A program made the translations under genes and the position numbers. Shown here one piece after another: positions 1 to 64,000 of a stretch of DNA of 64,000 nt (positions are counted from its first letter, which is position 1; the number at the start of each line of letters is the position of its first letter). Origin of the DNA: Erysipelotrichaceae bacterium (GTDB lineage Bacteria > Bacillota_I > Bacilli_A > Erysipelotrichales > Erysipelotrichaceae); NCBI GenBank assembly GCA_017473265.1, contig JAFULQ010000017.1, positions 1 through 64,000 of the forward strand. The letters run 5' to 3'. The notes beneath the pieces are model-generated. The model worked only from the letters and a program-made list of their open reading frames with translations. It was not told where the DNA came from and did not search any database.

Positions 1-9
1 CACATTATA

Positions 10-474
10 ATGAGTAACCAAAATAATGCTGTAAATAGTTTAGCACACAGTAAATGGAATTGTAAGTATCACGTGGTATTCGCACCAAAATATAGAAGAA
101 AGGTATTCTTTTATGAAAAAAGAGAAGCGATACGAGAAATAATTAAGACGCTATGTGATTGGAAAGGTGTAGAAATCATCGAAGGAGGAATATGCCCAGA
201 TCATGTGCATTTGTTGTTGGCAATACCACCAAAAATGAGCGTATCATCATTTATGGGATATTTAAAAGGAAAAAGTAGTTTGATGATATTTCAAATGTAT
301 GGAAATATGAAGTTTGCCTATAGGAATAGAGAGTTTTGGTGTCGTGGATATTATGTAGATACAGTAGGAAAGAATACGAAGGCAATAAAAGAATATATCG
401 CAAATCAGTTGAAAGCAGATCAACAAGCGGATCAGTTGAGTATGTTTGATCCAAGAGACCCTTTTAAAGGGTAG
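10..474 (+). CDS. tnpA: IS200/IS605-family transposase TnpA (Y1, HUH type)
   Basis: A 154-aa protein of normal length for the small Y1 transposases that move single-stranded IS200/IS605 DNA. The HUH metal-binding motif reads CPDHVHLLL, with His65 and His67. The C-terminal helix carries YIANQ, whose Tyr129 should be the nucleophile and Gln133 the third metal ligand, by analogy with IS608 TnpA. The frame is intact, so the enzyme may be active. No tnpB follows, which fits the IS200 group; the left end lies outside the window. The start is the ATG nine bases from the window edge, so its ribosome site is barely visible. Confidence 0.93.
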   Translation: MSNQNNAVNSLAHSKWNCKYHVVFAPKYRRKVFFYEKREAIREIIKTLCDWKGVEIIEGGICPDHVHLLLAIPPKMSVSSFMGYLKGKSSLMIFQMYGNMKFAYRNREFWCRGYYVDTVGKNTKAIKEYIANQLKADQQADQLSMFDPRDPFKG

Positions 475-560
475 CAGGTAATATTTGCACAGCTGGCAGG
501 CGGTCATATGCACACTTGTGTGCGGCCAGTGGTATTAGGGCTATGCCCGAAAAAGAAAAA

Positions 561-584
561 CCACTAGCTAGGCTAGTGGATATT
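561..584 (+). terminator. Stem-loop after tnpA
   Basis: CCACTAGC-TAG-GCTAGTGG, an 8-bp stem, followed by an AT-rich rather than pure T tail and preceded by an A-rich stretch. It could stop tnpA transcription, shield the transposase from outside transcription, or be part of the IS right end. Confidence 0.5.
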
Positions 585-614
585 TATTTGTTATTGAATA
601 TTCATGATAATCTT

Positions 615-635
615 TGAATTATGTTATGTAATTCA
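615..635. promoter_or_regulatory. Inverted repeat upstream of the gatZ-like gene
   Basis: TGAATTA and TAATTCA form a perfect 7-bp inverted repeat with a 7-base spacer, about 50 bases before the gatZ-like start and upstream of a plausible -10 (TAGAATAAT, about 648-656). It is a candidate operator; the AraC-type protein encoded convergently just downstream is a possible but unproven binder. Confidence 0.35.
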
Positions 636-682
636 TCAGTGTTTATGGTAGAATAATAGTGTTAATAATGTAGGAGGAATTT

Positions 683-2008
683 ATGAATACAAATCCATTG
701 AAACAAATTGTTGTTAAACAAAAAGCCGGAGAACATGTAGGTATTTATTCATGTTGTAGTGCAAACGTTTATGTAATTGAAGCTGCTATTGAAAGAGCTA
801 AAAAAGATAATGCTCCAGTATTAATTGAATCAACAGCTAACCAAGTTGACCAATTTGGTGGTTATACAGGAATGAAACCTGCTGATTTCTCTAATTTCGT
901 TAAAAATATTTGTGAAAAATGTGAATATGATTTTTCTCGTATTTTCTTAGGTGGTGATCATTTAGGGCCATTAACTTGGGTACATTTACCAGAAGCTGAA
1001 GCAATGAAAAATGCTGAAGATTTAATTCGTAGTTATGTATTAGCTGGTTTTACTAAAATTCATATCGATACTTCTATGAAAGTAGCAGATGATGATCCAA
1101 ATACTCGTTTAAGCGATGAAACAATTTCTAGACGTGGTGCTCATTTAGCTAGAGTTGCTGAAGATGCTTATCAAGAATTATTAAAAACAAATCCAAATGC
1201 AGTAAGACCTGTTTATGTTGTTGGTAGTGAAGTTCCTATTCCTGGTGGTGCTACTGGTGCTACAGTTGATGCTGGTGTTCAAGTAACTAAAGTTGAAGAT
1301 TTTAAAGCAACTGTTAAAGCATTTGAAGAAGCATTTGCTAAAGAAGGATTAGAAGAAGTTTGGAAAGATGTAATTGCTGTTGTTGTACAACCTGGTGTTG
1401 AAGAAAAAGATGCTGGATGTACAGAATATGATCGTGAAAAAGCTAAAGAATTAATGGCTGCAATTGAAGAATATCCAAATCTAGTATTTGAAGGACATTC
1501 AACAGACTATCAAACTAAAATCAAATTAAGAGAATTAGTTGAAGATGGTGTTGGTGTGTTAAAAGTTGGTCCAGGATTAACTTTCGCTATGCGTGAAGGA
1601 TTGTTCTCATTAGCTCATATTGAAGAAGAAGCGTTCAAAGGTACTGATGTTGAAACAAGTCATTTGATTGATGTATTAGAAGAAGTTATGTTAGAAAAAC
1701 CAGACAAATGGGCTAAATATTATACTGGAAATGAAAATGAATTACGTATTAAACGTAAATATTCTTTCTCTGATAGATGCCGTTATTACATCCCTAATGA
1801 AAGAGTACAACATGCTATTTCTACATTGATGAGTAATTTAAGAAGTCTTCCTGAAGTACCATTAAATTTAATGAGTCAATTTATGCCAATTCAATATACA
1901 AAAGTTCGTGAAGGTTTATTGGCAAATGACCCTGAAGCTTTAGTTAAGGATCGTGTAGTAAATACTATTGATGAGTATTTATACGCAACACAACAAGAAA
2001 AACTATAA
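683..2008 (+). CDS. GatZ/KbaZ-like subunit of tagatose-1,6-bisphosphate aldolase
   Basis: A 441-aa protein that resembles the non-catalytic GatZ/KbaZ partner of class II tagatose-bisphosphate aldolase over its whole length, including IFLGGDHLGP and the VVGSEVPIPGGA region. In known systems this subunit stabilises the catalytic GatY/KbaY, which splits tagatose-1,6-bisphosphate in galactitol or N-acetylgalactosamine breakdown. No gatY, PTS or tagatose kinase gene is adjacent, so the partner is elsewhere or the protein acts alone. The start is set by GGAGG eight bases upstream. It is a single-gene unit between its own promoter and a strong terminator, convergent with an AraC-type regulator. Confidence 0.88.
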   Translation: MNTNPLKQIVVKQKAGEHVGIYSCCSANVYVIEAAIERAKKDNAPVLIESTANQVDQFGGYTGMKPADFSNFVKNICEKCEYDFSRIFLGGDHLGPLTWVHLPEAEAMKNAEDLIRSYVLAGFTKIHIDTSMKVADDDPNTRLSDETISRRGAHLARVAEDAYQELLKTNPNAVRPVYVVGSEVPIPGGATGATVDAGVQVTKVEDFKATVKAFEEAFAKEGLEEVWKDVIAVVVQPGVEEKDAGCTEYDREKAKELMAAIEEYPNLVFEGHSTDYQTKIKLRELVEDGVGVLKVGPGLTFAMREGLFSLAHIEEEAFKGTDVETSHLIDVLEEVMLEKPDKWAKYYTGNENELRIKRKYSFSDRCRYYIPNERVQHAISTLMSNLRSLPEVPLNLMSQFMPIQYTKVREGLLANDPEALVKDRVVNTIDEYLYATQQEKL

Positions 2009-2014
2009 TAAAAG

Positions 2015-2044
2015 AAGCGATTGAAATGATTCAATCGCTTTTTA
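2015..2044. terminator. Bidirectional terminator between gatZ-like and araC-like genes
   Basis: An 11-bp perfect stem (2015-2025 with 2030-2040), 4-base loop and T tail on the plus strand; it sits between the two convergent stop codons and can serve both. Confidence 0.85.
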
Positions 2045-3211
2045 AATTTTATAAATAGATTTAGCGTAATCTGAAGGAGAAATTTTAAATTCTTTTTTAA
2101 ATTTCTTAGAAAAATAATGAATACTTGTAAAGCCTAGTTTTTCAGAAATTTCTGAAATAGTATATTTGTTTTCTTTAATCAATAATTTAGCTTTCTTTAA
2201 CTTGATTTGATTAATGTATTGTTTTGGAGTTGTATTCAAGTTTTTGTTAAATAAAAGTTGTAAAGAACTTCTAGAAATAGAGAATTGTTCACATAAATAT
2301 TCAACTGTTAGTGGTTGATAATAATAACAATGAATAAACATAACAATATCATTTAAGAAATCATCTTCAATCTTTTGTTGGACTGGAGAGTTTGCGACTT
2401 TTGCTGTTTTTATTGTATTCGATTGTAAGATTTGGATAAGCGCAAGGTTTAAATAACAGATACATAAATCAGTATTGTACATATAATCTTTATCGCATGC
2501 TTCAATGAATTCTTGTAAAGCTCCAATAGTTTTTCTATTCGCATGGAACACTTGATTTGATAATTGGGCAAGTGCAAGATGATTCATTTTAAAAATAACA
2601 GTTAAATAGGAACAAGGTTCAACACCATCAGTTCTTTGTGAATGGAATTGACCAGGAGCATAAATAATAATGTCATGTTGTTTTAAACTATATTCTTGTC
2701 CAGAAACTTCTGTAATTAAGTGTCCACTATCTACATATGTAAGTTCCCAATATTGGTGTTCTTCACCTTCGAAAACATAATTCGAGTTTTTTACTTGATA
2801 ATAATATACAAGAATTTCATCAATTGTGATTTTTGGTAAAAGTTGATCAACTCTAATTTCAAAGCCTTTAATAGGTTCGCAAGAAATAACACTTTCATCT
2901 GAATAAGAAATTGTGATTTGTGATTTATCACTAATGCTTAAAAAGTTAAAATAATGGTTCTTTTTAAGACGCACTGTATGATGAATAACAAATTGTTCAA
3001 ATTTATCCGCATTATTTTCCGTAGATACACACAATATAGCAATACCTTCATCTACACAAATAAAGATGTCTTCATCATTATGAAAAACATAATTGACATG
3101 TTTATTTCTAAAAGAATATTGATTTGTTATATAACCATAACTATCTTTTGGAGTAGATAAATAGGTATCTCCATATTTTTGATAGAAAAAACTTGATGTT
3201 TTTGTAAACAT
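2042..3211 (-). CDS. AraC-family transcriptional regulator with long N-terminal part
   Basis: A 389-aa protein. The last 100 residues carry the two helix-turn-helix units of AraC/XylS proteins (LTVEYLCEQFSISRSSLQLL and later EISEKLGFTSIHYFSKKFKK). Residues about 145-205 look like a cupin sensor (HQYWELTYVDSG, APGQFHSQ). The first 130 residues are extra compared with the usual 270-300 aa form and I do not recognise them. The start has AAGGTGAT just upstream. It converges on the GatZ-like gene, so control of sugar-phosphate metabolism is a reasonable but unproven guess. Confidence 0.88.
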   Translation of the reverse strand: MFTKTSSFFYQKYGDTYLSTPKDSYGYITNQYSFRNKHVNYVFHNDEDIFICVDEGIAILCVSTENNADKFEQFVIHHTVRLKKNHYFNFLSISDKSQITISYSDESVISCEPIKGFEIRVDQLLPKITIDEILVYYYQVKNSNYVFEGEEHQYWELTYVDSGHLITEVSGQEYSLKQHDIIIYAPGQFHSQRTDGVEPCSYLTVIFKMNHLALAQLSNQVFHANRKTIGALQEFIEACDKDYMYNTDLCICYLNLALIQILQSNTIKTAKVANSPVQQKIEDDFLNDIVMFIHCYYYQPLTVEYLCEQFSISRSSLQLLFNKNLNTTPKQYINQIKLKKAKLLIKENKYTISEISEKLGFTSIHYFSKKFKKEFKISPSDYAKSIYKI

Positions 3212-3238
3212 AATATCACCTTGTGATAATTATAAAAT

Positions 3239-3267
3239 AATCCCTACAAATTGTAAATGTAGGGATT
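3239..3267 (-). terminator. Terminator of the 80-aa membrane protein gene
   Basis: A 10-bp stem (3239-3248 with 3258-3267) followed on the minus strand by an AT-rich tail. It begins inside the stop codon of the gene at 3266-3508 and separates it from the downstream araC-like gene. Confidence 0.7.
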
Positions 3268-3508
3268 AGTCGTTGTGATTTGGATTATACCAAGGAGAAT
3301 AAGAATTAAATCGAATGAAGAAATACAAACAAATTATAACTAGTAATAGAGTAATAAAACAATGTGTGACGAAAGTTGCGATTTGAGGAATCGTTTGATT
3401 CAATAGTTTTTTTCCATCAAGAATCAAGAAGATAATTCCAATAGGTATGCTTAATAAAAATGCATAAGTGAATTTGTTTTTAACATGAATCCAATGATTG
3501 TTTTTCAT
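3266..3508 (-). CDS. Small two-helix membrane protein, unknown function
   Basis: An 80-aa protein with two clear membrane segments (about residues 14-30 and 42-66) joined by a short charged loop (LDGKKLLNQ), and short polar ends. No family recognised. The start is supported by a strong AAAGGAGG site seven bases upstream. It has its own terminator and lies between a regulator and another membrane-anchored protein read in the same direction. An independent small integral membrane protein is the most that can be said. Confidence 0.7.
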   Translation of the reverse strand: MKNNHWIHVKNKFTYAFLLSIPIGIIFLILDGKKLLNQTIPQIATFVTHCFITLLLVIICLYFFIRFNSYSPWYNPNHND

Positions 3509-3570
3509 AATAATCCTCCTTTATTACATTCTTATTATATCTTATTTTTCTTATATTTACAATGAATATA

Positions 3571-3600
3571 TAAAAAAATCTATAAGTGATTCTTATAGAT
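3571..3600 (-). terminator. Terminator of the TPR-like protein gene
   Basis: ATCTATAAG-TGATT-CTTATAGAT (3578-3600) with seven T residues following on the minus strand; the stem overlaps the stop codon at 3593-3595. Confidence 0.8.
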
Positions 3601-4258
3601 CTTTTAAGTTGTTGTCTAATAACTCTTGGAAAGCTTGTTTTTGCTTTTCATCAGGAGTATACGAAATGACTTGTTTCATACATTCTTTTGCTAAATCTAA
3701 TTGATTGTTTTCTTTGTAAATGTATGTTTTTTCTAGATAGTGAACTGCTTTTTCAACGTCTTCACAATTTTCTAACAATGAATCAATATATGGAATTGCT
3801 TTAATATCTTTTTCTAGATAAATTTTGTATTCCATTTCATATTGTTTTTTGATTTCAGGGTCTAAATTATTTTCATCAATGAATGCATTTATTTTGCGTA
3901 ATAAATTTTTTGCGTCAGTCTTTTTATTAACTGATACAAAGTATTTAAATACGGTTTGATAAAGTGCTAAATGTTGATTGTTTGTCATTTTAATTTGTTC
4001 TATTTTAGCAAATTGTTCCTTCACCTTAGCGTGTTGAATGTTAATGATATAGTAATTCAAACGGAAGAATTCACGATTATATACAGGGAACAAATATTTA
4101 ACCATGAAACTATCTAATTCTTTAACAAATGATTCTTCGTCTTTAGTAATAGAACTCATAAGTTTATATGTATACTTTTTAACTAAGAATTTTGTTAAAA
4201 AAAGATGGATTAAAAATGTTCCGATTAAAACAACAGCAATTAAAATATATTTCTTCAT
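3593..4258 (-). CDS. Membrane-anchored helical (TPR-like) protein
   Basis: A 221-aa protein read from the ATG at 4258, chosen because GGAGG stands eight bases before it; an in-frame upstream extension has no ribosome site. One N-terminal membrane segment (KKYILIAVVLIGTFLIHLFL) is followed by a highly helical, charged region whose pattern (YLEKTYIYKENNQLDLAKEC) suggests tetratricopeptide-like repeats. Its function is unknown. A scaffold facing the cytoplasm or cell wall is possible, but orientation cannot be decided from sequence alone. Confidence 0.75.
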   Translation of the reverse strand: MKKYILIAVVLIGTFLIHLFLTKFLVKKYTYKLMSSITKDEESFVKELDSFMVKYLFPVYNREFFRLNYYIINIQHAKVKEQFAKIEQIKMTNNQHLALYQTVFKYFVSVNKKTDAKNLLRKINAFIDENNLDPEIKKQYEMEYKIYLEKDIKAIPYIDSLLENCEDVEKAVHYLEKTYIYKENNQLDLAKECMKQVISYTPDEKQKQAFQELLDNNLKDL

Positions 4259-4399
4259 AGTAAAACCTCCGTATATAATATTATCACAAAGACTTGTTTT
4301 TGTCTTTACCAATAAAATATATCTGACTAATATATGATATAATCAAAATATCGAAATTATTAGATAGTATATATTTACTATGGAGACTGGAGGCTTGTT

Positions 4400-4942
4400 A
4401 TGATGTATGATCCATGGCAAAATGCAATTACTAAAAATGGATATCCATGTGATGAAGTGATAAGTGCATTGCAAAAATGTATTCGTAGAGGATTAGAAGA
4501 AGAGGCTTGTATGTTTGCGTATGAGTTGTATTTAACTTCACCTGAATTAGAAGATAAATTGTGGTCAAGATTACTTACAATATCTGTTGAAGATGTTGGA
4601 ATGGGTAATCCTATGGCAAGTGTAATTATGAATAGTTTAAATCAAATGCGTAGAGAATTTGATTATCAAGCGGTAGATCGTCCATTATTTTTTGTACATG
4701 CTATTCGTGTATTGTGTTCAAGTAATAAAGATCGTTCGAGTGATGTATTGAAGAATTTAGTAATGAAACGTATTGAGAATCAAGATTTGTGTGAAATTCC
4801 TGATTTTGCATTGGATATGCATACGCGTCGTGGTCAAGAAATGGGTAGGGATATTCATCATTTCTTAAATGAAGCAAGTAAAGTAGTTCCTGAAATGGAA
4901 GTTACCAATGATTATAAAGAACGTTTAAAGAAATATTTGTAG
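4400..4942 (+). CDS. RarA/MgsA C-terminal-domain-like protein without ATPase
   Basis: A 180-aa protein resembling the helical C-terminal part of RarA/MgsA/WRNIP1 replication-repair ATPases: ISALQKCIRR near residues 21-30 and EDVGMGNP at 64-71, the latter matching the S-EDVG-x3-P motif of that family. The AAA+ module is absent; there is no Walker A motif and no room for one. In RarA this region mediates tetramer formation. Whether the stand-alone copy partners a full RarA or has another role is not known. Start: ATG 4400, with ATG 4403 equally possible after GGAGG (4389-4393). The hydrolase gene follows eight bases later, so they are probably co-transcribed. Confidence 0.6.
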   Translation: MMYDPWQNAITKNGYPCDEVISALQKCIRRGLEEEACMFAYELYLTSPELEDKLWSRLLTISVEDVGMGNPMASVIMNSLNQMRREFDYQAVDRPLFFVHAIRVLCSSNKDRSSDVLKNLVMKRIENQDLCEIPDFALDMHTRRGQEMGRDIHHFLNEASKVVPEMEVTNDYKERLKKYL

Positions 4943-4950
4943 GTGAGAGT

Positions 4951-5745
4951 ATGAGAGATTTTATCATTCCTTTTGAATTGGGAGATATTCCAGCAAGAAT
5001 TCGTTGTCCTAAAGAAGAAGGTAAACATCCTGCAATGTTGTTATTGCATGGATTTACAGGATTTAAAGAAGGCGATGGCAATTTGTATGAACTATTGGCT
5101 GAACGTTTGTTAGCTAAAGGTTTTGTAGTATTACAAATGGATTTTTGTAGTTGTGGTAATAGTACTGTCAGTAAAACTGAATTTACTTTAGAACATATGT
5201 GTGCGGAAACATTACATGCGGTAGAGTATTTGAAACAATTGGATAATGTAGATGAAAAGCGTATAGGTTTAGTAGGTCATAGTATGGGTGGTCGCATTGC
5301 ATGTATGGTTGCTAGTGATGATATTCATAGTATTGTGTTATTAAATGGTGCGGTTGGTAATAAATATCGTGCTCCATGGTTCTTTAAAGAAAATATGTAT
5401 CGTATGCAAGAAGAAAGTCGTTTAACAGGTAAAACAGGCTTTTGGAAAACACCAGAACAGTGGGTGGATATTTACCAATGTACCTTTGAGTCGTTAGAAA
5501 ATAGTGATACGGATACGATTTTAGATTATAAAGGAAATTTATTAATTGTTTATGGTGAAGAAGATCCAACGGTAGATAATCGTGTGTCAAAAGAACTATA
5601 TGCGCGATGTGTAAATGTTAAACGTGATATTATAGGTATTCCTGGTGCGAATCATACATTCCAAGCAAAGACATTGGATTATACCATTTATAATTATACA
5701 ATGGATCAATTTGTTCCTTGGATCGTAGAGAAAATGAAAGAGTAA
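4951..5745 (+). CDS. Alpha/beta-hydrolase (esterase-like)
   Basis: A 264-aa cytoplasmic protein with an alpha/beta-hydrolase layout: oxyanion segment LLLHGFTGFKEG, nucleophile elbow GHSMGG, acid in VYGEEDPTVD and catalytic His in PGANHTF. The pattern is closest to the serine aminopeptidase S33/cinnamoyl-esterase group, so it probably cleaves an ester or short peptide; the substrate cannot be read from sequence. No signal peptide is present. It lies eight bases after the RarA-like gene and is followed by a terminator that overlaps its stop codon. Confidence 0.85.
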   Translation: MRDFIIPFELGDIPARIRCPKEEGKHPAMLLLHGFTGFKEGDGNLYELLAERLLAKGFVVLQMDFCSCGNSTVSKTEFTLEHMCAETLHAVEYLKQLDNVDEKRIGLVGHSMGGRIACMVASDDIHSIVLLNGAVGNKYRAPWFFKENMYRMQEESRLTGKTGFWKTPEQWVDIYQCTFESLENSDTDTILDYKGNLLIVYGEEDPTVDNRVSKELYARCVNVKRDIIGIPGANHTFQAKTLDYTIYNYTMDQFVPWIVEKMKE

Positions 5746-5764
5746 TTTGATTTACTCTTTTTTA
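5737..5764 (+). terminator. Terminator after the hydrolase gene
   Basis: AAAGAGTAA and TTACTCTTT form a 9-bp stem (5737-5745 with 5752-5760) overlapping the stop codon, followed by a T run. Confidence 0.75.
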
Positions 5765-5796
5765 TATTATTGGTACAATATATGTGAGGTGATTAT

Positions 5797-6453
5797 ATGA
5801 AAAAAGTAATTGCAGTTGTAGAAGATGAAAAAGATCTTAATGAATTGGTAAAACGTTACTTAGAAAAGGAAGGATATGAAGTTCGTTCCTATTATACATA
5901 TGATCAAGCACAAGCGCATGTTAATGATGATGATGTACATTTGTGGTTATTGGATATTATGTTAGATGATAAGAGTGGCTTTGATTTAATTGAAGAAATT
6001 CGTAATCGTACGCGTGATGTACCTGTTGTCTTTATGTCAGCTCGTGATAAAGAATTTGATCGTATCATTGGTTTAGAAAAAGGTAGTGATGATTATATTA
6101 CGAAGCCTTTTAGTATGAAAGAAATGGTGTTGCGTGTAAATAACATTATGAAACGTACATATCGTAGTGATATGCGTACGGAAGTGGATGGATATGAAAT
6201 TGATGATACGCAACGTAAAGTGTTCTTTAAAGGTGAGTTAATTGATTTAACAACTTTGGAATATGATTTGTTGTTATTCTTTGTTAAAAATAAAGAAAAA
6301 CCATTTACACGTGAACAAATCTTGAATCATGTTTGGGGATATGATTCTTTTGGTAGTAATCGTGTTGTAGATGATACGTTAAGACGTTTACGTAAGAAGA
6401 TGCCGGATTTAAATATTCATACAATTTATGGATATGGGTATCGATTGGATTAG
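5797..6453 (+). CDS. OmpR/PhoB-family response regulator
   Basis: A 218-aa two-domain regulator. The receiver domain (1-118) has acidic residues VVEDEKD near residue 10, the phospho-acceptor Asp53 in LLDIM and the switch Lys103 in TKPF. The C-terminal winged helix (about 125-218) shows TREQILNHVWGYD and RVVDDTLRRLRKKM. It is followed three bases later by its histidine kinase, so the two form one transcription unit. Start set by AGGTGAT before the ATG. Target genes are unknown. Confidence 0.95.
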   Translation: MKKVIAVVEDEKDLNELVKRYLEKEGYEVRSYYTYDQAQAHVNDDDVHLWLLDIMLDDKSGFDLIEEIRNRTRDVPVVFMSARDKEFDRIIGLEKGSDDYITKPFSMKEMVLRVNNIMKRTYRSDMRTEVDGYEIDDTQRKVFFKGELIDLTTLEYDLLLFFVKNKEKPFTREQILNHVWGYDSFGSNRVVDDTLRRLRKKMPDLNIHTIYGYGYRLD

Positions 6454-6456
6454 TGT

Positions 6457-7821
6457 ATGCGTAAGATTCAAAATTGGTTGGGAGAGTTGTCGTTAACACA
6501 ACAATTGTTAGCGATTATTATGTTTTCGTTTGTGATGTTTATATTCCTTTTCTTTGTGTATTTGCGAGGGAATATTCAAGATTTTGGGGAAGATCAATCT
6601 TATGATCTGATTGAGCGTTCACAAACAGAAATGATTCGTATTTATAATGAAAATTTAATTCAAATGGATGGAATTGATAACTTTACAAGTGAAGTATCAC
6701 ATTTATTTGTAAAAGAAGGAAAATTTTATGCCTTTGTTGGTACATATTTAAATAAACAGCCATTGATGGAGCTGTATAATTCTAAAATTGTACCTGGTGG
6801 TGTAAATGCAGAAAGCTCTTTTGAATTGAATTCACAAGTGGTTTATTACAAAGTGACGGAATTGCCAAATCAGATGGTGGTTGTTTCTTTTATGGATGAT
6901 GAGTATCGTAATGAAATGGTATCTACTTTGTTTGATAGTATTTCCAATATGGCTGCTTTAGTGGTTGGTACTATTTATTTATTGTTAATATTATGGGTAT
7001 CGTTCTTATTGCGTCCGTTAAATCAAATTCGAACCTACATTGAAAGAATTCGTAATGGGGAAGACGCAAAATTAAATATTGAGCGTAATGATGAGATTGG
7101 TGAAGTGGCTTTTGCGTTAGTAAATATGCGTGATGAATTGATGCATCAAGATCAAGTTAAAGAAGAAATGATTCATAATATTTCACATGATTTAAAAACG
7201 CCAATTGCGACGATTAAGTCTTATGGTGAAAGTATTAAAGATGGTATTTATCCATATGAAACTTTAGAAAAAAGTGTAGATGTTATTATTGATAATGCAG
7301 AGCGCTTAGAAAAGAAAGTACATAGTTTATTGGTATTGAATCGTTTGGATTATTTATTATCTAGTACGGAGACGGATTGGAAAGATATTGAGATGAAGTC
7401 TTTGGTAGAATTGGTTGTATTATCTTTACATGTTGTTCGTCCAGAGATTGAAATGAAATTGGAAATGGAACCAACAACTTTTAGAGGTGAAGAAGAATCT
7501 TGGCGTATTCTAGTAGAGAATTTATTAGATAATGCAATTCGTTATGCAAAAAGTGAAATTGTGATTACTTTAAAAGAAGGGTATTTATCAGTGTATAATG
7601 ATGGTTCTTCTATTTCACAAGAAACGATGAATAAGATGTTTAAACCATATGAAAAAGGTAGTAAAGGTAAATTTGGATTGGGATTAAGTATTTGTAATAA
7701 AGTTGTGAATGCGTATGGTTATTCTTTGGATGCACAAAATATGGAATTTGGAGTTATCTTTAGAGTAAAAGATCGTCAAGATCCAAAAATGATGAAAAAG
7801 AAGAAAGTGAAGAAAGGTTAG
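6457..7821 (+). CDS. Sensor histidine kinase
   Basis: A 454-aa membrane kinase paired with the preceding response regulator. Membrane segments lie at about 17-36 and 163-185 with an extracellular sensor of roughly 125 residues between them, not of a family I recognise. Then follow HAMP (about 186-238), the dimerisation/phosphotransfer helix with His244 in NISHDLKTP, and the ATPase domain with N box ENLLDNAIRYA and G box KFGLGLSIC. The lysine-rich tail (KMMKKKKVKKG) is unusual. The signal sensed is unknown. Confidence 0.94.
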   Translation: MRKIQNWLGELSLTQQLLAIIMFSFVMFIFLFFVYLRGNIQDFGEDQSYDLIERSQTEMIRIYNENLIQMDGIDNFTSEVSHLFVKEGKFYAFVGTYLNKQPLMELYNSKIVPGGVNAESSFELNSQVVYYKVTELPNQMVVVSFMDDEYRNEMVSTLFDSISNMAALVVGTIYLLLILWVSFLLRPLNQIRTYIERIRNGEDAKLNIERNDEIGEVAFALVNMRDELMHQDQVKEEMIHNISHDLKTPIATIKSYGESIKDGIYPYETLEKSVDVIIDNAERLEKKVHSLLVLNRLDYLLSSTETDWKDIEMKSLVELVVLSLHVVRPEIEMKLEMEPTTFRGEEESWRILVENLLDNAIRYAKSEIVITLKEGYLSVYNDGSSISQETMNKMFKPYEKGSKGKFGLGLSICNKVVNAYGYSLDAQNMEFGVIFRVKDRQDPKMMKKKKVKKG

Positions 7822-7843
7822 CATGTGTTAACCTTTCTTTTTG
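7811..7843 (+). terminator. Terminator of the two-component operon
   Basis: AGAAAGGTTA and TAACCTTTCT (7811-7820 with 7829-7838), then T residues; the stem starts in the last codons of the kinase gene. Confidence 0.8.
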
Positions 7844-7869
7844 TAGTATCATAGATGCAAGGTGATAGT

Positions 7870-9024
7870 ATGTTAAGTCAATATGTAATTCGTAAATGTA
7901 CAATTGAGCATCAAGTACAACGAGAAAAAGTGGGTTTGTGGTGTTCATTTGTTGGTATTATTACTAATATTTTCATTGCGACGATGAAGGTGATTGTTGG
8001 TTTATTATTTCAATCCTTGGCTATTTTGGCTGATGGCTTGAATAATTTATCGGATGCGGCAAGTATGTTGGTGGTTTTATTTAGTTTTAAGTGGAGTCAG
8101 CTTCCTGCAGATAAAGAGCATCCTTATGGGCATCAAAGGATTGAATATCTAGCAAGTCTAGTAGTTGGTATTTCGATTGTTTTATTGTTTTATGAATTAG
8201 TGAAGTCGTCGATTGATAAAATCTTACATCCACAAGTTGTGGAATTTTCAATGATTATGGTTATTGTATTGTTGGTATCGATGGTTGGTAAATGGTGGTT
8301 ATATCGTTTTTATCAGCGATGTGCAAAACAAATTGATTCTACGGTTTTGTTTGCGAGTGCACAAGATAGTCGTAATGATGTATTATCGACTGGTGTTATT
8401 TTATTGAGTACACTTGTTTCTTATGTGCTTGGTTTGTATTTAGATGGCTATATGGGAATATTTGTAAGTATCTTGATTCTATTGAGTGCAATTGATATTT
8501 TAAAAGATGCGATGAATAAACTTTTAGGTGAAGCACCTAGTGAAGAGTTTGTAGAGAAAATTAAAAGTAAGATATTGTCATATGATGGTGTTTTGGGAAT
8601 TCATGATTTGATTGTACATAGTTATGGGCCTGAAAGGGTGTTTGTTTGTGTACATGTAGAAGTGGATTGTCGAGTGGATATCTTACAAAGTCATGAGTTG
8701 GTGGATTTGATTGAAAAAGACTTTTTAAAAGATGAAAAGCTTCATGTAGTGATTCATATGGATCCAATTGATATTGATGATCCGATGGTTAAAGATTTAT
8801 ATCATATGGTTAAGAAATGCATTAAAGAGTTGAGCGAAGAGATTAGTATGCATGATTTTCGTACAGTAGTCACTAAAACGCATACCAATTTAATCTTTGA
8901 TTGTGAAATACCGTATGCATGTAATATTACATTTGAAGTAGTACAAGAAGCTGTTGATTCTTTGTTGAAAACAATACCCGGGGAATATATAGCAAATATT
9001 CAATTTGAAAGACCGTATAACTAA
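7870..9024 (+). CDS. Cation diffusion facilitator, Mn-type (MneP/MneS-like)
   Basis: A 384-aa CDF exporter with a six-helix membrane domain and a C-terminal cytoplasmic domain. The start is the ATG at 7870 (AAGGTGAT just before it), not the in-frame ATG at 7855. The site in helix 2 reads DGLNNLSDAAS (Asp55, Asn58/59, Asp62), HPYGH follows at 84-88, and helix 5 has DSRND (Asp166, Asp170), where zinc/iron CDFs have His-x3-Asp. This pattern matches the manganese-efflux MneP/MneS group better than zinc FieF; the metal is inferred. It is a single gene with a terminator shared with the convergent TraB gene. Confidence 0.88.
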   Translation: MLSQYVIRKCTIEHQVQREKVGLWCSFVGIITNIFIATMKVIVGLLFQSLAILADGLNNLSDAASMLVVLFSFKWSQLPADKEHPYGHQRIEYLASLVVGISIVLLFYELVKSSIDKILHPQVVEFSMIMVIVLLVSMVGKWWLYRFYQRCAKQIDSTVLFASAQDSRNDVLSTGVILLSTLVSYVLGLYLDGYMGIFVSILILLSAIDILKDAMNKLLGEAPSEEFVEKIKSKILSYDGVLGIHDLIVHSYGPERVFVCVHVEVDCRVDILQSHELVDLIEKDFLKDEKLHVVIHMDPIDIDDPMVKDLYHMVKKCIKELSEEISMHDFRTVVTKTHTNLIFDCEIPYACNITFEVVQEAVDSLLKTIPGEYIANIQFERPYN

Positions 9025-9047
9025 AAAAGGACATGATGTCCTTTTTT
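9023..9047. terminator. Bidirectional terminator between CDF and TraB genes
   Basis: AAAAAAGGACA-TGA-TGTCCTTTTTT, an 11-bp perfect stem with runs of A and T on both sides, placed between two convergent genes. Confidence 0.88.
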
Positions 9048-9048
9048 G

Positions 9049-10215
9049 TTAGAATAATGTTTCGAAAAATGTTTTTACAATAGTTAAACTACCAATAATA
9101 TTACCTAAGGCAGATCCAACATTTGCGAAAACAACAACTAATAAGATTTTAGTAATCTTGTTTTTTAATAATCCTTTTAGTGATTGTAAATCGTCTGAAA
9201 TATCTTGAGAATCTTTAACAGTCGGTTTACGAATGTATGCTTCACAAAGTCCAGCAAACCATCCTGCAGCTAAAATTGGATTGATACAGGTGATTGGAGC
9301 TACCAAAAATGAAACAAGAATTGTGATTGGATGTGCAAGTGCACATAAACTACCAATAGCAGCTAAGCAACCACACCATAAGCTCCAATAGATGACTTGT
9401 TGTAAAGCCATGCTAGAGTTTTGGGTAAATGTTAAGAAGACTAATACACATAATAGAATAGGTAAAATCCAACCTACAAGTTTTGATCCTTTGCTTTTTG
9501 GTGGAATTTCATCTAATGGTTCAATTGGATATTCTTCTTCAAATAGTTTTTGCATACCAACGATGTGTGCAGCGCCCAAAATTGCGACAACTTTTTTACC
9601 TGGAGCGTGTTTTACTTTATAGGCAAGATATTGGTCGCGTTCATGAACTAATACTTTAGATAGTCTTGGAAATTCTTTAGTTACTTCTTGTAAAGCAGCA
9701 TTTAATGTATCTTCTTGTTGTAGAGCTAACAAATCTTCTTCACTTACATCAGAATCATCAAAAATAGATGAAATGATAACGGATAATAGTTTGATTTTAT
9801 CCCAGAAAGTTAACGTTCTCCAAATACGAGTAAATGTTGTTTGAATAGAACGATCGGCTAAAACAAGGGGAATATTTCTTTCTTCACTGGCTTTAATTCC
9901 TTCAATCATTTCTTGTCCTGAATTGGAATTTAAATTTTCAGCTAATTTCTTTTGATAGTTGCTTAATAAGATATTTACTAATAGATAACCAGCTTTTCCT
10001 TGTTTGATAACATCGAAAATACTTGTGTCTTCCCATTTTTTCTTTTGTTTTAATGAATTGTATCGATCTTGATCAAGTTCAACGCAAATGCTATCTGGTT
10101 GTTCTTGTTCAATAATATTGCGAACTAATGTTGCACTGTTTTTAGATACATGAGCTGTTGGTACTAGAATTAATTCTTTGTCATGGTAGTTAACTCTGAC
10201 GATTTGTGGTTCCAT
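9049..10215 (-). CDS. TraB/PrgY-family membrane protein
   Basis: A 388-aa protein of the TraB/PrgY/GumN-TIKI superfamily. The N-terminal 230 residues carry the conserved LVPTAHVSKNS, CVELDQDRY and ILGAAHIVGM motifs of the putative metal-dependent protease fold. Residues about 245-388 hold four or five hydrophobic segments. PrgY in Enterococcus reduces sex-pheromone activity; the chromosomal role in other Firmicutes is not established. Strong ribosome site AAGGAGG before the ATG. It is a single gene, convergent with the CDF gene. Confidence 0.87.
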   Translation of the reverse strand: MEPQIVRVNYHDKELILVPTAHVSKNSATLVRNIIEQEQPDSICVELDQDRYNSLKQKKKWEDTSIFDVIKQGKAGYLLVNILLSNYQKKLAENLNSNSGQEMIEGIKASEERNIPLVLADRSIQTTFTRIWRTLTFWDKIKLLSVIISSIFDDSDVSEEDLLALQQEDTLNAALQEVTKEFPRLSKVLVHERDQYLAYKVKHAPGKKVVAILGAAHIVGMQKLFEEEYPIEPLDEIPPKSKGSKLVGWILPILLCVLVFLTFTQNSSMALQQVIYWSLWCGCLAAIGSLCALAHPITILVSFLVAPITCINPILAAGWFAGLCEAYIRKPTVKDSQDISDDLQSLKGLLKNKITKILLVVVFANVGSALGNIIGSLTIVKTFFETLF

Positions 10216-10301
10216 AACTCATCCTCCTTAAAATAGACATGCTTTATTATACATGAATTGTTTTGAAAATGATATGTAGAAATAACAAATGGAGGTTATG
10301 T

Positions 10302-10898
10302 ATGCGTAATTTGTGGTTTTACATTATGATACTTGCTATATGGGCATTGATTATTTCTGCCTCTATGGGTATTTGGCAAAGATTACAAGAAAAAGAAGTA
10401 GTGGTACATAGTTATTATGATTGGCAGGCATTAGTTGATGATGAATTTCGATGTGTTGATGAAATAGAAATTGATAGGGTATTTACCTATGAAGAGCTTG
10501 CGATATTTATGGAACAAGTATCCGATGGAATGTTTAAGGAAGTAAAGATTAGAAAAGATGAGAATGTACAAATTTCACTGAAAATGTATATGACAGGGAA
10601 GTATTTTGAAGAGTTAAAGGAGAGTTATCCAGAAATGGATTGGATGTTTGGGATGATTCAAGGTTTGGATATGGAAATTGAGTGTGTGCCAAGTTTTCAA
10701 GATACATTATTATTAAATATTCAAAGTGCTAAGGTTGGCATGATTGAATTACCAATAACATTGTTTGCGATTTTAGAGGAGGAACTACAAGAAATTTTTG
10801 ATGGGGTATATCCTTTGGAAGTTTATGAATATCGTTTTCAGGATGATGGTTTATATGTTTTTGGGATTGTACCGATGCGAATTGAGAGAAACACCTAG
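10302..10898 (+). CDS. Membrane-anchored extracytoplasmic protein, unknown function
   Basis: A 198-aa protein starting at the ATG at 10302, six bases after GGAGG; the longer in-frame reading from a TTG has no ribosome site. An N-terminal hydrophobic segment (WFYIMILAIWALIISASM) acts as anchor or signal, and the rest is acidic and probably outside the membrane. No domain recognised. A terminator overlaps its stop codon, so it is transcribed separately from the next membrane protein. Confidence 0.7.
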   Translation: MRNLWFYIMILAIWALIISASMGIWQRLQEKEVVVHSYYDWQALVDDEFRCVDEIEIDRVFTYEELAIFMEQVSDGMFKEVKIRKDENVQISLKMYMTGKYFEELKESYPEMDWMFGMIQGLDMEIECVPSFQDTLLLNIQSAKVGMIELPITLFAILEEELQEIFDGVYPLEVYEYRFQDDGLYVFGIVPMRIERNT

Positions 10899-10909
10899 TG
10901 TTTCTTTTT
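10887..10909 (+). terminator. Terminator after the anchored protein gene
   Basis: AGAAACAC-CTA-GTGTTTCT with T tail; the stem includes the stop codon at 10896-10898. Confidence 0.78.
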
Positions 10910-10959
10910 GTGGTTTGTGCTATTTGAAGAAATAGGGTAAAATAAAAGCGGTGATTAAA

Positions 10960-11574
10960 ATGGAAAAGAGAGATCGATTTACACGTTGGTTTTCAACGAT
11001 GTCTTTATTGGTATTAGTTTGGGTATGGATTAGTGCTATTTATTATTTTGCGGAAATGATTGGATATGATTTAGTGAATATCGCCTTATATTTATGGGGA
11101 ATTGGTGCTGCTGCAAGTATTCTTTTATTAGGTAAATATCGTAAGAAGTGGATGGAGATTTGGTATATTTTAAATCCTAAATTTTTACGTATATTGATTA
11201 TTTTGTGGCATTTATTTTTATATTTTATTTCAAATACTATTATTTATAATTTTATTATTTCGATTGCGTTTACATTCTATACTTTGCGTAGATGTAAAAT
11301 TATGAATTTGCGTGGTTTGGATATTGAAGATGAAATGGATTATATTTTGAAGTGGAATAATAATGCGTTGTTTATGACAGCTATTTTCTTCTTATGGTAT
11401 TGTGTAAAAATGACAACCATTGTAGAACTAGTGATGTCTTGGCTAGGATTGAGTTATATCTTATCATTATTTGCATTAATTCTTTCATTTGTCATTTGTG
11501 TGTATGGATTGGTTCGTTTTCAATATGTTCTTTGTGTAAATATTGCACATGTAAAATTGAATGTTAAAAAATAG
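10960..11574 (+). CDS. Polytopic membrane protein, unknown function
   Basis: A 204-aa protein with five or six hydrophobic segments and tryptophan/tyrosine-rich helices, with a basic N-terminus (MEKRDRFTRW). The ATG at 10960 is preferred over the GTG at 10951 because that GTG lies within the GGTGAT ribosome site. No family recognised. It lies 56 bases before the diadenylate cyclase gene without a visible terminator between, so read-through into the cdaA operon is possible. Confidence 0.7.
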   Translation: MEKRDRFTRWFSTMSLLVLVWVWISAIYYFAEMIGYDLVNIALYLWGIGAAASILLLGKYRKKWMEIWYILNPKFLRILIILWHLFLYFISNTIIYNFIISIAFTFYTLRRCKIMNLRGLDIEDEMDYILKWNNNALFMTAIFFLWYCVKMTTIVELVMSWLGLSYILSLFALILSFVICVYGLVRFQYVLCVNIAHVKLNVKK

Positions 11575-11630
11575 TTTTTGGTTGAAAAGGATTGTATGTT
11601 ATAATATATGATGCGTTAGGAGGCTTGAGT

Positions 11631-13184
11631 ATGGATTATTTAACTTTAGTACAGTTTATGCAAGCGTTACGAATGGTTTTAGATATTATTATTGTTTGGA
11701 TTTTGATTTATTACATTATCAAAATTGTTCGTGGTAATAATCGTACTGTTCAAATTTTTAAGGGGATTATTTTCGTTATTGTAGTACAAGCCATAGCGAA
11801 GTATTTTGGTTTAGAAACATTAGCGTTTTTAACGGATAATATTGTTAACTGGGGATTTTTGGCTTTAATTATCATTTTCCAACCAGAAATTCGTAGTATT
11901 TTAGAGCGTTTTGGAAAATCAAATGTATTTACTAGAATGTCTACTTTAAGTGGTACTGAAAAAGAAAGATTGGTACAAGCGTTGATGGATGCGGCTAGTA
12001 ATTTAGCGGAAAGTAAGACAGGTGCGTTGATTACATTGGAACAATCATCATCTTTAAGTGAATATATTAAGACTGGGGTACAAATGAATTCATTAGTTTC
12101 TGCGGAATTATTATGTTCTATTTTTGCGACAACTACACCTTTGCATGATGGTGCAGTTATTATTCAAGGGGATAAATTGTCTTGTGCATCTGCTTATTTC
12201 CCTCCTACAACATTGGATTTGCCTTCTCGTTATGGGGCAAGACATAGAGCTGCGATTGGTATTAGTGAAATCACAGATGCGGTGACGATTGTTGTTAGTG
12301 AAGAAACAGGTCGTGTTGCGATTGCGGAACAAGGAAAATTAATTCAAATGAATGAACGTAAATTGCGTGAATATTTGAATCGTGTAATTCTAAATAAAGA
12401 AACAGTAACGACAACTAGTGCAACAACAACTAGTGCGGAAAGTGTTTCTATTGATACTTTATTTAAGAAAGAGCAGGAAGAGTTAGAGGTTGATTTTAAA
12501 GAACCTGAAATTGAAAAGCCTAATGTGCAAACGGGTCAAACTGCGGTTATTGTTATTGATGAAAATGATGAAAAGGTTGTGGATGATCATTTGCCTAAGG
12601 CGCAAATGAAGACGTTTAAGAAAGCTGATTTTAAAGCAGAAACATCTTCAATTCCAGTAATTACTTCATTAGATATTAAACTTGATGATGGTAAAGCGCC
12701 AGAAATTAAGCCGGTAGAGATTAAAGTTCCTGAGGTTAAACCGGTTGTAGAAAAGAAAGAGGAACCTAAGGTTGAGGATGCGTCTTCAATGGAAAAAACG
12801 GGGATTTTTGAAATTTTACGTAAAGATAAGAAAGTTAAAAAATCGGATGTAGAATTGGTTGTTAAAGAGGTTGCGAAAGAAATTCATACAACCCAACAAT
12901 TGAAACTTAAAGAGATTGAAGCAGCAAATGAGGCGGCAAATGAGGCTGCGAAAAAGAAATTATCGGAAACTAAGAAGTTAGTTCTTCCTGAAAAAGATAA
13001 GAATGTACAGTTGAAATCTAAGATTGATGCTGTTACTGAAGTGGTGGATTTACCTCCAGTGAAACCTGTTGAGATTACTCGTGTAACTCGTCAACCGGCT
13101 ACTTCTGAAAACCAAACAAAACATACATTTTTAGCAAGACGTTCAAAAGTTGAGTCTAAAAAACAAGGTGGAGGTGAACAGTAA
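11631..13184 (+). CDS. cdaA: Diadenylate cyclase CdaA with long C-terminal extension
   Basis: Makes cyclic di-AMP from two ATP at the membrane. Three N-terminal membrane segments (about 10-85) are followed by the DAC domain (about 95-255) with the catalytic LHDGAVII (Asp173-Ala175) and RHRAAIG (204-210). Family members usually end near residue 270; this one runs to 517, adding about 250 Lys/Glu/Pro/Val-rich residues with PVEIKVPEVKPVVEKKEE-type repeats and an alanine-rich helix (EAANEAANEAAKKK). Start: ATG 11631, six bases after AGGAGG. It overlaps cdaR by one base (TAATG), within the conserved cdaA-cdaR-glmM order that couples cyclic di-AMP to cell-wall precursor supply and osmotic control. 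Confidence 0.95.
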   Translation: MDYLTLVQFMQALRMVLDIIIVWILIYYIIKIVRGNNRTVQIFKGIIFVIVVQAIAKYFGLETLAFLTDNIVNWGFLALIIIFQPEIRSILERFGKSNVFTRMSTLSGTEKERLVQALMDAASNLAESKTGALITLEQSSSLSEYIKTGVQMNSLVSAELLCSIFATTTPLHDGAVIIQGDKLSCASAYFPPTTLDLPSRYGARHRAAIGISEITDAVTIVVSEETGRVAIAEQGKLIQMNERKLREYLNRVILNKETVTTTSATTTSAESVSIDTLFKKEQEELEVDFKEPEIEKPNVQTGQTAVIVIDENDEKVVDDHLPKAQMKTFKKADFKAETSSIPVITSLDIKLDDGKAPEIKPVEIKVPEVKPVVEKKEEPKVEDASSMEKTGIFEILRKDKKVKKSDVELVVKEVAKEIHTTQQLKLKEIEAANEAANEAAKKKLSETKKLVLPEKDKNVQLKSKIDAVTEVVDLPPVKPVEITRVTRQPATSENQTKHTFLARRSKVESKKQGGGEQ

Positions 13185-14599
13185 TGGCTTTAAACGATAA
13201 AAAGGTGAGTAAACCGAAAAAGGTAGCTCGTAAAAGTCGTGATTTAAATAAAGATTCGGATTATAAACTTGAGTTGGCGAATAGTATTGCGAAAAACTCT
13301 AAAAAGGTTGTAAATACGTATGCTCATATTGAGAATTCTGTTGTTTATTTCTTCCGTTGGATTAGTAGTATTATTGATAAATTCATGTTTAATGCGAAGT
13401 TTAGTAAATATACATCATTATTGTTAGCGATTGTCTTGTATATTGCTGTTAGTACAGAAGGAAAGTCTACTGGTTTGTTAGCGAATTCTAGTGGTTTAGA
13501 ATTGGATAATATTCCGGTACAAGTGATTGTAAATACAGATGCTTATGAAGTTAGTGGATTGCCAGAAACGGTTACTGCAATGATTATTGGTGATGCAAGT
13601 GATGTGCAATTGGTTAAATCACAAACGAGTTATAAAGTAACTGCGGATTTAAGTGGATTAACAGAAGGAACGCACCAAGTAAAATTGTCTCCTGTTGATT
13701 TTTCAAATCGTTTATCGATTAGTTTGAATCCTTCGAATGTTGTAGTTACGATTCGCAAAAAGACAACAGAGAAGTTTAAATTAACCTCTGAGTATGTAAA
13801 TGTGAATAAAATGGATAAAATTTATGCTTTAGAAACGGCTCCAGTATTATCTACTACTGAAGTGTTAGTTAAAGCATCTCAAGATACAATTGATCAAATT
13901 GCTTATGTTAAAGCGTTGATTGATGTTACTGGTGTTAAACAAAATTTTGAAACAACGGCACCGATTGTAGCGTATAATCAACAAGGTCAAATGTTGGATG
14001 TAGATATCTTCCCAGAAACAGTTACTGCTTCTGTATCGGTTACTACTCCAATGAAAGAAGTACCTATTAAGGTAAAACCTATTGGTGAATTACCAAATGG
14101 TATGGCAATTGAAAGTATTAATTTAGACCATTCAACAGTACAAGTATATGCTCCAAATTCAGTATTATCTACTTTGGATGAAATTGTGGTTGAATTGGAT
14201 GCAACGAAGATTACGAAGAATTCAAACTGGACATATTCATTAACTCTTCCTAGTGGAGTTAACTCGTTCAGTATTACGAAAGTGAATATTGATGTGAAGA
14301 TTGCAGAAAGCATGTCTAGAACAGTTGATGGTGTTGTTGTTCGTTATAAGAATAATGCAGCAGGTTATAAGTTGAATCTTGTTGATTCTCGTGACGCAAT
14401 GCTTTCTGTAACGGTTACAGGTACTGAAAAGAATATTAAAAATATTACTGCGGATGATATCAATTTATATATCGACTTGGCGGATATTACACCAGGTACA
14501 AACCAAGATTTACCAATTGTTATTGAGGGTAAAGTTGGTTTAGTAAATTATGCGATTGCGGATGGCCGTACAAGTTTAGCAGTTAGTGTGGTAGAATAG
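13184..14599 (+). CDS. cdaR: CdaR, YbbR-domain regulator of CdaA
   Basis: A 471-aa partner of CdaA. A basic cytoplasmic N-terminus of about 75 residues (MALNDKKVSKPKKVARKSRD) precedes one membrane helix (YTSLLLAIVLYIAV, about 77-91). An extracellular stretch of YbbR repeats follows, with the recurring SGLPETVTAMIIGDASDVQL and ETVTASVSVTTPMKEVPI patterns. CdaR binds CdaA and modulates its activity in Bacillus and Listeria. The long cytoplasmic N-terminus is notable next to a CdaA with a long cytoplasmic tail. The start codon overlaps the cdaA stop, implying translational coupling. Confidence 0.92.
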   Translation: MALNDKKVSKPKKVARKSRDLNKDSDYKLELANSIAKNSKKVVNTYAHIENSVVYFFRWISSIIDKFMFNAKFSKYTSLLLAIVLYIAVSTEGKSTGLLANSSGLELDNIPVQVIVNTDAYEVSGLPETVTAMIIGDASDVQLVKSQTSYKVTADLSGLTEGTHQVKLSPVDFSNRLSISLNPSNVVVTIRKKTTEKFKLTSEYVNVNKMDKIYALETAPVLSTTEVLVKASQDTIDQIAYVKALIDVTGVKQNFETTAPIVAYNQQGQMLDVDIFPETVTASVSVTTPMKEVPIKVKPIGELPNGMAIESINLDHSTVQVYAPNSVLSTLDEIVVELDATKITKNSNWTYSLTLPSGVNSFSITKVNIDVKIAESMSRTVDGVVVRYKNNAAGYKLNLVDSRDAMLSVTVTGTEKNIKNITADDINLYIDLADITPGTNQDLPIVIEGKVGLVNYAIADGRTSLAVSVVE

Positions 14600-14607
14600 A
14601 GGTTTTT

Positions 14608-15942
14608 ATGAATTTTAAATTCGGAACAGATGGAATTAGAGGTAAGGCGAATGTAACATTACCAGTTACAGTGGCGTATCGTATTGGTTGCTATCTAGGT
14701 TATTATTTTAGTCAAAATGGTAAAGAAAAAATCTTGATTGGTAAAGATACTCGTAGATCTGGTAGTATGCTTGAAAGTGCATTGGCTGCAGGTATTGTAG
14801 CTTGTGGTTGTGATGTATATTTATTGGGTGTATGTCCGACTCCGAGTGTTGCATACTTGGTAAAAACACAAGGATTTGCTTGTGGTGTAATGATTAGTGC
14901 ATCTCATAATCCATATTATGATAATGGTATTAAGATTTTTAATGCCTTGGGTATGAAACTTGAAAGAGAAGTTGAAGAAAAGATTGAAGAGTATTTACGT
15001 TATGATGCACAAATTGAATTGTGTATAGAAGAAAATATTGGTGAAATCTATGGATGGCAAGAAGGATTGTCATTATACCTTGATTGGTTAAAAGAAATTG
15101 TACCATTGGATTTACATGGATATAAAATTGCATTAGATGTTGCGAATGGTTCGGCGACAACTACAGCATATAAACTATTAACAGCAATGGGTGCAGAGTG
15201 TAAACTTATGCATAGTGAACCTAATGGAGTCAATATCAATACAGCATGTGGTTCAACACATCCAGAAAGTCTTATTGATGTAATGGAAAATGGTGATTAT
15301 GATATTGGTTTGGCATTTGATGGAGATGCGGATCGCTTAATTGCGATTGCTCCAGATGGACAACAAATTAATGGTGATAAAGTGTTGTATTGCTGTGGTA
15401 AGTATTTAAAAGACAAGAATGCATTGCCAGGTAATAAAGTAGTTACAACTGTTATGGCTAATATGGGATTGTTTAAGGCACTTGAAACTGTGGGTATTGA
15501 CAGTGAAATTACGGCTGTTGGTGACAAGTATGTATTTGAAAATATGTATAAGAATGGTTATGTATTAGGTGGCGAACAATCTGGGCATATTATCTTTAAG
15601 GAACATGCGAACACAGGTGATGGATTATTAACTGCATTAAAAGTATTAGAAGTTATGGTAAATACAGGAAAAGGTATTAATGAATTAACAGATGCTTTAT
15701 ATGTATATCCACAATTATTAGTGAATGTTAAAGTTCGTGATAAAGAAAAAGCAATGCAAGATCCTGAAGTGTTAGCAGCTTGTGATTGTATTGAAAAAGA
15801 ACTTGAAGGTGATGGACGTATTTTAGTTCGTTGCAGTGGTACTGAACCGTTGGTACGTGTTATGGTAGAAGCGAAGTCTGATGAATTGTGCCATAAGTAT
15901 GTATATCAAGTGGTTGAAATTATTGAAAAGAATGGATATTAG
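14608..15942 (+). CDS. glmM: Phosphoglucosamine mutase GlmM
   Basis: A 444-aa enzyme that converts glucosamine-6-phosphate to glucosamine-1-phosphate for UDP-GlcNAc and peptidoglycan synthesis. The phosphoserine loop is ISASHNPYYDNGIK (Ser99), the magnesium loop is AFDGDADR, the sugar-binding loop GGEQSGH and the C-terminal phosphate loop RCSGTEPLVRVM. Length is normal for the family. It lies eight bases after cdaR as the last gene of the operon and ends in a strong terminator. Confidence 0.96.
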   Translation: MNFKFGTDGIRGKANVTLPVTVAYRIGCYLGYYFSQNGKEKILIGKDTRRSGSMLESALAAGIVACGCDVYLLGVCPTPSVAYLVKTQGFACGVMISASHNPYYDNGIKIFNALGMKLEREVEEKIEEYLRYDAQIELCIEENIGEIYGWQEGLSLYLDWLKEIVPLDLHGYKIALDVANGSATTTAYKLLTAMGAECKLMHSEPNGVNINTACGSTHPESLIDVMENGDYDIGLAFDGDADRLIAIAPDGQQINGDKVLYCCGKYLKDKNALPGNKVVTTVMANMGLFKALETVGIDSEITAVGDKYVFENMYKNGYVLGGEQSGHIIFKEHANTGDGLLTALKVLEVMVNTGKGINELTDALYVYPQLLVNVKVRDKEKAMQDPEVLAACDCIEKELEGDGRILVRCSGTEPLVRVMVEAKSDELCHKYVYQVVEIIEKNGY

Positions 15943-15969
15943 GATTTGAGTTATATCAAATCCTTTTTT
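15941..15969 (+). terminator. Terminator of the cdaA-cdaR-glmM operon
   Basis: AGGATTTGA-GTTATA-TCAAATCCT (15941-15964) followed by six T residues. Confidence 0.88.
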
Positions 15970-15973
15970 CATA

Positions 15974-15996
15974 ATAAAAAGACACTTTCGTGTCTT
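15974..15996 (-). terminator. Terminator of the degV gene
   Basis: AAGACAC-TTTC-GTGTCTT (15979-15996) with a T-rich tail on the minus strand; it overlaps the stop codon. Confidence 0.8.
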
Positions 15997-16834
15997 AATA
16001 TTTTAATTTTCTATACCAACCACAAGCAAGGGTTCCTGGTCCGCAATGTGACATAATAATTGGATGCATAGGGTGGATTTCTACTTCTTTACCAACTAAT
16101 TCAGATAGATGATTTGCAAGTTTTGTAGCTTCTTCAGGAAGACCTGCATCTACAACCATAAATTCATAGTCGTCTTTATTTTCCATGGCAGTACATAAAT
16201 CGGCAGCACGACTATAAGCTTTTTTATGGGTGCGTACTTTTTCTTGGACATCAATCGCACCATTTTCAACTTTTAATAAAGGAACGATTTTTAATAGATT
16301 ACCAAGAGCAGCTACTGCAGGAGAAATACGTCCTCCACGCATGAGTGATGTTAAGTTCTCTGGCATTAAGCAGGCCCACATTTCAGCTTGCGTTTCTACA
16401 ATATCTTTAATACCTACAGCAGAATATCCTTTGTTAACCATGTTTTTAATTTCGATACATAGTTTTGTAAGTGGATGACAAACAAATTTAGCGTCAATTA
16501 CAACGACTTTGCCTTCGTATTGTAAACTTGCGGCATAGGCTGTATTATAGGATCCACTTAATCCACTAGAAATAGGTATATAAATAACTTCATCATGACT
16601 TTCTAATAATTCTTCCCATAAAGAAATCATAGTACCAAATAATGGGGAAGAAGTTTTTGCGATCGAACCATTACGCATTTTATCCATAAATTCTTCGGTA
16701 GAGATGTCAATTTCTTCTAGATATTGTTTACCATCAATAACTAAAGGTAGGCGTAGTACATAAATACCTAATTGTTGTGCTAATTCTTCAGTAATATCGG
16801 CACTTGAATCTGTGATGATTGCAATCTTTTTCAT
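15995..16834 (-). CDS. DegV-family fatty-acid-binding protein
   Basis: A 279-aa protein with the DegV two-domain pattern: IAIITDSSADI at the start, KTSSP, the PISSGLSGSYNTA lipid head-group loop and late HCGPGTLACGWY. Such proteins bind fatty acids and can deliver them to fatty-acid kinase FakA (FakB role); no fakA is in the window. Start at 16834, set by GAGGAGGT nine bases before the ATG; the longer in-frame extension lacks a ribosome site. Single gene, transcribed opposite to its neighbours. Confidence 0.9.
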   Translation of the reverse strand: MKKIAIITDSSADITEELAQQLGIYVLRLPLVIDGKQYLEEIDISTEEFMDKMRNGSIAKTSSPLFGTMISLWEELLESHDEVIYIPISSGLSGSYNTAYAASLQYEGKVVVIDAKFVCHPLTKLCIEIKNMVNKGYSAVGIKDIVETQAEMWACLMPENLTSLMRGGRISPAVAALGNLLKIVPLLKVENGAIDVQEKVRTHKKAYSRAADLCTAMENKDDYEFMVVDAGLPEEATKLANHLSELVGKEVEIHPMHPIIMSHCGPGTLACGWYRKLKY

Positions 16835-16898
16835 GTACGAACCTCCTCTATGTATATATAGTATTCTACAACATTTTGATAAAAAAGTATATTTATAT

Positions 16899-16925
16899 AA
16901 AAAAAGATTCACTTTCGTGAATCTT
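16899..16925 (-). terminator. Terminator after tRNA-His
   Basis: AAGATTCAC-TTTC-GTGAATCTT (16904-16925) and a T run on the minus strand just downstream of the tRNA. Confidence 0.82.
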
Positions 16926-16936
16926 GACTTATCAAA

Positions 16937-17014
16937 TGGGGCGATCGACGAGACTCGAACTCGCGAATGCTAGAGCCACAATCTAGTGTGTTAACCAACT
17001 TCACCACGACCGCC
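16937..17014 (-). tRNA. tRNA-His (GTG)
   Basis: Folds as a cloverleaf on the minus strand with anticodon GTG. The acceptor stem has eight pairs including the extra G(-1):C73 that marks histidine tRNAs, with one G-T wobble, and CCA is encoded. It stands alone with its own terminator. Confidence 0.95.
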
Positions 17015-17193
17015 ATGTGCTATAGTATAATAGCAAATCCTTTTGTAGTTGTCAATTGTTTTTTTTATAAAAAGTATGATGATTTTGGGTATACTGTTAA
17101 TAGTTGGTGATTTCCTTAGTATTAGAGTGAGTATTCTTATTGTTTTTTATTACCAATTTGTACTATAATAAATACAAGAAAAGAGGTACATTC

Positions 17194-17769
17194 ATGAGTG
17201 AAAAAGTATTAGTAGAGATTTCTGCGCGCCATGTGCATTTATCAAAAGAACATTTAGAAGTATTATTTGGTGCTGGGCATGAATTAACACACAAAAAAGA
17301 TTTATCACAACCTGGCCAATATGCTTGCGAAGAAAGAGTTACAGTTCGTGGAGAACGTGGCGAATTAAAAAATGTTAGTATTTTAGGACCAACACGTTCA
17401 GCTACACAAGTAGAATTATCATTAACAGATGCTCGTACAGTTGGTATTAAAGCATTAGTTAGAGAATCTGGTGATATCGCTGGTACAAATGGTTGTACAT
17501 TAGTAGGACCATGTGGTGAAGTTGTTATTTCAGAAGGTGTTATTGCAGCAAAACGTCATGTGCATTTAGATCCAGCTACTGCTGCTTTACATGGTGTTGA
17601 AGATAAACAAATCGTTTCATTAAAAGTTGAAACTGCAGATCGTTCATTAACATTTGATGATGTAGTTATCCGCGTTAGTGAAAAATTTGCGCCTGCTGCT
17701 CATTTAGATACAGATGAAGCAAATGCGGCTGCTATTCCTGGTAGTTGCATGGGTGAAATTATTAAATAA
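17194..17769 (+). CDS. pduL: PduL-type phosphate acyltransferase
   Basis: A 191-aa enzyme of the PduL family, which interconverts acyl-CoA and acyl-phosphate (acetyl or propionyl) and is unrelated to Pta. The two metal-site motifs ARHVHLS (11-17) and KRHVHLD (120-126) are intact. No microcompartment shell genes are nearby and the N-terminus lacks an encapsulation-peptide extension, so it is probably the cytoplasmic phosphotransacetylase for acetate/ATP formation, acting alongside AdhE. Start: ATG 17194 after AAGAGGT. Single gene ended by a terminator. Confidence 0.93.
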   Translation: MSEKVLVEISARHVHLSKEHLEVLFGAGHELTHKKDLSQPGQYACEERVTVRGERGELKNVSILGPTRSATQVELSLTDARTVGIKALVRESGDIAGTNGCTLVGPCGEVVISEGVIAAKRHVHLDPATAALHGVEDKQIVSLKVETADRSLTFDDVVIRVSEKFAPAAHLDTDEANAAAIPGSCMGEIIK

Positions 17770-17793
17770 GGATAGCTTGGCTATCCTTTTTTT
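17768..17793 (+). terminator. Terminator after pduL
   Basis: AAGGATAGC-TTG-GCTATCCTT followed by T residues; overlaps the pduL stop codon. Confidence 0.85.
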
Positions 17794-17809
17794 CTAAGGA
17801 GAATTGATT

Positions 17810-19024
17810 ATGAGAGCTTATGAACGTTTTCTAAAGTATGTAACGATTGATACACAATCTGATGCGAATTCAAATGCATCTCCAACAACGGAAAAACAAA
17901 AAGACTTAGGAAGATTGTTGGTACAAGAATTACATGAATTGGGAATTACTAATGCTTTTTTAGATGATTTTGGTTATGTATATGCGTGTGTAAAAGGAAA
18001 TTGTGAAGCTAAACCTTTCGCGTTATTAGCACATATGGATACCTCTCCAGATTTAACTGGAAAAGATGTAAAACCACAAATTATTTATAATTATGATGGT
18101 AAAGATATTAAATTAAATGATAAATATACCTTGCGTATTAAAGAATTCCCAGAAATGGTGAAATATACAGGTAAAGATTTAATTGTGACTGATGGTACTA
18201 CATTATTAGGCGCTGATAATAAAGCAGGTGTTGCGGAAATTATGGCTATGGTAGAAGAATTAGTGTCTCATCCTGAAATTGAACATGGGGATGTATATGT
18301 AGTCTTTACACCTGATGAAGAAGTTGGTAAAGGAACTGATAATTTCAATTTTGAACATTGTCCATGTGATTTTGGTTATACTTGTGATGGTGGTGCAGTA
18401 GGTACTATTGATTTTGAAAACTTCAATGCGGCTAGTACGACAGTTACTTTTACTGGTGTAAGTATTCATCCAGGAACATCTAAAAATAAAATGATTAATG
18501 CGGCAGAAGTTGCTTTAGAATATCATCGTTTATTACCTGAACAAGCAAAACCAGAATATACGGATGGTTATGATGGCTTCTATCATTTGCATGATATGGT
18601 AGGATGTGTAGAAAAAGCGAAGCTAGAATATATTTTACGTAATCATGATCGTGAATTGTTTGAAAGACAAAAAGAAATGATGGAAATCTGTGCATCATTT
18701 ATCAATCAAAAATACAATTGTGATATAGTAAAAGTACAAACAGTGGATAGTTACTATAATATGAAAGAAAAGTTTGATGGCAAAATGTACATCGTAGAAA
18801 TGGTAGAAGAGGCTTTAAGAAATTTAGGCTATGATCCAAAGCGTACAGCTATTCGTGGTGGAACCGATGGAGCAAACTTAACTTACATGGGTATGTGTTG
18901 TCCAAACTTGGGTACAGGTTGTGGTAACTGTCATGGACGATATGAATATGCTTGTATTCAAGAAATGGATGAAGCGGTTAAAGTATTGTTAGAAATTGTA
19001 CGATTAGTAAAAGAAAGAGGCTAA
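17810..19024 (+). CDS. pepT: Peptidase T (tripeptidase)
   Basis: A 404-aa M20-family aminotripeptidase using two zinc ions: AHMDTSPD (first ligand His), GADNKAGVAEI (bridging Asp), FTPDEEVG (catalytic Glu pair) and RGGTDGANLTYMG near the end. It removes the N-terminal residue of tripeptides in the cytoplasm. The start is the ATG at 17810 after AAGGAG, not the TTG two codons earlier. manA begins two bases after its stop, so the two are co-transcribed. Confidence 0.95.
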   Translation: MRAYERFLKYVTIDTQSDANSNASPTTEKQKDLGRLLVQELHELGITNAFLDDFGYVYACVKGNCEAKPFALLAHMDTSPDLTGKDVKPQIIYNYDGKDIKLNDKYTLRIKEFPEMVKYTGKDLIVTDGTTLLGADNKAGVAEIMAMVEELVSHPEIEHGDVYVVFTPDEEVGKGTDNFNFEHCPCDFGYTCDGGAVGTIDFENFNAASTTVTFTGVSIHPGTSKNKMINAAEVALEYHRLLPEQAKPEYTDGYDGFYHLHDMVGCVEKAKLEYILRNHDRELFERQKEMMEICASFINQKYNCDIVKVQTVDSYYNMKEKFDGKMYIVEMVEEALRNLGYDPKRTAIRGGTDGANLTYMGMCCPNLGTGCGNCHGRYEYACIQEMDEAVKVLLEIVRLVKERG

Positions 19025-19025
19025 T

Positions 19026-19967
19026 ATGAACAAGAAAATGTATTTATTGAAACCAGAATACAAAGAACGTATTTGGGGTGGAACAAGATTACAAGAAACG
19101 TTTGGATTTGATACAGATATTAATCCATTAGGAGAAGCTTGGGTAGTAACTTCATTAGTAGGAAATGCGGATAATGAGATTGAAGAACTCGGCACTACAT
19201 TGGATACTTTATATCAACAACATCGTGAATTATTTGGTACCAAAGATGATTTACTACCAGTTAAAGTAATGATTATTGCTTCTGAAGACAATCTAAGTGT
19301 ACAAGTGCATCCAAATCATGAATATGCTTTAAAACATGATAATTCTTTAGGTAAACCGGAAGCTTGGTACATTATTGATGCGAAAGAAGGTGCTAAGATT
19401 GAATTTGGCCATACTGCAAAAGATAAAGAAGAACTTAAAGCTATGATAGAAGCTGGCAAGTGGTCTGATTTATTAACTTATGTATATCCTAAAAAAGGTG
19501 ATTTCTTGATGGTTCCAGATGGAGTTATGCATGCTTTAGGTAAAGATTTAGTGGTTTGTGAAATTAGTAAGAATGCAGATTTAACATATCGTGTGTATGA
19601 TTATGATCGTGTAGATAAGAAGACAGGTAAAACTAGAGAATTACATTTACAAAAGAGTTTAGATGTATTGCATGCACCTCATAATGAAGAAGGTTTGATT
19701 CATCCTGAAGCTGTAGAAGTTAATGGATGTATGGTCACAAATTATTATGATGTACCTGGTCAATTTACTTTCAAGCGTATTGAAGTAAGTGATAAAGGCG
19801 TATTTGAACAAGAAGAATTTGGCTTCTATTTCATTTGTAGTGGTGAAGGTACAATTAATGGTAGAACATGTAAAACGGGGGAAACATATTTAGTTCCTAA
19901 GGGACATGGTCCATTAGAAATTTGTGGAAAATTTGATATTTTATTGAATACATATCGTGAAGAATAA
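19026..19967 (+). CDS. manA: Class I mannose-6-phosphate isomerase
   Basis: A 313-aa cupin-type isomerase that links mannose-6-phosphate and fructose-6-phosphate. Zinc-site features are VQVHPNHEYA and GKPEAWYI, with VPDGVMHALG as the active-site loop. Length matches the short Firmicutes form. It follows pepT by two bases and precedes nagA, putting it in an amino-sugar/hexose-phosphate gene run. Confidence 0.95.
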   Translation: MNKKMYLLKPEYKERIWGGTRLQETFGFDTDINPLGEAWVVTSLVGNADNEIEELGTTLDTLYQQHRELFGTKDDLLPVKVMIIASEDNLSVQVHPNHEYALKHDNSLGKPEAWYIIDAKEGAKIEFGHTAKDKEELKAMIEAGKWSDLLTYVYPKKGDFLMVPDGVMHALGKDLVVCEISKNADLTYRVYDYDRVDKKTGKTRELHLQKSLDVLHAPHNEEGLIHPEAVEVNGCMVTNYYDVPGQFTFKRIEVSDKGVFEQEEFGFYFICSGEGTINGRTCKTGETYLVPKGHGPLEICGKFDILLNTYREE

Positions 19968-20002
19968 GTTATAATATAATTAATTATGGAGGAATGAAAA
20001 AA

Positions 20003-21145
20003 ATGATTATTCAAAGTACACGTGTTTGGGTTTCTGGACAATTTATGGAAGCTCAAGTTGAAATGGTTGATGGAAAAATTGCCCATATTTATCCATATGG
20101 GACAAAAGAAGTTGATGTAGACTATGGTGATGAAAGAGTAGTGCCAGGTTTTATTGATGTGCACACACATGGTGCATATGGATTTGACACAAATGATGGT
20201 GATGAAGAAGGATTAAGAAACTGGGCAAAACGTATTCCTGCTGATGAAGGTGTTACAAGTTTCTGTCCAACAACAATTACTCAATCTGTTGAAGTGTTAA
20301 CTCATGCGTTAGAAAATATCGTAAACGTTTGGGATGCTGGATATGAAGGTGCTGAAATGGTTGGTATCCATTTTGAAGGACCATATCTTGATACAAAATT
20401 TAAAGGTGCTCAACCTGAAGAATTTATTTTAAATTCTAGCTTAGACCAATTTAAAGAATATTGTAGAGTAGCTAAAAACCGTATTAAAGTGGTTACTGTT
20501 GCTCCTGAACATGATACAGATTTCCAATTAATTAAATACTGTGCTGAAAATAAAATTACAGCTAGTATGGGTCACTCTAATGCAACATATGAACAAGCTA
20601 TGCTTGGTGTAGCAAATGGTGCTCGTAGTATTACTCACGTTTATAATGGTATGACTCCATATAACCACCGCAATTTAGGTTTAGTTGGTGCAGCATTACG
20701 TTTCCGTGATGTATATGGTGAAATTATTGCGGATGGATGTCATAGTTCATTGAATGCTGTAAATAATTTATATACAGCAAAAGGTAGAGATTATACAGTT
20801 ATGATTACTGACTCTTTACGTCCAAAAGGATTACCTCAAGGTATTTATACTTCTGGTGGATTAGAAATCGAAATTTATCCAGATGGTTCTGCTCACTTAA
20901 CAGGTGGAAATAAATCATTAGCTGGTAGTACATTACGTATGAACAAAGGTTTACAATTATTAGTTGAAAAGGCATTGGTTCCATTTGATGCGGCATTAAA
21001 TTCTTGTACAATCAACCCTGCTAGAATGTTATACATTGATGACCATAAAGGTAAAATCATGGCTGGTTGTGATGCAGATATCGTAGTATTAGATGATAAC
21101 TATGATATTGTACAAACATATTGTAAAGGAAAAGCGATGAAATAA
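20003..21145 (+). CDS. nagA: N-acetylglucosamine-6-phosphate deacetylase NagA
   Basis: A 380-aa amidohydrolase that removes the acetyl group from GlcNAc-6-phosphate. Motifs: DVHTHGAYGFD, HFEGPYLD, MGHSNATYEQ, ITHVYNGM and the catalytic Asp in MITDSLRPKG. Start at 20003 because GGAGG (19988-19992) is about ten bases upstream; the ATG at 19994 is too close to it. nagB lies about 1.9 kb downstream, giving the route to fructose-6-phosphate. A second, divergent NagA-like gene lies at 32738. Confidence 0.95.
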   Translation: MIIQSTRVWVSGQFMEAQVEMVDGKIAHIYPYGTKEVDVDYGDERVVPGFIDVHTHGAYGFDTNDGDEEGLRNWAKRIPADEGVTSFCPTTITQSVEVLTHALENIVNVWDAGYEGAEMVGIHFEGPYLDTKFKGAQPEEFILNSSLDQFKEYCRVAKNRIKVVTVAPEHDTDFQLIKYCAENKITASMGHSNATYEQAMLGVANGARSITHVYNGMTPYNHRNLGLVGAALRFRDVYGEIIADGCHSSLNAVNNLYTAKGRDYTVMITDSLRPKGLPQGIYTSGGLEIEIYPDGSAHLTGGNKSLAGSTLRMNKGLQLLVEKALVPFDAALNSCTINPARMLYIDDHKGKIMAGCDADIVVLDDNYDIVQTYCKGKAMK

Positions 21146-21164
21146 TATAATCGCCGATGAATCA

Positions 21165-21197
21165 AAAGGGGATTTCTTGGGTGAAATCCTCTTTTTT
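21165..21197 (+). terminator. Terminator after nagA
   Basis: A 12-bp stem (21165-21176 with 21183-21194, one G-T pair) ending in a T run; separates nagA from the lipid kinase gene. Confidence 0.82.
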
Positions 21198-21209
21198 AAG
21201 GAGTTGTTT

Positions 21210-22115
21210 ATGAAACATGTTTTTATTTTAAATCCAGTTTCTGGAAGAGAGTCTGCTAAGGCTTTGATTCCTGTAATTGAAGACTATTTCAAAAATAGTG
21301 AAGAAGAATATGAAATTTTGAAGACTGAATATGCAGGCCATGCGAAAGAATTAGCAGCACAGTTCCATAAAGAAGATAATGTGTGTATTTATGCGACTGG
21401 TGGAGATGGTACCCTTTGGGAAGTGGTAAATGGGTTAAATCCAGAAGTTTCATTCTCAATTATTCCAAGTGGTACTGGTAATGATTTCTTTAGAATGATT
21501 GAGGCAAATATTTATGATATGGCGAAGTTAGTTAAAGACACTATTGAAGGTGAAGAAATAAAAATTGACTACGGTGTATGTAATGGTATGCGTTTTATCA
21601 ATTGTTTGTGTATGGGGATTGATGCGGATGTAAATGCTAGAGTATGTGAAGTTGGTAAATCTAGTATGGTTCCTAAGAAAATGCTTTATATTAGTAGTGC
21701 ATTAAAAGTAATTCAACATTTAAATCCATTAAAATTTAAAGCATGGATTGATGGTGTGGAAGCAGAAAAAGAAGGATTACTAGCAGCAGTTATGAATGGC
21801 CGTAAATATGGTGGTGGTTTTACTCCTACACCAGATTCTGATTTTAATGATGGTGTATTTGATGTTTGTATTGTAAAACCAATGAAGTTAGCTAAGTTAA
21901 TACCATTGTTGCCTAAGTATTTTAAGGGTACACATACAAATGAAAAAGTTGTAGAAATGATGCATGCGAAAGCAGTTAAATTTCAATTTGAACAACCAAT
22001 TAATGTAAGTTTAGATGGTGAAATGTTCCAAATGGCGGATATTGAAGCAGAAATTGTTGAAAGTGGTTTAACATTAAAGTTACCTAGAGGGAGTTATCAT
22101 GAACATAGAAAATAG
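21210..22115 (+). CDS. Diacylglycerol/lipid kinase (DagK/YegS family)
   Basis: A 301-aa soluble lipid kinase. The N-terminus FILNPVSGRE and the nucleotide loop YATGGDGTLWEVVNG with PSGTGNDFFR are diagnostic; the C-terminal beta-sandwich includes MNGRKYGGGFTPTPD. DgkB-type members recycle diacylglycerol in Gram-positive membranes, but sequence alone does not separate DgkB from other BmrU-type kinases. Start: ATG 21210 after AAGGAG. The next gene starts 17 bases before its stop. Confidence 0.9.
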   Translation: MKHVFILNPVSGRESAKALIPVIEDYFKNSEEEYEILKTEYAGHAKELAAQFHKEDNVCIYATGGDGTLWEVVNGLNPEVSFSIIPSGTGNDFFRMIEANIYDMAKLVKDTIEGEEIKIDYGVCNGMRFINCLCMGIDADVNARVCEVGKSSMVPKKMLYISSALKVIQHLNPLKFKAWIDGVEAEKEGLLAAVMNGRKYGGGFTPTPDSDFNDGVFDVCIVKPMKLAKLIPLLPKYFKGTHTNEKVVEMMHAKAVKFQFEQPINVSLDGEMFQMADIEAEIVESGLTLKLPRGSYHEHRK

Positions 22116-22926
22116 TAGATATCGTTTAGAAGTGACAAATAAAGCAGCTGAAATTACTAGCTTTTATGACAAAGAAAAAAATGTAGAATACATGTGGAAT
22201 GGAGATCCTACCTATTGGGCTGGTAGAAATCCAATTTTATTCCCAATGGTTGGAAATACATATTCTAAAGAATATTATATTGATGGAAAACGTTATGCAA
22301 TGGGTAATCATGGATTGGCTCGTCATGCGACTTTTGAAAAAGTGGCTGAAACAGAAAATTCTTTAACATTGGAATTCTGTTCTGATGAAGAGACATTAAA
22401 ACAATATCCATTTGATTTCTCACTAAAAGTAACTTATACATTAGTAGAAAATCGCGTAAATATTGATTATGTCATTAAAAATACTGGTGATAAAGTAATG
22501 CCTTTCTCATTTGGTTTACATCCAGCTTTTAATTGTAATAATTTTGATGAGTATTATTTAGAATTACCTCAAGAAGAAAGATTGAATGTTTTTAATTGGA
22601 GTAATTTAACTTTTGAAGAACAACAAGAAATGACGAAACGTATTCCATTGTCATATGATACATTACCAGCGACTATTATCCTTGAAAACTGTAAAGCACC
22701 ATATGTGAATCTGACAAATGGTGAACATGGTGTTGAAGTTGGTTGTGCTGGTTATCGCTGGTTGGCGTTTTGGACAAAACCAAATGCACCATATGTGTGC
22801 ATTGAACCTTGGCATGGTTTAAGTGATTTTGCGCCTAATAATCTTCCTTTTGAAGAACGATTAGGTACAATGTTATTGGATCCAAATAAAGAGTATAGAA
22901 CAAGTTATTATTTCCGTGTTTACTAG
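22099..22926 (+). CDS. Aldose 1-epimerase-family protein (LacX-like)
   Basis: A 275-aa galactose-mutarotase-fold protein: GNHGLARHATF holds the substrate-site His/Arg, FSFGLHPAFN the catalytic His and CIEPWHGLSDF the C-terminal signature of the LacX/YeaD branch. It probably interconverts anomers of a hexose or hexose phosphate. It overlaps the lipid kinase gene by 17 bases and precedes nagB; a strong GAGGGAG site lies inside the upstream gene. Confidence 0.88.
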   Translation: MNIENSRYRLEVTNKAAEITSFYDKEKNVEYMWNGDPTYWAGRNPILFPMVGNTYSKEYYIDGKRYAMGNHGLARHATFEKVAETENSLTLEFCSDEETLKQYPFDFSLKVTYTLVENRVNIDYVIKNTGDKVMPFSFGLHPAFNCNNFDEYYLELPQEERLNVFNWSNLTFEEQQEMTKRIPLSYDTLPATIILENCKAPYVNLTNGEHGVEVGCAGYRWLAFWTKPNAPYVCIEPWHGLSDFAPNNLPFEERLGTMLLDPNKEYRTSYYFRVY

Positions 22927-22998
22927 TTAATTGGATTGAAAATGTAAGGTTAAAGTGGTATTCTAAAAGTAACAAAAATAGAAGGAGATATTACTAAA

Positions 22999-23724
22999 AT
23001 GTTTGAAATTATTAAAGTAGCAAATTATGAAGAAATGTCAGATAAGGCATTTGAAGTGATGAAAGAAGTTGTAGCTAACAATCCTAAATGTGTATTAGGT
23101 TTAGCAACTGGTTCTAGTCCAATTGGTATGTACCAAAGAATGATTAAAGACCATAAAGAAAATGGTACTTCTTATGCGGAAGTCACAACTTTCAACTTAG
23201 ATGAATATTGTGGTTTACCAAAATCTCATCCTGAAAGTTACTATTCATTTATGCATCGTAACTTATTCTCTGGTTTAGATATTAAAGAAGAAAATGTACA
23301 TATTCCAGAAGATGGTGAAGATAAAGAAGCTAAATGTAAAGAATATGATGCAGCTATGGAAGAATATAGCGTTGATATTCAAGTATTAGGTATTGGTTCT
23401 AATGGTCATATCGGTTTCAATGAACCTGGTACACCATTTGATATCAAAACTCATATCGTTACTTTAAAAGAAAGTACAAGAAAAGACAATGCTCGTTTCT
23501 TCAATGACAATATTGATGAAGTTCCTACTCATGCTATTACAATGGGTATCGATACAATTATGCATGCTAAGAAAATCTTAGTTGTAGCTAGTGGAGCTAA
23601 TAAAGCTGATGCTGTTGCGGCTATGATTAATGGGCCTAAAGATGTTGAATGTCCAGCAAGCGTTTTACAAGATCATCCAAATGTAGTAGTTGTTGTTGAT
23701 GAAGCAGCTGCTAGCAAATTATAA
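22999..23724 (+). CDS. nagB: Glucosamine-6-phosphate deaminase NagB
   Basis: A 241-aa enzyme converting glucosamine-6-phosphate to fructose-6-phosphate and ammonia. Motifs: LGLATGSSPIGMYQ (phosphate loop), FNLDEYCGL, GIGSNGHIGFNEPG and the allosteric-type MGIDTIMHAKK. The short form lacks the C-terminal extension of E. coli NagB. Own ribosome site AGAAGGAG; ended by a stem-loop. Confidence 0.96.
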   Translation: MFEIIKVANYEEMSDKAFEVMKEVVANNPKCVLGLATGSSPIGMYQRMIKDHKENGTSYAEVTTFNLDEYCGLPKSHPESYYSFMHRNLFSGLDIKEENVHIPEDGEDKEAKCKEYDAAMEEYSVDIQVLGIGSNGHIGFNEPGTPFDIKTHIVTLKESTRKDNARFFNDNIDEVPTHAITMGIDTIMHAKKILVVASGANKADAVAAMINGPKDVECPASVLQDHPNVVVVVDEAAASKL

Positions 23725-23732
23725 TAATTATT

Positions 23733-23758
23733 AGAGAATGCTTATTAGCATTCTCTTT
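23733..23758 (+). terminator. Stem-loop after nagB
   Basis: AGAGAATGCT-TATT-AGCATTCTCT with only a short T tail, so termination may be partial. Confidence 0.65.
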
Positions 23759-23775
23759 ACTTAGGAGGATATTTT

Positions 23776-24087
23776 ATGAAAATGATTACAAGTGTTGAAG
23801 AGTTTGAAAGTGTAATTCAAACTGGCACAGTTTTAGTTGATTTCTTTGCGACTTGGTGTGGTCCTTGTAAGATGTTATCACCAGTATTAGAAGAATTGAA
23901 TGAAGAAATGAATGGAAAAGCAACAATTGTAAAAGTGGATGTAGATGAGTTAGGTGATATTGCGGCTAAATATCGTATTATGTCTATTCCTGCATTGTTT
24001 GTTTTTAAAGATGGTGAATTAAAAGAGAAAGTGGTTGGTTTCCAACCTAAACCTGCTTTAACAAAGTTGATTGAGAGGAATTTATAG
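23776..24087 (+). CDS. trxA: Thioredoxin
   Basis: A 103-aa thioredoxin with active site WCGPCK (Cys28, Cys31) and the cis-proline loop IMSIPALFVF. It keeps cytoplasmic protein disulfides reduced. Its stop codon overlaps the GTG start of the LCP gene (TAGTG), so the two are translationally coupled, an unusual pairing for thioredoxin. Confidence 0.95.
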   Translation: MKMITSVEEFESVIQTGTVLVDFFATWCGPCKMLSPVLEELNEEMNGKATIVKVDVDELGDIAAKYRIMSIPALFVFKDGELKEKVVGFQPKPALTKLIERNL

Positions 24088-24956
24088 TGCCTAAAAAGAA
24101 AAAAAGAAGAATTCGTTGGGGGAGAGTCTTCTTTGCATTGTTTTTGGTTGTGTTTTTGTTTGCCTCTACTATAGCTGCTGGTGCGTATTTTATTGTTGAT
24201 TATAAATTGAATCATGGTAAAAATACATATATTGCGGTTATTGGTACAGATGAAAGACCAACAGATACAAAAAGACAACGTTCGGATGTAATTATGTTTA
24301 CGTCTGTTGATTTTGATGAATCTAATATAAAGTTGATTTCTTTACCACGTGATTCGTTGGTAGATATTCCTTGCCGCACGGATTTACAAGATAAAATCAC
24401 ACATGCTTATGCTTATGGTGGAAAATCATGTACGATGGATGCTTTAAAAGTTTTGTTTGAAGTAGATGAAATTGAACATTATGTTCAAGTGAATTTTGAT
24501 AGTTTGATTGCATTAGTCGATGATTTAGGTGGCATTACATTAACACCTACAAAGTCTTTTAGTGAATATAATGTAGGAAAAACGGAAAAATATACCTTTG
24601 AAAAGGGAAAGACGGTTGAAATGGATGGTGCTATGGCATTAGCGTACTGTCGTCATCGTAAGAGTGATAGTGACATTTTCCGTACCCAACGTCAACAAGA
24701 AGTGTTGATGGCGATGTTGTCTAAAGCAAAGAAATTAGATTTGGGTCAAATGTACAAATTGAGTCAAAAAGTATTAGATGAAGTAGATACAAATATTTCT
24801 TTATTAGAAGCAATGACGTATTTTAAACTGGTTTTGCGTGATGAATTTACATTGAATAAGACCAGTGCTAAGGGTTCTGACTACTATATTGATGGTGGTT
24901 ATTATTACAAATTGAATGAAGATTGGCTTAATGAAACAATTGAAAGTTTAAAATAG
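24087..24956 (+). CDS. LytR-CpsA-Psr (LCP) family cell-wall transferase
   Basis: A 289-aa membrane-anchored protein with a basic N-terminus, one membrane helix (about 14-34) and an extracellular LCP domain. Conserved arginines and Asp appear in IGTDERP, QRSDVIMF, SLPRDSLVDIP and YCRHRKSDSDIFRTQRQ. LCP proteins attach teichoic acids or polysaccharides to peptidoglycan from polyprenyl phosphate carriers. The start is GTG at 24087 overlapping the trxA stop; GAGAGGAA precedes it. Confidence 0.92.
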   Translation: MPKKKKRRIRWGRVFFALFLVVFLFASTIAAGAYFIVDYKLNHGKNTYIAVIGTDERPTDTKRQRSDVIMFTSVDFDESNIKLISLPRDSLVDIPCRTDLQDKITHAYAYGGKSCTMDALKVLFEVDEIEHYVQVNFDSLIALVDDLGGITLTPTKSFSEYNVGKTEKYTFEKGKTVEMDGAMALAYCRHRKSDSDIFRTQRQQEVLMAMLSKAKKLDLGQMYKLSQKVLDEVDTNISLLEAMTYFKLVLRDEFTLNKTSAKGSDYYIDGGYYYKLNEDWLNETIESLK

Positions 24957-24982
24957 GGTAAAATTTTTATCCTATTTTTTTA
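24951..24982 (+). terminator. Terminator after the LCP gene
   Basis: AAATAGGGTA and TATCCTATTT pair with one G-T, followed by a long T run; overlaps the stop codon. Confidence 0.78.
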
Positions 24983-25038
24983 TTTAGAGTGTAAAATACT
25001 TTAAATTTCTTTTAGTTGTGGTATACTTATTTGTGTAA

Positions 25039-26361
<1,323 letters not shown>

Positions 26362-26384
26362 TAGTTGTTATTTATTTACAAATT

Positions 26385-26414
26385 AAGAGTGCTAGAAATA
26401 GCACTCTTTTTGTA
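26385..26414 (+). terminator. Terminator after eno
   Basis: AAGAGTGCTA-GAAA-TAGCACTCTT with a GNRA tetraloop and T tail. Confidence 0.9.
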
Positions 26415-26434
26415 TTTCTAATTAAAAATAAGTA

Positions 26435-26463
26435 TTGCAAATTAAAAATATCTGTTATATAAT
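26435..26463 (+). promoter_or_regulatory. Strong distal promoter upstream of tRNA-Cys/Leu
   Basis: TTGCAA, 17-base spacer and a consensus TATAAT with TG upstream. About 140 bases before tRNA-Cys. The leader contains a small TTGGA/TCCAA hairpin but no open frame and no terminator, so it probably reads into the tRNAs. Confidence 0.6.
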
Positions 26464-26548
26464 GGTTAGGCGTTGGAGCTGTATCCAATACAAATAAATA
26501 GGTAAAACTTAATGTTTGAAAATTTATTTAAAAAATTGAAAAAAACTG

Positions 26549-26577
26549 TTGCAATTGTATGCCGACTATGGTAATAT
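26549..26577 (+). promoter_or_regulatory. Proximal promoter of tRNA-Cys/Leu
   Basis: TTGCAA, 17-base spacer, TAATAT, ending about 28 bases before tRNA-Cys. It shares its -35 box with the promoter at 26435, giving a tandem arrangement. Confidence 0.6.
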
Positions 26578-26605
26578 AATTAAGCACAGCGAAAGAAACA
26601 GTTAT

Positions 26606-26679
26606 GGTTCCTTAGCCAAGTGGTAAGGCAATAGACTGCAACTCTGTGATCGTCAGTTCAAATCTGACAGGAACCTCCA
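26606..26679 (+). tRNA. tRNA-Cys (GCA)
   Basis: Cloverleaf with anticodon GCA, acceptor GGTTCCT/AGGAACC, discriminator T and encoded CCA. Six bases separate it from tRNA-Leu. Confidence 0.95.
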
Positions 26680-26685
26680 ACAAAT

Positions 26686-26772
26686 GGAGATGTGGCGAAA
26701 TAGGCAGACGCAACGGACTTAAAATCCGTTGGTGGCAACACCGTGTGGGTTCAAGTCCCACCATCTCCACCA
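26686..26772 (+). tRNA. tRNA-Leu (TAA)
   Basis: 87-base class II tRNA with long variable arm, anticodon TAA, acceptor GGAGATG/CATCTCC and encoded CCA. Its last 13 bases and the following terminator recur exactly at 34228-34283. Confidence 0.95.
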
Positions 26773-26815
26773 TTTGAAAAACAAGCCCTTGAATAAAGGG
26801 CTTTTTTCTTGTTTA
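26760..26815 (+). repeat. 56-bp direct repeat, left copy (tRNA-Leu 3' end plus terminator)
   Basis: Identical over 56 bases to 34228-34283. It covers the tRNA 3' end including CCA and the whole terminator hairpin, as integrase target duplications at tRNA genes do. Candidate attL. Confidence 0.85.
26783..26808 (+). terminator. Terminator of the tRNA-Cys/Leu operon
   Basis: AAGCCCTT-GAATA-AAGGGCTT with a T run. Confidence 0.9.
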
Positions 26816-26921
26816 TAATTACATTATTTAACAAATGTACGTACAAACTATAAAATTACAAATATTTTTTGACTTTAAATAATAGTACACGTATAATACG
26901 AGATAGATAGGGGTGAAGTGT

Positions 26922-27467
26922 GTGAAAACTTTAATTGATTTATTTGTTGCTTGGTTTAAAATGGGATTATTTACCTTTGGTGGTGGATATGCAATGTTGC
27001 CAATGATTCAAAAAGAAGTAATTGAAAAACATCATTGGGCTACTGAAGAGGAAATTATGGATTATTATGCAATTGGTCAATGTACGCCTGGAATTATTGC
27101 GGTTAATACAGCTACTTTTGTTGGTTATTATCAAAAGGGATTTATTGGTGGTGTAGTAGCTACTTTGGGAGTTGTTAGTCCATCATTTATTATTATTTCG
27201 TTGATTGCGACTTTGATTTCGAATTTCTCTGAACTTGCAGTTGTGCAACATGCATTAATGGGAATTAATGTTGCTGTATGTATGTTGATGATCAATTCTA
27301 TTAAAACATTGTGGAAGAAGAATGTTAAAAATATTGCGTCATTTTGTATATTTGCTCTTGCACTTGCTTTATCAATCTTAACTGATGTTTCAACGGTTTG
27401 GTTGGTTATTTTATCTGGTGTTTTGGGTGTTGTTTTAAGTAAAGTGGGGTATTTGAAACATGACTGA
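26922..27467 (+). CDS. Chromate transporter-like protein, first half (ChrA N-type)
   Basis: A 181-aa membrane protein equal to one half of a full ChrA. The family signature FTFGGGYAMLPMIQKE and the QCTPGIIAVNTATFVGY loop are present, with about five or six helices. Short ChrA proteins work as pairs encoded side by side, as here. Chromate or a related anion is the assumed substrate by family; none is shown. Start: GTG 26922 after GGGGTGAAG. It overlaps its partner by eight bases and is the first gene after the tRNA-Leu terminator. Confidence 0.88.
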   Translation: MKTLIDLFVAWFKMGLFTFGGGYAMLPMIQKEVIEKHHWATEEEIMDYYAIGQCTPGIIAVNTATFVGYYQKGFIGGVVATLGVVSPSFIIISLIATLISNFSELAVVQHALMGINVAVCMLMINSIKTLWKKNVKNIASFCIFALALALSILTDVSTVWLVILSGVLGVVLSKVGYLKHD

Positions 27468-28023
27468 TTTATTACATATTATTATTGAGTTTTTTAAGAC
27501 GGGATTATTTGCTGTTGGTGGAGGATTGGCTACGATTCCTTTCTTGACAGAAATGGCTGAGAAGTATGGTTGGTTTACTATTGAGCAATTATCAACTATG
27601 ATTGCTGTTAGTGAATCTACACCTGGTCCTATAGGCATTAATATGTCTACTTATGTTGGATTTACGATTCATGGTGTATTGGGTGCTATTTTGGCAACGC
27701 TAAGTTTGGTTGCTCCAAGTATTATTGTTATTTCGATTGTTGCGAATTATTTCCAAAAATTTAAAGACAATAAATTGGTTAAAAAAGTGTTTGCGGGTAT
27801 TAAACCTGCAGTTGTAGCGTTTATTGTTGCGGCTGTTTTAAGCTTATTTACAAAAACATTATTACATTTAGATGTTGAAGCAACATCTGTATTGGAATAT
27901 TTTAATTTTAAAACAATATTGATTTTAATTGCATTGCTATTGTTGAATAAGAAATTTCCAAAGGTGCATCCAATATTGTATATTGTGATTGCGGCTGTTT
28001 GTGGTGTTGTATTTAAATTATAA
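27460..28023 (+). CDS. Chromate transporter-like protein, second half (ChrA C-type)
   Basis: A 187-aa partner of the preceding gene with the paralogous motifs FAVGGGLATIPFLTE and ESTPGPIGINMSTYVG. The eight-base overlap and shared operon suggest a heterodimer. The two frames are not a broken single gene: each has its own start and complete motifs. Convergent with the GntR gene across a shared terminator. Confidence 0.88.
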   Translation: MTDLLHIIIEFFKTGLFAVGGGLATIPFLTEMAEKYGWFTIEQLSTMIAVSESTPGPIGINMSTYVGFTIHGVLGAILATLSLVAPSIIVISIVANYFQKFKDNKLVKKVFAGIKPAVVAFIVAAVLSLFTKTLLHLDVEATSVLEYFNFKTILILIALLLLNKKFPKVHPILYIVIAAVCGVVFKL

Positions 28024-28052
28024 AAGAAGGTAAATTTGATTTACCTTCTTTT
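28022..28052. terminator. Bidirectional terminator between chrA pair and GntR gene
   Basis: A 14-bp stem (28022-28035 with 28039-28052) with A and T runs on both sides and a three-base loop. Confidence 0.9.
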
Positions 28053-28772
28053 TTAGTTGAATGATGAGAAAGTGTATTCATAAACATCAGAACGATAAAA
28101 AGTAGATGTGTATTGGAATGGCACTTTATCTTCGATGTATCGAATAGAAATACTATTTAATACAGCGCTATCTTTAGCTCCTAGAATTTTTTGTTGTTTG
28201 CTTGTTGCGGTTACTGCGCGTAGTTTTGTAACGAATCCAGTAATTTCAAAGCCTAATGTTTCAACATATTTATCTAATGAATGATTTAATGCACTTAAGT
28301 CAAAGTCTTCGATAAATTTAGTTGGAATGTATGTATATTGTAAGGCAATTGGAGTTGCGTTTCCTGTTCGTAGTCTTGTGAATAAGTATATAGTTTCGTT
28401 TGGTTCTACTTTTAGTTCAAGTGCTACTTCTGGTTGTTCTTTGCCGCTAATAATTTTAAATTCTAGCAATTTGCTTCCAGGTGTCATTCCAACACTATAC
28501 ATATCTTCAGTGAAACTTTTTTTCTTTTGAATATTACGGTTAACTGAAGGGCTTGATACATAAGATCCTTTTCCTGGAGTTCTTGTAATAACTCCTTGAA
28601 GAGCAAGATCAGATAAAGCGGTGTGTATGGTTTGTCTACCAAAATTGAATTTTTTTGTTAGTTCAAGTTCAGAAGGTATTTGATCACCTATTTTTAAATT
28701 TCCTTTACTAATTTCAGATAAAAGATAGTTAACTACTTCTTGTTTTTTGGAAATTTTTTTATTTTCGCTCAT
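28053..28772 (-). CDS. GntR-family regulator (HutC subfamily, UTRA domain)
   Basis: A 239-aa repressor-type protein. Winged helix at about 10-75 (QIPSELELTKKFNFGRQTIH and GVITRTPGKGSYV), UTRA ligand domain at about 95-235 (FTRLRTGNATPIALQYTYIP). UTRA domains often bind phosphorylated sugars such as GlcNAc-6-P. It is transcribed divergently from the PTS operon and is the likely local regulator. Start set by AAAGGAGG. Confidence 0.92.
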   Translation of the reverse strand: MSENKKISKKQEVVNYLLSEISKGNLKIGDQIPSELELTKKFNFGRQTIHTALSDLALQGVITRTPGKGSYVSSPSVNRNIQKKKSFTEDMYSVGMTPGSKLLEFKIISGKEQPEVALELKVEPNETIYLFTRLRTGNATPIALQYTYIPTKFIEDFDLSALNHSLDKYVETLGFEITGFVTKLRAVTATSKQQKILGAKDSAVLNSISIRYIEDKVPFQYTSTFYRSDVYEYTFSSFN

Positions 28773-28846
28773 TATGTATCCTCCTTTATTTTGATATTAC
28801 TATTGTACATGAAAAAATTGGTAATTTATATAGTAAAAGTAATAAT

Positions 28847-28876
28847 TTAAATGTATGTATAATGATTAAATGTATG
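28847..28876. promoter_or_regulatory. Direct repeats in the GntR-PTS intergenic region
   Basis: TTAAATGTATG occurs at 28847-28857 and 28866-28876, 19 bases apart, about two helical turns and on the same face. They lie just before the likely PTS promoter, so they may be a regulator binding site. Confidence 0.4.
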
Positions 28877-28903
28877 GACATTTGTAGGTGCTTGTGATAA
28901 TAT
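28875..28903 (+). promoter_or_regulatory. Putative promoter of the PTS operon
   Basis: TGGACA, 17-base spacer, TAATAT inside TGTGATAATAT. The transcript would have a leader of about 70 bases containing a cre-like box. Confidence 0.5.
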
Positions 28904-28947
28904 AAAATTACAAAAACAGGTAGGATATGTTGAGCTCCATATTCAAC

Positions 28948-28961
28948 TGTAAACGGTGAAA
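28948..28961 (+). promoter_or_regulatory. cre-like box in the PTS operon leader
   Basis: TGTAAACGGTGAAA matches the CcpA cre consensus (TGWAANCGNTNWCA) at all but one position. Placed downstream of the likely transcription start, it could act as a roadblock giving catabolite repression. No ccpA gene is in the window. Confidence 0.4.
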
Positions 28962-28981
28962 TTTCTACAAGGAGGAAAATT

Positions 28982-29731
28982 ATGGGATTCACACAAGTTT
29001 TGATTATTAGTATCATTACAGGCTTAGCTTATCTCCAAAGAAGATTCTGTGGAGATTGTCAACTTGAAAGACCTTTAGTATTAGGTCCAGTTGTTGGTTT
29101 AGTTTTAGGAGATTTTGAAACAGGTTTATTTGTTGGTGCATCATTAGAATTAGTATTCATGGGTGCTCAAGCAGTTGGTGGTTCTGTTCCATCTAACGTT
29201 GCTATCGCTAGTGCTTTAGGTACAGCTGGTGCTATCGTTTCTGGTTCAGGTCTTGAGGGTGCAATGGTTGTTGCATTACCAGTAGCTGTAGTTGCTACAA
29301 CATTTGAAACATTTGCTAAAGCGGTTAGTGCTTTCTTCGTTCACGTTGCGGATAATTATGCAGAAAAGGGCGATTGGAAAGGTATTAGTTTAATGGTTCA
29401 TGCTGGTAACTTATTCCACTTCTTAGCTTACTTTGTTCCTACATTCTTAGGTTTATATTTCGGTGCTGATTATGTTACAGCATTAATGAATGCAATTCCT
29501 GCTAATGTAATGAATGGTATTAGTGCTATTGGTGCTACATTACCTGCATTAGGTTTCGGTTTGTTATTAAATAACTTAGCAACTCCTGGTTTCTTAGGAT
29601 ATTTCTTTATCGGTTTTGCATTATCTGCTTATATCCCAGCATTTGGTGTAATGGGTATTGCATTTATCGGTGTTGCATACGTAACTGTTTATGCATTCAA
29701 TAAATTAAATAAACTAGAAGGAGAAGAATAA
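28982..29731 (+). CDS. PTS mannose/fructose/sorbose-family IIC subunit
   Basis: A 249-aa integral membrane subunit that forms the sugar channel of a mannose-family (Man) PTS. Typical segments: ERPLVLGPVVGLVLGD near the start, GAQAVGGSVPSN and a hydrophobic, glycine-rich body. It is the first gene of an operon IIC-IID-IIB with only one to about 30 bases between genes. A strong CAAGGAGG site lies seven bases before the ATG. Its place beside a NagA-like enzyme suggests an amino sugar derivative as substrate, by inference. Confidence 0.9.
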   Translation: MGFTQVLIISIITGLAYLQRRFCGDCQLERPLVLGPVVGLVLGDFETGLFVGASLELVFMGAQAVGGSVPSNVAIASALGTAGAIVSGSGLEGAMVVALPVAVVATTFETFAKAVSAFFVHVADNYAEKGDWKGISLMVHAGNLFHFLAYFVPTFLGLYFGADYVTALMNAIPANVMNGISAIGATLPALGFGLLLNNLATPGFLGYFFIGFALSAYIPAFGVMGIAFIGVAYVTVYAFNKLNKLEGEE

Positions 29732-29732
29732 T

Positions 29733-30536
29733 ATGGCAGAAAAGAAATTAACTAAAAAAGATTTAAATCAATTATTTTTACGTTCTAATGCAATTCAATC
29801 TGCTTTCAACTTCGAAAGAATGCAAGGTATGGGATTCATTTGGGCAATGATTCCAGTAATTAATAAATTATATGATACCAAAGAAGAACGTATTGAAGGT
29901 TATAAACGTCATATCGGTTACTTCAACTCACATCCATGGTTAGTAGGTCCTATTTATGGTATCGTAGCTTCTATGGAAGAAAAAAGAGCTAGTGGTGAAG
30001 ATGTAACTGAAGAAAATATCCAAGCGATTAAAGGTGCTTTAATGGGTCCTTTAGCTGGTATCGGTGACTCTTTATTATGGGGTGCTTTAAGACCTATCGT
30101 TGCTGGTGTGTGTGCTTCTTTAGCATTAGCTGGTAATGGTCTTGCACCATTAATCTTCGCAGTAGTATTAAATGCGATCCACTTTGGTTTACAATACTAT
30201 GGATTGAACTTTGGATATAAATTCGCTGATGACTTCATGGAAAAAATGGAAGGCTTCAAAATTGCAGTTTGGATGGAAGCTGCTACAATCTTAGGTTTAT
30301 TCGTAGTTGGTGGTTTATCTGCAACTTGGTTGAATGTTAAGACTAAATTAGTTTATACTGTAGGTGACGCTAGTGTTGCTTTACAACCTCAAATTGATGC
30401 AGTATTACCAAAATTATTACCATTATTAGTTGTATTAGCTGTATTTGGATTATTAAGAAAAGGTAAGAGCACAACTTGGGTAATGGGTGCTATTTGTATC
30501 GTAACATTTGTATTAGGATTCTGCGGAATTATGTAG
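29733..30536 (+). CDS. PTS mannose-family IID subunit
   Basis: A 267-aa subunit partner of IIC. It has the usual IID features: ERMQGMGFIWAMIPVI near the N-terminus, RHIGYFNSHPWLVGPI, then GPLAGIGDSLLWGALRPI, and C-terminal membrane anchoring. It starts one base after the IIC stop, so the two are translated together. Confidence 0.92.
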   Translation: MAEKKLTKKDLNQLFLRSNAIQSAFNFERMQGMGFIWAMIPVINKLYDTKEERIEGYKRHIGYFNSHPWLVGPIYGIVASMEEKRASGEDVTEENIQAIKGALMGPLAGIGDSLLWGALRPIVAGVCASLALAGNGLAPLIFAVVLNAIHFGLQYYGLNFGYKFADDFMEKMEGFKIAVWMEAATILGLFVVGGLSATWLNVKTKLVYTVGDASVALQPQIDAVLPKLLPLLVVLAVFGLLRKGKSTTWVMGAICIVTFVLGFCGIM

Positions 30537-30569
30537 TATTAATTTAAATATACAAGGATGGGCATAGGT

Positions 30570-31052
30570 ATGAGTATTGAATTTGTTAGATTAGATGATC
30601 GTTTGATTCATGGACAAGTGGTTGCAGGTTGGACTCGATTAAAAGGTGTAAATACAATTTTAGTTGTTGACGATCCAACAGCTGGTAATAAAATGCAACA
30701 ACAACTTATGAAAATGGCAACTCCTCCAGGGGTTACTCCAGTGTTCTTAACAATTGATCAAGTAGTTGAAAAGCTAAATGCTGGAAACTATGATAAGAAA
30801 AAATGTATGTTGTTATTCAAAAATGTATATACACTAAGAGATTTAGTGGCAAAAGGTCTTGATATTAAAGATGTAAACTTTGGTAACATGAGAGGCAAAG
30901 ATTCTAAAATTCAATTATTTAACCATGTTTTCGCAACTGAAGAAGAAGTTCAAATCATGAAAGAACTTTCTGATAAAGGAGTAAAAATGGTCGCACAAGC
31001 TATGCCTAGTGGACAAACTTGTAATTTAAATGATGTTGTTAGTAAACAATAG
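30570..31052 (+). CDS. PTS mannose-family IIB subunit
   Basis: A 160-aa cytoplasmic subunit with the phosphorylated histidine in VRLDDRLIHGQV (His14), as in sorbose/mannose IIB. The start at 30570 is chosen because AAGGATGGG (30554-30562) sits at correct spacing; the ATG at 30558 lies inside that site. The order IIC-IID-IIB is atypical, and no IIA gene is in the operon or the window, so a IIA must be supplied from elsewhere. Confidence 0.9.
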   Translation: MSIEFVRLDDRLIHGQVVAGWTRLKGVNTILVVDDPTAGNKMQQQLMKMATPPGVTPVFLTIDQVVEKLNAGNYDKKKCMLLFKNVYTLRDLVAKGLDIKDVNFGNMRGKDSKIQLFNHVFATEEEVQIMKELSDKGVKMVAQAMPSGQTCNLNDVVSKQ

Positions 31053-31069
31053 ATAAGAGGTTCGAAATA

Positions 31070-32680
31070 ATGATTTTTAACGAATTAGAACAAAAATACC
31101 AATTAAGTCGCTATAGTGTAGTAGCTAAAAATGGAATGGTTTGTAGTAGTAGTTCGTTAGCATCACAAGCAGGATTAGAAATCCTTAAAAAAGGAGGTAA
31201 TGCAGTTGATGCGGCGATAGCAACAGCTGCAGTATTGACTGTAGTTGAACCTACAAGTAATGGAATTGGTGGAGATGCATTCGCTATTGTTTGGATGAAA
31301 GATAAATTATATGGATTGAATGCATCAGGATATTCACCAGAAGAAATTTCTATTGAAAAAGTAAAAGAACAAGGGTATGAAAAAATGCCTAAATATGGTT
31401 GGGTACCAGTAACGGTTCCAGGGCAACCAAAGGCATGGGCTTCTCTTATTGAACGATTTGGAAATTTATCTCTTTCAGAGGTTTTGGAGCCTGCAATCCA
31501 TTATGCTGAAAATGGATATGCAGTATCTCCGGTAGTGTCCTTCTTATGGCAAAAATATGCAAAGAAAGGCGTTGCAGAGTTTAAAGGAAATCCAGTGTTT
31601 GATGAATGGTTTAGAACATTTACTAAGGATGGAGAACCATATACGTTTGCTGAAGTTCCAGTTTTAAAGAATCATGCAAAGGCGTTGCGTTTAATTGGTG
31701 AAACGAATGCAGATGTGTTCTATCATGGAGAAATCGCAGATCAAATAGATAAACAATCTAGAAGAGATGGTGGATTTATTAGAAAGAAAGATTTAGAAGA
31801 ATATGATGTTCAATGGGTCGATCCTATTAGCATGAACTATAGAGGTTATGATGTTTGGGAAATTCCACCAAATGGGCAAGGTATTGTTACATTAATTGCA
31901 TTAAATATTTTGAAGAACTTTGAATTTGATTCAAGAGAAGATATTGAAACATATCATAAACAATTTGAAGCTGTGAAAATTGCGTTTGCGGATGCGCAAG
32001 CAATAGTTACAGATCCACAACAAATGAAGGTTGACTATAATTATTACTTAAGTGATGAATATGGTAAAAAAAGAGCAAAAGAAATTTGTAATCTTGCTGT
32101 AGAGCCTAGACCTATAGATGAGCATAAGAGTGGAACTGTTTATTTGTGTGCTGCAGATAAAGATGGAAATATGATTTCCTATATTCAAAGTAATTATATG
32201 GATTTTGGAAGCGGTATTGTTGTTGAAGGTTACGGCATAGCTTTACAAAATAGAGGATATGATTTCTCTTTGGATAAAAATCATGTGAATGCTTTAATGC
32301 CAAGAAAACGCAGTTATCATACGATTATTCCAGGCTTCTTAACAAAGGACAATAAGCCAATTGGTCCATTTGGCGTTATGGGAGGATATATGCAACCGCA
32401 AGGGCATATACAAGTAATGATGAATTTGTTGGATTTCCATATGAATCCACAAAGTTGTTTGGATGCTCCTAGATGGCAATGGAAAGAACATCTACGTTTT
32501 GATGTAGAACCGGATTTTGATCCTTTGAAGGTTCAAGAATTAATTGATAGAGGGCATGTAATTCAAGTGGCTGAAAATAAGTTCTCATTTGGACGTGGTC
32601 AAATGATTTTAAGACTTGAAAATGGAATTTTTGTTGGGGCAACCGAGTCTAGAACAGATGGTAGTGTTGCTTGTTATTAG
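31070..32680 (+). CDS. Gamma-glutamyltransferase-like (Ntn-hydrolase) enzyme
   Basis: A 536-aa protein of the GGT family. The autoprocessing site is KSGTVYLCAADKDGN, where Thr356 would be the new N-terminal nucleophile of the small subunit; downstream MGGYMQPQGH holds the oxyanion glycines and upstream PTSNGIGGDAF is conserved. There is no signal peptide, unlike periplasmic or secreted GGTs, so it acts on an intracellular substrate. Its position after PTS IIB and before a NagA-like deacetylase suggests it cleaves an amide or gamma-glutamyl bond in the imported compound; this is inference. Confidence 0.88.
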   Translation: MIFNELEQKYQLSRYSVVAKNGMVCSSSSLASQAGLEILKKGGNAVDAAIATAAVLTVVEPTSNGIGGDAFAIVWMKDKLYGLNASGYSPEEISIEKVKEQGYEKMPKYGWVPVTVPGQPKAWASLIERFGNLSLSEVLEPAIHYAENGYAVSPVVSFLWQKYAKKGVAEFKGNPVFDEWFRTFTKDGEPYTFAEVPVLKNHAKALRLIGETNADVFYHGEIADQIDKQSRRDGGFIRKKDLEEYDVQWVDPISMNYRGYDVWEIPPNGQGIVTLIALNILKNFEFDSREDIETYHKQFEAVKIAFADAQAIVTDPQQMKVDYNYYLSDEYGKKRAKEICNLAVEPRPIDEHKSGTVYLCAADKDGNMISYIQSNYMDFGSGIVVEGYGIALQNRGYDFSLDKNHVNALMPRKRSYHTIIPGFLTKDNKPIGPFGVMGGYMQPQGHIQVMMNLLDFHMNPQSCLDAPRWQWKEHLRFDVEPDFDPLKVQELIDRGHVIQVAENKFSFGRGQMILRLENGIFVGATESRTDGSVACY

Positions 32681-32696
32681 ATAAATAGAAAAAGGG

Positions 32697-32726
32697 GACC
32701 ATTATAGCAATATAATGGTCTTTATT
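32697..32726 (+). terminator. Intra-operon stem-loop between GGT-like and NagA-like genes
   Basis: GACCATTATA-GCAA-TATAATGGTC, a perfect 10-bp stem with only a weak T tail (TTTATT). More likely partial termination or mRNA processing than a full stop. Confidence 0.5.
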
Positions 32727-32737
32727 GGAGGTAATAC

Positions 32738-33916
32738 ATGATATATAAATTTGGAAAAATTTATTTAGAAAATGAAATTGTAACAAATGGATTTGTTGAA
32801 GTTATTGATGGCAAGATTTCTCAAATTTTAACGAAATACGATGGTGAATACGCAGACTATTCTATGTATGAAGTGCTTCCAGGAATTATTGATATTCATT
32901 CGCATGGATGTATGGGTTATTCCGCAACAACTACAAATCCTGAAGAAGTTTATGGGTATACGAAGGCAATTTCATCTACGGGGGTAACTGGTGTTTTTGC
33001 TACTACACAGGAATTTGAAACAATGTCTACAGTTGCTGATGTTATTGATTCTAACGTAGTCAAGGGAGCTAGAATTCTAGGTATTCATGCAGAAGGCCCT
33101 TATCGTCATCCAAAATATATGGGTGCTTCTAAAGGGTTTGTGTGGCCAAAGCCTTCAATTGAATATACAGAGAAAATGATTAAGGCGGCTAAAGGACATT
33201 TGAAATATATGTCTGTATCAACAGATTTAGAGGGTGTATATGAAGTTATGCCTTGTTTATTAGAGAATGGAGTTCGTGTTGCTAATGGTCATACAGATGT
33301 TGATTTTGAACAAATGAATTATGCATTACGAAATGGAATTACTTCTATTTCGCATTTTGCTAATGCTATGCGTCCAATTCACCAAAGAAATGGTGGTGGA
33401 ATCGTATCTTGTTTATTGGATAAGAATGTTAAGTTAGAATTAATTTGTGATCATATTCATGTGTGCAGAGAAATGCTTGATTTATTTTTTAGAGTAAAAA
33501 GTTTAGAAGATTTTATTTTAATCTCAGACTCTTCTGAGTTAGCATATATGCCAGAAGGAAGATATTTTGCTAGAGGAAAAGAAAGAATAGTTACAAAGGA
33601 TGGTACAATTCTTATTGATGATGGAACATTAAGCGGTAGTGGTAAGAGTATTATTCATAATATGAGAATCTTGCGTACGAAACATAATCTTCCTTTGTTG
33701 GATATCATTAAAATGGCTTCAGTAAATCCGGCGAAATACTTTAATTTGTATGATAAAAAAGGAAGTATTGCTGTAGGTAAAGATGCGGACTTGTTGATTG
33801 TGGACTCTCAATGGAATGTTATTAAAACGATTGTTGAAGGTGTTGTTCAATATGACAAGGATGTTGATGTAGAAATTTATAATAAAAATATGAAGAATCT
33901 TTTAAAACAAGATTAA
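32738..33916 (+). CDS. NagA-like amidohydrolase (N-acyl amino-sugar-phosphate deacylase)
   Basis: A 392-aa paralogue of NagA (the housekeeping copy is at 20003-21145). It keeps DIHSHGCMGY, HAEGPYRHPKYMG, the metal His in ANGHTD and ISHFANAM, and the catalytic Asp in LISDSSELAYMPEG. Divergence from NagA in the substrate loops (ASKGFVWPKPS) suggests a different acyl or sugar. As last gene of the PTS operon it probably acts on the phosphorylated import product. Good GGAGG site. Confidence 0.85.
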   Translation: MIYKFGKIYLENEIVTNGFVEVIDGKISQILTKYDGEYADYSMYEVLPGIIDIHSHGCMGYSATTTNPEEVYGYTKAISSTGVTGVFATTQEFETMSTVADVIDSNVVKGARILGIHAEGPYRHPKYMGASKGFVWPKPSIEYTEKMIKAAKGHLKYMSVSTDLEGVYEVMPCLLENGVRVANGHTDVDFEQMNYALRNGITSISHFANAMRPIHQRNGGGIVSCLLDKNVKLELICDHIHVCREMLDLFFRVKSLEDFILISDSSELAYMPEGRYFARGKERIVTKDGTILIDDGTLSGSGKSIIHNMRILRTKHNLPLLDIIKMASVNPAKYFNLYDKKGSIAVGKDADLLIVDSQWNVIKTIVEGVVQYDKDVDVEIYNKNMKNLLKQD

Positions 33917-33972
33917 TATAAATAATAACTCAATTGAAATTGTGTGATTGTATCATATATTTGAATATTTTA

Positions 33973-34004
33973 AAAAGGTTTGAGATTTTTCTCAAACCTT
34001 TTCT
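33973..34004 (+). terminator. Terminator of the PTS operon
   Basis: AAAAGGTTTGAG-ATTTTT-CTCAAACCTTTT, a 12-bp stem with T tail. Confidence 0.88.
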
Positions 34005-34134
34005 TGTAGGTTTCGACAAAAAGTGGTGGTCATGGTGAAACGTATAGGCGTATAAATTCATACCTTTAAATGGTTTTGACTATATGTGAATATATGTGGT
34101 AGAAAAAGGTCAAACAGCAAGTAAAATATACTGC

Positions 34135-34156
34135 TTTTGTACAAATATGTACAAAA
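34135..34156. repeat. Perfect 9-bp inverted repeat
   Basis: TTTTGTACA-AATA-TGTACAAAA, about 70 bases before the right tRNA-Leu repeat. Could be a recombinase arm site or an orphan operator. Confidence 0.6.
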
Positions 34157-34227
34157 TTAGTATATTGTGGGTAAAAAATAAGGCTTTTGGCTGTAAATAA
34201 TAGTTGTGGATTTATCACACGCATCTA

Positions 34228-34283
34228 ACCATCTCCACCATTTGAAAAACAAGCCCTTGAATAAAGGGCTTTTTTCTTGTTTA
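34228..34283 (+). repeat. 56-bp direct repeat, right copy (candidate attR)
   Basis: Exact copy of 26760-26815: the 13-base tRNA-Leu 3' end with CCA and the terminator stem AAGCCCTT/AAGGGCTT. No tRNA body precedes it, so it is a fragment, not a gene. With the left copy it bounds about 7.5 kb. Confidence 0.85.
34251..34276 (+). terminator. Duplicated tRNA terminator
   Basis: Same hairpin and T run as at 26783; probably still able to stop transcription from the island side. Confidence 0.8.
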
Positions 34284-34319
34284 AAATGTGAGATAATAGT
34301 TACAGGGTAGGTGATTGCA

Positions 34320-35414
34320 ATGGAAGATAAAAATGTTAAGTATTGTACCTATTGTGGTACAAAGTGTACAGATGAGATGGCGATTTGTCCGAATTGTCAA
34401 AAGTATTTAGATCCTAAAGAAAATTTATTTGTTGAATATTTGATTAGTAAAACAAAAGATAAATATAAAGGGGATTTAGAGGATTCTATTATTGATGCGA
34501 TTATTAATTTTATTAAGTCTCATTTATATGGATTTATTTTAACGATTAGTATTGTGAGTGTGGCGTTTACGGGTGTTGTTAGTGGGGATGGCTATATTAA
34601 ACGTGTTACTAAGGAGCCTGGAAGTGAAATCATTGAAGTGAAACCTCATTATTCAAATGATCAAAAGGATATTATTGAGGTAGTAGATGATTATTTCTAT
34701 TATGCGAGAAATATTGATAAAAAGGCAAATGCTCAAGAGAAATTAAAAGCATTAATGTCTCCAATTATGACAACTGAGGTTATGCCTGGATATCCTGTGA
34801 CTTCTACTCATGAAGCAGTTGAAGTGGATGGTGTAGATTCTGCTTCATATCAATATGCATTTGTGGATAGTGATATTGATCATCCGACAACGATCATTTC
34901 TGCTGAATATATGGCAAAGGGTTATCGTGTAGCGGAAGTATTTGTACAAGAAACATTGAAGAGTAAAAATGAAACTACAAAAGTAAAATTTTTAGTTACT
35001 TTGATTCAAGATGGCAATAAGTGGACGGTTAATGAATCGCTTTCTTCTTTCACTGATTTTAAATTAGAAGATTATGAGCATGATTATTTATCTGCTTTAT
35101 CTGAAGATGTTCTATGGCCATATAATGAACGTTATAGTGTAGAAGAGATTGAGACATCGAATAAAAAATATGCAATTGATAATGCGAATATTACCATCAC
35201 AGCTAGTGATAATTACTATTATTGGCTTCGTGATCTAGAGTTTGGTTTGCAATATGAAACTGCTTTGGCTAAAAAACTAAATAAAAAAGGCTATCGAATT
35301 GCTCAAGCGAAACTTATGCGAAGAGAAACTAATGTTGGTGATAAAGAGGGTGTTATTACTTTTGTAAATATGAATGGCATGTGGTATGTTGCAGAAATGA
35401 CAATGGGAGAATAG
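34320..35414 (+). CDS. Zinc-ribbon membrane protein with extracytoplasmic domain
   Basis: A 364-aa protein. The N-terminal zinc ribbon CTYCGTKCTDEMAICPNC has four cysteines, followed by a cytoplasmic stretch, one membrane helix (about 66-85, LYGFILTISIVSVAFTGVV) and about 275 extracellular residues. The outer part has two similar alpha/beta segments (IEVVDDYFYYARNID and VTLIQDGNKWTV-type ends) resembling NTF2-like folds; this is weak. Start at 34320 after TAGGTGAT. The next gene has the same architecture. Function unknown. Confidence 0.75.
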   Translation: MEDKNVKYCTYCGTKCTDEMAICPNCQKYLDPKENLFVEYLISKTKDKYKGDLEDSIIDAIINFIKSHLYGFILTISIVSVAFTGVVSGDGYIKRVTKEPGSEIIEVKPHYSNDQKDIIEVVDDYFYYARNIDKKANAQEKLKALMSPIMTTEVMPGYPVTSTHEAVEVDGVDSASYQYAFVDSDIDHPTTIISAEYMAKGYRVAEVFVQETLKSKNETTKVKFLVTLIQDGNKWTVNESLSSFTDFKLEDYEHDYLSALSEDVLWPYNERYSVEEIETSNKKYAIDNANITITASDNYYYWLRDLEFGLQYETALAKKLNKKGYRIAQAKLMRRETNVGDKEGVITFVNMNGMWYVAEMTMGE

Positions 35415-35417
35415 TGT

Positions 35418-35954
35418 ATGAAGTGTAAGAATTGTAATGAGAAAAATTTGTATAAAGCTAACTATTGTCATAAGTGTGGGTATGCTTTTACTGAAGAGGA
35501 TCGAAAAGAAGCGTATAGTCAAACTATCTTTGGTTTCTTTGATAGGATAGAAGAAATGTATAAGAAAATTAAATTGGATCATATTACGGGTAATATGTAT
35601 TTTAAGGTGCTTAGTATTTTGTTTGTATTAGCTATTGGAGTGTTTAATGTTTTATCTAATGGAAACGCATTTAAGGTGTTAGATAGTGAACAATATGATG
35701 TGCAGTATAATACAAAGACAGAAGAGTATTATTTAATTAGTGAAGAAGCTGAAATTCAAGTGTCTTTGTATCTACCAAAAGAAACGAAAACGATTTGTGT
35801 AATGGAATTTGATGATTCTGGTAATGAAATTCAGCAATTTCAATATACAATTGAAGATGCGATTGTGTTAAGAAATAATGGTAATGTCTATAAAATTAAG
35901 GCTGTATATTCTGATGATATTTGCCAAAGTTTAATGATTCGTATATTTGAATAG
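35418..35954 (+). CDS. Second zinc-ribbon membrane protein
   Basis: A 178-aa protein beginning with a zinc ribbon (CKNCNEKNLYKANYCHKCG, four cysteines), then a charged stretch, one membrane helix (about 57-75) and an extracellular beta-rich tail of about 100 residues. It starts three bases after the previous gene, with GGGAGA inside that gene as ribosome site, so the pair is one operon. Related layout suggests they form a membrane complex; no function is known to me. Confidence 0.72.
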   Translation: MKCKNCNEKNLYKANYCHKCGYAFTEEDRKEAYSQTIFGFFDRIEEMYKKIKLDHITGNMYFKVLSILFVLAIGVFNVLSNGNAFKVLDSEQYDVQYNTKTEEYYLISEEAEIQVSLYLPKETKTICVMEFDDSGNEIQQFQYTIEDAIVLRNNGNVYKIKAVYSDDICQSLMIRIFE

Positions 35955-35978
35955 TCCTTCGTATGAAGGGCTTTTTTA
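35953..35978 (+). terminator. Terminator after the zinc-ribbon pair
   Basis: AGTCCTTC-GTAT-GAAGGGCT (one T-G pair) followed by T residues; overlaps the stop codon. Confidence 0.78.
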
Positions 35979-35991
35979 TTTGTTGAAATGA

Positions 35992-36026
35992 TGTAAACGT
36001 TTACTTGTAAAATGTAAACGTTTTAC
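35992..36026 (+). promoter_or_regulatory. Two cre-like boxes upstream of adhE
   Basis: TGTAAACGTTTACT (35992-36005) matches the CcpA consensus at 13 of 14 positions and contains the palindrome GTAAACGTTTAC. TGTAAACGTTTTAC (36013-36026) is a near copy 21 bases later, two helical turns away. They lie just upstream of the promoter, a position that can activate. Confidence 0.6.
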
Positions 36027-36038
36027 TAAAAAATATAC

Positions 36039-36067
36039 TTGTGATTTAATTCACTATATTGTATCAT
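36039..36067 (+). promoter_or_regulatory. adhE promoter overlapped by a Rex-like operator
   Basis: TTGTGATTTAATTCACTA (36039-36056) matches the Rex consensus TTGTGA-N6-TCACAA except for the last bases. The same TTGTGA serves as -35 box, followed after 17 bases by TATCAT (36062-36067) as -10. Rex bound here would block the promoter until NADH rises. Confidence 0.7.
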
Positions 36068-36110
36068 TGTTACTGGCGATAAGTTAAAAAAATCACAAGG
36101 AGGCAAAGTT

Positions 36111-38774
36111 ATGGCTAAAAATGAAAAAGTAACAGAAACAAATGTTGAAGTAAGCCCTGCAGTTCAAGAAGTAAATGAACTAGTTGCGAAGGGTGTTATT
36201 GCGTTAGAAGAGTTTAAACAATTAAATCAAGAACAAGTAGATTACATTGTAGCGAAAGCTTCTGTAGCTGCTTTAGATAAACATGGTCAATTGGCATTAA
36301 GTGCAGTTCGTGAAACTGGACGTGGTGTTTTTGAAGATAAAGCGACAAAGAATTTATTTGCATGTGAACATGTAGTAAATAATATGCGTCATTTAAAAAC
36401 GGTTGGTGTAATTCGTGAAGATGAGTCTTTAGGTATTACTGAAGTAGCAGATCCTGTTGGGGTTGTTTGTGGTATTGTTCCTACAACAAATCCAACATCT
36501 ACTGCTATTTTTAAAGCGTTAATTTGTTTAAAGACAAGAAATCCAATTGTCTTCTCTTTCCATCCATCTGCTATCAATTGTTCAATTGAAGCAGCACAAA
36601 TCGTTTATGATGCGGCTGTAGCAGCAGGTGCTCCTAAAAATTGTATTCAATGGATTCAAAAACCTACAATGGAAGGTACAAATGCATTGATGAATCATAA
36701 AGATATTTCTACTATTTTAGCTACTGGTGGAAATGCAATGGTTAAAGCAGCGTATTCTTGTGGTAAACCTGCTTTAGGAGTTGGTGCTGGTAATGTTCCT
36801 GCATATATGGAAAAAACATGTGATATTCGTCAAGCAGTACATGATATCGTTATGAGTAAGTCTTTCGATAATGGTATGATTTGTGCTAGTGAACAAGCGG
36901 CTATTATTGATAAAGAAATTTATGATGAAGCTATTAAAGAATTTAAATCATATGGTGTATATTTTGCGAATAAAGAAGAAAAAGCTATGTTAGAAGCGTT
37001 TATGTTTAATGTGCATAGTAAAGCTGATTATGATCAAGCGAAGTTAAATCCAAACGTAGTTGGTAAACCTGCAGCTTGGATTGCGAAACAAGCGGGATTC
37101 CATATTCCTGCTGATACAAATATCATTTGTGTAGAATGTAAAAATGTGGGTGTAAATGAACCTTTAACACGTGAAAAACTTTCTCCTGTATTGGCTGTAT
37201 TGAAAGCAAATAGTACAGAAGAAGGTATGAAGATGTCAGAACAAATGGTGGAATTTAATGGTTTAGGACATAGTGCTGCGATTCATACTAAGTCTAAAGC
37301 ATTATCTGAAGAGTTTGGTAGACGTGTAAAAGCGATTCGTGTTATTTGGAATTCTCCAAGTACATTTGGTGGTATTGGTAATGTATATAATGCATTCTTG
37401 CCTTCATTAACATTGGGTTGTGGTTCTTATGGTGCTAACTCTGTTGGTGATAATGTAAGTGCTGTGAATTTATTGAATATTAAAAAGATTGGAAGAAGAA
37501 ATAACAATATGCAATGGTTTAAAGTTCCTTCAAAGATTTATTTCGAAAGAAATTCTCTTAAATATTTAAAAGACATGAGAGAAATGTCTAGAGTATTTAT
37601 TGTTACTGATAGATCAATGGTTGATTTAGGATATGTAAATAAAGTAACAGAACAATTAAATTTACGTCGTAATCGTGTGCAATATCAATTGTTCTGTGAT
37701 GTTGAACCAGATCCAAGTATTGAAACAGTTAAGAAGGGTTATGAATTAATGAAAGCCTTCTCTCCTGATACAATTATTGCTTTAGGTGGAGGTTCTCCAA
37801 TGGATGCGGCTAAGGGTATGTGGTTATTCTATGAACATCCTGAAGTTGATTTTGATGACTTGAAACAAAAATTCATGGATATCCGTAAACGTGCGTTCCG
37901 TTATCCTGAATTGGGTAAAAAGGCATCATTGGTATGTATTCCTACAACAAGTGGTACTGGTAGTGAAGTTACTCCTTTCGCTGTTATTACAGATAAAAAA
38001 GAAGGTAAGAAATATCCTTTGGCGGATTACTCATTAACTCCTACAGTAGCGATTGTTGATCCAGTATTAACACAAAATTTACCTGCTTCAATTACTGCAG
38101 ATACGGGTATGGACGTATTAACACATGCGACTGAAGCTTATGTTTCTGTATTAGCAAATGATTTTACAGATGGTTTAGCTTTACAAGCGATTAAGTTAGT
38201 GTTCCAATATTTAGAACGTGCAGTTAAAGATGGTAAAAATGATATGGAAGCTAGAGAAAAGATGCATAATGCATCATGTATTGCTGGTATGGCCTTTGCG
38301 AATGCGTTCTTAGGTGTGAATCACTCATTGGCTCATAAGATTGGTGGTGTATTCCATGTACCTCATGGTCGTGCAAATGCAATCTTAATGCCTTATGTAA
38401 TTGAATATAATGGCGTTCGTCCAAGAAAGACAGCAACATGGCCTAAGTATAACTACTATAAGGCAGATGAAAAATATCAAGAAATTGCTAAAATGTTAGG
38501 ATTACCTGCTTCTACACCAGAAGAAGCTGTTCATAGCTATGCGAAAGCTTGTTATGAATTGGGAAGAAAATGTGGTATCAAGATGAGTTTCAAAGAACAA
38601 GGTATTGATGCGCAACAGTGGAATGATAACATTGCGAAAATTGCTTTATTAGCATATGAAGATCAATGTTCTCCAGCAAACCCTAAACTACCTTTAGTAG
38701 ATGATATGATGAAGATTTTACAAGATACATTTGAAGCGAATAAATTCGCAAGTGAATATAAAGACGAGAACTAA
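36111..38774 (+). CDS. adhE: Bifunctional acetaldehyde/alcohol dehydrogenase AdhE
   Basis: An 887-aa fusion enzyme that reduces acetyl-CoA to ethanol through acetaldehyde, regenerating two NAD+. The aldehyde dehydrogenase half (1-440) has the nucleophile Cys258 in [11 protein letters not shown]; the iron-dependent alcohol dehydrogenase half (about 465-880) has [13 protein letters not shown] and metal ligands in [11 protein letters not shown] and FHVPHGRAN. Length is normal for AdhE. Expression is probably redox- and carbon-controlled through the Rex-like and cre-like boxes before it. It is the main fermentative redox outlet visible in the window, beside PduL. Confidence 0.97.
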
Positions 38775-38796
38775 CATTTTCGCCTCCTCAGTAAAT

Positions 38797-38825
38797 AAGA
38801 CCCTACAGCTAGGGTCTTGTTTTGT
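38797..38825 (+). terminator. Terminator after adhE
   Basis: AAGACCCTA-CAGC-TAGGGTCTT with T-rich tail. Confidence 0.88.
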
Positions 38826-38843
38826 TTTGTCTAGTTTGTACTA

Positions 38844-38873
38844 GGTAAACGTGTACTTGAAAATAATTCAAGT
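38844..38873. promoter_or_regulatory. cre-like half and inverted repeat before the RhuM-Fic gene
   Basis: GGTAAACGTGTACT (38844-38857) resembles the adhE cre boxes. It overlaps ACTTGAA-AATAA-TTCAAGT (38855-38873), a perfect 7-bp inverted repeat near the likely -35 region of the next gene. Candidate operator. Confidence 0.4.
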
Positions 38874-38988
38874 TCAAGAGATAATTTTAGTGTAATAAAG
38901 ATGAGTTTTATGGATTGGATTTTGTATGGAGCAGTATGAATGAAGGTTATGAAATTCATCTTTTTTTACTAGAAACGAGGAAAATAAG

Positions 38989-39921
38989 ATGAATGATGTA
39001 GTGGTTTTTAAGGATGGAGAATTTAGTTTGGAGGTGGAAGTTAATAAAGAGCAAGAAACGGTTTGGTTAACGAGTAAAGAAATTTCAATTTTGTTCGATA
39101 AAGATGTTAATACAATTAATGAACATATTCAAAATATCTTTATGGAACAAGAACTAGACCAAGAAACTTCTACCGGTTTTTCCGGTAAAAGTACAGGTGG
39201 AAGAAAACCTAAAGTGTACAATTTAGATGTAATTATTTCAGTTGGTTACCGTGTGAAGTCAAAAAGAGGTATTTTGTTTAGAAAATGGGCTACTTCTGTA
39301 TTGAAAGAATATATGGTTCAAGGTGTTGTGATTAATCAAAGGCGATTAGAGGCTTTGAATCGTACGGTAGAAATTCAGGCTAGTATGTTGGCCTCTGCTT
39401 TGGATGTGGATTCTGAAGGTGTGTATATGGTTGTTAAAGCATATACGGATGCTTTAGAGTTATTGGATAATTATGATCATCAATGTGTTTCTAGACCTAA
39501 AGGGAATAAAAGTGTTTATGTGCTTAGTTATAAGGAGTGTAGAAACTTGATTGATAGTATGAAATTTAATGATACTTCTAGTGTGTTTGGCGTTGAAAAG
39601 GAAGTTGGGAAGTTAGATGGTATTTTAAAAAGTATTTATCAAAATATTTTTGGTAGGGAAGTGTATCCTACATTGGAAGAAAAGGCTGCGAATTTGTTGT
39701 ATTTTCTAATTAAAGATCATCCTTTTGTGGATGGATGTAAACGTATTGGTGCTTCTATCTTTTTGGAGTTTTTATATAAGAATGAAGTGTTGTTTGTGAA
39801 TGGTAAACAATTATTGTCGAATAGTGCGTTGGTTGCGATCACTTTGATGATTGCACAGTCTAAACCGGAAGAGAAGGAGATTATGATTGATTTAGTGATG
39901 AATTTTTTGGTTCTTAAGTAG
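38989..39921 (+). CDS. RhuM-family protein with Fic/Doc-like C-terminus
   Basis: A 310-aa two-part protein. Residues 1-125 match the RhuM/virulence-protein module (TVWLTSKEISILFDKDVNTI, DVIISVGYRVKSKRG, FRKWATSVLKEYMV), common near mobile and restriction loci. Residues about 205-300 form a Fic/Doc-like fold with HPFVDGCKRIGA (244-255). Fic enzymes need Asn in HPFx(D/E)GN(K/G)R to place magnesium; here it is Cys250, so AMP transfer is doubtful. No antitoxin gene adjoins. Likely horizontally mobile. Single gene with its own promoter region. Confidence 0.85.
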   Translation: MNDVVVFKDGEFSLEVEVNKEQETVWLTSKEISILFDKDVNTINEHIQNIFMEQELDQETSTGFSGKSTGGRKPKVYNLDVIISVGYRVKSKRGILFRKWATSVLKEYMVQGVVINQRRLEALNRTVEIQASMLASALDVDSEGVYMVVKAYTDALELLDNYDHQCVSRPKGNKSVYVLSYKECRNLIDSMKFNDTSSVFGVEKEVGKLDGILKSIYQNIFGREVYPTLEEKAANLLYFLIKDHPFVDGCKRIGASIFLEFLYKNEVLFVNGKQLLSNSALVAITLMIAQSKPEEKEIMIDLVMNFLVLK

Positions 39922-40050
39922 TATGTTAAATTGAAGGTTTGATGTCTGAATTGTAAAGGTTTTGTAAAGGCATTAAACCTTTTCTTGTCAATTGAAATAT
40001 TATCCTTTATAATTTCTAATGCAGTTTCATAACTAATAAGGAGGGTAATT

Positions 40051-41469
40051 ATGCTATTTTCAAGTACAGTATTTTTATATTTGTTTTTACCTCTTTTAAT
40101 AATATTGTATTACACCATTTTTGCGGGAAAGCGTTTAGCGCAAAATGTTTTATTATTGATTGCGAGTTTGTTTTTTTATGCATGGGGTGAACCTAAGTTT
40201 GTAGTTATAATGATTGCCTCTATTATAATTAATTGGTTGTTTGGTATTTTTGTTGATAAATATAGAAGTAATAATATTGTGGAAAAAGTTATTATTACAC
40301 TTGCTGTTGTTTTTAATTTATTTATTTTATTTGTTTTTAAGTATTTAGCATTTGCTAGTAATATTGTAAATTCGTTATTTGATATGCATTTAGTAGTTCC
40401 TAATATTGCTTTGCCAATTGGTATTTCTTTCTTTACTTTCCAAGGAATGTCTTATGTTATTGATGTATATCGCCAAAAAGGCGAAGTGCAAACGAATTTA
40501 TTGAATGTTGGTTTATATATTTCATTTTTTCCACAGTTGATTGCTGGTCCTATTGTAAGATATGAAACGGTTGCGAATGAGATTAATTATCGTAAAGAAA
40601 CACTTGATGATTTTGTAGATGGCTTTGCTAGATTTATTGTTGGTATGGCTAAAAAAGTATTATTAGCTAATAGCTTTGCTTTGCTTGCGGATACGGCGTT
40701 TGATTTAGTAACAACAGGTGCTAGTTATTCTGTTGGTTATGCATGGTTTGGAGCAATCGCATATACTTTCCAAATATTCTTTGATTTTAGCGGTTATAGT
40801 GATATGGCTATTGGATTAGGTCGAATGTTTGGGTTCCATTTCTTGGAAAACTTTAATTATCCATATATTTCAACATCTATTTCCGAGTTTTGGAGACGTT
40901 GGCATATGTCATTGGGAACGTGGTTTAGAGATTATTTGTATTTTCCATTAGGGGGAAGTCGTGTTTCTAAAAATAGGGTTATTTTCAATTTGTTTGTTGT
41001 ATGGGCATTTACTGGTTTATGGCATGGAGCGAATTTAACTTTTGTAATTTGGGGATTAATGTATTTTGTGTTAATTACATTTGAAAAACTTAGTGGTTTT
41101 GAGAAGAAGGGTAGTAAAAATCTATTACCACTTAAGTGGATATATACAATGTTCTTTGTTGTGTTAGGTTTTGTTATCTTTAGAGCAGATAACTTAAGTG
41201 AAGCGATTGTGTATATACGAACGATGTTTGGAATAAATGGCAATGCATTGATTGATGGGGTATTCTTAGCGAATGTTTCTCAAAGTTTAATAATTTATGT
41301 AATTGCGGCATTTGCTAGTACTCCTATTTTTAAATGTATTGGTGAGAGAACTAAAGAAAATGGCTTTGTTCAGTATGTTTGTAAATTTGGATTAATTATG
41401 TTGTTTATTCTTTCAGTCAGTAGTTTGGTAAGTAACTCATACAATCCATTTATTTACTTTAACTTTTAG
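40051..41469 (+). CDS. MBOAT-family O-acyltransferase (AlgI/DltB-like)
   Basis: A 472-aa polytopic membrane enzyme with about ten helices. MBOAT features: IGISFFTFQGMSYVIDVYR, FFDFSGYSDMAIGLGRMFG, SISEFWRRWHMSLGTWFRDY and the catalytic His near residue 325 in GLWHGANLTFV. AlgI/PatA-type members move acyl groups across the membrane to a wall polymer or exopolysaccharide. It is paired with a DHHW protein nine bases downstream, a standard partner, and preceded by AAGGAGG. The acceptor polymer is not encoded here. Confidence 0.93.
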   Translation: MLFSSTVFLYLFLPLLIILYYTIFAGKRLAQNVLLLIASLFFYAWGEPKFVVIMIASIIINWLFGIFVDKYRSNNIVEKVIITLAVVFNLFILFVFKYLAFASNIVNSLFDMHLVVPNIALPIGISFFTFQGMSYVIDVYRQKGEVQTNLLNVGLYISFFPQLIAGPIVRYETVANEINYRKETLDDFVDGFARFIVGMAKKVLLANSFALLADTAFDLVTTGASYSVGYAWFGAIAYTFQIFFDFSGYSDMAIGLGRMFGFHFLENFNYPYISTSISEFWRRWHMSLGTWFRDYLYFPLGGSRVSKNRVIFNLFVVWAFTGLWHGANLTFVIWGLMYFVLITFEKLSGFEKKGSKNLLPLKWIYTMFFVVLGFVIFRADNLSEAIVYIRTMFGINGNALIDGVFLANVSQSLIIYVIAAFASTPIFKCIGERTKENGFVQYVCKFGLIMLFILSVSSLVSNSYNPFIYFNF

Positions 41470-41478
41470 GAGGTAACT

Positions 41479-42684
41479 ATGAAGAAATTTAATAAAAATT
41501 TAATTGTATTTGTTGTTGTTTCGTTAATGGTTACTTTGGGTTATTGTTTTTCGTTTGTAAAGGGAATGGGAAAATCGGTTTTGGGACTAGTTGAATCAAT
41601 TAAAATGCATGATGAAAATGCAATAAGTGATTTTACGGATTCTATTGAAAACTATTCTTCTGAACGTTTACGTTATCATGATTTGTTAATGGATATCAAT
41701 TCTTTTAAGGAAAGAATATTAGGGACTAGAGCAATTACAAAGGATGGCACACAATATTTTAGAACTGATGATAATTATTTGGTGTCTATTTCAAGTAATA
41801 AAGCAGAAGAGGGGCGATATGATGAAGCGTATACTTCGTTTCATAAATTGAAAGATATTGCTGAAGCTAATGGTGCGAATTTTATGTATTTTGCTGTTCC
41901 TGGTAAAAATTATTATGCAACATATGAAGCAAATATTATTGATTATGGAAAGCATGATTATGATTTGTTTGTAAAAGGTATGTATGAAAATGAAGTTCCA
42001 TATTATGATTTTTCCAATCTTTTAAATGGATATACGAATCCTATGGAAGCTTATTTCTTTACAGATCATCACTGGAAGCCAACAGTAGGATTGCAAGCTG
42101 CAAATGTTATGTGTCAAAAGTTACAAGAAATGTATGGATTTGCATATGATAAAGAGTTATTTAATATTAATAATTATAATGTTACGAAGTATAAAGATCA
42201 ATTTCTAGGATCGTATGGTAAAAAGGTGGGTACATATTTTACTGAAGAAGGTGCTGATGATTTTGAGTTGATTACTCCGAAATTTGAAACAGATTTGATT
42301 GAGGAACAACCATTTAAAAATTCTATACGTACTGGTTCTTTTGAGGAAACGGTTTTGTATATGGATAATCTTGAAAAAGATTATTATGGTAAAAATAGTT
42401 ACGTTACGTATAGTGGAGGCGATTATCGTCTACAAATTATTAAAAATAACAAAAATTTAGAAGGAAAGAAAATTCTTCTTATAAGAGATTCTTTTGGTTG
42501 TGTGGTTTCTCCATTTTTGTCTTTACAGACGAGTGAATTGCATGTTTGCGATGTGCGAAATTTTGAATCATTTGTTGGTGAAAAGGTGAATATGGAAGAA
42601 TATATTCAACAAATACAACCTGATTATGTGTTGGTGTTGTATACTGGAACGGATCTTTCTAGTGGTAGAAATGATTTTTTCTAA
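41479..42684 (+). CDS. DHHW-family (AlgJ/AlgX-like) acyl-transfer partner
   Basis: A 401-aa protein with one N-terminal membrane anchor (about 8-28) and an extracellular SGNH-hydrolase-like domain. The DHHW signature is at 196-199 (FFTDHHWKPT), with a candidate nucleophile Ser in LIRDSFGCVV. In such pairs the MBOAT protein exports the acyl group and the DHHW protein places it on the polysaccharide. Co-transcribed with the MBOAT gene (AGGAGG overlaps the end of that gene). Confidence 0.9.
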   Translation: MKKFNKNLIVFVVVSLMVTLGYCFSFVKGMGKSVLGLVESIKMHDENAISDFTDSIENYSSERLRYHDLLMDINSFKERILGTRAITKDGTQYFRTDDNYLVSISSNKAEEGRYDEAYTSFHKLKDIAEANGANFMYFAVPGKNYYATYEANIIDYGKHDYDLFVKGMYENEVPYYDFSNLLNGYTNPMEAYFFTDHHWKPTVGLQAANVMCQKLQEMYGFAYDKELFNINNYNVTKYKDQFLGSYGKKVGTYFTEEGADDFELITPKFETDLIEEQPFKNSIRTGSFEETVLYMDNLEKDYYGKNSYVTYSGGDYRLQIIKNNKNLEGKKILLIRDSFGCVVSPFLSLQTSELHVCDVRNFESFVGEKVNMEEYIQQIQPDYVLVLYTGTDLSSGRNDFF

Positions 42685-42691
42685 AAATAAA

Positions 42692-42721
42692 AAAAGATAA
42701 AACGGTGGTTTTATCTTTTTT
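42692..42721. terminator. Bidirectional terminator
   Basis: AAAAGATAAAAC-GGTG-GTTTTATCTTTT between the DHHW gene and the convergent YitT gene. Confidence 0.87.
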
Positions 42722-43310
42722 ATTTTGAAAGTTTGTCTTGAATGATACCGATGATTTGCCCAGACAATATAACTGTAATTAATGAATAAAAAATGCGTGT
42801 AAAGGGAATATAGGTTAGTGATAATAATAGAACGGTTAAATCACTTACTAGATAAATAATTTGAATTTTTAAATTAAAGATTTTAGATAAACTCATGGCG
42901 ATTGCATCATCACTTGAAGTGGCTCCTCCAGCTAGTATGCATAATCCTGCACCGATTCCTATGCATAATGCACCGCTTATAGCTGCAATAAATGGGTGTT
43001 GCGCGATATTTGGGAATAATGGTGGGAATTGCTCGATAATAGCATAAAATGCTGAGAATCCGGCGGTAGAGATTAGTGAATACAATACAAAGTGTTTACC
43101 TAATATTTTAGCTCCTAATGAATAACAAACGACATTTAGTACAAAGGTGGTTATCGCTGGAGATATTGCGAACCAATATTGTAATAATAGGGATAATCCT
43201 AAGCCTCCTCCTTCGGTTACGAAGCTTTGTGAGTGGATGTGATAAATCCCAAATGCTTGAATGGCACTGCCTAATAAGACAATGCCAACCAATTTCCAAT
43301 GTAATTTCAT
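42720..43310 (-). CDS. YitT/YczE-like membrane protein
   Basis: A 196-aa membrane protein with five helices. The N-terminal LLGSAIQAFGIYHIHSQSF and TEGGGLGLSLLL and the later AGGATSSDDAIAMSLSK match the YitT/YczE group (DUF161 type); the C-terminal soluble domain of full YitT is absent. Function in this family is not settled. Its ATG overlaps the ygiQ-like stop (TAATG), so it is translated as the second gene of that unit. Confidence 0.8.
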   Translation of the reverse strand: MKLHWKLVGIVLLGSAIQAFGIYHIHSQSFVTEGGGLGLSLLLQYWFAISPAITTFVLNVVCYSLGAKILGKHFVLYSLISTAGFSAFYAIIEQFPPLFPNIAQHPFIAAISGALCIGIGAGLCILAGGATSSDDAIAMSLSKIFNLKIQIIYLVSDLTVLLLSLTYIPFTRIFYSLITVILSGQIIGIIQDKLSK

Positions 43311-45142
43311 TATTTCTTTTTCTTTCTTGGATTTTGATATCCTTGTTTTTTATTGTTAGAGAAAGATTTTGGTCGTAATAATGCGTTTTGTTTCATGGAT
43401 ACTAAATCTAAGCGACCAGCTTTGCGTAATGCTGAATATACCAAATCGTAGTTTTGTGGATAAGTGAATTGCATTAGTGCTCTTTGCATCGCTTTTTCTT
43501 TATAATCTTTGGCTACATACACTGGCTTAAGTGTTCTAGGGTCTAGTTCTGTATAATACATACAAGTTGCTAGTGTACCAGGTGTAGGATAAAAGTCTTG
43601 TACTTGTTTTGGGGTATGATGAATACCTTTTAAGTATTGAGCTAATTCGATAGCTGAATCTAAATCACAACCAGGATGTGAACTCATTAAGTATGGTACA
43701 AGATATTGGTCTTTTCCATATTCTTCATTTAGTTGTTGGTATTTTTTAACAAATTCTAAATATACTTTTTTATGTGGTTTTCCCATTTTGTCCAATACTT
43801 TAGGACTAATATGTTCTGGGGCAACTTTTAATTGTCCAGAAATATGGTGTTGTACCAATTCTCTGAAGAATTCATCATTTTTATCTGCCATTACATAGTC
43901 ATAACGAATACCTGAACGAACAAATACTTTTTTAACTTTAGGTAATTGGCGTACTGTTTTTAAAATATGTGTATATTCACTATGGTCTGCGTCAATGTTT
44001 GGACATGGTGAAGGGAATAGACATTCTCTATGTTTACATGTACCGTGTGTTAATTGTTTTTTACAGCTTGGATGGTGGAAGTTTGCACTTGGTCCGCCAA
44101 TGTCGTGAATATATCCTTTAAAGTTTGGCATTTGTGTAATTTTAATGGCTTCTTCTACAATGCTTTGTTCACTTCTAGAAGAAATAGTTCTTCCTTGGTG
44201 ATGGGTAATTGCACAGAATGCACAAGATCCAAAGCATCCGCGATTGCTTGTAATACTAAATTGTACTTCTTCAATTGCTGGAATATAGTGATAACTTGGA
44301 TGGAATGTACGTTCAAAATGTAATCCATATGTAAAGTCCATTTCTTCTCTTGATAATGGTAAAGCTGGTGTATTTTGTACAACGTACCAACCATCATATG
44401 GTTCAATTAACATTTTTGCAGTAATGGCATCAATGTTATCGTGTTGTGCTTTAAAGCTTTTTGCGTATTTGTATTTATCATTTTTAATCTCTTCAAATGA
44501 TGGTAATAAAATATAGTCATCTAATAAAGAAATATCTTTTGTTTTATAACATGACCCCTTAATAAATGTAATATCTTTAGCTGCAATGCCGGCATTTAAG
44601 GAATCGGCAGTTTCTACAATGGTACGTTCTCCCATACCATATAATAATAAATCGGCTTGTGAATCAATTAAGATCGAACGTCTTACTTTATCATCCCAAT
44701 AATCATAGTGTCCTAAACGACGAAGACTTGCTTCTACTCCCCCAATAATAATTGGAACATTAGGGAATAGTTTTCTTAATTTTTGTGTATAGACAATGGT
44801 TGCTCTATCTGGGCGTTTTCCCATCACACCATCATCTGTATAGTAATCTTTATCTCTTCTACGCTTATTAACGGAATAGTGATTTACCATAGAGTCGATA
44901 TTACCAGCGGAAACTAAAAAACCTAAACGTGGAGTACCAAATTGTAAAAATGGTTCTTCTTTGTTCCAATCTGGTTGTGGTAAGATGGCAACTGTATATC
45001 CATGGGCTTCTAAGGTTCTTGAAATAATTGCAGGACCAAAAGAAGGGTGGTCTACATATGCATCTCCGATAACGTATATAAAATCCGGTTGTTCCCAACC
45101 ATATTCTTCCATTTCTTTGCGATTAATTGGTAAAAATGCCAT
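43310..45142 (-). CDS. YgiQ-family radical SAM protein
   Basis: A 610-aa protein with a B12-binding-like N-terminal region, a radical SAM core with the unusual CFGSCAFC motif (Cys303, 307, 310; C-x3-C-x2-C) and the YgiQ C-terminal domain (PTPGTLATCMYYTELDP). The 4Fe-4S cluster would cleave S-adenosylmethionine; the substrate of YgiQ is unknown. Lysine/asparagine-rich tail. The family is widespread in anaerobes. Good GGAGG site on the minus strand. Confidence 0.94.
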   Translation of the reverse strand: MAFLPINRKEMEEYGWEQPDFIYVIGDAYVDHPSFGPAIISRTLEAHGYTVAILPQPDWNKEEPFLQFGTPRLGFLVSAGNIDSMVNHYSVNKRRRDKDYYTDDGVMGKRPDRATIVYTQKLRKLFPNVPIIIGGVEASLRRLGHYDYWDDKVRRSILIDSQADLLLYGMGERTIVETADSLNAGIAAKDITFIKGSCYKTKDISLLDDYILLPSFEEIKNDKYKYAKSFKAQHDNIDAITAKMLIEPYDGWYVVQNTPALPLSREEMDFTYGLHFERTFHPSYHYIPAIEEVQFSITSNRGCFGSCAFCAITHHQGRTISSRSEQSIVEEAIKITQMPNFKGYIHDIGGPSANFHHPSCKKQLTHGTCKHRECLFPSPCPNIDADHSEYTHILKTVRQLPKVKKVFVRSGIRYDYVMADKNDEFFRELVQHHISGQLKVAPEHISPKVLDKMGKPHKKVYLEFVKKYQQLNEEYGKDQYLVPYLMSSHPGCDLDSAIELAQYLKGIHHTPKQVQDFYPTPGTLATCMYYTELDPRTLKPVYVAKDYKEKAMQRALMQFTYPQNYDLVYSALRKAGRLDLVSMKQNALLRPKSFSNNKKQGYQNPRKKKK

Positions 45143-45261
45143 AATTAACCTCCTTTAATACTTTTCACTTCCTTATTATAGCATAACGCATGTTAGAAAA
45201 TGTAGAGAATTCTAGTGGAACTAGTTTGTTGGATTGTGTTATGATGAAAGTGGTGATAAAT

Positions 45262-46095
45262 ATGAAAGTTAGAACAATTGGCGTTCCTTTACAAGAAGGA
45301 TGTGAAATAGAAGGGTCTCGTTTTGCGTGTAAAGCATTGCAAATGAAGGGTGTCTTTTTTGATGAAATGGTTGATGTAAATCGTGATTTGGATACACGTT
45401 CTTTAGTTGCGGATGTTTGTAGTCAAATTAAAGAATTATCATTAGATGCTCATGATCATGGAGAGTTTCCTTTGGTTATTGGTGGAGACCATGCTTTAGC
45501 AATCGGTTCTATAGCTTCTACTATGCAAGTACAAATGTTAAAGGTGTTGTGGGTTGATGCGCATACAGATATCAATACACCGGAAGCAAGTATTACGAAG
45601 CGTATTCACGGTATGCCTGTAGCTACTGTTATGGGTGAAGGGTATCCAGAATTGGTAGAATTAATGGAAGAAGAACGTTTGGGTGTTGAAGATATTGCGA
45701 TGTTAGGTATTCGTTCAATGGATCCATTTGAAGAACAAATGGTTAAAGATGCGAACATTTGTATGTATACATATGATCAAATTGAAGAACAAGGTTTGGT
45801 TAATGTATTAGAAGATTTGGATGAAATGATGGATTTACCGGTGCATGTATCTTTAGATTTGGATGCGATGTCTCCTAGTGTTTGCAAAGGCGTAAATACT
45901 CCAGTAGAAGGTGGATTTGATTTTGAGGATATTATGTTCTTATTAGAATATGTATTTGATGAATATGATGTAGTATCTATGGATGTAGTTGAATATAATC
46001 CTTTGCATGATCAAGATGGTAAAACAGCGGATATGATTGTTGAAATTGTTGATTATGTTAAGGAGCGATTGATGGAAAAGAAACGTGAAATTTAA
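45262..46095 (+). CDS. Arginase/agmatinase-family ureohydrolase
   Basis: A 277-aa enzyme with the binuclear manganese ligands in GGDHALAIG (74-82), DAHTDINTP (99-107) and SLDLDAMSPSV (Asp199, Asp201), plus Glu in DVVEYNP. Overall pattern is nearer arginase (RocF) than agmatinase or formiminoglutamase, so urea release from arginine is the best guess. The usual Asp-Pro after the last motif is Ser-Pro here, a small oddity outside the metal ligands. Start at 45262 after GGTGATA; three upstream in-frame ATGs have poorer sites. Confidence 0.85.
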   Translation: MKVRTIGVPLQEGCEIEGSRFACKALQMKGVFFDEMVDVNRDLDTRSLVADVCSQIKELSLDAHDHGEFPLVIGGDHALAIGSIASTMQVQMLKVLWVDAHTDINTPEASITKRIHGMPVATVMGEGYPELVELMEEERLGVEDIAMLGIRSMDPFEEQMVKDANICMYTYDQIEEQGLVNVLEDLDEMMDLPVHVSLDLDAMSPSVCKGVNTPVEGGFDFEDIMFLLEYVFDEYDVVSMDVVEYNPLHDQDGKTADMIVEIVDYVKERLMEKKREI

Positions 46096-46117
46096 TTTGT
46101 TTAATTTCACGTTTTTT
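46081..46117 (+). terminator. Terminator after the arginase-family gene
   Basis: AAACGTGAAATT and AATTTCACGTTT pair over 12 bases (46081-46092 with 46103-46114), with T residues after; overlaps the stop codon. Confidence 0.85.
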
Positions 46118-46228
46118 TCACAAATAGGTAGTATACTATTAAATGTAAAAAAGTGTGAAAAAAGTAACTTTTGTTGTTTACTTTTTTTTATTTTGTGGTA
46201 ATATAATGAGGACAGGAGGATGTTTAAA

Positions 46229-46678
46229 ATGAAAAAATTATTAGCTGTATTATTATTAGCTTTAGTTTTAGTTGCATGTGGTGGTGAAAAATCAGTAACA
46301 GTTACTGGTTCATTCGAAACTCCACACAACGAAGGTGAAGCATATCAAACTGCTACTGTAACATTAGTAGACGGTAAATTTACTGAAGTAACAATCGATG
46401 AATACTACCCAGCAAAAGACGCTTTCAAAAAGGCTTTAGGTGCTGATTATGGTATGGTTGTTGCATCTCCAATCGGAAAAGAATGGTTCGAACAAGCTGA
46501 AGCTTTAGAACAATGGATGATTGGTAAAACTGTTGATGAAGTATTAGCTATGCCATTATATGCTAAAGATGAATCTCACACAGCTTGTGCAGACGTTGAA
46601 GAATTAAAATCAACATGTACAATGAACGTTGGTGGATACTTAGAAGCTGTTAAAGGCGCTGCTGCTGCTGCTAAATAG
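46229..46678 (+). CDS. Small secreted lipoprotein, FMN-binding-like (weak)
   Basis: A 149-aa lipoprotein: signal peptide MKKLLAVLLLALVLVACGG with lipobox LVAC (Cys17). The mature part is acidic, with VTLVDGKFTEVTIDEYYP and an alanine-rich end; the pattern distantly recalls FMN-binding extracellular domains, without certainty. Codon choice (GCT, AAC, ATC) resembles enolase, suggesting high expression. Start at 46229, since GGAGG is too close to the ATG at 46220. Monocistronic, ended by a hairpin. Confidence 0.78.
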   Translation: MKKLLAVLLLALVLVACGGEKSVTVTGSFETPHNEGEAYQTATVTLVDGKFTEVTIDEYYPAKDAFKKALGADYGMVVASPIGKEWFEQAEALEQWMIGKTVDEVLAMPLYAKDESHTACADVEELKSTCTMNVGGYLEAVKGAAAAAK

Positions 46679-46705
46679 TTATCTATTTACTTAAAACAGA
46701 ATGCG

Positions 46706-46739
46706 AAAGAGTGGTTTGTAAATCACTCTTTTCTTTTTG
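46706..46739 (+). terminator. Terminator after the lipoprotein gene
   Basis: AAAGAGTGGTT-TGTA-AATCACTCTTT (one G-T pair) with T-rich tail. Confidence 0.8.
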
Positions 46740-46825
46740 TCTTTTTTTGTGTATGATTAGTTTGTTTGAATGATACACATGCATCTAGTGATGTGATTAT
46801 GTATAAAGAAGGAGTGTTAGGATAT

Positions 46826-47077
46826 ATGAAATATGTTTATGTACCAAAAGGCGTTTGTTCTAAGAAATATGAATTTGAAATGAATGGAACTAAGATTGAA
46901 AGTGTTGTAATTACTGGAGGTTGTAGCGGTAATTTACGTGGGATTAGTCGTATTATTGCTGGTAAAGAAATCGATGAAGTAATTGAAGCGTTTGAAGGCG
47001 TACAATGTGGTCCTAGACCTACTTCTTGTCCTGATCAAATTGCGCAAGCTTTAATTGCATATCGTGCAACTTTATAA
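46826..47077 (+). CDS. TSCPD-domain protein (TIGR03905-like)
   Basis: An 83-aa protein with the TSCPD pattern: YVPKGVCSKKYEFE, VITGGCSGNLRGI and the name-giving PTSCPDQIAQAL at the end. TSCPD modules occur alone or at the C-terminus of B12-dependent ribonucleotide reductases and are thought to bind metal through the cysteines. Function of the free form is unknown. Start at ATG 46826; AAGGAG lies eleven bases upstream, rather far. Confidence 0.85.
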   Translation: MKYVYVPKGVCSKKYEFEMNGTKIESVVITGGCSGNLRGISRIIAGKEIDEVIEAFEGVQCGPRPTSCPDQIAQALIAYRATL

Positions 47078-47118
47078 TTTGCTAGAATTGTAACTAACAA
47101 ATTAAAATAACCGAAAGT

Positions 47119-47146
47119 AAAAGAGTATCTATGTATGCTCTTTTTG
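47119..47146 (+). terminator. Terminator after the TSCPD gene
   Basis: AAAAGAGTAT-CTATGT-ATGCTCTTTT (one T-G pair) and T tail, just before the ABC exporter operon. Confidence 0.75.
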
Positions 47147-47163
47147 TGTATTTGGAGGTTTAT

Positions 47164-48960
47164 ATGAAACAGTTTAAATTTGTTTGGGGTTTGATGGAGA
47201 AGGTGCGTATAAAACAAATCTTAATCTTTCTTGTGGTTGTTTTATATGTATTAACGAATCTTGTTTCTCCTTTATTATTTAGTTTTTTAATTGATAATGT
47301 TGTAAATAATGAGCCAATTACAAATCCATTCTTTATTACATTTGTGAAAATGTTTGGATCCGTTGAATATTTACGTCAAAATCTTTGGATTGGGGCATTA
47401 TTTGTGATTGGGATTAATGTGTTAATGGGAATTGTTATCTTTATTCGTGGGAAATGGAATTCTGAGATTTCTGAAACAGTGGCGCGTAATTTGCGTGATA
47501 AGATTTATTCTCATTTACAATTATTACCTTATAGTTATCATGTAAAGGCGAAGACTGGGGATTTATTGCAAAGATGTACATCGGATGTGGAAACGATTCG
47601 TAGATTTTTTGCGGGTCAATTAGCGGAAATGGTATATTCCATTTTGACTGCGGTAATTGCAATTATCGTATTGTTCTCGATTAATCAAAAGATGGCGATT
47701 ATTTCTTGTGCTATCTTACCGATTATTGTATTGATTGCGTTCTTCTTTTTTAGACGTATGCAAACGACGTTTAGAAAAGCAGATGAAGCAGAGGGAGATA
47801 TGTCTACAACTTTACAAGAGAACTTATCTGCTTTGCGTGTAGTGCGTGCATTTAATCAAGAACGTTATGAAATTTCAAAATTTGATGAAAAATTGGTTGA
47901 ATTTAGAGATTTAACTTTACAAGTTTGTCGTAACTTAGCTTTTTATTGGGGTGGTTCTGACTTTATTTGTTTAACACAAATTTTGGTAGTTATTATCTTT
48001 GGTATTTTGGAGGCGCAAGCAGGGAATTTATCCATTGGTAATTTCTTTGTCTTTGTATCATATGAAGGTATGATTTTATGGCCAATGCGTAATTTTGGAC
48101 GTATTTTATCAGATATGGGTAAAATGACGGTTTCTATTGGCCGTATTCAAGAGATTTTGGATGTTGAAGTGGAAGATGTAGAAAGTGGTTTGACACCTTC
48201 TATTGCAGGGGATATTGTGTTTGATCATGTGTCTTTCCAATATGATGATGGCGATAGTTTAGTGTTGGATGATATTAATTTTGAAGTAAAAGCTGGAGAA
48301 ACCATTGCGATTATGGGACCAACAGGTTCTGGTAAATCTTCATTGATGTATTTATTAACAAGATTATATGAAACGACTAGTGGTGATATTTTAATCAATG
48401 GTGTTTCTATTAAAGATATTCAAAAGCAACATTTGCGTAAAAATGTTGGAATTGTATTACAAGAACCTTTCTTGTTCTCACGTTCTATTTATGAAAACAT
48501 TAAGATTGCTTGTAAAGATGCGAGTGAACTAGAAGTATATGAAGCGAGTAAGATAGCGTCTGTTCATGATGTCATTATGGAATTTGAAAAAGGCTATGAA
48601 ACTTTAGTTGGTGAAAAAGGGGTTACGTTATCAGGTGGACAAAAACAACGTGTAGCGATTGCTAGAACGGTGTTATCGAAAACTCCGATTGTAATCTTTG
48701 ATGATTCGTTAAGTGCAGTGGATACAGAAACGGATGCAGCGATTCGTGAGGCGTTACAGTCTTTAGCTGGACAAATGACAACGTTTATTATTACTCAACG
48801 TTGTGCAAGTGCTCAAAATGCGGATAAGATTATTGTCTTAGAAGATAAGAAGATTTCGCAAATGGGTACACATGATACGTTATTGCAAGAGGAAGGCTTG
48901 TATAAGCGTATTTATGAAATTCAGTCTTCAATAAAGAAAGAAGGTGAATGTGATGAGTGA
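47164..48960 (+). CDS. ABC exporter half-transporter A (degenerate-site subunit)
   Basis: A 598-aa type IV ABC exporter: six-helix membrane domain, then the nucleotide domain with Walker A GPTGSGKSS, intact signature LSGGQKQRVA and Walker B VIFDDS. The catalytic Glu is Asp, and the H-loop His is Gln (FIITQRCAS). These are the marks of the non-hydrolysing site subunit of heterodimers such as TM287/288 or BmrCD. Start: ATG 47164 after GGAGG. It overlaps the partner gene by eight bases. Substrate unknown; drugs or lipids by family. Confidence 0.92.
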   Translation: MKQFKFVWGLMEKVRIKQILIFLVVVLYVLTNLVSPLLFSFLIDNVVNNEPITNPFFITFVKMFGSVEYLRQNLWIGALFVIGINVLMGIVIFIRGKWNSEISETVARNLRDKIYSHLQLLPYSYHVKAKTGDLLQRCTSDVETIRRFFAGQLAEMVYSILTAVIAIIVLFSINQKMAIISCAILPIIVLIAFFFFRRMQTTFRKADEAEGDMSTTLQENLSALRVVRAFNQERYEISKFDEKLVEFRDLTLQVCRNLAFYWGGSDFICLTQILVVIIFGILEAQAGNLSIGNFFVFVSYEGMILWPMRNFGRILSDMGKMTVSIGRIQEILDVEVEDVESGLTPSIAGDIVFDHVSFQYDDGDSLVLDDINFEVKAGETIAIMGPTGSGKSSLMYLLTRLYETTSGDILINGVSIKDIQKQHLRKNVGIVLQEPFLFSRSIYENIKIACKDASELEVYEASKIASVHDVIMEFEKGYETLVGEKGVTLSGGQKQRVAIARTVLSKTPIVIFDDSLSAVDTETDAAIREALQSLAGQMTTFIITQRCASAQNADKIIVLEDKKISQMGTHDTLLQEEGLYKRIYEIQSSIKKEGECDE

Positions 48961-50794
48961 AATTCGCTTTCAAGAAAAGGAATATAATACAGATTCTTTA
49001 GATGCAGGTCTATGGAAGAAGATTATTAATTTATTAGGTAACCAAAAGAAAGATTTATACTGGTTGTTTGTCTTTATGTTATTGGTTGCGGTATTGGATG
49101 TTGTGTTTCCTTATTTAAATAAAATTGCGATTGATTATTTTGCGATTGGTAAAGGAACACAAGGACAATTAATTGGTTTTGGTGTTGGATATTTGGTTTT
49201 ATTAGCTGTACAAGCTTTCTTTGTGTTTAAGTTTATTGCACAAAGTGGGATTGTAGAAACGGATTTTTCGTATTATGTAAGAAAGACGGTTTTTGATAAA
49301 CTACAAGTGTTATCGTATTCTTACTATGATAAAACACCTACAGGTTGGATTATGGCGCGTATGACAAGTGATGTTGGGCGTTTGGCGGAAATCATTGCTT
49401 GGAGTTTAGTGGATATGGTATGGGGCTTAACGGTGATGGTAGGTATTACAATTGTGATGCTTATTGTTAACTGGAAGATGGCTTTATTGGTGTTAGTGGT
49501 TGTGCCTATTTTGGCATATATTTCAGTTTGGTTCCAAACGCGTATTTTGAAGAATTATCGTTTAGTGCGTCAAGTAAATTCTAAGATAACAAGTAGTTTC
49601 TCTGAAGGAATTGCTGGGGCGAAAACAACGAAAACCATGGTATTGGAAGAACAAAACTTAGAAGAGTTTAATCGTTTAACCAGTGAAATGCGTGAAAAGG
49701 CCATTCGTGCAGCAATTTTATCTTCTTTATTTATGCCGATTGTTATTGGTTTGAGTGCAGTTAGTACAGGTGCTATTTTATGGTATGGTGGTAATCAAGT
49801 ATTGTTCTATGGCTTAGAGTTTGGAACATTGATGATGTTTACGCAATATGCCAACCAATTCTTTGAACCTTTACGCCAAATTGCGCGTTTATTAGCAGAA
49901 TTACAAATGGCACAAGCAAGTGCTGAACGTGTATTAAGTTTATTGGAAGAAGAACCTGCAATTGTGGATAGTGATGAAGTAATTGCACAATATGGTACGA
50001 TTTTAGAACCTAAAGTAGAAAATTATCCTGTGATGAAGGGTGATATTTCTTTTGAACATGTAGATTTTAATTATTTACCGGAAGAGCCAGTGTTAGTAGA
50101 TTTTAATTTAGAAGTACAAGCTGGACAAACAATTGCTTTAGTAGGTGAAACAGGTTCTGGTAAAAGTACAATTGTTAACTTATTGTGTCGTTTCTATGAA
50201 CCAGTAAATGGTATTGTTAAAATTGATGGTGTTGATTATAAGCAACGTTCTTTAGGATGGTTACATAGTAATTTAGGATATGTATTACAAGCGCCACATT
50301 TATTCTCTGGTACGGTTAAAGAAAATATTCAATATGGTCGTATGGAGGCCTCTATGGAGGAAATTATGGATGCGGCTAAATTGGTAAATGCCCATGATTT
50401 TATTATGAAACTTGAAAAGGGTTATGATACGGATGTTGGAGAAGGTGGAGGACGCTTATCAACTGGTGAAAAGCAATTGATTTGTTTTGCGAGAGCGGTA
50501 TTAGCGGATCCTAAACTATTTATCTTAGATGAAGCTACAGCATCCATTGATACTGAAACTGAAAAGGTGATTCAGGATGCCATTGATAAAGTATTAGTGA
50601 ATCGTACAAGTTTTGTGGTTGCCCATCGTTTAAGTACAATTGTGAATGCGGATGTTATTTTGGTTATGAAAAATGGTCGTATTTTAGAAAAAGGCAATCA
50701 TGATGCGTTAATGAAATTGAAGGGTTATTATTATCGCTTGTATACCAATCAATTTAATGAAAACTTACAAAAAGAGTTGTTAAAGCAAAAATAA
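48953..50794 (+). CDS. ABC exporter half-transporter B (catalytic-site subunit)
   Basis: A 613-aa partner of the previous gene. Walker A GETGSGKST, Walker B with catalytic Glu (LFILDEAT) and H-loop His (FVVAHRLST) are intact, while the signature is degenerate (LSTGEKQ instead of LSGGQ). This complements subunit A, so one consensus and one degenerate ATP site form in the dimer. Start at 48953 after AAGGTGA; the GTG at 48944 lies inside this site. Ends in a bidirectional terminator. Confidence 0.92.
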   Translation: MSEIRFQEKEYNTDSLDAGLWKKIINLLGNQKKDLYWLFVFMLLVAVLDVVFPYLNKIAIDYFAIGKGTQGQLIGFGVGYLVLLAVQAFFVFKFIAQSGIVETDFSYYVRKTVFDKLQVLSYSYYDKTPTGWIMARMTSDVGRLAEIIAWSLVDMVWGLTVMVGITIVMLIVNWKMALLVLVVVPILAYISVWFQTRILKNYRLVRQVNSKITSSFSEGIAGAKTTKTMVLEEQNLEEFNRLTSEMREKAIRAAILSSLFMPIVIGLSAVSTGAILWYGGNQVLFYGLEFGTLMMFTQYANQFFEPLRQIARLLAELQMAQASAERVLSLLEEEPAIVDSDEVIAQYGTILEPKVENYPVMKGDISFEHVDFNYLPEEPVLVDFNLEVQAGQTIALVGETGSGKSTIVNLLCRFYEPVNGIVKIDGVDYKQRSLGWLHSNLGYVLQAPHLFSGTVKENIQYGRMEASMEEIMDAAKLVNAHDFIMKLEKGYDTDVGEGGGRLSTGEKQLICFARAVLADPKLFILDEATASIDTETEKVIQDAIDKVLVNRTSFVVAHRLSTIVNADVILVMKNGRILEKGNHDALMKLKGYYYRLYTNQFNENLQKELLKQK

Positions 50795-50820
50795 CGATTA
50801 GCAAATGCTAATCGTTTTTT
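50793..50820. terminator. Bidirectional terminator
   Basis: AACGATTAGC-AAAT-GCTAATCGTT with A/T runs, shared by the ABC operon and the convergent DUF5662-like gene. Confidence 0.88.
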
Positions 50821-51335
50821 ACTTTTTCTAATCCTTTTTCTAAACCTTCATCCGCAATCCAAGTTAAATATTTGCGTAATAATTGTGCAGTTTCTTGGTT
50901 CATGAATTCTTTATCGGTGCTTTTTTCAAAGTATTCTAAAGCACTACGATCGGTGTATTTGTCTTTTTGATAAATCATACAAGCCGCAACGCGATCACAA
51001 ATCATTTCTTTAACCACATTTTTAGGAGCTGGATAGAAGATGATGCCATCTTTATTTTTATCCATCCAATATTCCCAATGGTGCATATTATGACCTTTAT
51101 GATGTAACCAACCTAATGAGTAGCCTAGTACTTGTTTTTCTTTATCGATTGGAGAACGGTCTCCTTGGAAATATTTAACACCTGCCCAAAACTCGATTGG
51201 GGAATATTTGCTTAAATCGTGTTTGATTCCTTGTTTGTATAATCCGATTTTAAAACACAAAGAAGTAACTTTTAGTTTGTGTTTGGTTATGGTTGTAAAG
51301 TGTCCATATAAGCGTTTTGTAAAAGATAATTCCAT
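50808..51335 (-). CDS. DUF5662-like histidine-rich protein
   Basis: A 175-aa soluble protein with KHDLSKYSP (His39-Asp40) and LHHKGHNMHHWEYW (five histidines at 78-86), a layout that suggests a metal site reminiscent of HD-domain phosphohydrolases. It resembles the DUF5662 family; no function is established. Start at 51335, set by CGGTGATA on the minus strand. Confidence 0.75.
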   Translation of the reverse strand: MELSFTKRLYGHFTTITKHKLKVTSLCFKIGLYKQGIKHDLSKYSPIEFWAGVKYFQGDRSPIDKEKQVLGYSLGWLHHKGHNMHHWEYWMDKNKDGIIFYPAPKNVVKEMICDRVAACMIYQKDKYTDRSALEYFEKSTDKEFMNQETAQLLRKYLTWIADEGLEKGLEKVKND

Positions 51336-51492
51336 ATTTATCACCGTTTGTTATTGTATCTTAAAATGGGAAATTATGCAATTTTGTATGACAAAATAGT
51401 AGTTATGTAGTAAAGTAAACGCTTTATTTTGATTCAGTTGTTTTCATTGTTTGTTTTTTGTTATAATATCTAGTATGAAAAATGGTGATAGC

Positions 51493-51963
51493 ATGAAAAA
51501 GTATGAGATTTTAACTTTATTTGGTATCTTAGTTTTAGACCAAATAACGAAAATATGGATAGAAACAACGATGCATTTAGGGGAATCTATTGAAGTGATT
51601 AAGGATTTCTTCTATATTACGTTTGTGCAAAATACAGGTGCTGCTTGGAGTATTTTAGAGGGCCAAATGTGGTTTTTCTATCTTATTACAGCAGTTGCTT
51701 TGGGTGCGATGTTTTATTTCTTTAAGGATACAAAAGAAAATGAATGGTGGTTGCGTTTAGCGTTAATTTTATTAATTGCTGGAACATTAGGTAATTTTAT
51801 TGATCGTTTAACTTTACAATATGTAAGAGATTTCTTGGATTTTGTGATTTTTGGCTATGATTTCCCAGTATTCAATGTGGCAGATATTTCTTTGTGTGTT
51901 GGGGTTGGTATGGTAGCTTTGGAAACATTATTTTATAAGGGGGAGAACCATGGAAACAAATAA
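51493..51963 (+). CDS. lspA: Lipoprotein signal peptidase (signal peptidase II)
   Basis: A 156-aa four-helix membrane aspartyl protease that cuts the signal peptide of prolipoproteins after lipid attachment. Conserved VQNTGAAWSILEG, catalytic Asp104 in GNFIDRL and Asp131 in FNVADIS. It would process lipoproteins such as the one at 46229. Start at 51493 after GGTGATAG. First gene of an operon with rluD, rhomboid and dCMP deaminase; overlaps rluD by 14 bases. Likely -10 TATAAT at 51462-51467. Confidence 0.95.
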   Translation: MKKYEILTLFGILVLDQITKIWIETTMHLGESIEVIKDFFYITFVQNTGAAWSILEGQMWFFYLITAVALGAMFYFFKDTKENEWWLRLALILLIAGTLGNFIDRLTLQYVRDFLDFVIFGYDFPVFNVADISLCVGVGMVALETLFYKGENHGNK

Positions 51964-52876
51964 ATGGATAATTGAACAAGAACAAGTGGGTACACGTTTG
52001 GATAAGTTTCTATTGGAACAAATGCCGGATGTTTCTAGAACACGTATTCAACAATGGATTACTGATGGTGATGTGTTAATTAATCAAGCCATTAGTAAGA
52101 ATAATTATAAAGTGCGTTTGCATGATGAAATTACGTTTGTTAGACCGGATGATGTAGAATATGATTTAACACCAGTGGATATGAATTTGGATGTTATTTA
52201 TGAAGATAGTGATTTAATCGTTATTAATAAACCTAAGGGTGTAGTAGTGCATCCTGGTGCTGGTACAAAGGAAATGACTTTGGTGCATGGCTTGTTGTAT
52301 CATTGTAAGGATTTGAGTGGTATTAATGGTGTATTGCGTCCAGGGATTGTGCATCGTATTGATAAAGATACTACGGGATTATTGGTTGTGGCTAAAAATG
52401 ACCATGCGCATGTGAAATTGTCTGAACAATTGGTAGATAAGAGTATGTCTCGTAAGTATTATGCGTTGGTACATGGTGAGTTTGCGCATGACCATGGTAC
52501 GATTGATGCGCCTATTGGTAGAGATGAAAAAGATCGTCAAAAAATGACAGTTACTGATAAAAATTCAAAAGAAGCGGTTACTTCATTTTATGTTAAAGAA
52601 CGTTTTGATGGGTATACTTTAGTTGAGTGTCATTTGAAAACGGGGCGTACACATCAAATTCGTGTGCATATGCAATTTATTAAGCATCCTGTTGTTGGAG
52701 ATCAAAAGTATTCTTTTAGAAAACCAGCAACAAGTAATGGTCAATTGTTGCATGCGTTTGAATTGAGTTTGATTCATCCTACAACAAATGAAAAAATGAC
52801 TTTTAGTGCACCTTTGCCTGAAGAAATGCAAAGAGTGTTAGAGAATTTGCGTAACGGAAGGGAGTTAGAGGAATGA
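51950..52876 (+). CDS. Large-subunit pseudouridine synthase (RluD-type)
   Basis: A 308-aa enzyme: N-terminal S4 RNA-binding domain (about 13-60, TRLDKFLLEQMPDVSRTRIQ) and catalytic domain with HRIDKDTTGLL (catalytic Asp138). RluA/RluD-type enzymes modify uridines in 23S rRNA or tRNA. The lspA-rluD order is common in Firmicutes. It overlaps the lspA end by 14 bases and the rhomboid start by four. Confidence 0.94.
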   Translation: METNKWIIEQEQVGTRLDKFLLEQMPDVSRTRIQQWITDGDVLINQAISKNNYKVRLHDEITFVRPDDVEYDLTPVDMNLDVIYEDSDLIVINKPKGVVVHPGAGTKEMTLVHGLLYHCKDLSGINGVLRPGIVHRIDKDTTGLLVVAKNDHAHVKLSEQLVDKSMSRKYYALVHGEFAHDHGTIDAPIGRDEKDRQKMTVTDKNSKEAVTSFYVKERFDGYTLVECHLKTGRTHQIRVHMQFIKHPVVGDQKYSFRKPATSNGQLLHAFELSLIHPTTNEKMTFSAPLPEEMQRVLENLRNGRELEE

Positions 52877-54120
52877 ATTATTCCCAACAAGATATTTGGA
52901 TGTTACAGATGGCTGAGTTCTTTGTGACTCGCTATAACTATACGACGGTAGCTGTTCAACAAGCGAAAGATGAAATATGGTTGGTGAATCCAAAACAAGT
53001 GGTATATCCGGTTATACGTTTGTCAAAAAAAGAGATTGATAACGAGTTTTTTGATGAAGAAAGAATTACCCAAATCCATCGTGCGATTTTAGATATGTTT
53101 AAACGTGAAGGAAAGCGTTTAGATTTGCATGTAGTGGCTAGTATGGAAATGCAGAAGGGTGATACTGTAGATAAAGTATGTATACAACCTGGATGGATGC
53201 CAGATGGAGAGCTGATGAGTATGTTCCCTGGAATTGCTGGTGTGGTTCATATTTCGGATAATCCTAAGTTGGAGTATGCACATATTTCTAAGAATATTGA
53301 ACAATTCCAAATGGAAATGTTTAAGCAAGAACGTAAAAAACAGTTGGCGAAGCATCAAAAGAAACCATATGTTACGATTGCGGTAGGTGTTCTATGCATT
53401 TTTATTTATGGTTTAAGTTTTTTATTGGGTAATATTAGTGATGATGCAGTTGCGATTAGCATTATGTTAGGTAGTTATTATAAGGCTTTTGTTGTCGGAT
53501 TAAATGAGTGGTATCGTTTATTGACAGCGGGGTTTGTGCATATTGATTTCTTTCATTTATTGATGAATTTAATGGCATTGCATTATTTAGGTAATTTGTG
53601 TGAACAAATTTATGGACATGCGAAGTATGCTGGAATATTGGTACTTTCTATTATTATGGGTAGCTTATTTGTGTTCATAGGTGATGGTAATGGTGTGACT
53701 TTGGGCTTGAGTGGCGGCTTATATGGTTTGATGGGTGCAATGTTGGTGTATTTTTGGTCTAGTGGTATGTTGAAACAACCATTGGTGCGCAGACAATTTA
53801 TTAATATGTTAACGGTGAATTTATTAATTAGTTTTATGCCGGGTATTAGTTTATTGGGCCATTTAGGTGGCTTTATTGGTGGTTTGTTTGTGGCGATGTT
53901 AGTGATGCCAGTTAAGAAGTGGGAGTCTATGCAAAAGCATTTTAGAATCGCTTTCTTATTGTTGTGTATGGCATTAGGGGTGTTAACTTATAATATGCGC
54001 CAATTAAATGATGAATTTTATGGTACGGATTTAAAAGTGGCTGAAATTGCATCGAAATTAGAGATGAATGGATATGCAAAGCGTATATCTGAAAAGATGT
54101 ATGACTTTTATCAAAAGTAG
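52873..54120 (+). CDS. Rhomboid-family intramembrane serine protease
   Basis: A 415-aa protein with a cytoplasmic N-terminal region of about 165 residues and six or seven helices after it. The catalytic dyad is Ser280 in LGLSGGLYG and His330 in LLGHLGGF; HLLMNLMALHYLGN is the conserved helix-2 motif. It cuts membrane proteins within the bilayer; substrates unknown. The N-terminal part is similar in placement to that of YqgP of Bacillus. Overlaps rluD by four bases (ATGA). Confidence 0.93.
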   Translation: MNYSQQDIWMLQMAEFFVTRYNYTTVAVQQAKDEIWLVNPKQVVYPVIRLSKKEIDNEFFDEERITQIHRAILDMFKREGKRLDLHVVASMEMQKGDTVDKVCIQPGWMPDGELMSMFPGIAGVVHISDNPKLEYAHISKNIEQFQMEMFKQERKKQLAKHQKKPYVTIAVGVLCIFIYGLSFLLGNISDDAVAISIMLGSYYKAFVVGLNEWYRLLTAGFVHIDFFHLLMNLMALHYLGNLCEQIYGHAKYAGILVLSIIMGSLFVFIGDGNGVTLGLSGGLYGLMGAMLVYFWSSGMLKQPLVRRQFINMLTVNLLISFMPGISLLGHLGGFIGGLFVAMLVMPVKKWESMQKHFRIAFLLLCMALGVLTYNMRQLNDEFYGTDLKVAEIASKLEMNGYAKRISEKMYDFYQK

Positions 54121-54131
54121 GAGGTTTGAAT

Positions 54132-54611
54132 ATGAGTAATCAAGTTATTAGTTGGGATGAGTATTTTATGGGGCTTGCGCATTTGAGTGCGAAGCGTTCT
54201 AAGGATCCTTCTACACAAGTGGGGGCAGTGATTGTCAATGAGGAAAAACGTATTGTCGGTATTGGTTATAATGGTTTACCTTATGGCTGTGAAGATGATA
54301 CATTCCCTTGGAATCGTGAAGGAGAATGGTTGGATACCAAATATCCATATGTTGTGCATGCGGAGTTGAATGCGATTTTAAATAGTATTCAGAAATTAAA
54401 AAATTGTACATTGTATGTATCATTATTCCCATGTAATGAATGTGCAAAGGCTATTATTCAAAGTGGTATTCGTAAGATTGTTTATGAATGCGATAAGTAT
54501 GCGAATGAAGATAATGTCAAAGCAAGTAAGCGGATGTTACAAGCTGCGGGAGTTGAGCTTGTACAGTTGGATTATCAAGTAGAAGTAACAATTTCTAAAA
54601 GAAAAATGTAG
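54132..54611 (+). CDS. dCMP deaminase (ComEB-like)
   Basis: A 159-aa zinc deaminase converting dCMP to dUMP for thymidylate synthesis. Zinc site: HAELNAI (His76, Glu78) and PCNECAK (Cys101, Cys104); STQVGAVIV and NGLPYGCEDD are family motifs. Start at 54132 after AGGAGG. Last gene of the lspA operon. Confidence 0.94.
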   Translation: MSNQVISWDEYFMGLAHLSAKRSKDPSTQVGAVIVNEEKRIVGIGYNGLPYGCEDDTFPWNREGEWLDTKYPYVVHAELNAILNSIQKLKNCTLYVSLFPCNECAKAIIQSGIRKIVYECDKYANEDNVKASKRMLQAAGVELVQLDYQVEVTISKRKM

Positions 54612-54612
54612 T

Positions 54613-54644
54613 AAGGTTGTAAATAATTTCACAACCTTTTTTTG
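54613..54644 (+). terminator. Terminator of the lspA operon
   Basis: AAGGTTGT and ACAACCTT (54613-54620 with 54631-54638) with T run. Confidence 0.83.
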
Positions 54645-54703
54645 TTTTTTGCAGTATAATATTTATGGATAATACATATTATGTGTAAAGGAGTAAGTTT
54701 TGT

Positions 54704-57700
54704 ATGATAATGAAAAGACTATTAAAAGTGTTGTTAGCTTTTGTTTTGTGTTTTTCAATTGTAGAATATCGTCCGATTTATGCAAATGATGGCATTGAAG
54801 TACAAGCATTAACAAGTAGTGGCGAAATTATGATGGAATTGAGTGATCGATTTCGCGAAGCTTTACTATCTGGTGAAACACGTGTAAATGTTGAGGATTT
54901 GGAATTAAGTAAAACAACGTATCCTTGGATTAGAGATTCTAGAATGTTTCCATATTTTAATGGAAGTATTTATGCGAATTTGTATAGTAATGGTGATATT
55001 GCTAGAGAATATATGATTTCTACTACTTTATCACAATCTGAAATTGTGCAGCATGTCAAATTGGTTGATGAGGTAGTAGCGGATGTTGCTGAAAAAGTGA
55101 GTGTTGCAAAAAATGATTTGCAAGTGGCTTTGATTGTTCATGATTATCTAGCAAGTCAATTTGCGTATGATGAGGAAAATTATAATAACAATTCTATTCC
55201 TGATAGTAGTTATACTACGGGTGGTATGTTGAGTACGGGTGTTGGTGTATGCCAAGCGTATGCATTTGCTTACCAGTATTTTATGTTAAGGTATGATATT
55301 GATTGTTATGTTACTACAAGTCGTTCAATGGACCATGCTTGGAATATTATTAAGTTAAATAATAAGTATTATCATGTGGATGTTACGTGGGATGATCCTG
55401 TTTCTGATAGTTTGGGTTATGCGCGTCATAATCATTTCTTGTTGAGTGATAGTGCTATAAAGACAATACGTGGAAATGGTACTAATAATCATTATGGTTG
55501 GGATCGTACGGATTTAGTGTGCAATGATACAACGTATGATAATTATTGGTGGTATGGAGTCAATTCCCCAATTGAAGTCTATGGTAATTATTACTATTAT
55601 ATGGATTCTGCAAATTATAGAGTTGCGAAACGTCATTATACTAGTGGAAGTGTGACTACAGTAGCGAGTACAGGAAAATGGCCTGCATCTAGTGGCGGAA
55701 ACTGGGTTGGTGTTTTTGGTAGTTTGTTTATTGAAAATGGATATTTGTATTATAATACGGCTACAAATATTTATATGTATAATTTGAGTAATAATAAAAA
55801 TAGCAGTATTTTAAACATAAATACTTCAAATGGTTATTTTTATGGACTTCAATTTAAAATGGGAAAACTTAATTATGAAGTTCGAAAAAATGCAAATGAT
55901 GATGGAAAACTTTATACTGCATCCATGCAACTTTCTCAAAATACTGTTGTTGTGAATTCAGTTTCTATCTATCCTACAACTACCCTTGATATGATTGTTG
56001 GACAATCTAAAGCTTTAACTGGGTATATAGAACCGGCAAATGCATCGAATAGAAGTCTGACTTGGTCAAGCAGTAATACGAATGTAGCAACTGTTAAATA
56101 TGATGGAACAGTTTCTGCTGTTGGTGCGGGGACGGCTGTGATTACGGTGAAGACGCATAATGGTAAAACGGCAACGTGTACAGTTACTGTTTCAGATAAG
56201 CAAGTGACTGCAATTGTGATTACTTCACCAATTAATAAGAGTACGTATATTAAAGATGTAGATGCTTTAGATGTTAGTGGTGGTAAATTTAAGGTTGTAT
56301 ATAATGATGGTACAGCTATTCAAAATATTGATTTGAGTGAAGCGACGATTACTGGTTTTGATAATAGTGTTGTTGGACAACAAACATTAACCGTTGAATA
56401 TATGGGTGTTACTTGTTCGTTAGTAGTTAATGTGGTTGAAAGAAGAATTACTAGTATTGAAATCTATGAAATGCCTAAAACAACATATATTGAAGGACAA
56501 AAATTTGACCCTTCGAATGGATCTTTGAAAGTCTATTATAATGATGGTAATTATGTCATTGTTGCAATGAGTGATGCAAATTTACCAACACTTCAGTATT
56601 TGAAACCAGGTACATATACAGCTACCGTTTCATATGGTGGTTATGGTACGAAGTTGGATGTTACAATCTTGGCTAAGACGGTAACAAGCCTTGAAGTAAA
56701 ATTAAGTAAAACTACATATTATATAGGTGAAAGTTTACCAAGTTATACAACGGTTAGAGTGTACTATGATAACGATACATGGGATTCATTAGATATTAAT
56801 GAAGTAACAGTTAGTGGTTTTGATACGACAACTGTTGGCACAAAGACAGCTACGTTTACTTATGGTGGTGTTTCGCAATCTGTTTCTTATGAAGTTAAAG
56901 CGGTTACTGTTACAAATATTACTGTTAGTAATACTCCTAAAAAGACAAGTTATCTTGTAGGTGAGGCGTTGGATGTGACTGGTGGAAATATCCGAGTATA
57001 TTATTCTGATGGTTCGAATAAAACAGTTTCGATGACGAAGGATATGGTTAAGAATTATGATCCAAATGTAGTAGGAAAGCAAAGACTTACTGTTGAGTAT
57101 GAGGGCTATCAAGCACAATTCAGTGTTACAGTTAGTGAGGAAGTTGTCGCTAGTGGTGATGTGTATCGTATTTATGGAAGTAATCGTTATGAAACGGCAT
57201 TTAAAACGGCTGATACGTTAAAAGAAACATTGGGTATTGATAAGTTTGATACAGTTATTATTGCGAATGGTACAAATTTTGCGGATGCATTGGCTGGTAG
57301 TTATTTAGCTGCGAAGAAGAGTGCTCCAATCTTGATGACAGATAAGAAAGACGCAAATATTCAAACGTTACAAAAGTATATTAAGGCTAATGTAAAAGCG
57401 GATGGAACTGTGTATATCTTAGGTGGATATGCAGCACTACCAGAAAGCATTGATAAAGGCTTAACTGGTTATACAGTAAAACGTTTAGCTGGTAATGATC
57501 GTTATGCAACAAATTTGAAAATTTTAGAAGAAGCTGGTGTTTCTAATGAAATTATTGTTGTTTGTACAGGGAAGAATTTTGCGGATAGTTTAAGTGCTAG
57601 TGCTACAGGTATGCCAATTTTATTGGTTGATAAGAGTTTGAGTAGTGCTCAAAAAGAGTTTTTGAGTGGTTTAAATGGTAATCTTATTGCGATTGCTGGT

Positions 57701-58075
57701 GGACCTGCTGCGGTAAATTCTTCGATTCAAAATGCATTGGGTAGATATGGAACGGTGGTTCGTGTTGCGGGAAATAATCGCTATGAAACTTCAGTGCTTG
57801 TAGCTTATTCTTTCTTTGAAAATCCAAATAGTGCAGTTTTAGCTTTAGCTACGAATTTCCCTGATGGATTAAGTGGTGGTCCATTGGCGTATGCTATTGA
57901 TTCCCCATTGTTATTAACAAATGGTAGTCCTAGTAATTATTACATTACAAGTGATTATAGTAATTCGTTTGGTATTACTTCGGGTTATGTATTAGGTGGA
58001 CCGGGGCTTGTTACTGATCGTGCAGTGCGTACGGTTTTCGGTTTAAGTAATGATAAACAAATAAAGATTAAGTAA
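54704..58075 (+). CDS. Secreted multidomain protein: transglutaminase-like, Ig-like repeats, three CWB2
   Basis: A 1,123-aa surface protein. Signal peptide 1-28; transglutaminase/protease-like domain about 110-250 with triad Cys183 (GVCQAYA), His211 (DHAWNI), Asp226 (HVDVTWDD); a propeller-like linker to about 415; a Big_2 Ig-like domain (418-497); four DUF1533/Big_3-type repeats (about 500-578, 580-657, 658-732, 735-811); three CWB2 repeats (about 822-920, 925-1013, 1018-1113) starting RIYGSNRYET, RLAGNDRYAT and RVAGNNRYET. CWB2 binds anionic wall polymers in clostridia. A wall-anchored cysteine peptidase or crosslinker is likely. Start: ATG 54704, ten bases after AAAGGAG. Confidence 0.9.
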   Translation: MIMKRLLKVLLAFVLCFSIVEYRPIYANDGIEVQALTSSGEIMMELSDRFREALLSGETRVNVEDLELSKTTYPWIRDSRMFPYFNGSIYANLYSNGDIAREYMISTTLSQSEIVQHVKLVDEVVADVAEKVSVAKNDLQVALIVHDYLASQFAYDEENYNNNSIPDSSYTTGGMLSTGVGVCQAYAFAYQYFMLRYDIDCYVTTSRSMDHAWNIIKLNNKYYHVDVTWDDPVSDSLGYARHNHFLLSDSAIKTIRGNGTNNHYGWDRTDLVCNDTTYDNYWWYGVNSPIEVYGNYYYYMDSANYRVAKRHYTSGSVTTVASTGKWPASSGGNWVGVFGSLFIENGYLYYNTATNIYMYNLSNNKNSSILNINTSNGYFYGLQFKMGKLNYEVRKNANDDGKLYTASMQLSQNTVVVNSVSIYPTTTLDMIVGQSKALTGYIEPANASNRSLTWSSSNTNVATVKYDGTVSAVGAGTAVITVKTHNGKTATCTVTVSDKQVTAIVITSPINKSTYIKDVDALDVSGGKFKVVYNDGTAIQNIDLSEATITGFDNSVVGQQTLTVEYMGVTCSLVVNVVERRITSIEIYEMPKTTYIEGQKFDPSNGSLKVYYNDGNYVIVAMSDANLPTLQYLKPGTYTATVSYGGYGTKLDVTILAKTVTSLEVKLSKTTYYIGESLPSYTTVRVYYDNDTWDSLDINEVTVSGFDTTTVGTKTATFTYGGVSQSVSYEVKAVTVTNITVSNTPKKTSYLVGEALDVTGGNIRVYYSDGSNKTVSMTKDMVKNYDPNVVGKQRLTVEYEGYQAQFSVTVSEEVVASGDVYRIYGSNRYETAFKTADTLKETLGIDKFDTVIIANGTNFADALAGSYLAAKKSAPILMTDKKDANIQTLQKYIKANVKADGTVYILGGYAALPESIDKGLTGYTVKRLAGNDRYATNLKILEEAGVSNEIIVVCTGKNFADSLSASATGMPILLVDKSLSSAQKEFLSGLNGNLIAIAGGPAAVNSSIQNALGRYGTVVRVAGNNRYETSVLVAYSFFENPNSAVLALATNFPDGLSGGPLAYAIDSPLLLTNGSPSNYYITSDYSNSFGITSGYVLGGPGLVTDRAVRTVFGLSNDKQIKIK

Positions 58076-58082
58076 TTGTTTT

Positions 58083-58118
58083 ACCCTATGAAACTTTTGT
58101 TTCATGGGGTTCTTTTTT
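58083..58118 (+). terminator. Terminator after the surface protein gene
   Basis: ACCCTATGAAAC-TTTT-GTTTCATGGGGT (one T-G pair) followed by a T run. Confidence 0.87.
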
Positions 58119-58163
58119 TATATGCGTAATGTTACAATATAAATAATATATGAGGTAATAATT

Positions 58164-59357
58164 ATGTTTGAAAATGAAAAAGTGAAATTAGATGTCTTGA
58201 AAAAACGTGCGTATAATTTGCGTTGGGCAGAAGTGGCGGATGGTGTGATTCCAATGACTGCTGCAGATCCTGATTATCCTGTAGCGAAAGAAATTACGGA
58301 TGCGATGATGGAGTATATCCAAGATGGATATTTTTCTTATACGCCTAAAATGGGGTTTGAGAGTTTTAAGGAAGCGATTAGTAAAGCTTTGTATGAAAGA
58401 AAAGGGGAAGATATTCCTGCTAGTCAAATTCTTCCTATTGATTCTGCGGCTAGAGCAATGGATATTATTGCGAAATCTTTCTTAAAAGCTGGGGATGAAA
58501 TGATTGTTTTTGATCCTTGTGATTATTTGTTTAGAGAAGCTTGTTTACAAGCGGGTGGTACTCCAGTCTTTTTTCCTGCGAATTTAAAAGATGGTTTGAT
58601 TGATTTATCAAAATTAGAAGAGTATATTACTCCAAAAACAAGAATGATTGGATTGTGTAATCCACATAATCCATATGGTAAGTCCTATACAAAAGAACAA
58701 TTGGATTTCTTAATGTCTTTGTGTGAAAAACATGATTTATATATCATGAATGATGAAATTTGGTCAGATATTATGTATCCTGATGCTCAATTTAATAGTA
58801 TTTATTGTTTGGGTAATGAACGTTGTGGTCGTGTATTGAGTGTATTTGGTTTCTCTAAGAGTTTTGGATTGGCTGGATTACGTATTGGATGTATGTATAC
58901 GACAAATAAAGAGTGTTTTGATAAGTTAGTAGAAACTTCTCAAGTATTAAGTACAGCTGGTGGTATTGCCTCTATTTCACAAGTAGCTGGTGAAGCGGCT
59001 TGTAGTAAGGCGTATTATTGGGTAGATGAATTTGTAAAACATTTGGTCGTGTCTAGAGATTATGCAGTAGAAGAAATTAATAAGATTCCAGGATTGAAAG
59101 TTTATAGACCAGATGGTACATATTTGTTGTATGTAGATATGAGTGCGTACCAAATGAAGGCGGTTGATTTTGTGGATTATTTAAAAGAAAAAGTGAAATT
59201 AGTCATTGTTCCTGGTGGAAAACAATATTTTGGTGATCTTTCTGAAGGGCATGTGCGTATTTGTTTTGCGACAAGTCGTGCTATTTTGGAAGAGGGATTA
59301 AAGCGTTTAAAAGAGGGTACAGCGTTATTGCGTGAAGAAAAAGGCTTAGATTTGTAA
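58164..59357 (+). CDS. PLP-dependent aminotransferase, class I/II
   Basis: A 397-aa fold-type I aminotransferase. The PLP lysine is in GFSKSFGLAGLRIG, the NPHNPYGK loop and IMNDEIWSDI hold cofactor contacts, and HVRICFATSR contains the substrate carboxylate arginine. Family members act on aspartate, aromatic or other amino acids, and PatB-type lyases are close relatives; the substrate cannot be assigned. Single gene. Ribosome site GAGGTAAT. Confidence 0.87.
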   Translation: MFENEKVKLDVLKKRAYNLRWAEVADGVIPMTAADPDYPVAKEITDAMMEYIQDGYFSYTPKMGFESFKEAISKALYERKGEDIPASQILPIDSAARAMDIIAKSFLKAGDEMIVFDPCDYLFREACLQAGGTPVFFPANLKDGLIDLSKLEEYITPKTRMIGLCNPHNPYGKSYTKEQLDFLMSLCEKHDLYIMNDEIWSDIMYPDAQFNSIYCLGNERCGRVLSVFGFSKSFGLAGLRIGCMYTTNKECFDKLVETSQVLSTAGGIASISQVAGEAACSKAYYWVDEFVKHLVVSRDYAVEEINKIPGLKVYRPDGTYLLYVDMSAYQMKAVDFVDYLKEKVKLVIVPGGKQYFGDLSEGHVRICFATSRAILEEGLKRLKEGTALLREEKGLDL

Positions 59358-59384
59358 AAAAATACGAAATATTTGTATTGTATC

Positions 59385-59413
59385 TTGAAAATCATGTGTT
59401 ACATATGTATCAT
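59385..59413 (+). promoter_or_regulatory. Promoter of the predicted small RNA
   Basis: TTGAAA, 17-base spacer, TATCAT. Transcription should start near 59420, where the first hairpin begins. Confidence 0.6.
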
Positions 59414-59419
59414 ATTTAT

Positions 59420-59490
59420 ATAGGTTGTAAAACTCCCGTTAAATTACACCTATTGCACAAGACGGTCCCCTTCGTCTTGTGCTTTTTATT
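59420..59490 (+). ncRNA. Predicted C-rich small regulatory RNA
   Basis: No open frame. Stem-loop 1: ATAGGTTGTAA (59420-59430) pairs with TTACACCTAT (59444-59453) with one bulged T, topped by AAC-TCCC-GTT so that UCCC is in the apical loop. Stem-loop 2: GCACAAGACG (59455-59464) pairs with CGTCTTGTGC (59473-59482), loop GUCCCCUU, then a T tail: an intrinsic terminator. With its own promoter this gives a transcript of about 70 bases. C-rich loops complementary to Shine-Dalgarno sequences are typical of trans-acting small RNAs in Firmicutes such as RsaE. Prediction only; no homologue recognised. Confidence 0.6.
59455..59490 (+). terminator. Strong terminator, 3' end of the predicted small RNA
   Basis: A perfect 10-bp stem with an 8-base loop and CTTTTTATTTT tail. 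It lies about 100 bases past the aminotransferase stop, farther than other terminators in this window. Confidence 0.88.
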
Positions 59491-59521
59491 TTAAAAAAAT
59501 TTAAATTTTTTAAAAAAGTTG

Positions 59522-59550
59522 TTGACATATATAAAGGGGTTTGCTATTAT
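59522..59550 (+). promoter_or_regulatory. Promoter of tRNA-Arg
   Basis: Consensus TTGACA, 17-base spacer and TATTAT, ending 14 bases before the tRNA. Confidence 0.8.
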
Positions 59551-59564
59551 ATTAGAGCACTAAT

Positions 59565-59641
<77 letters not shown>

Positions 59642-59652
59642 TTAGATAGTTC

Positions 59653-59680
59653 AAGTCCTTGAAAAAGGACTTTTTTATTT
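59653..59680 (+). terminator. Terminator after tRNA-Arg
   Basis: AAGTCCTT-GAAA-AAGGACTT with T run. Confidence 0.87.
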
Positions 59681-59724
59681 TTAATTTTACTATTACGGTG
59701 TATAATAAGTCTTGAGGTGTTTGT

Positions 59725-61059
59725 ATGAGAAAATTTTTAGCAATTTTAGCTGCCAAGTTGGTCATTGTTGTTGGTAAGCTTGTGAATAAAGGAAGTTCTT
59801 TACCAGGGGATATTGCCATGCGTGTGGATCCAAATGTTTTAAGTAAGATTGAGATTCCAAAGTTATCAATTGCAGTAACAGGTACTACTGGTAAAACTTC
59901 AACTACACAAACAATTGCGAAAGTATTTGAAGAGTGTGGTTATAAAGTGGCGCATAACTTAAGTGGTGCGAACTTAATTGGTGGGGTCGCAACATTATTG
60001 TTAGATAGTGTTACTTTAACTGGTAAGTGTAAAAAAGATGTATTGGTATTAGAAGTAGATGAACGTTATGCAAAGATTGTGTTTAAATATTTTAAACCAA
60101 ATTATTTTGCGATTACGAATTTGTCTCGTGACCAATTGGCTAGACATGGTCATTATGATGTTGTGTATGATGATATTGCTAGAGTAATTAGTGATGATAT
60201 GCATTTATTATTGAATGCGGATGATCCTTTTGTTTGTAAGTTAGCACAAAATCATAAGGGTAAAGTTACATATTTTGGTATTGGTGAACATGAGAATGTA
60301 GAAAAAGAAGTGTTGATGGATACTTTGGATTTGGCATATTGTCCTGTTTGTCATTCTAAGTTGGTATTTGATTATTATCATTATGGAAATTTGGGTAAGT
60401 ATTCTTGTCCAAATCATGATTTTGATCGTCCTGTTTGTGATTATGAAGTAACGAGTATTGATATGAATAAGCATCGTTTTGTGATTAATGGTGCAGTGAA
60501 TGTTGCGATTCAACATGATATTATTTATAACATTTATAATAACTTGGTTGTATATGCAGTAAGTCAATTGTGTGGTTTGGATAATGGTAAAGTGTTATCT
60601 TGTTTAGAATCTTTTAATTTTACAGTAAAACGTTTTGATGAATTTGTGGTTGATGGACGCAAAGGATATATTCTTACAAGTAAAAATGAGACGCCAATGT
60701 CTTATAATCAATCATTAGCGTATGTTCATAAGGATAACCAATTAAAAACAGTTGTTGTGGGCTTTAAACGTGTTTCTGGGCGTTATGAACTTAAAGATTT
60801 GTCTTGGTTGTGGGATGTAAACTTTGAGTTATTAGATAATGAAACAATTGATAAAGTGGTGTGTGTAGGTCCATATGCGGATGCATTGGCTTCTCGTATT
60901 TATCATGCAGGTATTGATGCGAATAAAATCATTTTAGAACCTGTACCAGAAAATACATTAAAAACGGTAAAAGAACAAACAAAGGGTACGGTATATGCGA
61001 CTGTATACTTTGATATGGCTAAAGAAATGACTCGTTTGGTAGAAAGTGAGGCTAACTAA
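59725..61059 (+). CDS. murT: MurT, Mur-ligase subunit of lipid II isoglutaminyl synthase
   Basis: A 444-aa ATP-dependent ligase that, with GatD, amidates the D-glutamate alpha-carboxyl of lipid II. P-loop AVTGTTGKTSTTQ (50-62), Mur-ligase middle domain, a zinc-ribbon insertion near 206-231 with CPVC and SCPNH (three cysteines plus His231 where the usual ribbon has a fourth Cys), and the C-terminal DUF1727 domain (VGPYADALASRIYHAG). An N-terminal hydrophobic stretch may attach it to the membrane. It overlaps the gatD-like gene by one base. Confidence 0.93.
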   Translation: MRKFLAILAAKLVIVVGKLVNKGSSLPGDIAMRVDPNVLSKIEIPKLSIAVTGTTGKTSTTQTIAKVFEECGYKVAHNLSGANLIGGVATLLLDSVTLTGKCKKDVLVLEVDERYAKIVFKYFKPNYFAITNLSRDQLARHGHYDVVYDDIARVISDDMHLLLNADDPFVCKLAQNHKGKVTYFGIGEHENVEKEVLMDTLDLAYCPVCHSKLVFDYYHYGNLGKYSCPNHDFDRPVCDYEVTSIDMNKHRFVINGAVNVAIQHDIIYNIYNNLVVYAVSQLCGLDNGKVLSCLESFNFTVKRFDEFVVDGRKGYILTSKNETPMSYNQSLAYVHKDNQLKTVVVGFKRVSGRYELKDLSWLWDVNFELLDNETIDKVVCVGPYADALASRIYHAGIDANKIILEPVPENTLKTVKEQTKGTVYATVYFDMAKEMTRLVESEAN

Positions 61060-61763
61060 TGAAATTAACAATTGCACATTTATATTATGATATTGCGAAT
61101 TTATATGGTGAAGCTGGCAATATAACGGTATTGTCTCATTATTTACAAGACCAAGGGGTTGAAGTGGAAATTAAAAAAGTATCGTTAAAAGAAGAATTCT
61201 CATGGAATGATTACCAATTTGTATATATTGGTGCTATGACTGAAAATAACTTGCGTATTGTATTAGAGGATTTAAGAAGATATACGAAAGATATTCAAGA
61301 ATATTTAGCTAAGGGTGGTTATTTATTAGCGACTGGTAATGCATTTGAGATGTTTGGAAATTATATTGATCAAATTTCTGAAAAGGGATTAGGTATTTTT
61401 AGTTATCAAACGAAGAAATTAGAAAAACGTTTAATGAGTGAAGTGATTTTGGAAAATGGCGAACATGATGTAGTTGGTTTCCAAAACCAAATTAGTGTTG
61501 TAACAAATGTAGAACATCCTTGGTTTGTTGGTGTTAAACAAGGAATGGGTGCAAATGATGAACATGCATACGAAGGTGTTTGTGAAAATCATTTCTATGG
61601 AAGTTATGTAGTAGGTCCTTTATTAGCTAGAAATCCATATTTAACAAAGTGGTTTGTGAAGGAATTGTTACAATTTTATGGTGAAAATCATGAATATAAA
61701 GAGATTTCGTATGCTTTAGATGAGCAAGCGTATGAAAGTTATAAAAAAATCATAAAAAATTAA
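61059..61763 (+). CDS. GatD-like partner of MurT lacking glutaminase residues
   Basis: A 234-aa protein with the GatD framework: LTIAHLYYDIANLYGEAGNI at the start and GPLLARNPYLTKWF near the end. GatD normally frees ammonia from glutamine with a Cys in TICGGYQFLG and a His in YLHGPILPKN (S. aureus). Here the corresponding segments read LLATGNAFEMFG (Gly93 for Cys) and YVVGPLLARN (Val185 for His), and the GGGSDREQ loop is GAMTENNL. It is therefore predicted to be a pseudo-glutaminase kept as a structural or ammonia-channel partner. Tightly coupled to murT. Confidence 0.85.
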   Translation: MKLTIAHLYYDIANLYGEAGNITVLSHYLQDQGVEVEIKKVSLKEEFSWNDYQFVYIGAMTENNLRIVLEDLRRYTKDIQEYLAKGGYLLATGNAFEMFGNYIDQISEKGLGIFSYQTKKLEKRLMSEVILENGEHDVVGFQNQISVVTNVEHPWFVGVKQGMGANDEHAYEGVCENHFYGSYVVGPLLARNPYLTKWFVKELLQFYGENHEYKEISYALDEQAYESYKKIIKN

Positions 61764-61783
61764 TAAAAAATGTAAAAAAATGT

Positions 61784-61812
61784 TGATTTATTATTTTTGA
61801 TATGATAATATA
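61784..61812 (+). promoter_or_regulatory. Promoter of the tRNA-Pro/Met/Ile2/Ser cluster
   Basis: TTGATT, 17-base spacer, TAATAT, followed by a short GC-rich leader before tRNA-Pro. Confidence 0.6.
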
Positions 61813-61849
61813 GTTGAGCAACGGCACGGAGGTGCTAATGCTTAAGCTT

Positions 61850-61926
61850 CGGGATGTAGCACAGCTTGGTAGTGCACCTGATTTGGGATCAGGGGGTCGC
61901 AGGTTCAAATCCTGTCATCCCGACCA
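61850..61926 (+). tRNA. tRNA-Pro (TGG)
   Basis: Acceptor CGGGATG/CATCCCG, anticodon TGG, encoded CCA. First of a four-gene cluster. Confidence 0.95.
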
Positions 61927-61929
61927 TTT

Positions 61930-62006
61930 GGCGGGATAGCTTAGCTGGTTAGAGCGCTCGGTTCATACCCGGGAGGTCGTGAGTTCGAATCTCACTCCCG
62001 CTACCA
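61930..62006 (+). tRNA. tRNA-Met (CAT), elongator type
   Basis: Anticodon CAT, acceptor GGCGGGA/TCCCGCT with a first G-T pair. It lacks the C1:A72 mismatch of initiators and resembles the Bacillus elongator tRNA-Met. Confidence 0.88.
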
Positions 62007-62046
62007 GTTTTTAAAATTTGTTTGTAGTGAATTCTAAGGAATTCTC

Positions 62047-62123
62047 GGACCCTTAGCGCAGTTGGTCAGAGCTACCGGCTCATAACCGGTTGGTCGTAGG
62101 TTCGAGTCCTACAGGGTCCACCA
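62047..62123 (+). tRNA. tRNA-Ile2 (CAT, lysidine type)
   Basis: Anticodon loop CTCATAA and acceptor GGACCCT/AGGGTCC match isoleucine tRNAs whose C34 is changed to lysidine by TilS, so it reads AUA. tRNA-Met is the alternative; the loop favours Ile2. Confidence 0.8.
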
Positions 62124-62128
62124 TATAC

Positions 62129-62219
62129 GGAGGAATACCCAAGTGGTTGAAGGGATCGGTCTTGAAAACCGACAGGTCGTGAGAGCGGCGCCTGGGTTCG
62201 AATCCCAGTTCCTCCGCCA
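62129..62219 (+). tRNA. tRNA-Ser (TGA)
   Basis: 91-base class II tRNA with long variable arm, anticodon TGA, acceptor GGAGGAA/TTCCTCC, discriminator G, encoded CCA. Confidence 0.95.
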
Positions 62220-62230
62220 TTCTAAAAATT

Positions 62231-62253
62231 AAGCCTTGTGAAAGGCTTTTTTT
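62231..62253 (+). terminator. Terminator of the four-tRNA cluster
   Basis: AAGCCTT and AAGGCTT (62231-62237 with 62242-62248) and T run. Confidence 0.85.
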
Positions 62254-62311
62254 ATTGTTAAAAATAGAAAATAGGTATATAATCACATTTGGTTTTTAGG
62301 AGAGTGAGACT

Positions 62312-63109
62312 ATGTTTAAGAAAATAGGTTTGCGTACAATTAAAACAGGTATTGCGGTAACGTTATCTATACTTGTTTCAAATATCTTACGTTTAGAATA
62401 TCCATTCTTTGTGGCTATGACATCGATTATTTCTATGGATAAGACGGCGATGAATTCTATGAAAATGGGAAGAAATCGTATTATGGGAACTTTCATTGGT
62501 GCGATTGTTGGTATTTTGTTAGCTTATGTAGATCGTGGTAATCCATTCTTATGTGGTATTGGTATTATTATCATGATTTTGATTTGTAATGCTTTGAAGT
62601 TAAATGGTTCAATTGCGATTGGCGGTATTGTTTTATTAGCGATTATGGTACATACAGATAAGACTCCAATTTTCTATGGATACAATCGTTTGTTAGATAC
62701 AATTGTGGGAGCTGGTGTTGCGTTATTTGTTAACTGTACAATTTTCCCTTATTATAATGTCAATCGTTTGGATGATATAGTTATTAAGATGTGGCATCAA
62801 TCAGATAAGATTTTAGATGCATTAAAAAATGATAAAGAAATTGATTTAAGTCAAATTCATTATGAAATGAAAGTTATCGAAAATGAATTAGATTTATATG
62901 AAAAAGAAATTTTATTAAGAAAGAAAAAAGAATTGGTGCAAAAATTAAGACGACATCATGAAATGACTCATAAATTATTATTTGAAATGGATGTTTGTCA
63001 ATCAGTTGATCGTTCTGTAAATCCTGAAGTGTTTAATTATCATTATCAACGTGTACATGCTATTTATGATAATTATATTAATGAATTACAAGCTAAATAT
63101 ATCAATTAA
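62312..63109 (+). CDS. FUSC/aromatic-acid-exporter-like membrane protein
   Basis: A 265-aa protein with four to six helices in the first 150 residues (LRTIKTGIAVTLSILVSNIL, GRNRIMGTFIGAIVGILLAY, RLLDTIVGAGVALFVN) and a charged helical cytoplasmic tail. This matches the ArAE_1/YgaE-like FUSC group of small putative exporters. Substrate unknown. Ribosome site TAGGAG. Single gene between two tRNA clusters. Confidence 0.85.
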   Translation: MFKKIGLRTIKTGIAVTLSILVSNILRLEYPFFVAMTSIISMDKTAMNSMKMGRNRIMGTFIGAIVGILLAYVDRGNPFLCGIGIIIMILICNALKLNGSIAIGGIVLLAIMVHTDKTPIFYGYNRLLDTIVGAGVALFVNCTIFPYYNVNRLDDIVIKMWHQSDKILDALKNDKEIDLSQIHYEMKVIENELDLYEKEILLRKKKELVQKLRRHHEMTHKLLFEMDVCQSVDRSVNPEVFNYHYQRVHAIYDNYINELQAKYIN

Positions 63110-63139
63110 AAGAAGAATGAAAAAATTCTTCTTTTTTTG
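63107..63139 (+). terminator. Terminator after the FUSC-like gene
   Basis: AAAAGAAGAAT and ATTCTTCTTTT pair across a short A-rich loop and run into T residues; overlaps the stop codon. Confidence 0.83.
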
Positions 63140-63242
63140 TAAAAAAATACTTGCATTATGTAATTGATTGTTGTATTATAAACGAGGTCGAAATCTTACG
63201 AAATAAATTCAAAAAAGATTTTGAAAAAAATTAAAAAAAGTG

Positions 63243-63271
63243 TTGACATGATGTTCATTACATGATATATT
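63243..63271 (+). promoter_or_regulatory. Promoter of the six-tRNA cluster
   Basis: Consensus TTGACA, 17-base spacer, TATATT with TG just upstream; about 25 bases before tRNA-Val. Confidence 0.82.
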
Positions 63272-63295
63272 ATTAAGGCACTAAACAGTGAAGAT

Positions 63296-63371
63296 GGAGG
63301 TTTAGCTCAGTTGGGAGAGCATCTGCCTTACAAGCAGAGGGTCGGCGGTTCGAGCCCGTCAACCTCCACCA
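63296..63371 (+). tRNA. tRNA-Val (TAC)
   Basis: Anticodon TAC, acceptor GGAGGTT/AACCTCC, encoded CCA. Confidence 0.96.
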
Positions 63372-63383
63372 TTTTTATGAAAT

Positions 63384-63459
63384 GCCGGATTAGCTCAATT
63401 GGCAGAGCAACTGATTTGTAATCAGTAGGTTGTAGGTTCGAGTCCTATATCCGGCACCA
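63384..63459 (+). tRNA. tRNA-Thr (TGT)
   Basis: Anticodon TGT, acceptor GCCGGAT/ATCCGGC, encoded CCA. Confidence 0.96.
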
Positions 63460-63467
63460 TTTTTTTC

Positions 63468-63552
63468 GGGGAGGTAGCGAAGAGGCTAAACGCGACTGAC
63501 TGTAACTCAGTTCCCTTTGGGTTCGACAGTTCGAATCTGTCCCTCCCCACCA
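63468..63552 (+). tRNA. tRNA-Tyr (GTA)
   Basis: 85-base class II tRNA, anticodon GTA, acceptor GGGGAGG/CCTCCCC, encoded CCA. Confidence 0.95.
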
Positions 63553-63561
63553 TTTACATGA

Positions 63562-63637
63562 TGGGGTGTAGCCAAGCGGTAAGGCACCAGACTTTGACTC
63601 TGGCATTTCCCTGGTTCGAATCCAGGCACCCCAGCCA
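63562..63637 (+). tRNA. tRNA-Gln (TTG)
   Basis: Anticodon TTG, acceptor TGGGGTG/CACCCCA, discriminator G, encoded CCA. Confidence 0.95.
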
Positions 63638-63646
63638 TTTATAACT

Positions 63647-63722
63647 GATCCCTTAGCTCAGTTGGTAGAGCATCTGACTTTTAATCAGAGGGTCGGGCGT
63701 TCGAATCGCCCAGGGATCACCA
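63647..63722 (+). tRNA. tRNA-Lys (TTT)
   Basis: Anticodon TTT, acceptor GATCCCT/AGGGATC, encoded CCA. Confidence 0.95.
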
Positions 63723-63731
63723 TTTCTTTTT

Positions 63732-63805
63732 GCGGATGTAGTTCAATGGTAGAACTTCAGCCTTCCAAGCTGACTACGCGAGTTCGATTCTCGTCATCCG
63801 CTCCA
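63732..63805 (+). tRNA. tRNA-Gly (TCC)
   Basis: Anticodon TCC, acceptor GCGGATG/CATCCGC, discriminator T, encoded CCA. Last of the six-gene cluster. Confidence 0.95.
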
Positions 63806-63815
63806 TTGTTAATAC

Positions 63816-63840
63816 AAGTTATCTTCGGATAACTTTTTTT
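63816..63840 (+). terminator. Terminator of the six-tRNA cluster
   Basis: AAGTTATC-TTCG-GATAACTT with UUCG tetraloop and T run. Confidence 0.9.
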
Positions 63841-63853
63841 GTGCAAAAATTGA

Positions 63854-63893
63854 AAAAAGAGAGTACTTTTGGTAGGAGTATTCTCTTTTTTTT
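63854..63893 (+). terminator. Second terminator-like hairpin before the last gene
   Basis: A 14-bp stem (63854-63867 with 63877-63890, one G-T pair) and T run, only about 14 bases after the tRNA terminator and 27 before the next start codon. Backup terminator or attenuator. Confidence 0.65.
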
Positions 63894-63919
63894 GCGTATA
63901 AGTTAGTAGGAGGGATATT

Positions 63920-64000
63920 ATGAAGAAAATTATTAATGTATTTGTGGTATTTGTTTTACTAATGTGTAGTTGTGGTTTTGTTTTTGGGTATGATGATGCG
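63920..64000 (+). CDS. Start of a secreted protein or lipoprotein (cut by window end)
   Basis: Only the first 27 codons are visible: MKKIINVFVVFVLLMCSCGF is a signal peptide with two cysteines at the end of the hydrophobic core, a possible but non-canonical lipobox. GGAGG lies eight bases before the ATG. The mature protein starts GYDDA and continues past the window; nothing more can be said. Confidence 0.6.
   Translation, partial: MKKIINVFVVFVLLMCSCGFVFGYDDA

Follow-up and report, generated by a model that had tools for sequence, protein, structure and literature searches.

A likely small RNA with two C-rich loops upstream of tRNA-Arg in a genus of Erysipelotrichaceae

Regulation by UCCC seeds that act on Shine-Dalgarno sites is established for RsaE, RoxS and RNAIII (PMC9217828, PMC6435200), and in Bacillus subtilis RoxS represses lactate permease (lutP) along with the LutABC proteins (lutABC) (PMC10433868). 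For the Erysipelotrichaceae, a family of gut bacteria, a literature search found no post-transcriptional regulator. Here we describe an element that encodes two hairpins at 59420-59482 of the window (the whole 64,000-nt stretch of DNA analysed), the second hairpin being an intrinsic terminator, and that is single-copy in the 1.8-Mb genome containing the window (G000, 29 contigs). A functional small RNA is likely, and its best explanation is probably a trans-acting RNA of about 65 nt with UCCC loops covering the Shine-Dalgarno sequences of fermentation or redox genes.

Structure and putative promoter of the element

The original prediction had placed at this locus a stand-alone, undescribed small RNA with C-rich loops and two hairpins, the second a terminator, and these parts of it were supported. 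Segment 59420-59490 has a folding energy of -25.1 kcal/mol, compared with -8.4 +/- 2.2 kcal/mol for shuffled sequences (z = -7.8, 0 of 200 shuffles as good), and hairpin 2 carries its 6-nt UCCCCU loop on an 11-bp stem, with TTTTTATTTT after it and a U-rich tail. The two hairpins (Table 1) stand only one or two unpaired nucleotides apart. A search of Rfam gave no match for the element at gathering, and the element is conserved as a separate unit. Weak Rfam matches to rli60, SSRC34_2 and RsaJ were rejected as far below cut-off and mostly on the opposite strand. The claim that both apical loops expose C-rich motifs stood for UCCC and UCCCCU themselves, the unpaired probability of which is close to 1 in both G000 and its genus-mate G003, but not for the loops as drawn. 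The UCCC tetraloop of hairpin 1 is closed by merely three weak pairs (AAC/GUU), and in the minimum-energy fold of the G003 homologue the entire 20-nt loop of this hairpin is open; the loop of hairpin 2 is shorter than claimed, the G and final U of 'GUCCCCUU' forming a wobble pair and UCCCCU being the exposed part.

The predicted promoter, a putative sigma-A site, has 10 of 12 consensus matches; its TATCAT ends at 59413, 6 nt before the first hairpin, and a transcription start near 59420 is plausible from the sequence. A promoter score as good, 4-9 nt before the hairpin, was reached by 1.35% of local shuffles, and the wider region shows no excess of promoter-like sites (8 found vs 10.6 expected from shuffles). 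The promoter is the same in the genus-mate G001; in G003 the -35 is lost and only a -10-like TAAGAT stands at equal distance, the best promoter there reaching 7 of 12 matches, not above shuffles. No operator shared between the promoters of G000 and G003 was seen. The promoters of RsaE/RoxS are under the control of ResD/SrrA and Rex; by eye there was no clear Rex or ResD palindrome at 59358-59419. The transcript had also been described as having no reading frame. A TTG-initiated frame of 38 codons crosses the element (59378-59494), yet its first codon precedes the predicted transcript start, and in G001 a 1-nt insertion disrupts the frame; no conserved frame runs across the element.

Table 1. 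Features of the element and its downstream neighbour (window coordinates).
Feature	Position	Strand	Basis or remark
Putative sigma-A promoter TTGAAA-17-TATCAT of the small RNA	59385..59413	+	10/12 consensus matches
Hairpin 1 (AUAGGU.GUAA...UUACACCUAU), presents UCCC	59420..59453	+	Fold; homologous hairpin GUAGGUG/CACCUAU in G003
Invariant loop block AAAACUCCCGUUAA (seed 1; UCCC at 59434-59437)	59429..59442	+	Identical in G000, G001 and G003
Hairpin 2, 11-bp intrinsic terminator stem, loop UCCCCU	59455..59482	+	Terminator scan; two double-sided pair changes in G003
Invariant block GGUCCCCUUC (seed 2; loop UCCCCU at 59466-59471)	59464..59473	+	Identical in three genomes
U-rich terminator tail	59483..59492	+	Terminator scan
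Separate promoter TTGACA-17-TATTAT of the downstream tRNA-Arg, outside the small RNA	59522..59550	+	11/12 matches, TG before the -10
tRNA-Arg(ACG), conserved downstream neighbour	59565..59641	+	Same order in G001 and G003

Conservation, selection and competing readings

Homologues of the element occur in three of the four genomes searched in the genus (97% identity in G001, 82% in G003; not found in G002) and in 0 of the 311 other genomes searched in the order. The genus-mates match Erysipelotrichaceae metagenome-assembled genomes (RGIG7674 from water buffalo rectum, SUG1660). A covariance model of the element was searched in 272 family genomes and 315 order genomes, and its matches beyond the genus were discarded as ordinary terminators. 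The exact two-loop pattern, searched in a bacterial species collection, retrieved the two known homologues and seven other matches, none of them convincing (model E of at least 0.26, or unreported by the model), whilst a search of viral contigs with the same pattern found none.

The three copies fold with z values of -7.8 (G000), -7.4 (G001) and -5.6 (G003). G000 and G003 share a mean protein identity of 65% across reciprocal best hits, and in their alignment the element stands out (z = 10.4) against the 61 nt upstream, which are at chance level (z = -0.1). Between these two genomes the loop motifs AAAACTCCCGTTAA and GGTCCCCTTC changed in 0 of 24 columns vs 18 of 48 elsewhere (P = 1.8e-4). The original prediction had tied the element to C-runs kept in the loops and compensatory changes in the stems: the C-runs are invariant, and the terminator stem of G003 carries two double-sided changes (C-G to A-U and C-G to U-A) with all pairs kept, a signal that is abolished when the partners are slid. 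The covariation score was reached by 47 of 500 column shuffles and, with three sequences of which two are near-identical, does not amount to strong statistics. Hairpin 1 is kept as UAGGU/ACCUA, with its inner AAC/GUU pairs invariant. Since the loops are invariant whilst flanks and stem have changed, selection acts on the loops and not on the terminator alone.

The neighbourhood bears on three other readings of the locus. In G000, G001 and G003 the element precedes tRNA-Arg(ACG), with murT downstream (the MurT and GatD models match the downstream genes below their curated cut-offs). Upstream in G000 and G001 lies a PatB-like aminotransferase gene (TIGR04350 best, below cut-off); it is absent in G003, where the upstream neighbour is a tRNA-Leu that has a terminator-like hairpin of its own, some 250 nt away across an unrelated spacer. 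The element might be only the transcription terminator of the aminotransferase, preceded by a chance hairpin and with functionless C-rich loops, as would suit its position 62 nt after the stop codon of that gene at 59357, the lack of any other terminator after the gene in the scan, and the frequency of terminator hairpins in general, the weak model matches elsewhere in the order being ordinary ones. We regard this as unlikely, because the element persists in G003 with a different upstream gene, a bare terminator would not freeze its loop letters whilst stem and flanks change, and hairpin 1 and its loop are conserved too.

The direct succession of aminotransferase and element in G000 and G001 would also fit a 3'-UTR-derived RNA, released by processing of the aminotransferase mRNA and working through the same seeds, but a promoter of 10 of 12 matches lies between gene and hairpin and no such gene precedes the element in G003, which leaves this reading quite improbable. 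Slighter still is the chance that the element controls the downstream tRNA-Arg (murT-gatD region) as a leader or attenuator: it adjoins tRNA-Arg in all three genomes, but a separate strong promoter follows the terminator, 15 nt before the tRNA in G000 (TTGCAA-17-TAATAT after the terminator in G003), and G002 has the tRNA-Arg-murT pair without the element.

Elsewhere in the window, a dense group of ten tRNA genes (Pro, Met, Met, Ser, Val, Thr, Tyr, Gln, Lys, Gly) follows murT-gatD at 61850-63805. The tRNA-Cys/Leu pair that lies at 26606-26772 of the window is found in G003 just upstream of the element instead, and this displaced pair marks a rearrangement breakpoint between the species.

Proposed mechanism and predicted targets

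For the trans-acting small RNA, blocking of Shine-Dalgarno sites would be the best-supported mechanism, by analogy of design with the described regulators; its transcription, base-pairing, targets and direction of regulation are what we infer. Transcribed independently from about 59420 and ending at its own terminator (59455-59482), the RNA of about 65 nt would use its two hairpins to hold open two C-rich seeds, AAAACUCCCGUUAA and UCCCCU. These would pair with G-rich Shine-Dalgarno sequences and block 30S binding, and less translation of fermentation or redox genes would follow. The most likely target would be the L-lactate permease mRNA via seed 1, with butyrate kinase via seed 2 a weaker candidate.

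Pairing of both seeds was predicted against the start regions of 1455 ORFs in 1.52 Mb of G000 and 437 ORFs in 0.45 Mb of G003, about 85% and 28% of these genomes respectively. The best site of seed 1 in G000 was the start region of the L-lactate permease gene (lctP; TIGR00795 and PF02652 above cut-off), where UUAAUGGGGGUUUU in the leader UUUUAAUGGGGGUUUUUAUG gives 14 contiguous pairs (-17.5 kcal/mol). In the G003 orthologue, AUGGGGGUUU pairs over 10 nt with seed 1 (-13.4 kcal/mol), with a small co-fold gain of -3.5 kcal/mol, and lctP was not found in G001 (85% complete), though the element is present there. The start regions of 15 lctP-family genes from other genera, in whose genomes the order-wide model search detected no element, pair at -9.5 kcal/mol or weaker, which may reflect distance only. 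The lctP Shine-Dalgarno region itself, AATGGGGGTTTTT at L116:15943-15962 (minus strand; G000:C5:55943-55962), is unusual; G003 shares it, unlike the relatives from other genera. When the C-core was kept and the flanks were shuffled, a conserved target pair as good as lctP arose in 19 of 200 cases by summed energy and in 34 of 200 by the weaker member, so that lctP is put forward as a target in the form of a specific hypothesis and not as a result.

Seed 2 has its best site in the butyrate kinase start region (ACGAAGGGGATAGTT; L095:5120-5144, minus strand; -19.9 kcal/mol), a pairing that is not kept in the retrieved G003 data (0.45 Mb). The same start region also pairs with a second C-rich RNA of the genome (-17.0 kcal/mol). 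The top predicted targets comprise lactate permease, a LUD-domain protein, an iron alcohol dehydrogenase, butyrate kinase, an NADH-dependent [FeFe]-hydrogenase and a sulfide/dihydroorotate dehydrogenase-like flavoprotein. The functional coherence of this list was rejected as proof: such genes are abundant and the energies do not go beyond those of core-kept shuffles. Genome-wide, pairing strength was not enriched, core-kept flank-shuffled loops being as good in about a third of cases.

A second C-rich RNA and the described regulators

A scan of the retrieved G000 sequence for terminators with CCC loops revealed the second, unannotated C-rich RNA at G000:C20:31428-31526 (plus strand; L142:11428-11526). 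In it a CCCCC-loop hairpin is joined through a linker, UUCUAUCCCCUUAAAUU, to a terminator containing UCCCC (fold z = -7.9). This RNA is kept in all four genus genomes searched, and its core TTCTATCCCCTT is also found ahead of terminators in G198, G062 and G102, which represent three other genera. Matches of 16-mers of this core in viral contigs were set aside as probably due to chance. RF01820, the Rfam family of RsaE/RoxS, can be aligned along the whole of the second RNA but scores far below cut-off (23.9 bits for the G000 copy, 29.1 bits for that of G002). Roughly 100 nt before this RNA stands a further strong hairpin of 13 bp, followed by a T-rich tail (L142:11297-11326).

The second RNA resembles the window element in its two hairpins, its UCCCC motifs and its terminator, but it is longer (about 100 nt), has three C-motifs (UCCCC) and is more widely spread; it is probably a wider-spread C-rich regulator of the family. 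Its linker GTAAAACTTCTATCCCCTTAAATTA is similar to loop 1 of the window element, GTAAAACTCCCGTTAAATTA, in G000, where 1 of 500 shuffles did as well, but the similarity is lacking for the G003 copy (52 of 500). The window element could conceivably be a genus-specific, shortened offshoot of the second RNA (core UUCUAUCCCCUUAAAUU, distant RsaE/RoxS kin), the two regulators dividing fermentative metabolism and lactate uptake falling to the new one, though we think this doubtful.

Given two seeds frozen in evolution and a single specific predicted target (lactate permease), the short window element can be tested directly as a putative UCCC regulator not recognisably related to RsaE/RoxS, and so bears on the frequency with which the design has emerged afresh in lineages of Firmicutes. 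Among described systems it is comparable to FsrA, the iron-responsive RNA of B. subtilis, likened here by description, in which single-stranded C-rich motifs bind G-rich Shine-Dalgarno sites including that of lutA (PMC10433868). With RsaE/RoxS (RF01820; Staphylococcaceae, Bacillaceae) it shares hairpin-exposed UCCC/UCCCC seeds and its own terminator, and its predicted targets in lactate and fermentation metabolism parallel the lowering of lutP/lutABC by RoxS (PMC10433868); it differs in being about 65 nt long with two seeds and no long single-stranded linker carrying a AUCCCCUU seed, whereas RsaE/RoxS has a duplicated UCCCC seed, one copy of which lies in such a linker between hairpins. RF01820 (gathering 79 bits) gave no match in the window at gathering, none at 59200-59700 at E up to 10 and, in a fast genome scan, nothing in G000 at E up to 1. 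The parallel to RoxS is one of function only because the RsaE/RoxS family of Rfam does not match, and the comparison with RsaE made in the original prediction thus holds for design and possible targets but not as homology. RNAIII of Staphylococcus aureus, which belongs to the agr system, is long and built of many hairpins. Its UCCC seeds likewise cover Shine-Dalgarno sites (PMC9217828), whilst the window element has only two hairpins in about 65 nt. We place the window element in the UCCC functional class as a probable new member; its sequence shows no detectable kinship to RsaE.

Follow-up and report, generated by a model that had tools for sequence, protein, structure and literature searches.

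The window, a stretch of 64,000 nucleotides of Erysipelotrichaceae contig JAFULQ010000017.1, carries a gene pair in which a MurT ligase with an intact ATP/Mg core adjoins a GatD that has lost its glutaminase residues. The data suggest, with a probability of about 0.48, that the two proteins form an ATP-dependent ligase of two subunits that joins a nucleophile other than ammonia from glutamine, probably an amino acid, and in which the pseudo-GatD serves as a structural partner. The loss of the glutaminase in GatD is ancient and clade-wide, not local. The features of the pair were as follows.

59725..61059, + strand: MurT-like Mur ligase that keeps an intact ATP/Mg catalytic core but has a remodelled donor-side loop (PF08353, PF08245, alignment)
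60064..60066, + strand: Arg114 of MurT (S. aureus position 112), a new Arg beside the Mg-binding D112-E113 (alignment)
60127..60153, + strand: MurT R135-D-Q-L-A-R-H-G-H143, which corresponds to RDQMDRFGE, the putative ammonia-channel loop of S. aureus MurT (alignment, PMC6085368)
60340..60417, + strand: MurT zinc-ribbon ligands C206, C209, C228, and H231 (alignment)
61059..61763, + strand: pseudo-GatD, class I glutaminase fold without the catalytic Cys/His (TGN clade, subtype T1; ORF, alignment, model)
61230..61253, + strand: residues 58-65, GAMTENNL, where S. aureus GatD has the oxyanion loop GGGSDREQ; the conserved Glu of the clade is E62 (alignment)
61335..61337, + strand: Gly93 codon at the catalytic Cys94 position, within the motif T92-G93-N94-A95-F96-E97 (alignment)
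61611..61613, + strand: Val185 codon at the catalytic His189 position, VGP for HGP (alignment)

The pseudo-GatD ORF encodes 234 amino acids and overlaps the end of the MurT ORF (59725-61059) by one base. Alignment with S. aureus GatD bore out the original prediction that every glutaminase signature is gone: C94 is replaced by G93, H189 by V185, Q98 by E97, and GGGSDREQ by GAMTENNL, and the oxyanion-loop motif GGG(S/A)D of GatD reads GAMTE in the window protein. The protein had been named GatD from its framework and gene pairing, and this identity held. It matched PF07685 (GATase_3) with 48.5 bits (cut-off 27), its significant phmmer matches among solved structures were MurT/GatD complexes and GatD only, and the gene adjoins murT. 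An AlphaFold model (26 sequences, pLDDT 95.4) matched structures 9sq9, 6h5e, 6gs2, and 6fqb with Z 29-30 and an rmsd of 1.7-2.0 over 222-232 residues, while the next-best glutaminases reached Z 18, far under the solved GatDs. The NCBIfam GatD model (NF045636) gave 102 bits against a 400-bit cut-off, which is uninformative as an identity test because intact clostridial GatDs also score under 400 bits; none in a 249-genome sample reached it. Ten tRNA genes in two clusters lie just downstream of gatD (window 61850-63805), and a small membrane-protein ORF (62312-63109) lies between the clusters.

The other three genomes in the genus have the same catalytic state, so the loss is common to all four. 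A scan of named genomes retrieved 80 loci, none of which has Cys or His at the catalytic positions. In nearly all of these, TGN[A/S] replaces CGG(Y)Q, and almost all adjoin a MurT. Their sources are Bacilli, Erysipelotrichaceae, Clostridia, Oscillospiraceae, a Coriobacteriales MAG, and Khoudiadiopia massiliensis, an isolate of the Peptoniphilaceae; most relatives are MAGs. Among the carriers, Vescimonas fastidiosa MM35 is cultured and named, and its GatD bears the annotation "hypothetical protein". In an IQ-TREE phylogeny, 82 TGN rows were split from 27 intact rows by one branch of length 1.03 with support of 100/100. The TGN rows, together with the actinobacterial TGN-type row L332, also grouped in a second tree, which was quicker and left out the active-site columns; this tree requires the Cys state to change four times in all. 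The clade contains two subtypes, T1 (29 rows, including the window) and T2 (58 rows, mostly Clostridia, including V. fastidiosa).

Across 87 TGN rows, where alignments of distant rows are approximate and counts are of sequences rather than independent events, the pocket is strongly conserved: T93 in 84, G94 in 85, N95 in 86, E98 in 79, E63 in 81, and R128 in 86, with GP190-191 and N196 present in all. Cys was found at position 94 in 0/87 rows and His at 189 in none. No Cys or His column exceeded 39% occupancy, and the catalytic pair has therefore not been relocated elsewhere in the fold of the TGN clade. No second GatD was found in the genome of the window, and no intact GatD was seen in the genomes carrying the TGN clade (0/60), none of which combined an intact with a TGN pair. 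More than one copy occurred in 9/60 of these genomes; the second copies fetched were all of the TGN kind, often T1 with T2. In one of them (G358, locus L216, also L076), a tandem MurT-pseudoGatD(T1)-MurT-pseudoGatD(T2) is followed by an ATP-grasp ligase gene (PF14397). Some genomes of the window's family had no MurT/GatD match. Between the genome of the window and genome G003, dN/dS was 0.11 for GatD and 0.03 for MurT, indicating purifying selection. Sequencing error or a recent pseudogene was ruled out by this value and by the clade-wide conservation. The suggestion that GatD is a pseudoenzyme is thus strongly supported, the loss being ancient, clade-wide, and under selection, without a second gatD as rescue.

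The MurT of the window matched PF08353 (MurT_C) and PF08245 (Mur ligase middle domain). As had been noted from the sequence, it keeps the P-loop (GTTGKT) and most of the zinc ribbon, which is Cys3His against the canonical Cys4. The acids are E110/D112/E113, and the residues that mark a MurT in S. aureus numbering, used for all clade comparisons (P-loop, E108/D110/E111, N85, and K315), are all present. Among the partner MurTs of the clade (83-85 sequences), the G-x-G-K P-loop, N80, G83, N85, E108, D110, E111, N130, D134, R138, and K315 are retained, and N163, D166, and N267 nearly always. Residues around the donor side have changed. Compared with 27 intact MurTs, the clade has lost D137, E141, N312, G319, and ADG346-347; it has gained Arg at 112 (72/83, against 0/27 in the intact pairs) and His at 141 (72 partners), where Glu is invariant in the intact MurTs. 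Asp at 349, the third residue of the triad, occurs in 29 of about 84 partners; the window MurT keeps it as D358 and has lost the surrounding ADG. Residues 133-141 form the loop proposed by Morlot et al. as part of the ammonia channel (PMC6085368), and D349 contacts His189 of GatD (PMC6113224). The catalytic core on the acceptor side of MurT is thus conserved, and the donor side has changed in a concerted way: it is rebuilt and has gained near-invariant residues, with no sign of relaxation there.

The chemistry of the pair, including the identity of the nucleophile, we infer from these sequence patterns. MurT would still phosphorylate a carboxyl group on the lipid-linked precursor of peptidoglycan; the likeliest one is the alpha-carboxyl of D-Glu, as in intact MurT/GatD. 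The GatD subunit would no longer split glutamine, so the attacking amine would not be ammonia from glutamine, and GatD would probably stay as a required partner for the structure of MurT; S. aureus MurT physically needs GatD even when ammonia is supplied (PMC3266927). The nucleophile attacking the acyl phosphate would most likely be an amino acid bound at the remodelled donor side of MurT, and its addition would be the step with which a type B interpeptide bridge at D-Glu has to begin. His141 could equally deprotonate ammonium. The original prediction had set free ammonia or another donor against a new role for the pair; these two options were not separated, and the data lean to another donor.

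Free ammonia is the main rival to the amino-acid reading, although it is distinctly the less probable of the two. It holds that D-isoglutamine is still made from free cytoplasmic ammonium with GatD as a structural activator, the acidic GatD pocket or His141 of MurT helping to bind or deprotonate ammonium. Rumen and gut are ammonia-rich habitats, and many members of the clade come from them; E63 and E98 are new conserved acids in the GatDs of the clade, and no genome was seen with both an intact and a TGN pair, which is what a functional replacement would predict. S. aureus MurT with GatD C94G amidates lipid II with NH3 at pH 8.5, GatD still being needed, but the same pair fails with ammonium at pH 7.5 (PMC3266927). 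The loss of an ammonia channel, moreover, should relax MurT and not fix a new Arg and a new His. A contrast set was obtained from the low-scoring GatDs of 249 clostridial-phylum genomes. In four loci (L252, L255, L261, and L262), GatD lacks Cys and often His, while MurT keeps DGxDxSW and, in the readable cases (L252, L255, and L261), the DQLDRYG loop. As with the S. aureus C94G mutant, a canonical MurT beside a simply Cys-less GatD is what simple ammonia use would predict, and such lineages, as natural ammonium users, would argue against ammonium as the donor in the TGN clade. In three further loci (L253, L254, and L256), MurT lacks the Mg-binding D110 and E111, and both subunits are possibly dead; their GatDs read TGSS with HGP kept. 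The TGN clade differs from both groups. Finally, the same loss is seen in Microbacteriaceae, whose D-Glu alpha-carboxyl carries the cross-bridge.

We regard as improbable a recruitment of both subunits to some other reaction, such as one at a different carboxyl or on a non-peptidoglycan substrate, or to regulation, in which the GatD pocket would sense a ligand. The pocket residues are new yet strongly conserved, and the genomes with both subtypes, once in tandem before the ATP-grasp ligase gene, suggest more than one reaction. The Mur-type acceptor-side residues (G83, N85, D110-E111, and the N-x-D-D loop) are nevertheless unchanged, and a putative MurJ/SpoVB-like flippase gene upstream in four loci (L085, L099, L104, and L120) fits a lipid-II-linked substrate. 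A pair decaying after amidation was abandoned is very improbable and already largely refuted. A few lineages (L253, L254, and L256) do look dead in both subunits, but the window's genus is under purifying selection, the MurT core is invariant over 83 partners, and the clade is a single one spread over several phyla.

The amino-acid reading draws on a second family. Sampling of the phylum to which a Coriobacteriales genome belongs turned up three GC-rich genomes with Cys-less GatDs, G861 among them; by 16S, G837 and G861 lie near Micrococcales. In the family of G861, taken as Microbacteriaceae, 52/62 GatDs lacked Cys94 and 33 of these kept His; absence counts were left out for GC-rich genomes, in which the first-look candidates were scored in part. 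In the genome assigned to Rhodoluna lacicola (G886), the one GatD found has Ala in place of the Cys, and the adjoining MurT has its P-loop and acids intact; the wall of R. lacicola MWH-Ta8 was measured as type B2beta (PMC4156110). The GatD of the genome assigned to Tropheryma whipplei Twist (L333, G891) has Ser at that position; T. whipplei is a sister of Microbacteriaceae (PMC6113628). Arg133 of MurT was Arg in 53/53 intact actinobacterial pairs and was replaced in 56/63 Cys-less pairs, the seven that keep it including TGN-type members. GatD was intact in Nocardia, Nonomuraea, Tsukamurella, and Streptomyces, as were the remaining readable GatDs of an order-wide sample. Around the Cys-less pair of small Microbacteriaceae genomes (L335 and L348), the gene order is sigA-murT-gatD-parE. 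An intact pair, resembling the minority of intact Microbacteriaceae pairs, lies on a Leifsonia shinshuensis plasmid (L362, NZ_CP043642.1), adjoining a VanY-like M15 peptidase gene.

The Cys loss in Microbacteriaceae is independent of that in the TGN clade. Type B cross-linking has reportedly been known since Schleifer and Kandler in 1972; in type B walls, the bridge begins at the alpha-carboxyl of D-Glu, which is the carboxyl that MurT activates. The same loss in a family with cross-links starting at D-Glu makes the pair a candidate bridge maker, and the addition of an amino acid to this carboxyl, as a type B bridge ligase, is what we propose. The broader idea that MurT with a glutaminase-dead GatD starts type B bridges, that it arose separately in the TGN clade and Microbacteriaceae, and that in two-subtype genomes the pairs add successive residues is more tentative than the main reading. 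Any chemistry shared by the two groups is an analogy, because the MurT residues changed differ between them.

The nearest relatives of the window bear the family name Erysipelotrichaceae, and this family includes the type B1delta genera Holdemania and Erysipelothrix (PMC4062643). Several T2 genomes have a sole MurE with the meso-DAP motif DNPR. This motif is typical of walls with direct 3-4 cross-links. Type B walls as the explanation for the whole TGN clade were therefore not supported, and what is attached may vary from one lineage to another. The distribution of DAP epimerase did not tell the groups apart. Two MurE homologues are encoded in the genome of the window (L150, G000:C24:64181-65545; L163, G000:C24:157763-159067), and their specificity motifs are unusual: one has EEDPR, and the other, which precedes mraY in the dcw cluster, has DNSR. 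In two related MAGs (G335 and G336), MurE genes lie in tandem, with DNPR plus DDLH/DDPH.

The open-licence literature searched named no enzyme as attaching the bridge to the alpha-carboxyl of D-Glu and yielded no description of a glutaminase-less GatD. The pair, which is widespread and has kept the half that activates the carboxyl but not the half that supplies ammonia, is a concrete candidate for the type B bridge enzyme. The presence of MurT/GatD cannot be read as amidation of D-Glu, and this caution touches inferences on NOD ligands, antibiotic targets, and the wall chemistry of gut and soil bacteria.

Compared with the lipid II isoglutaminyl synthase MurT/GatD of S. aureus and S. pneumoniae, the window pair is alike in gene pairing, order, overlap, and GatD fold, and its MurT shares the P-loop, Mg-binding acids, and SWxxD motif, with a zinc ribbon that is Cys3His; in contrast, its GatD lacks the catalytic Cys, His, and oxyanion loop, and the donor-side loop and ADGxD interface of its MurT are remodelled. 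It resembles S. aureus GatD C94G with MurT in that Gly replaces Cys and GatD is a non-catalytic partner (PMC3266927), but that protein is a laboratory point mutant, whereas the window pair is changed also in the His, the oxyanion loop, and MurT. Like the Microbacteriaceae pairs, it sets a Cys-less GatD beside a MurT with an intact ATP core and an altered donor loop. The Microbacteriaceae GatDs, however, form a separate tree branch and often keep His, and their MurTs appear to lack the zinc-ribbon cysteines and are changed at R133, without the R112/H141 gain of the TGN clade. The archaeal MurT-like proteins of pseudomurein producers are likewise MurT relatives without an active GatD, but these archaea have no GatD gene at all, whereas the window pair retains a GatD-fold partner (PMC11915815).
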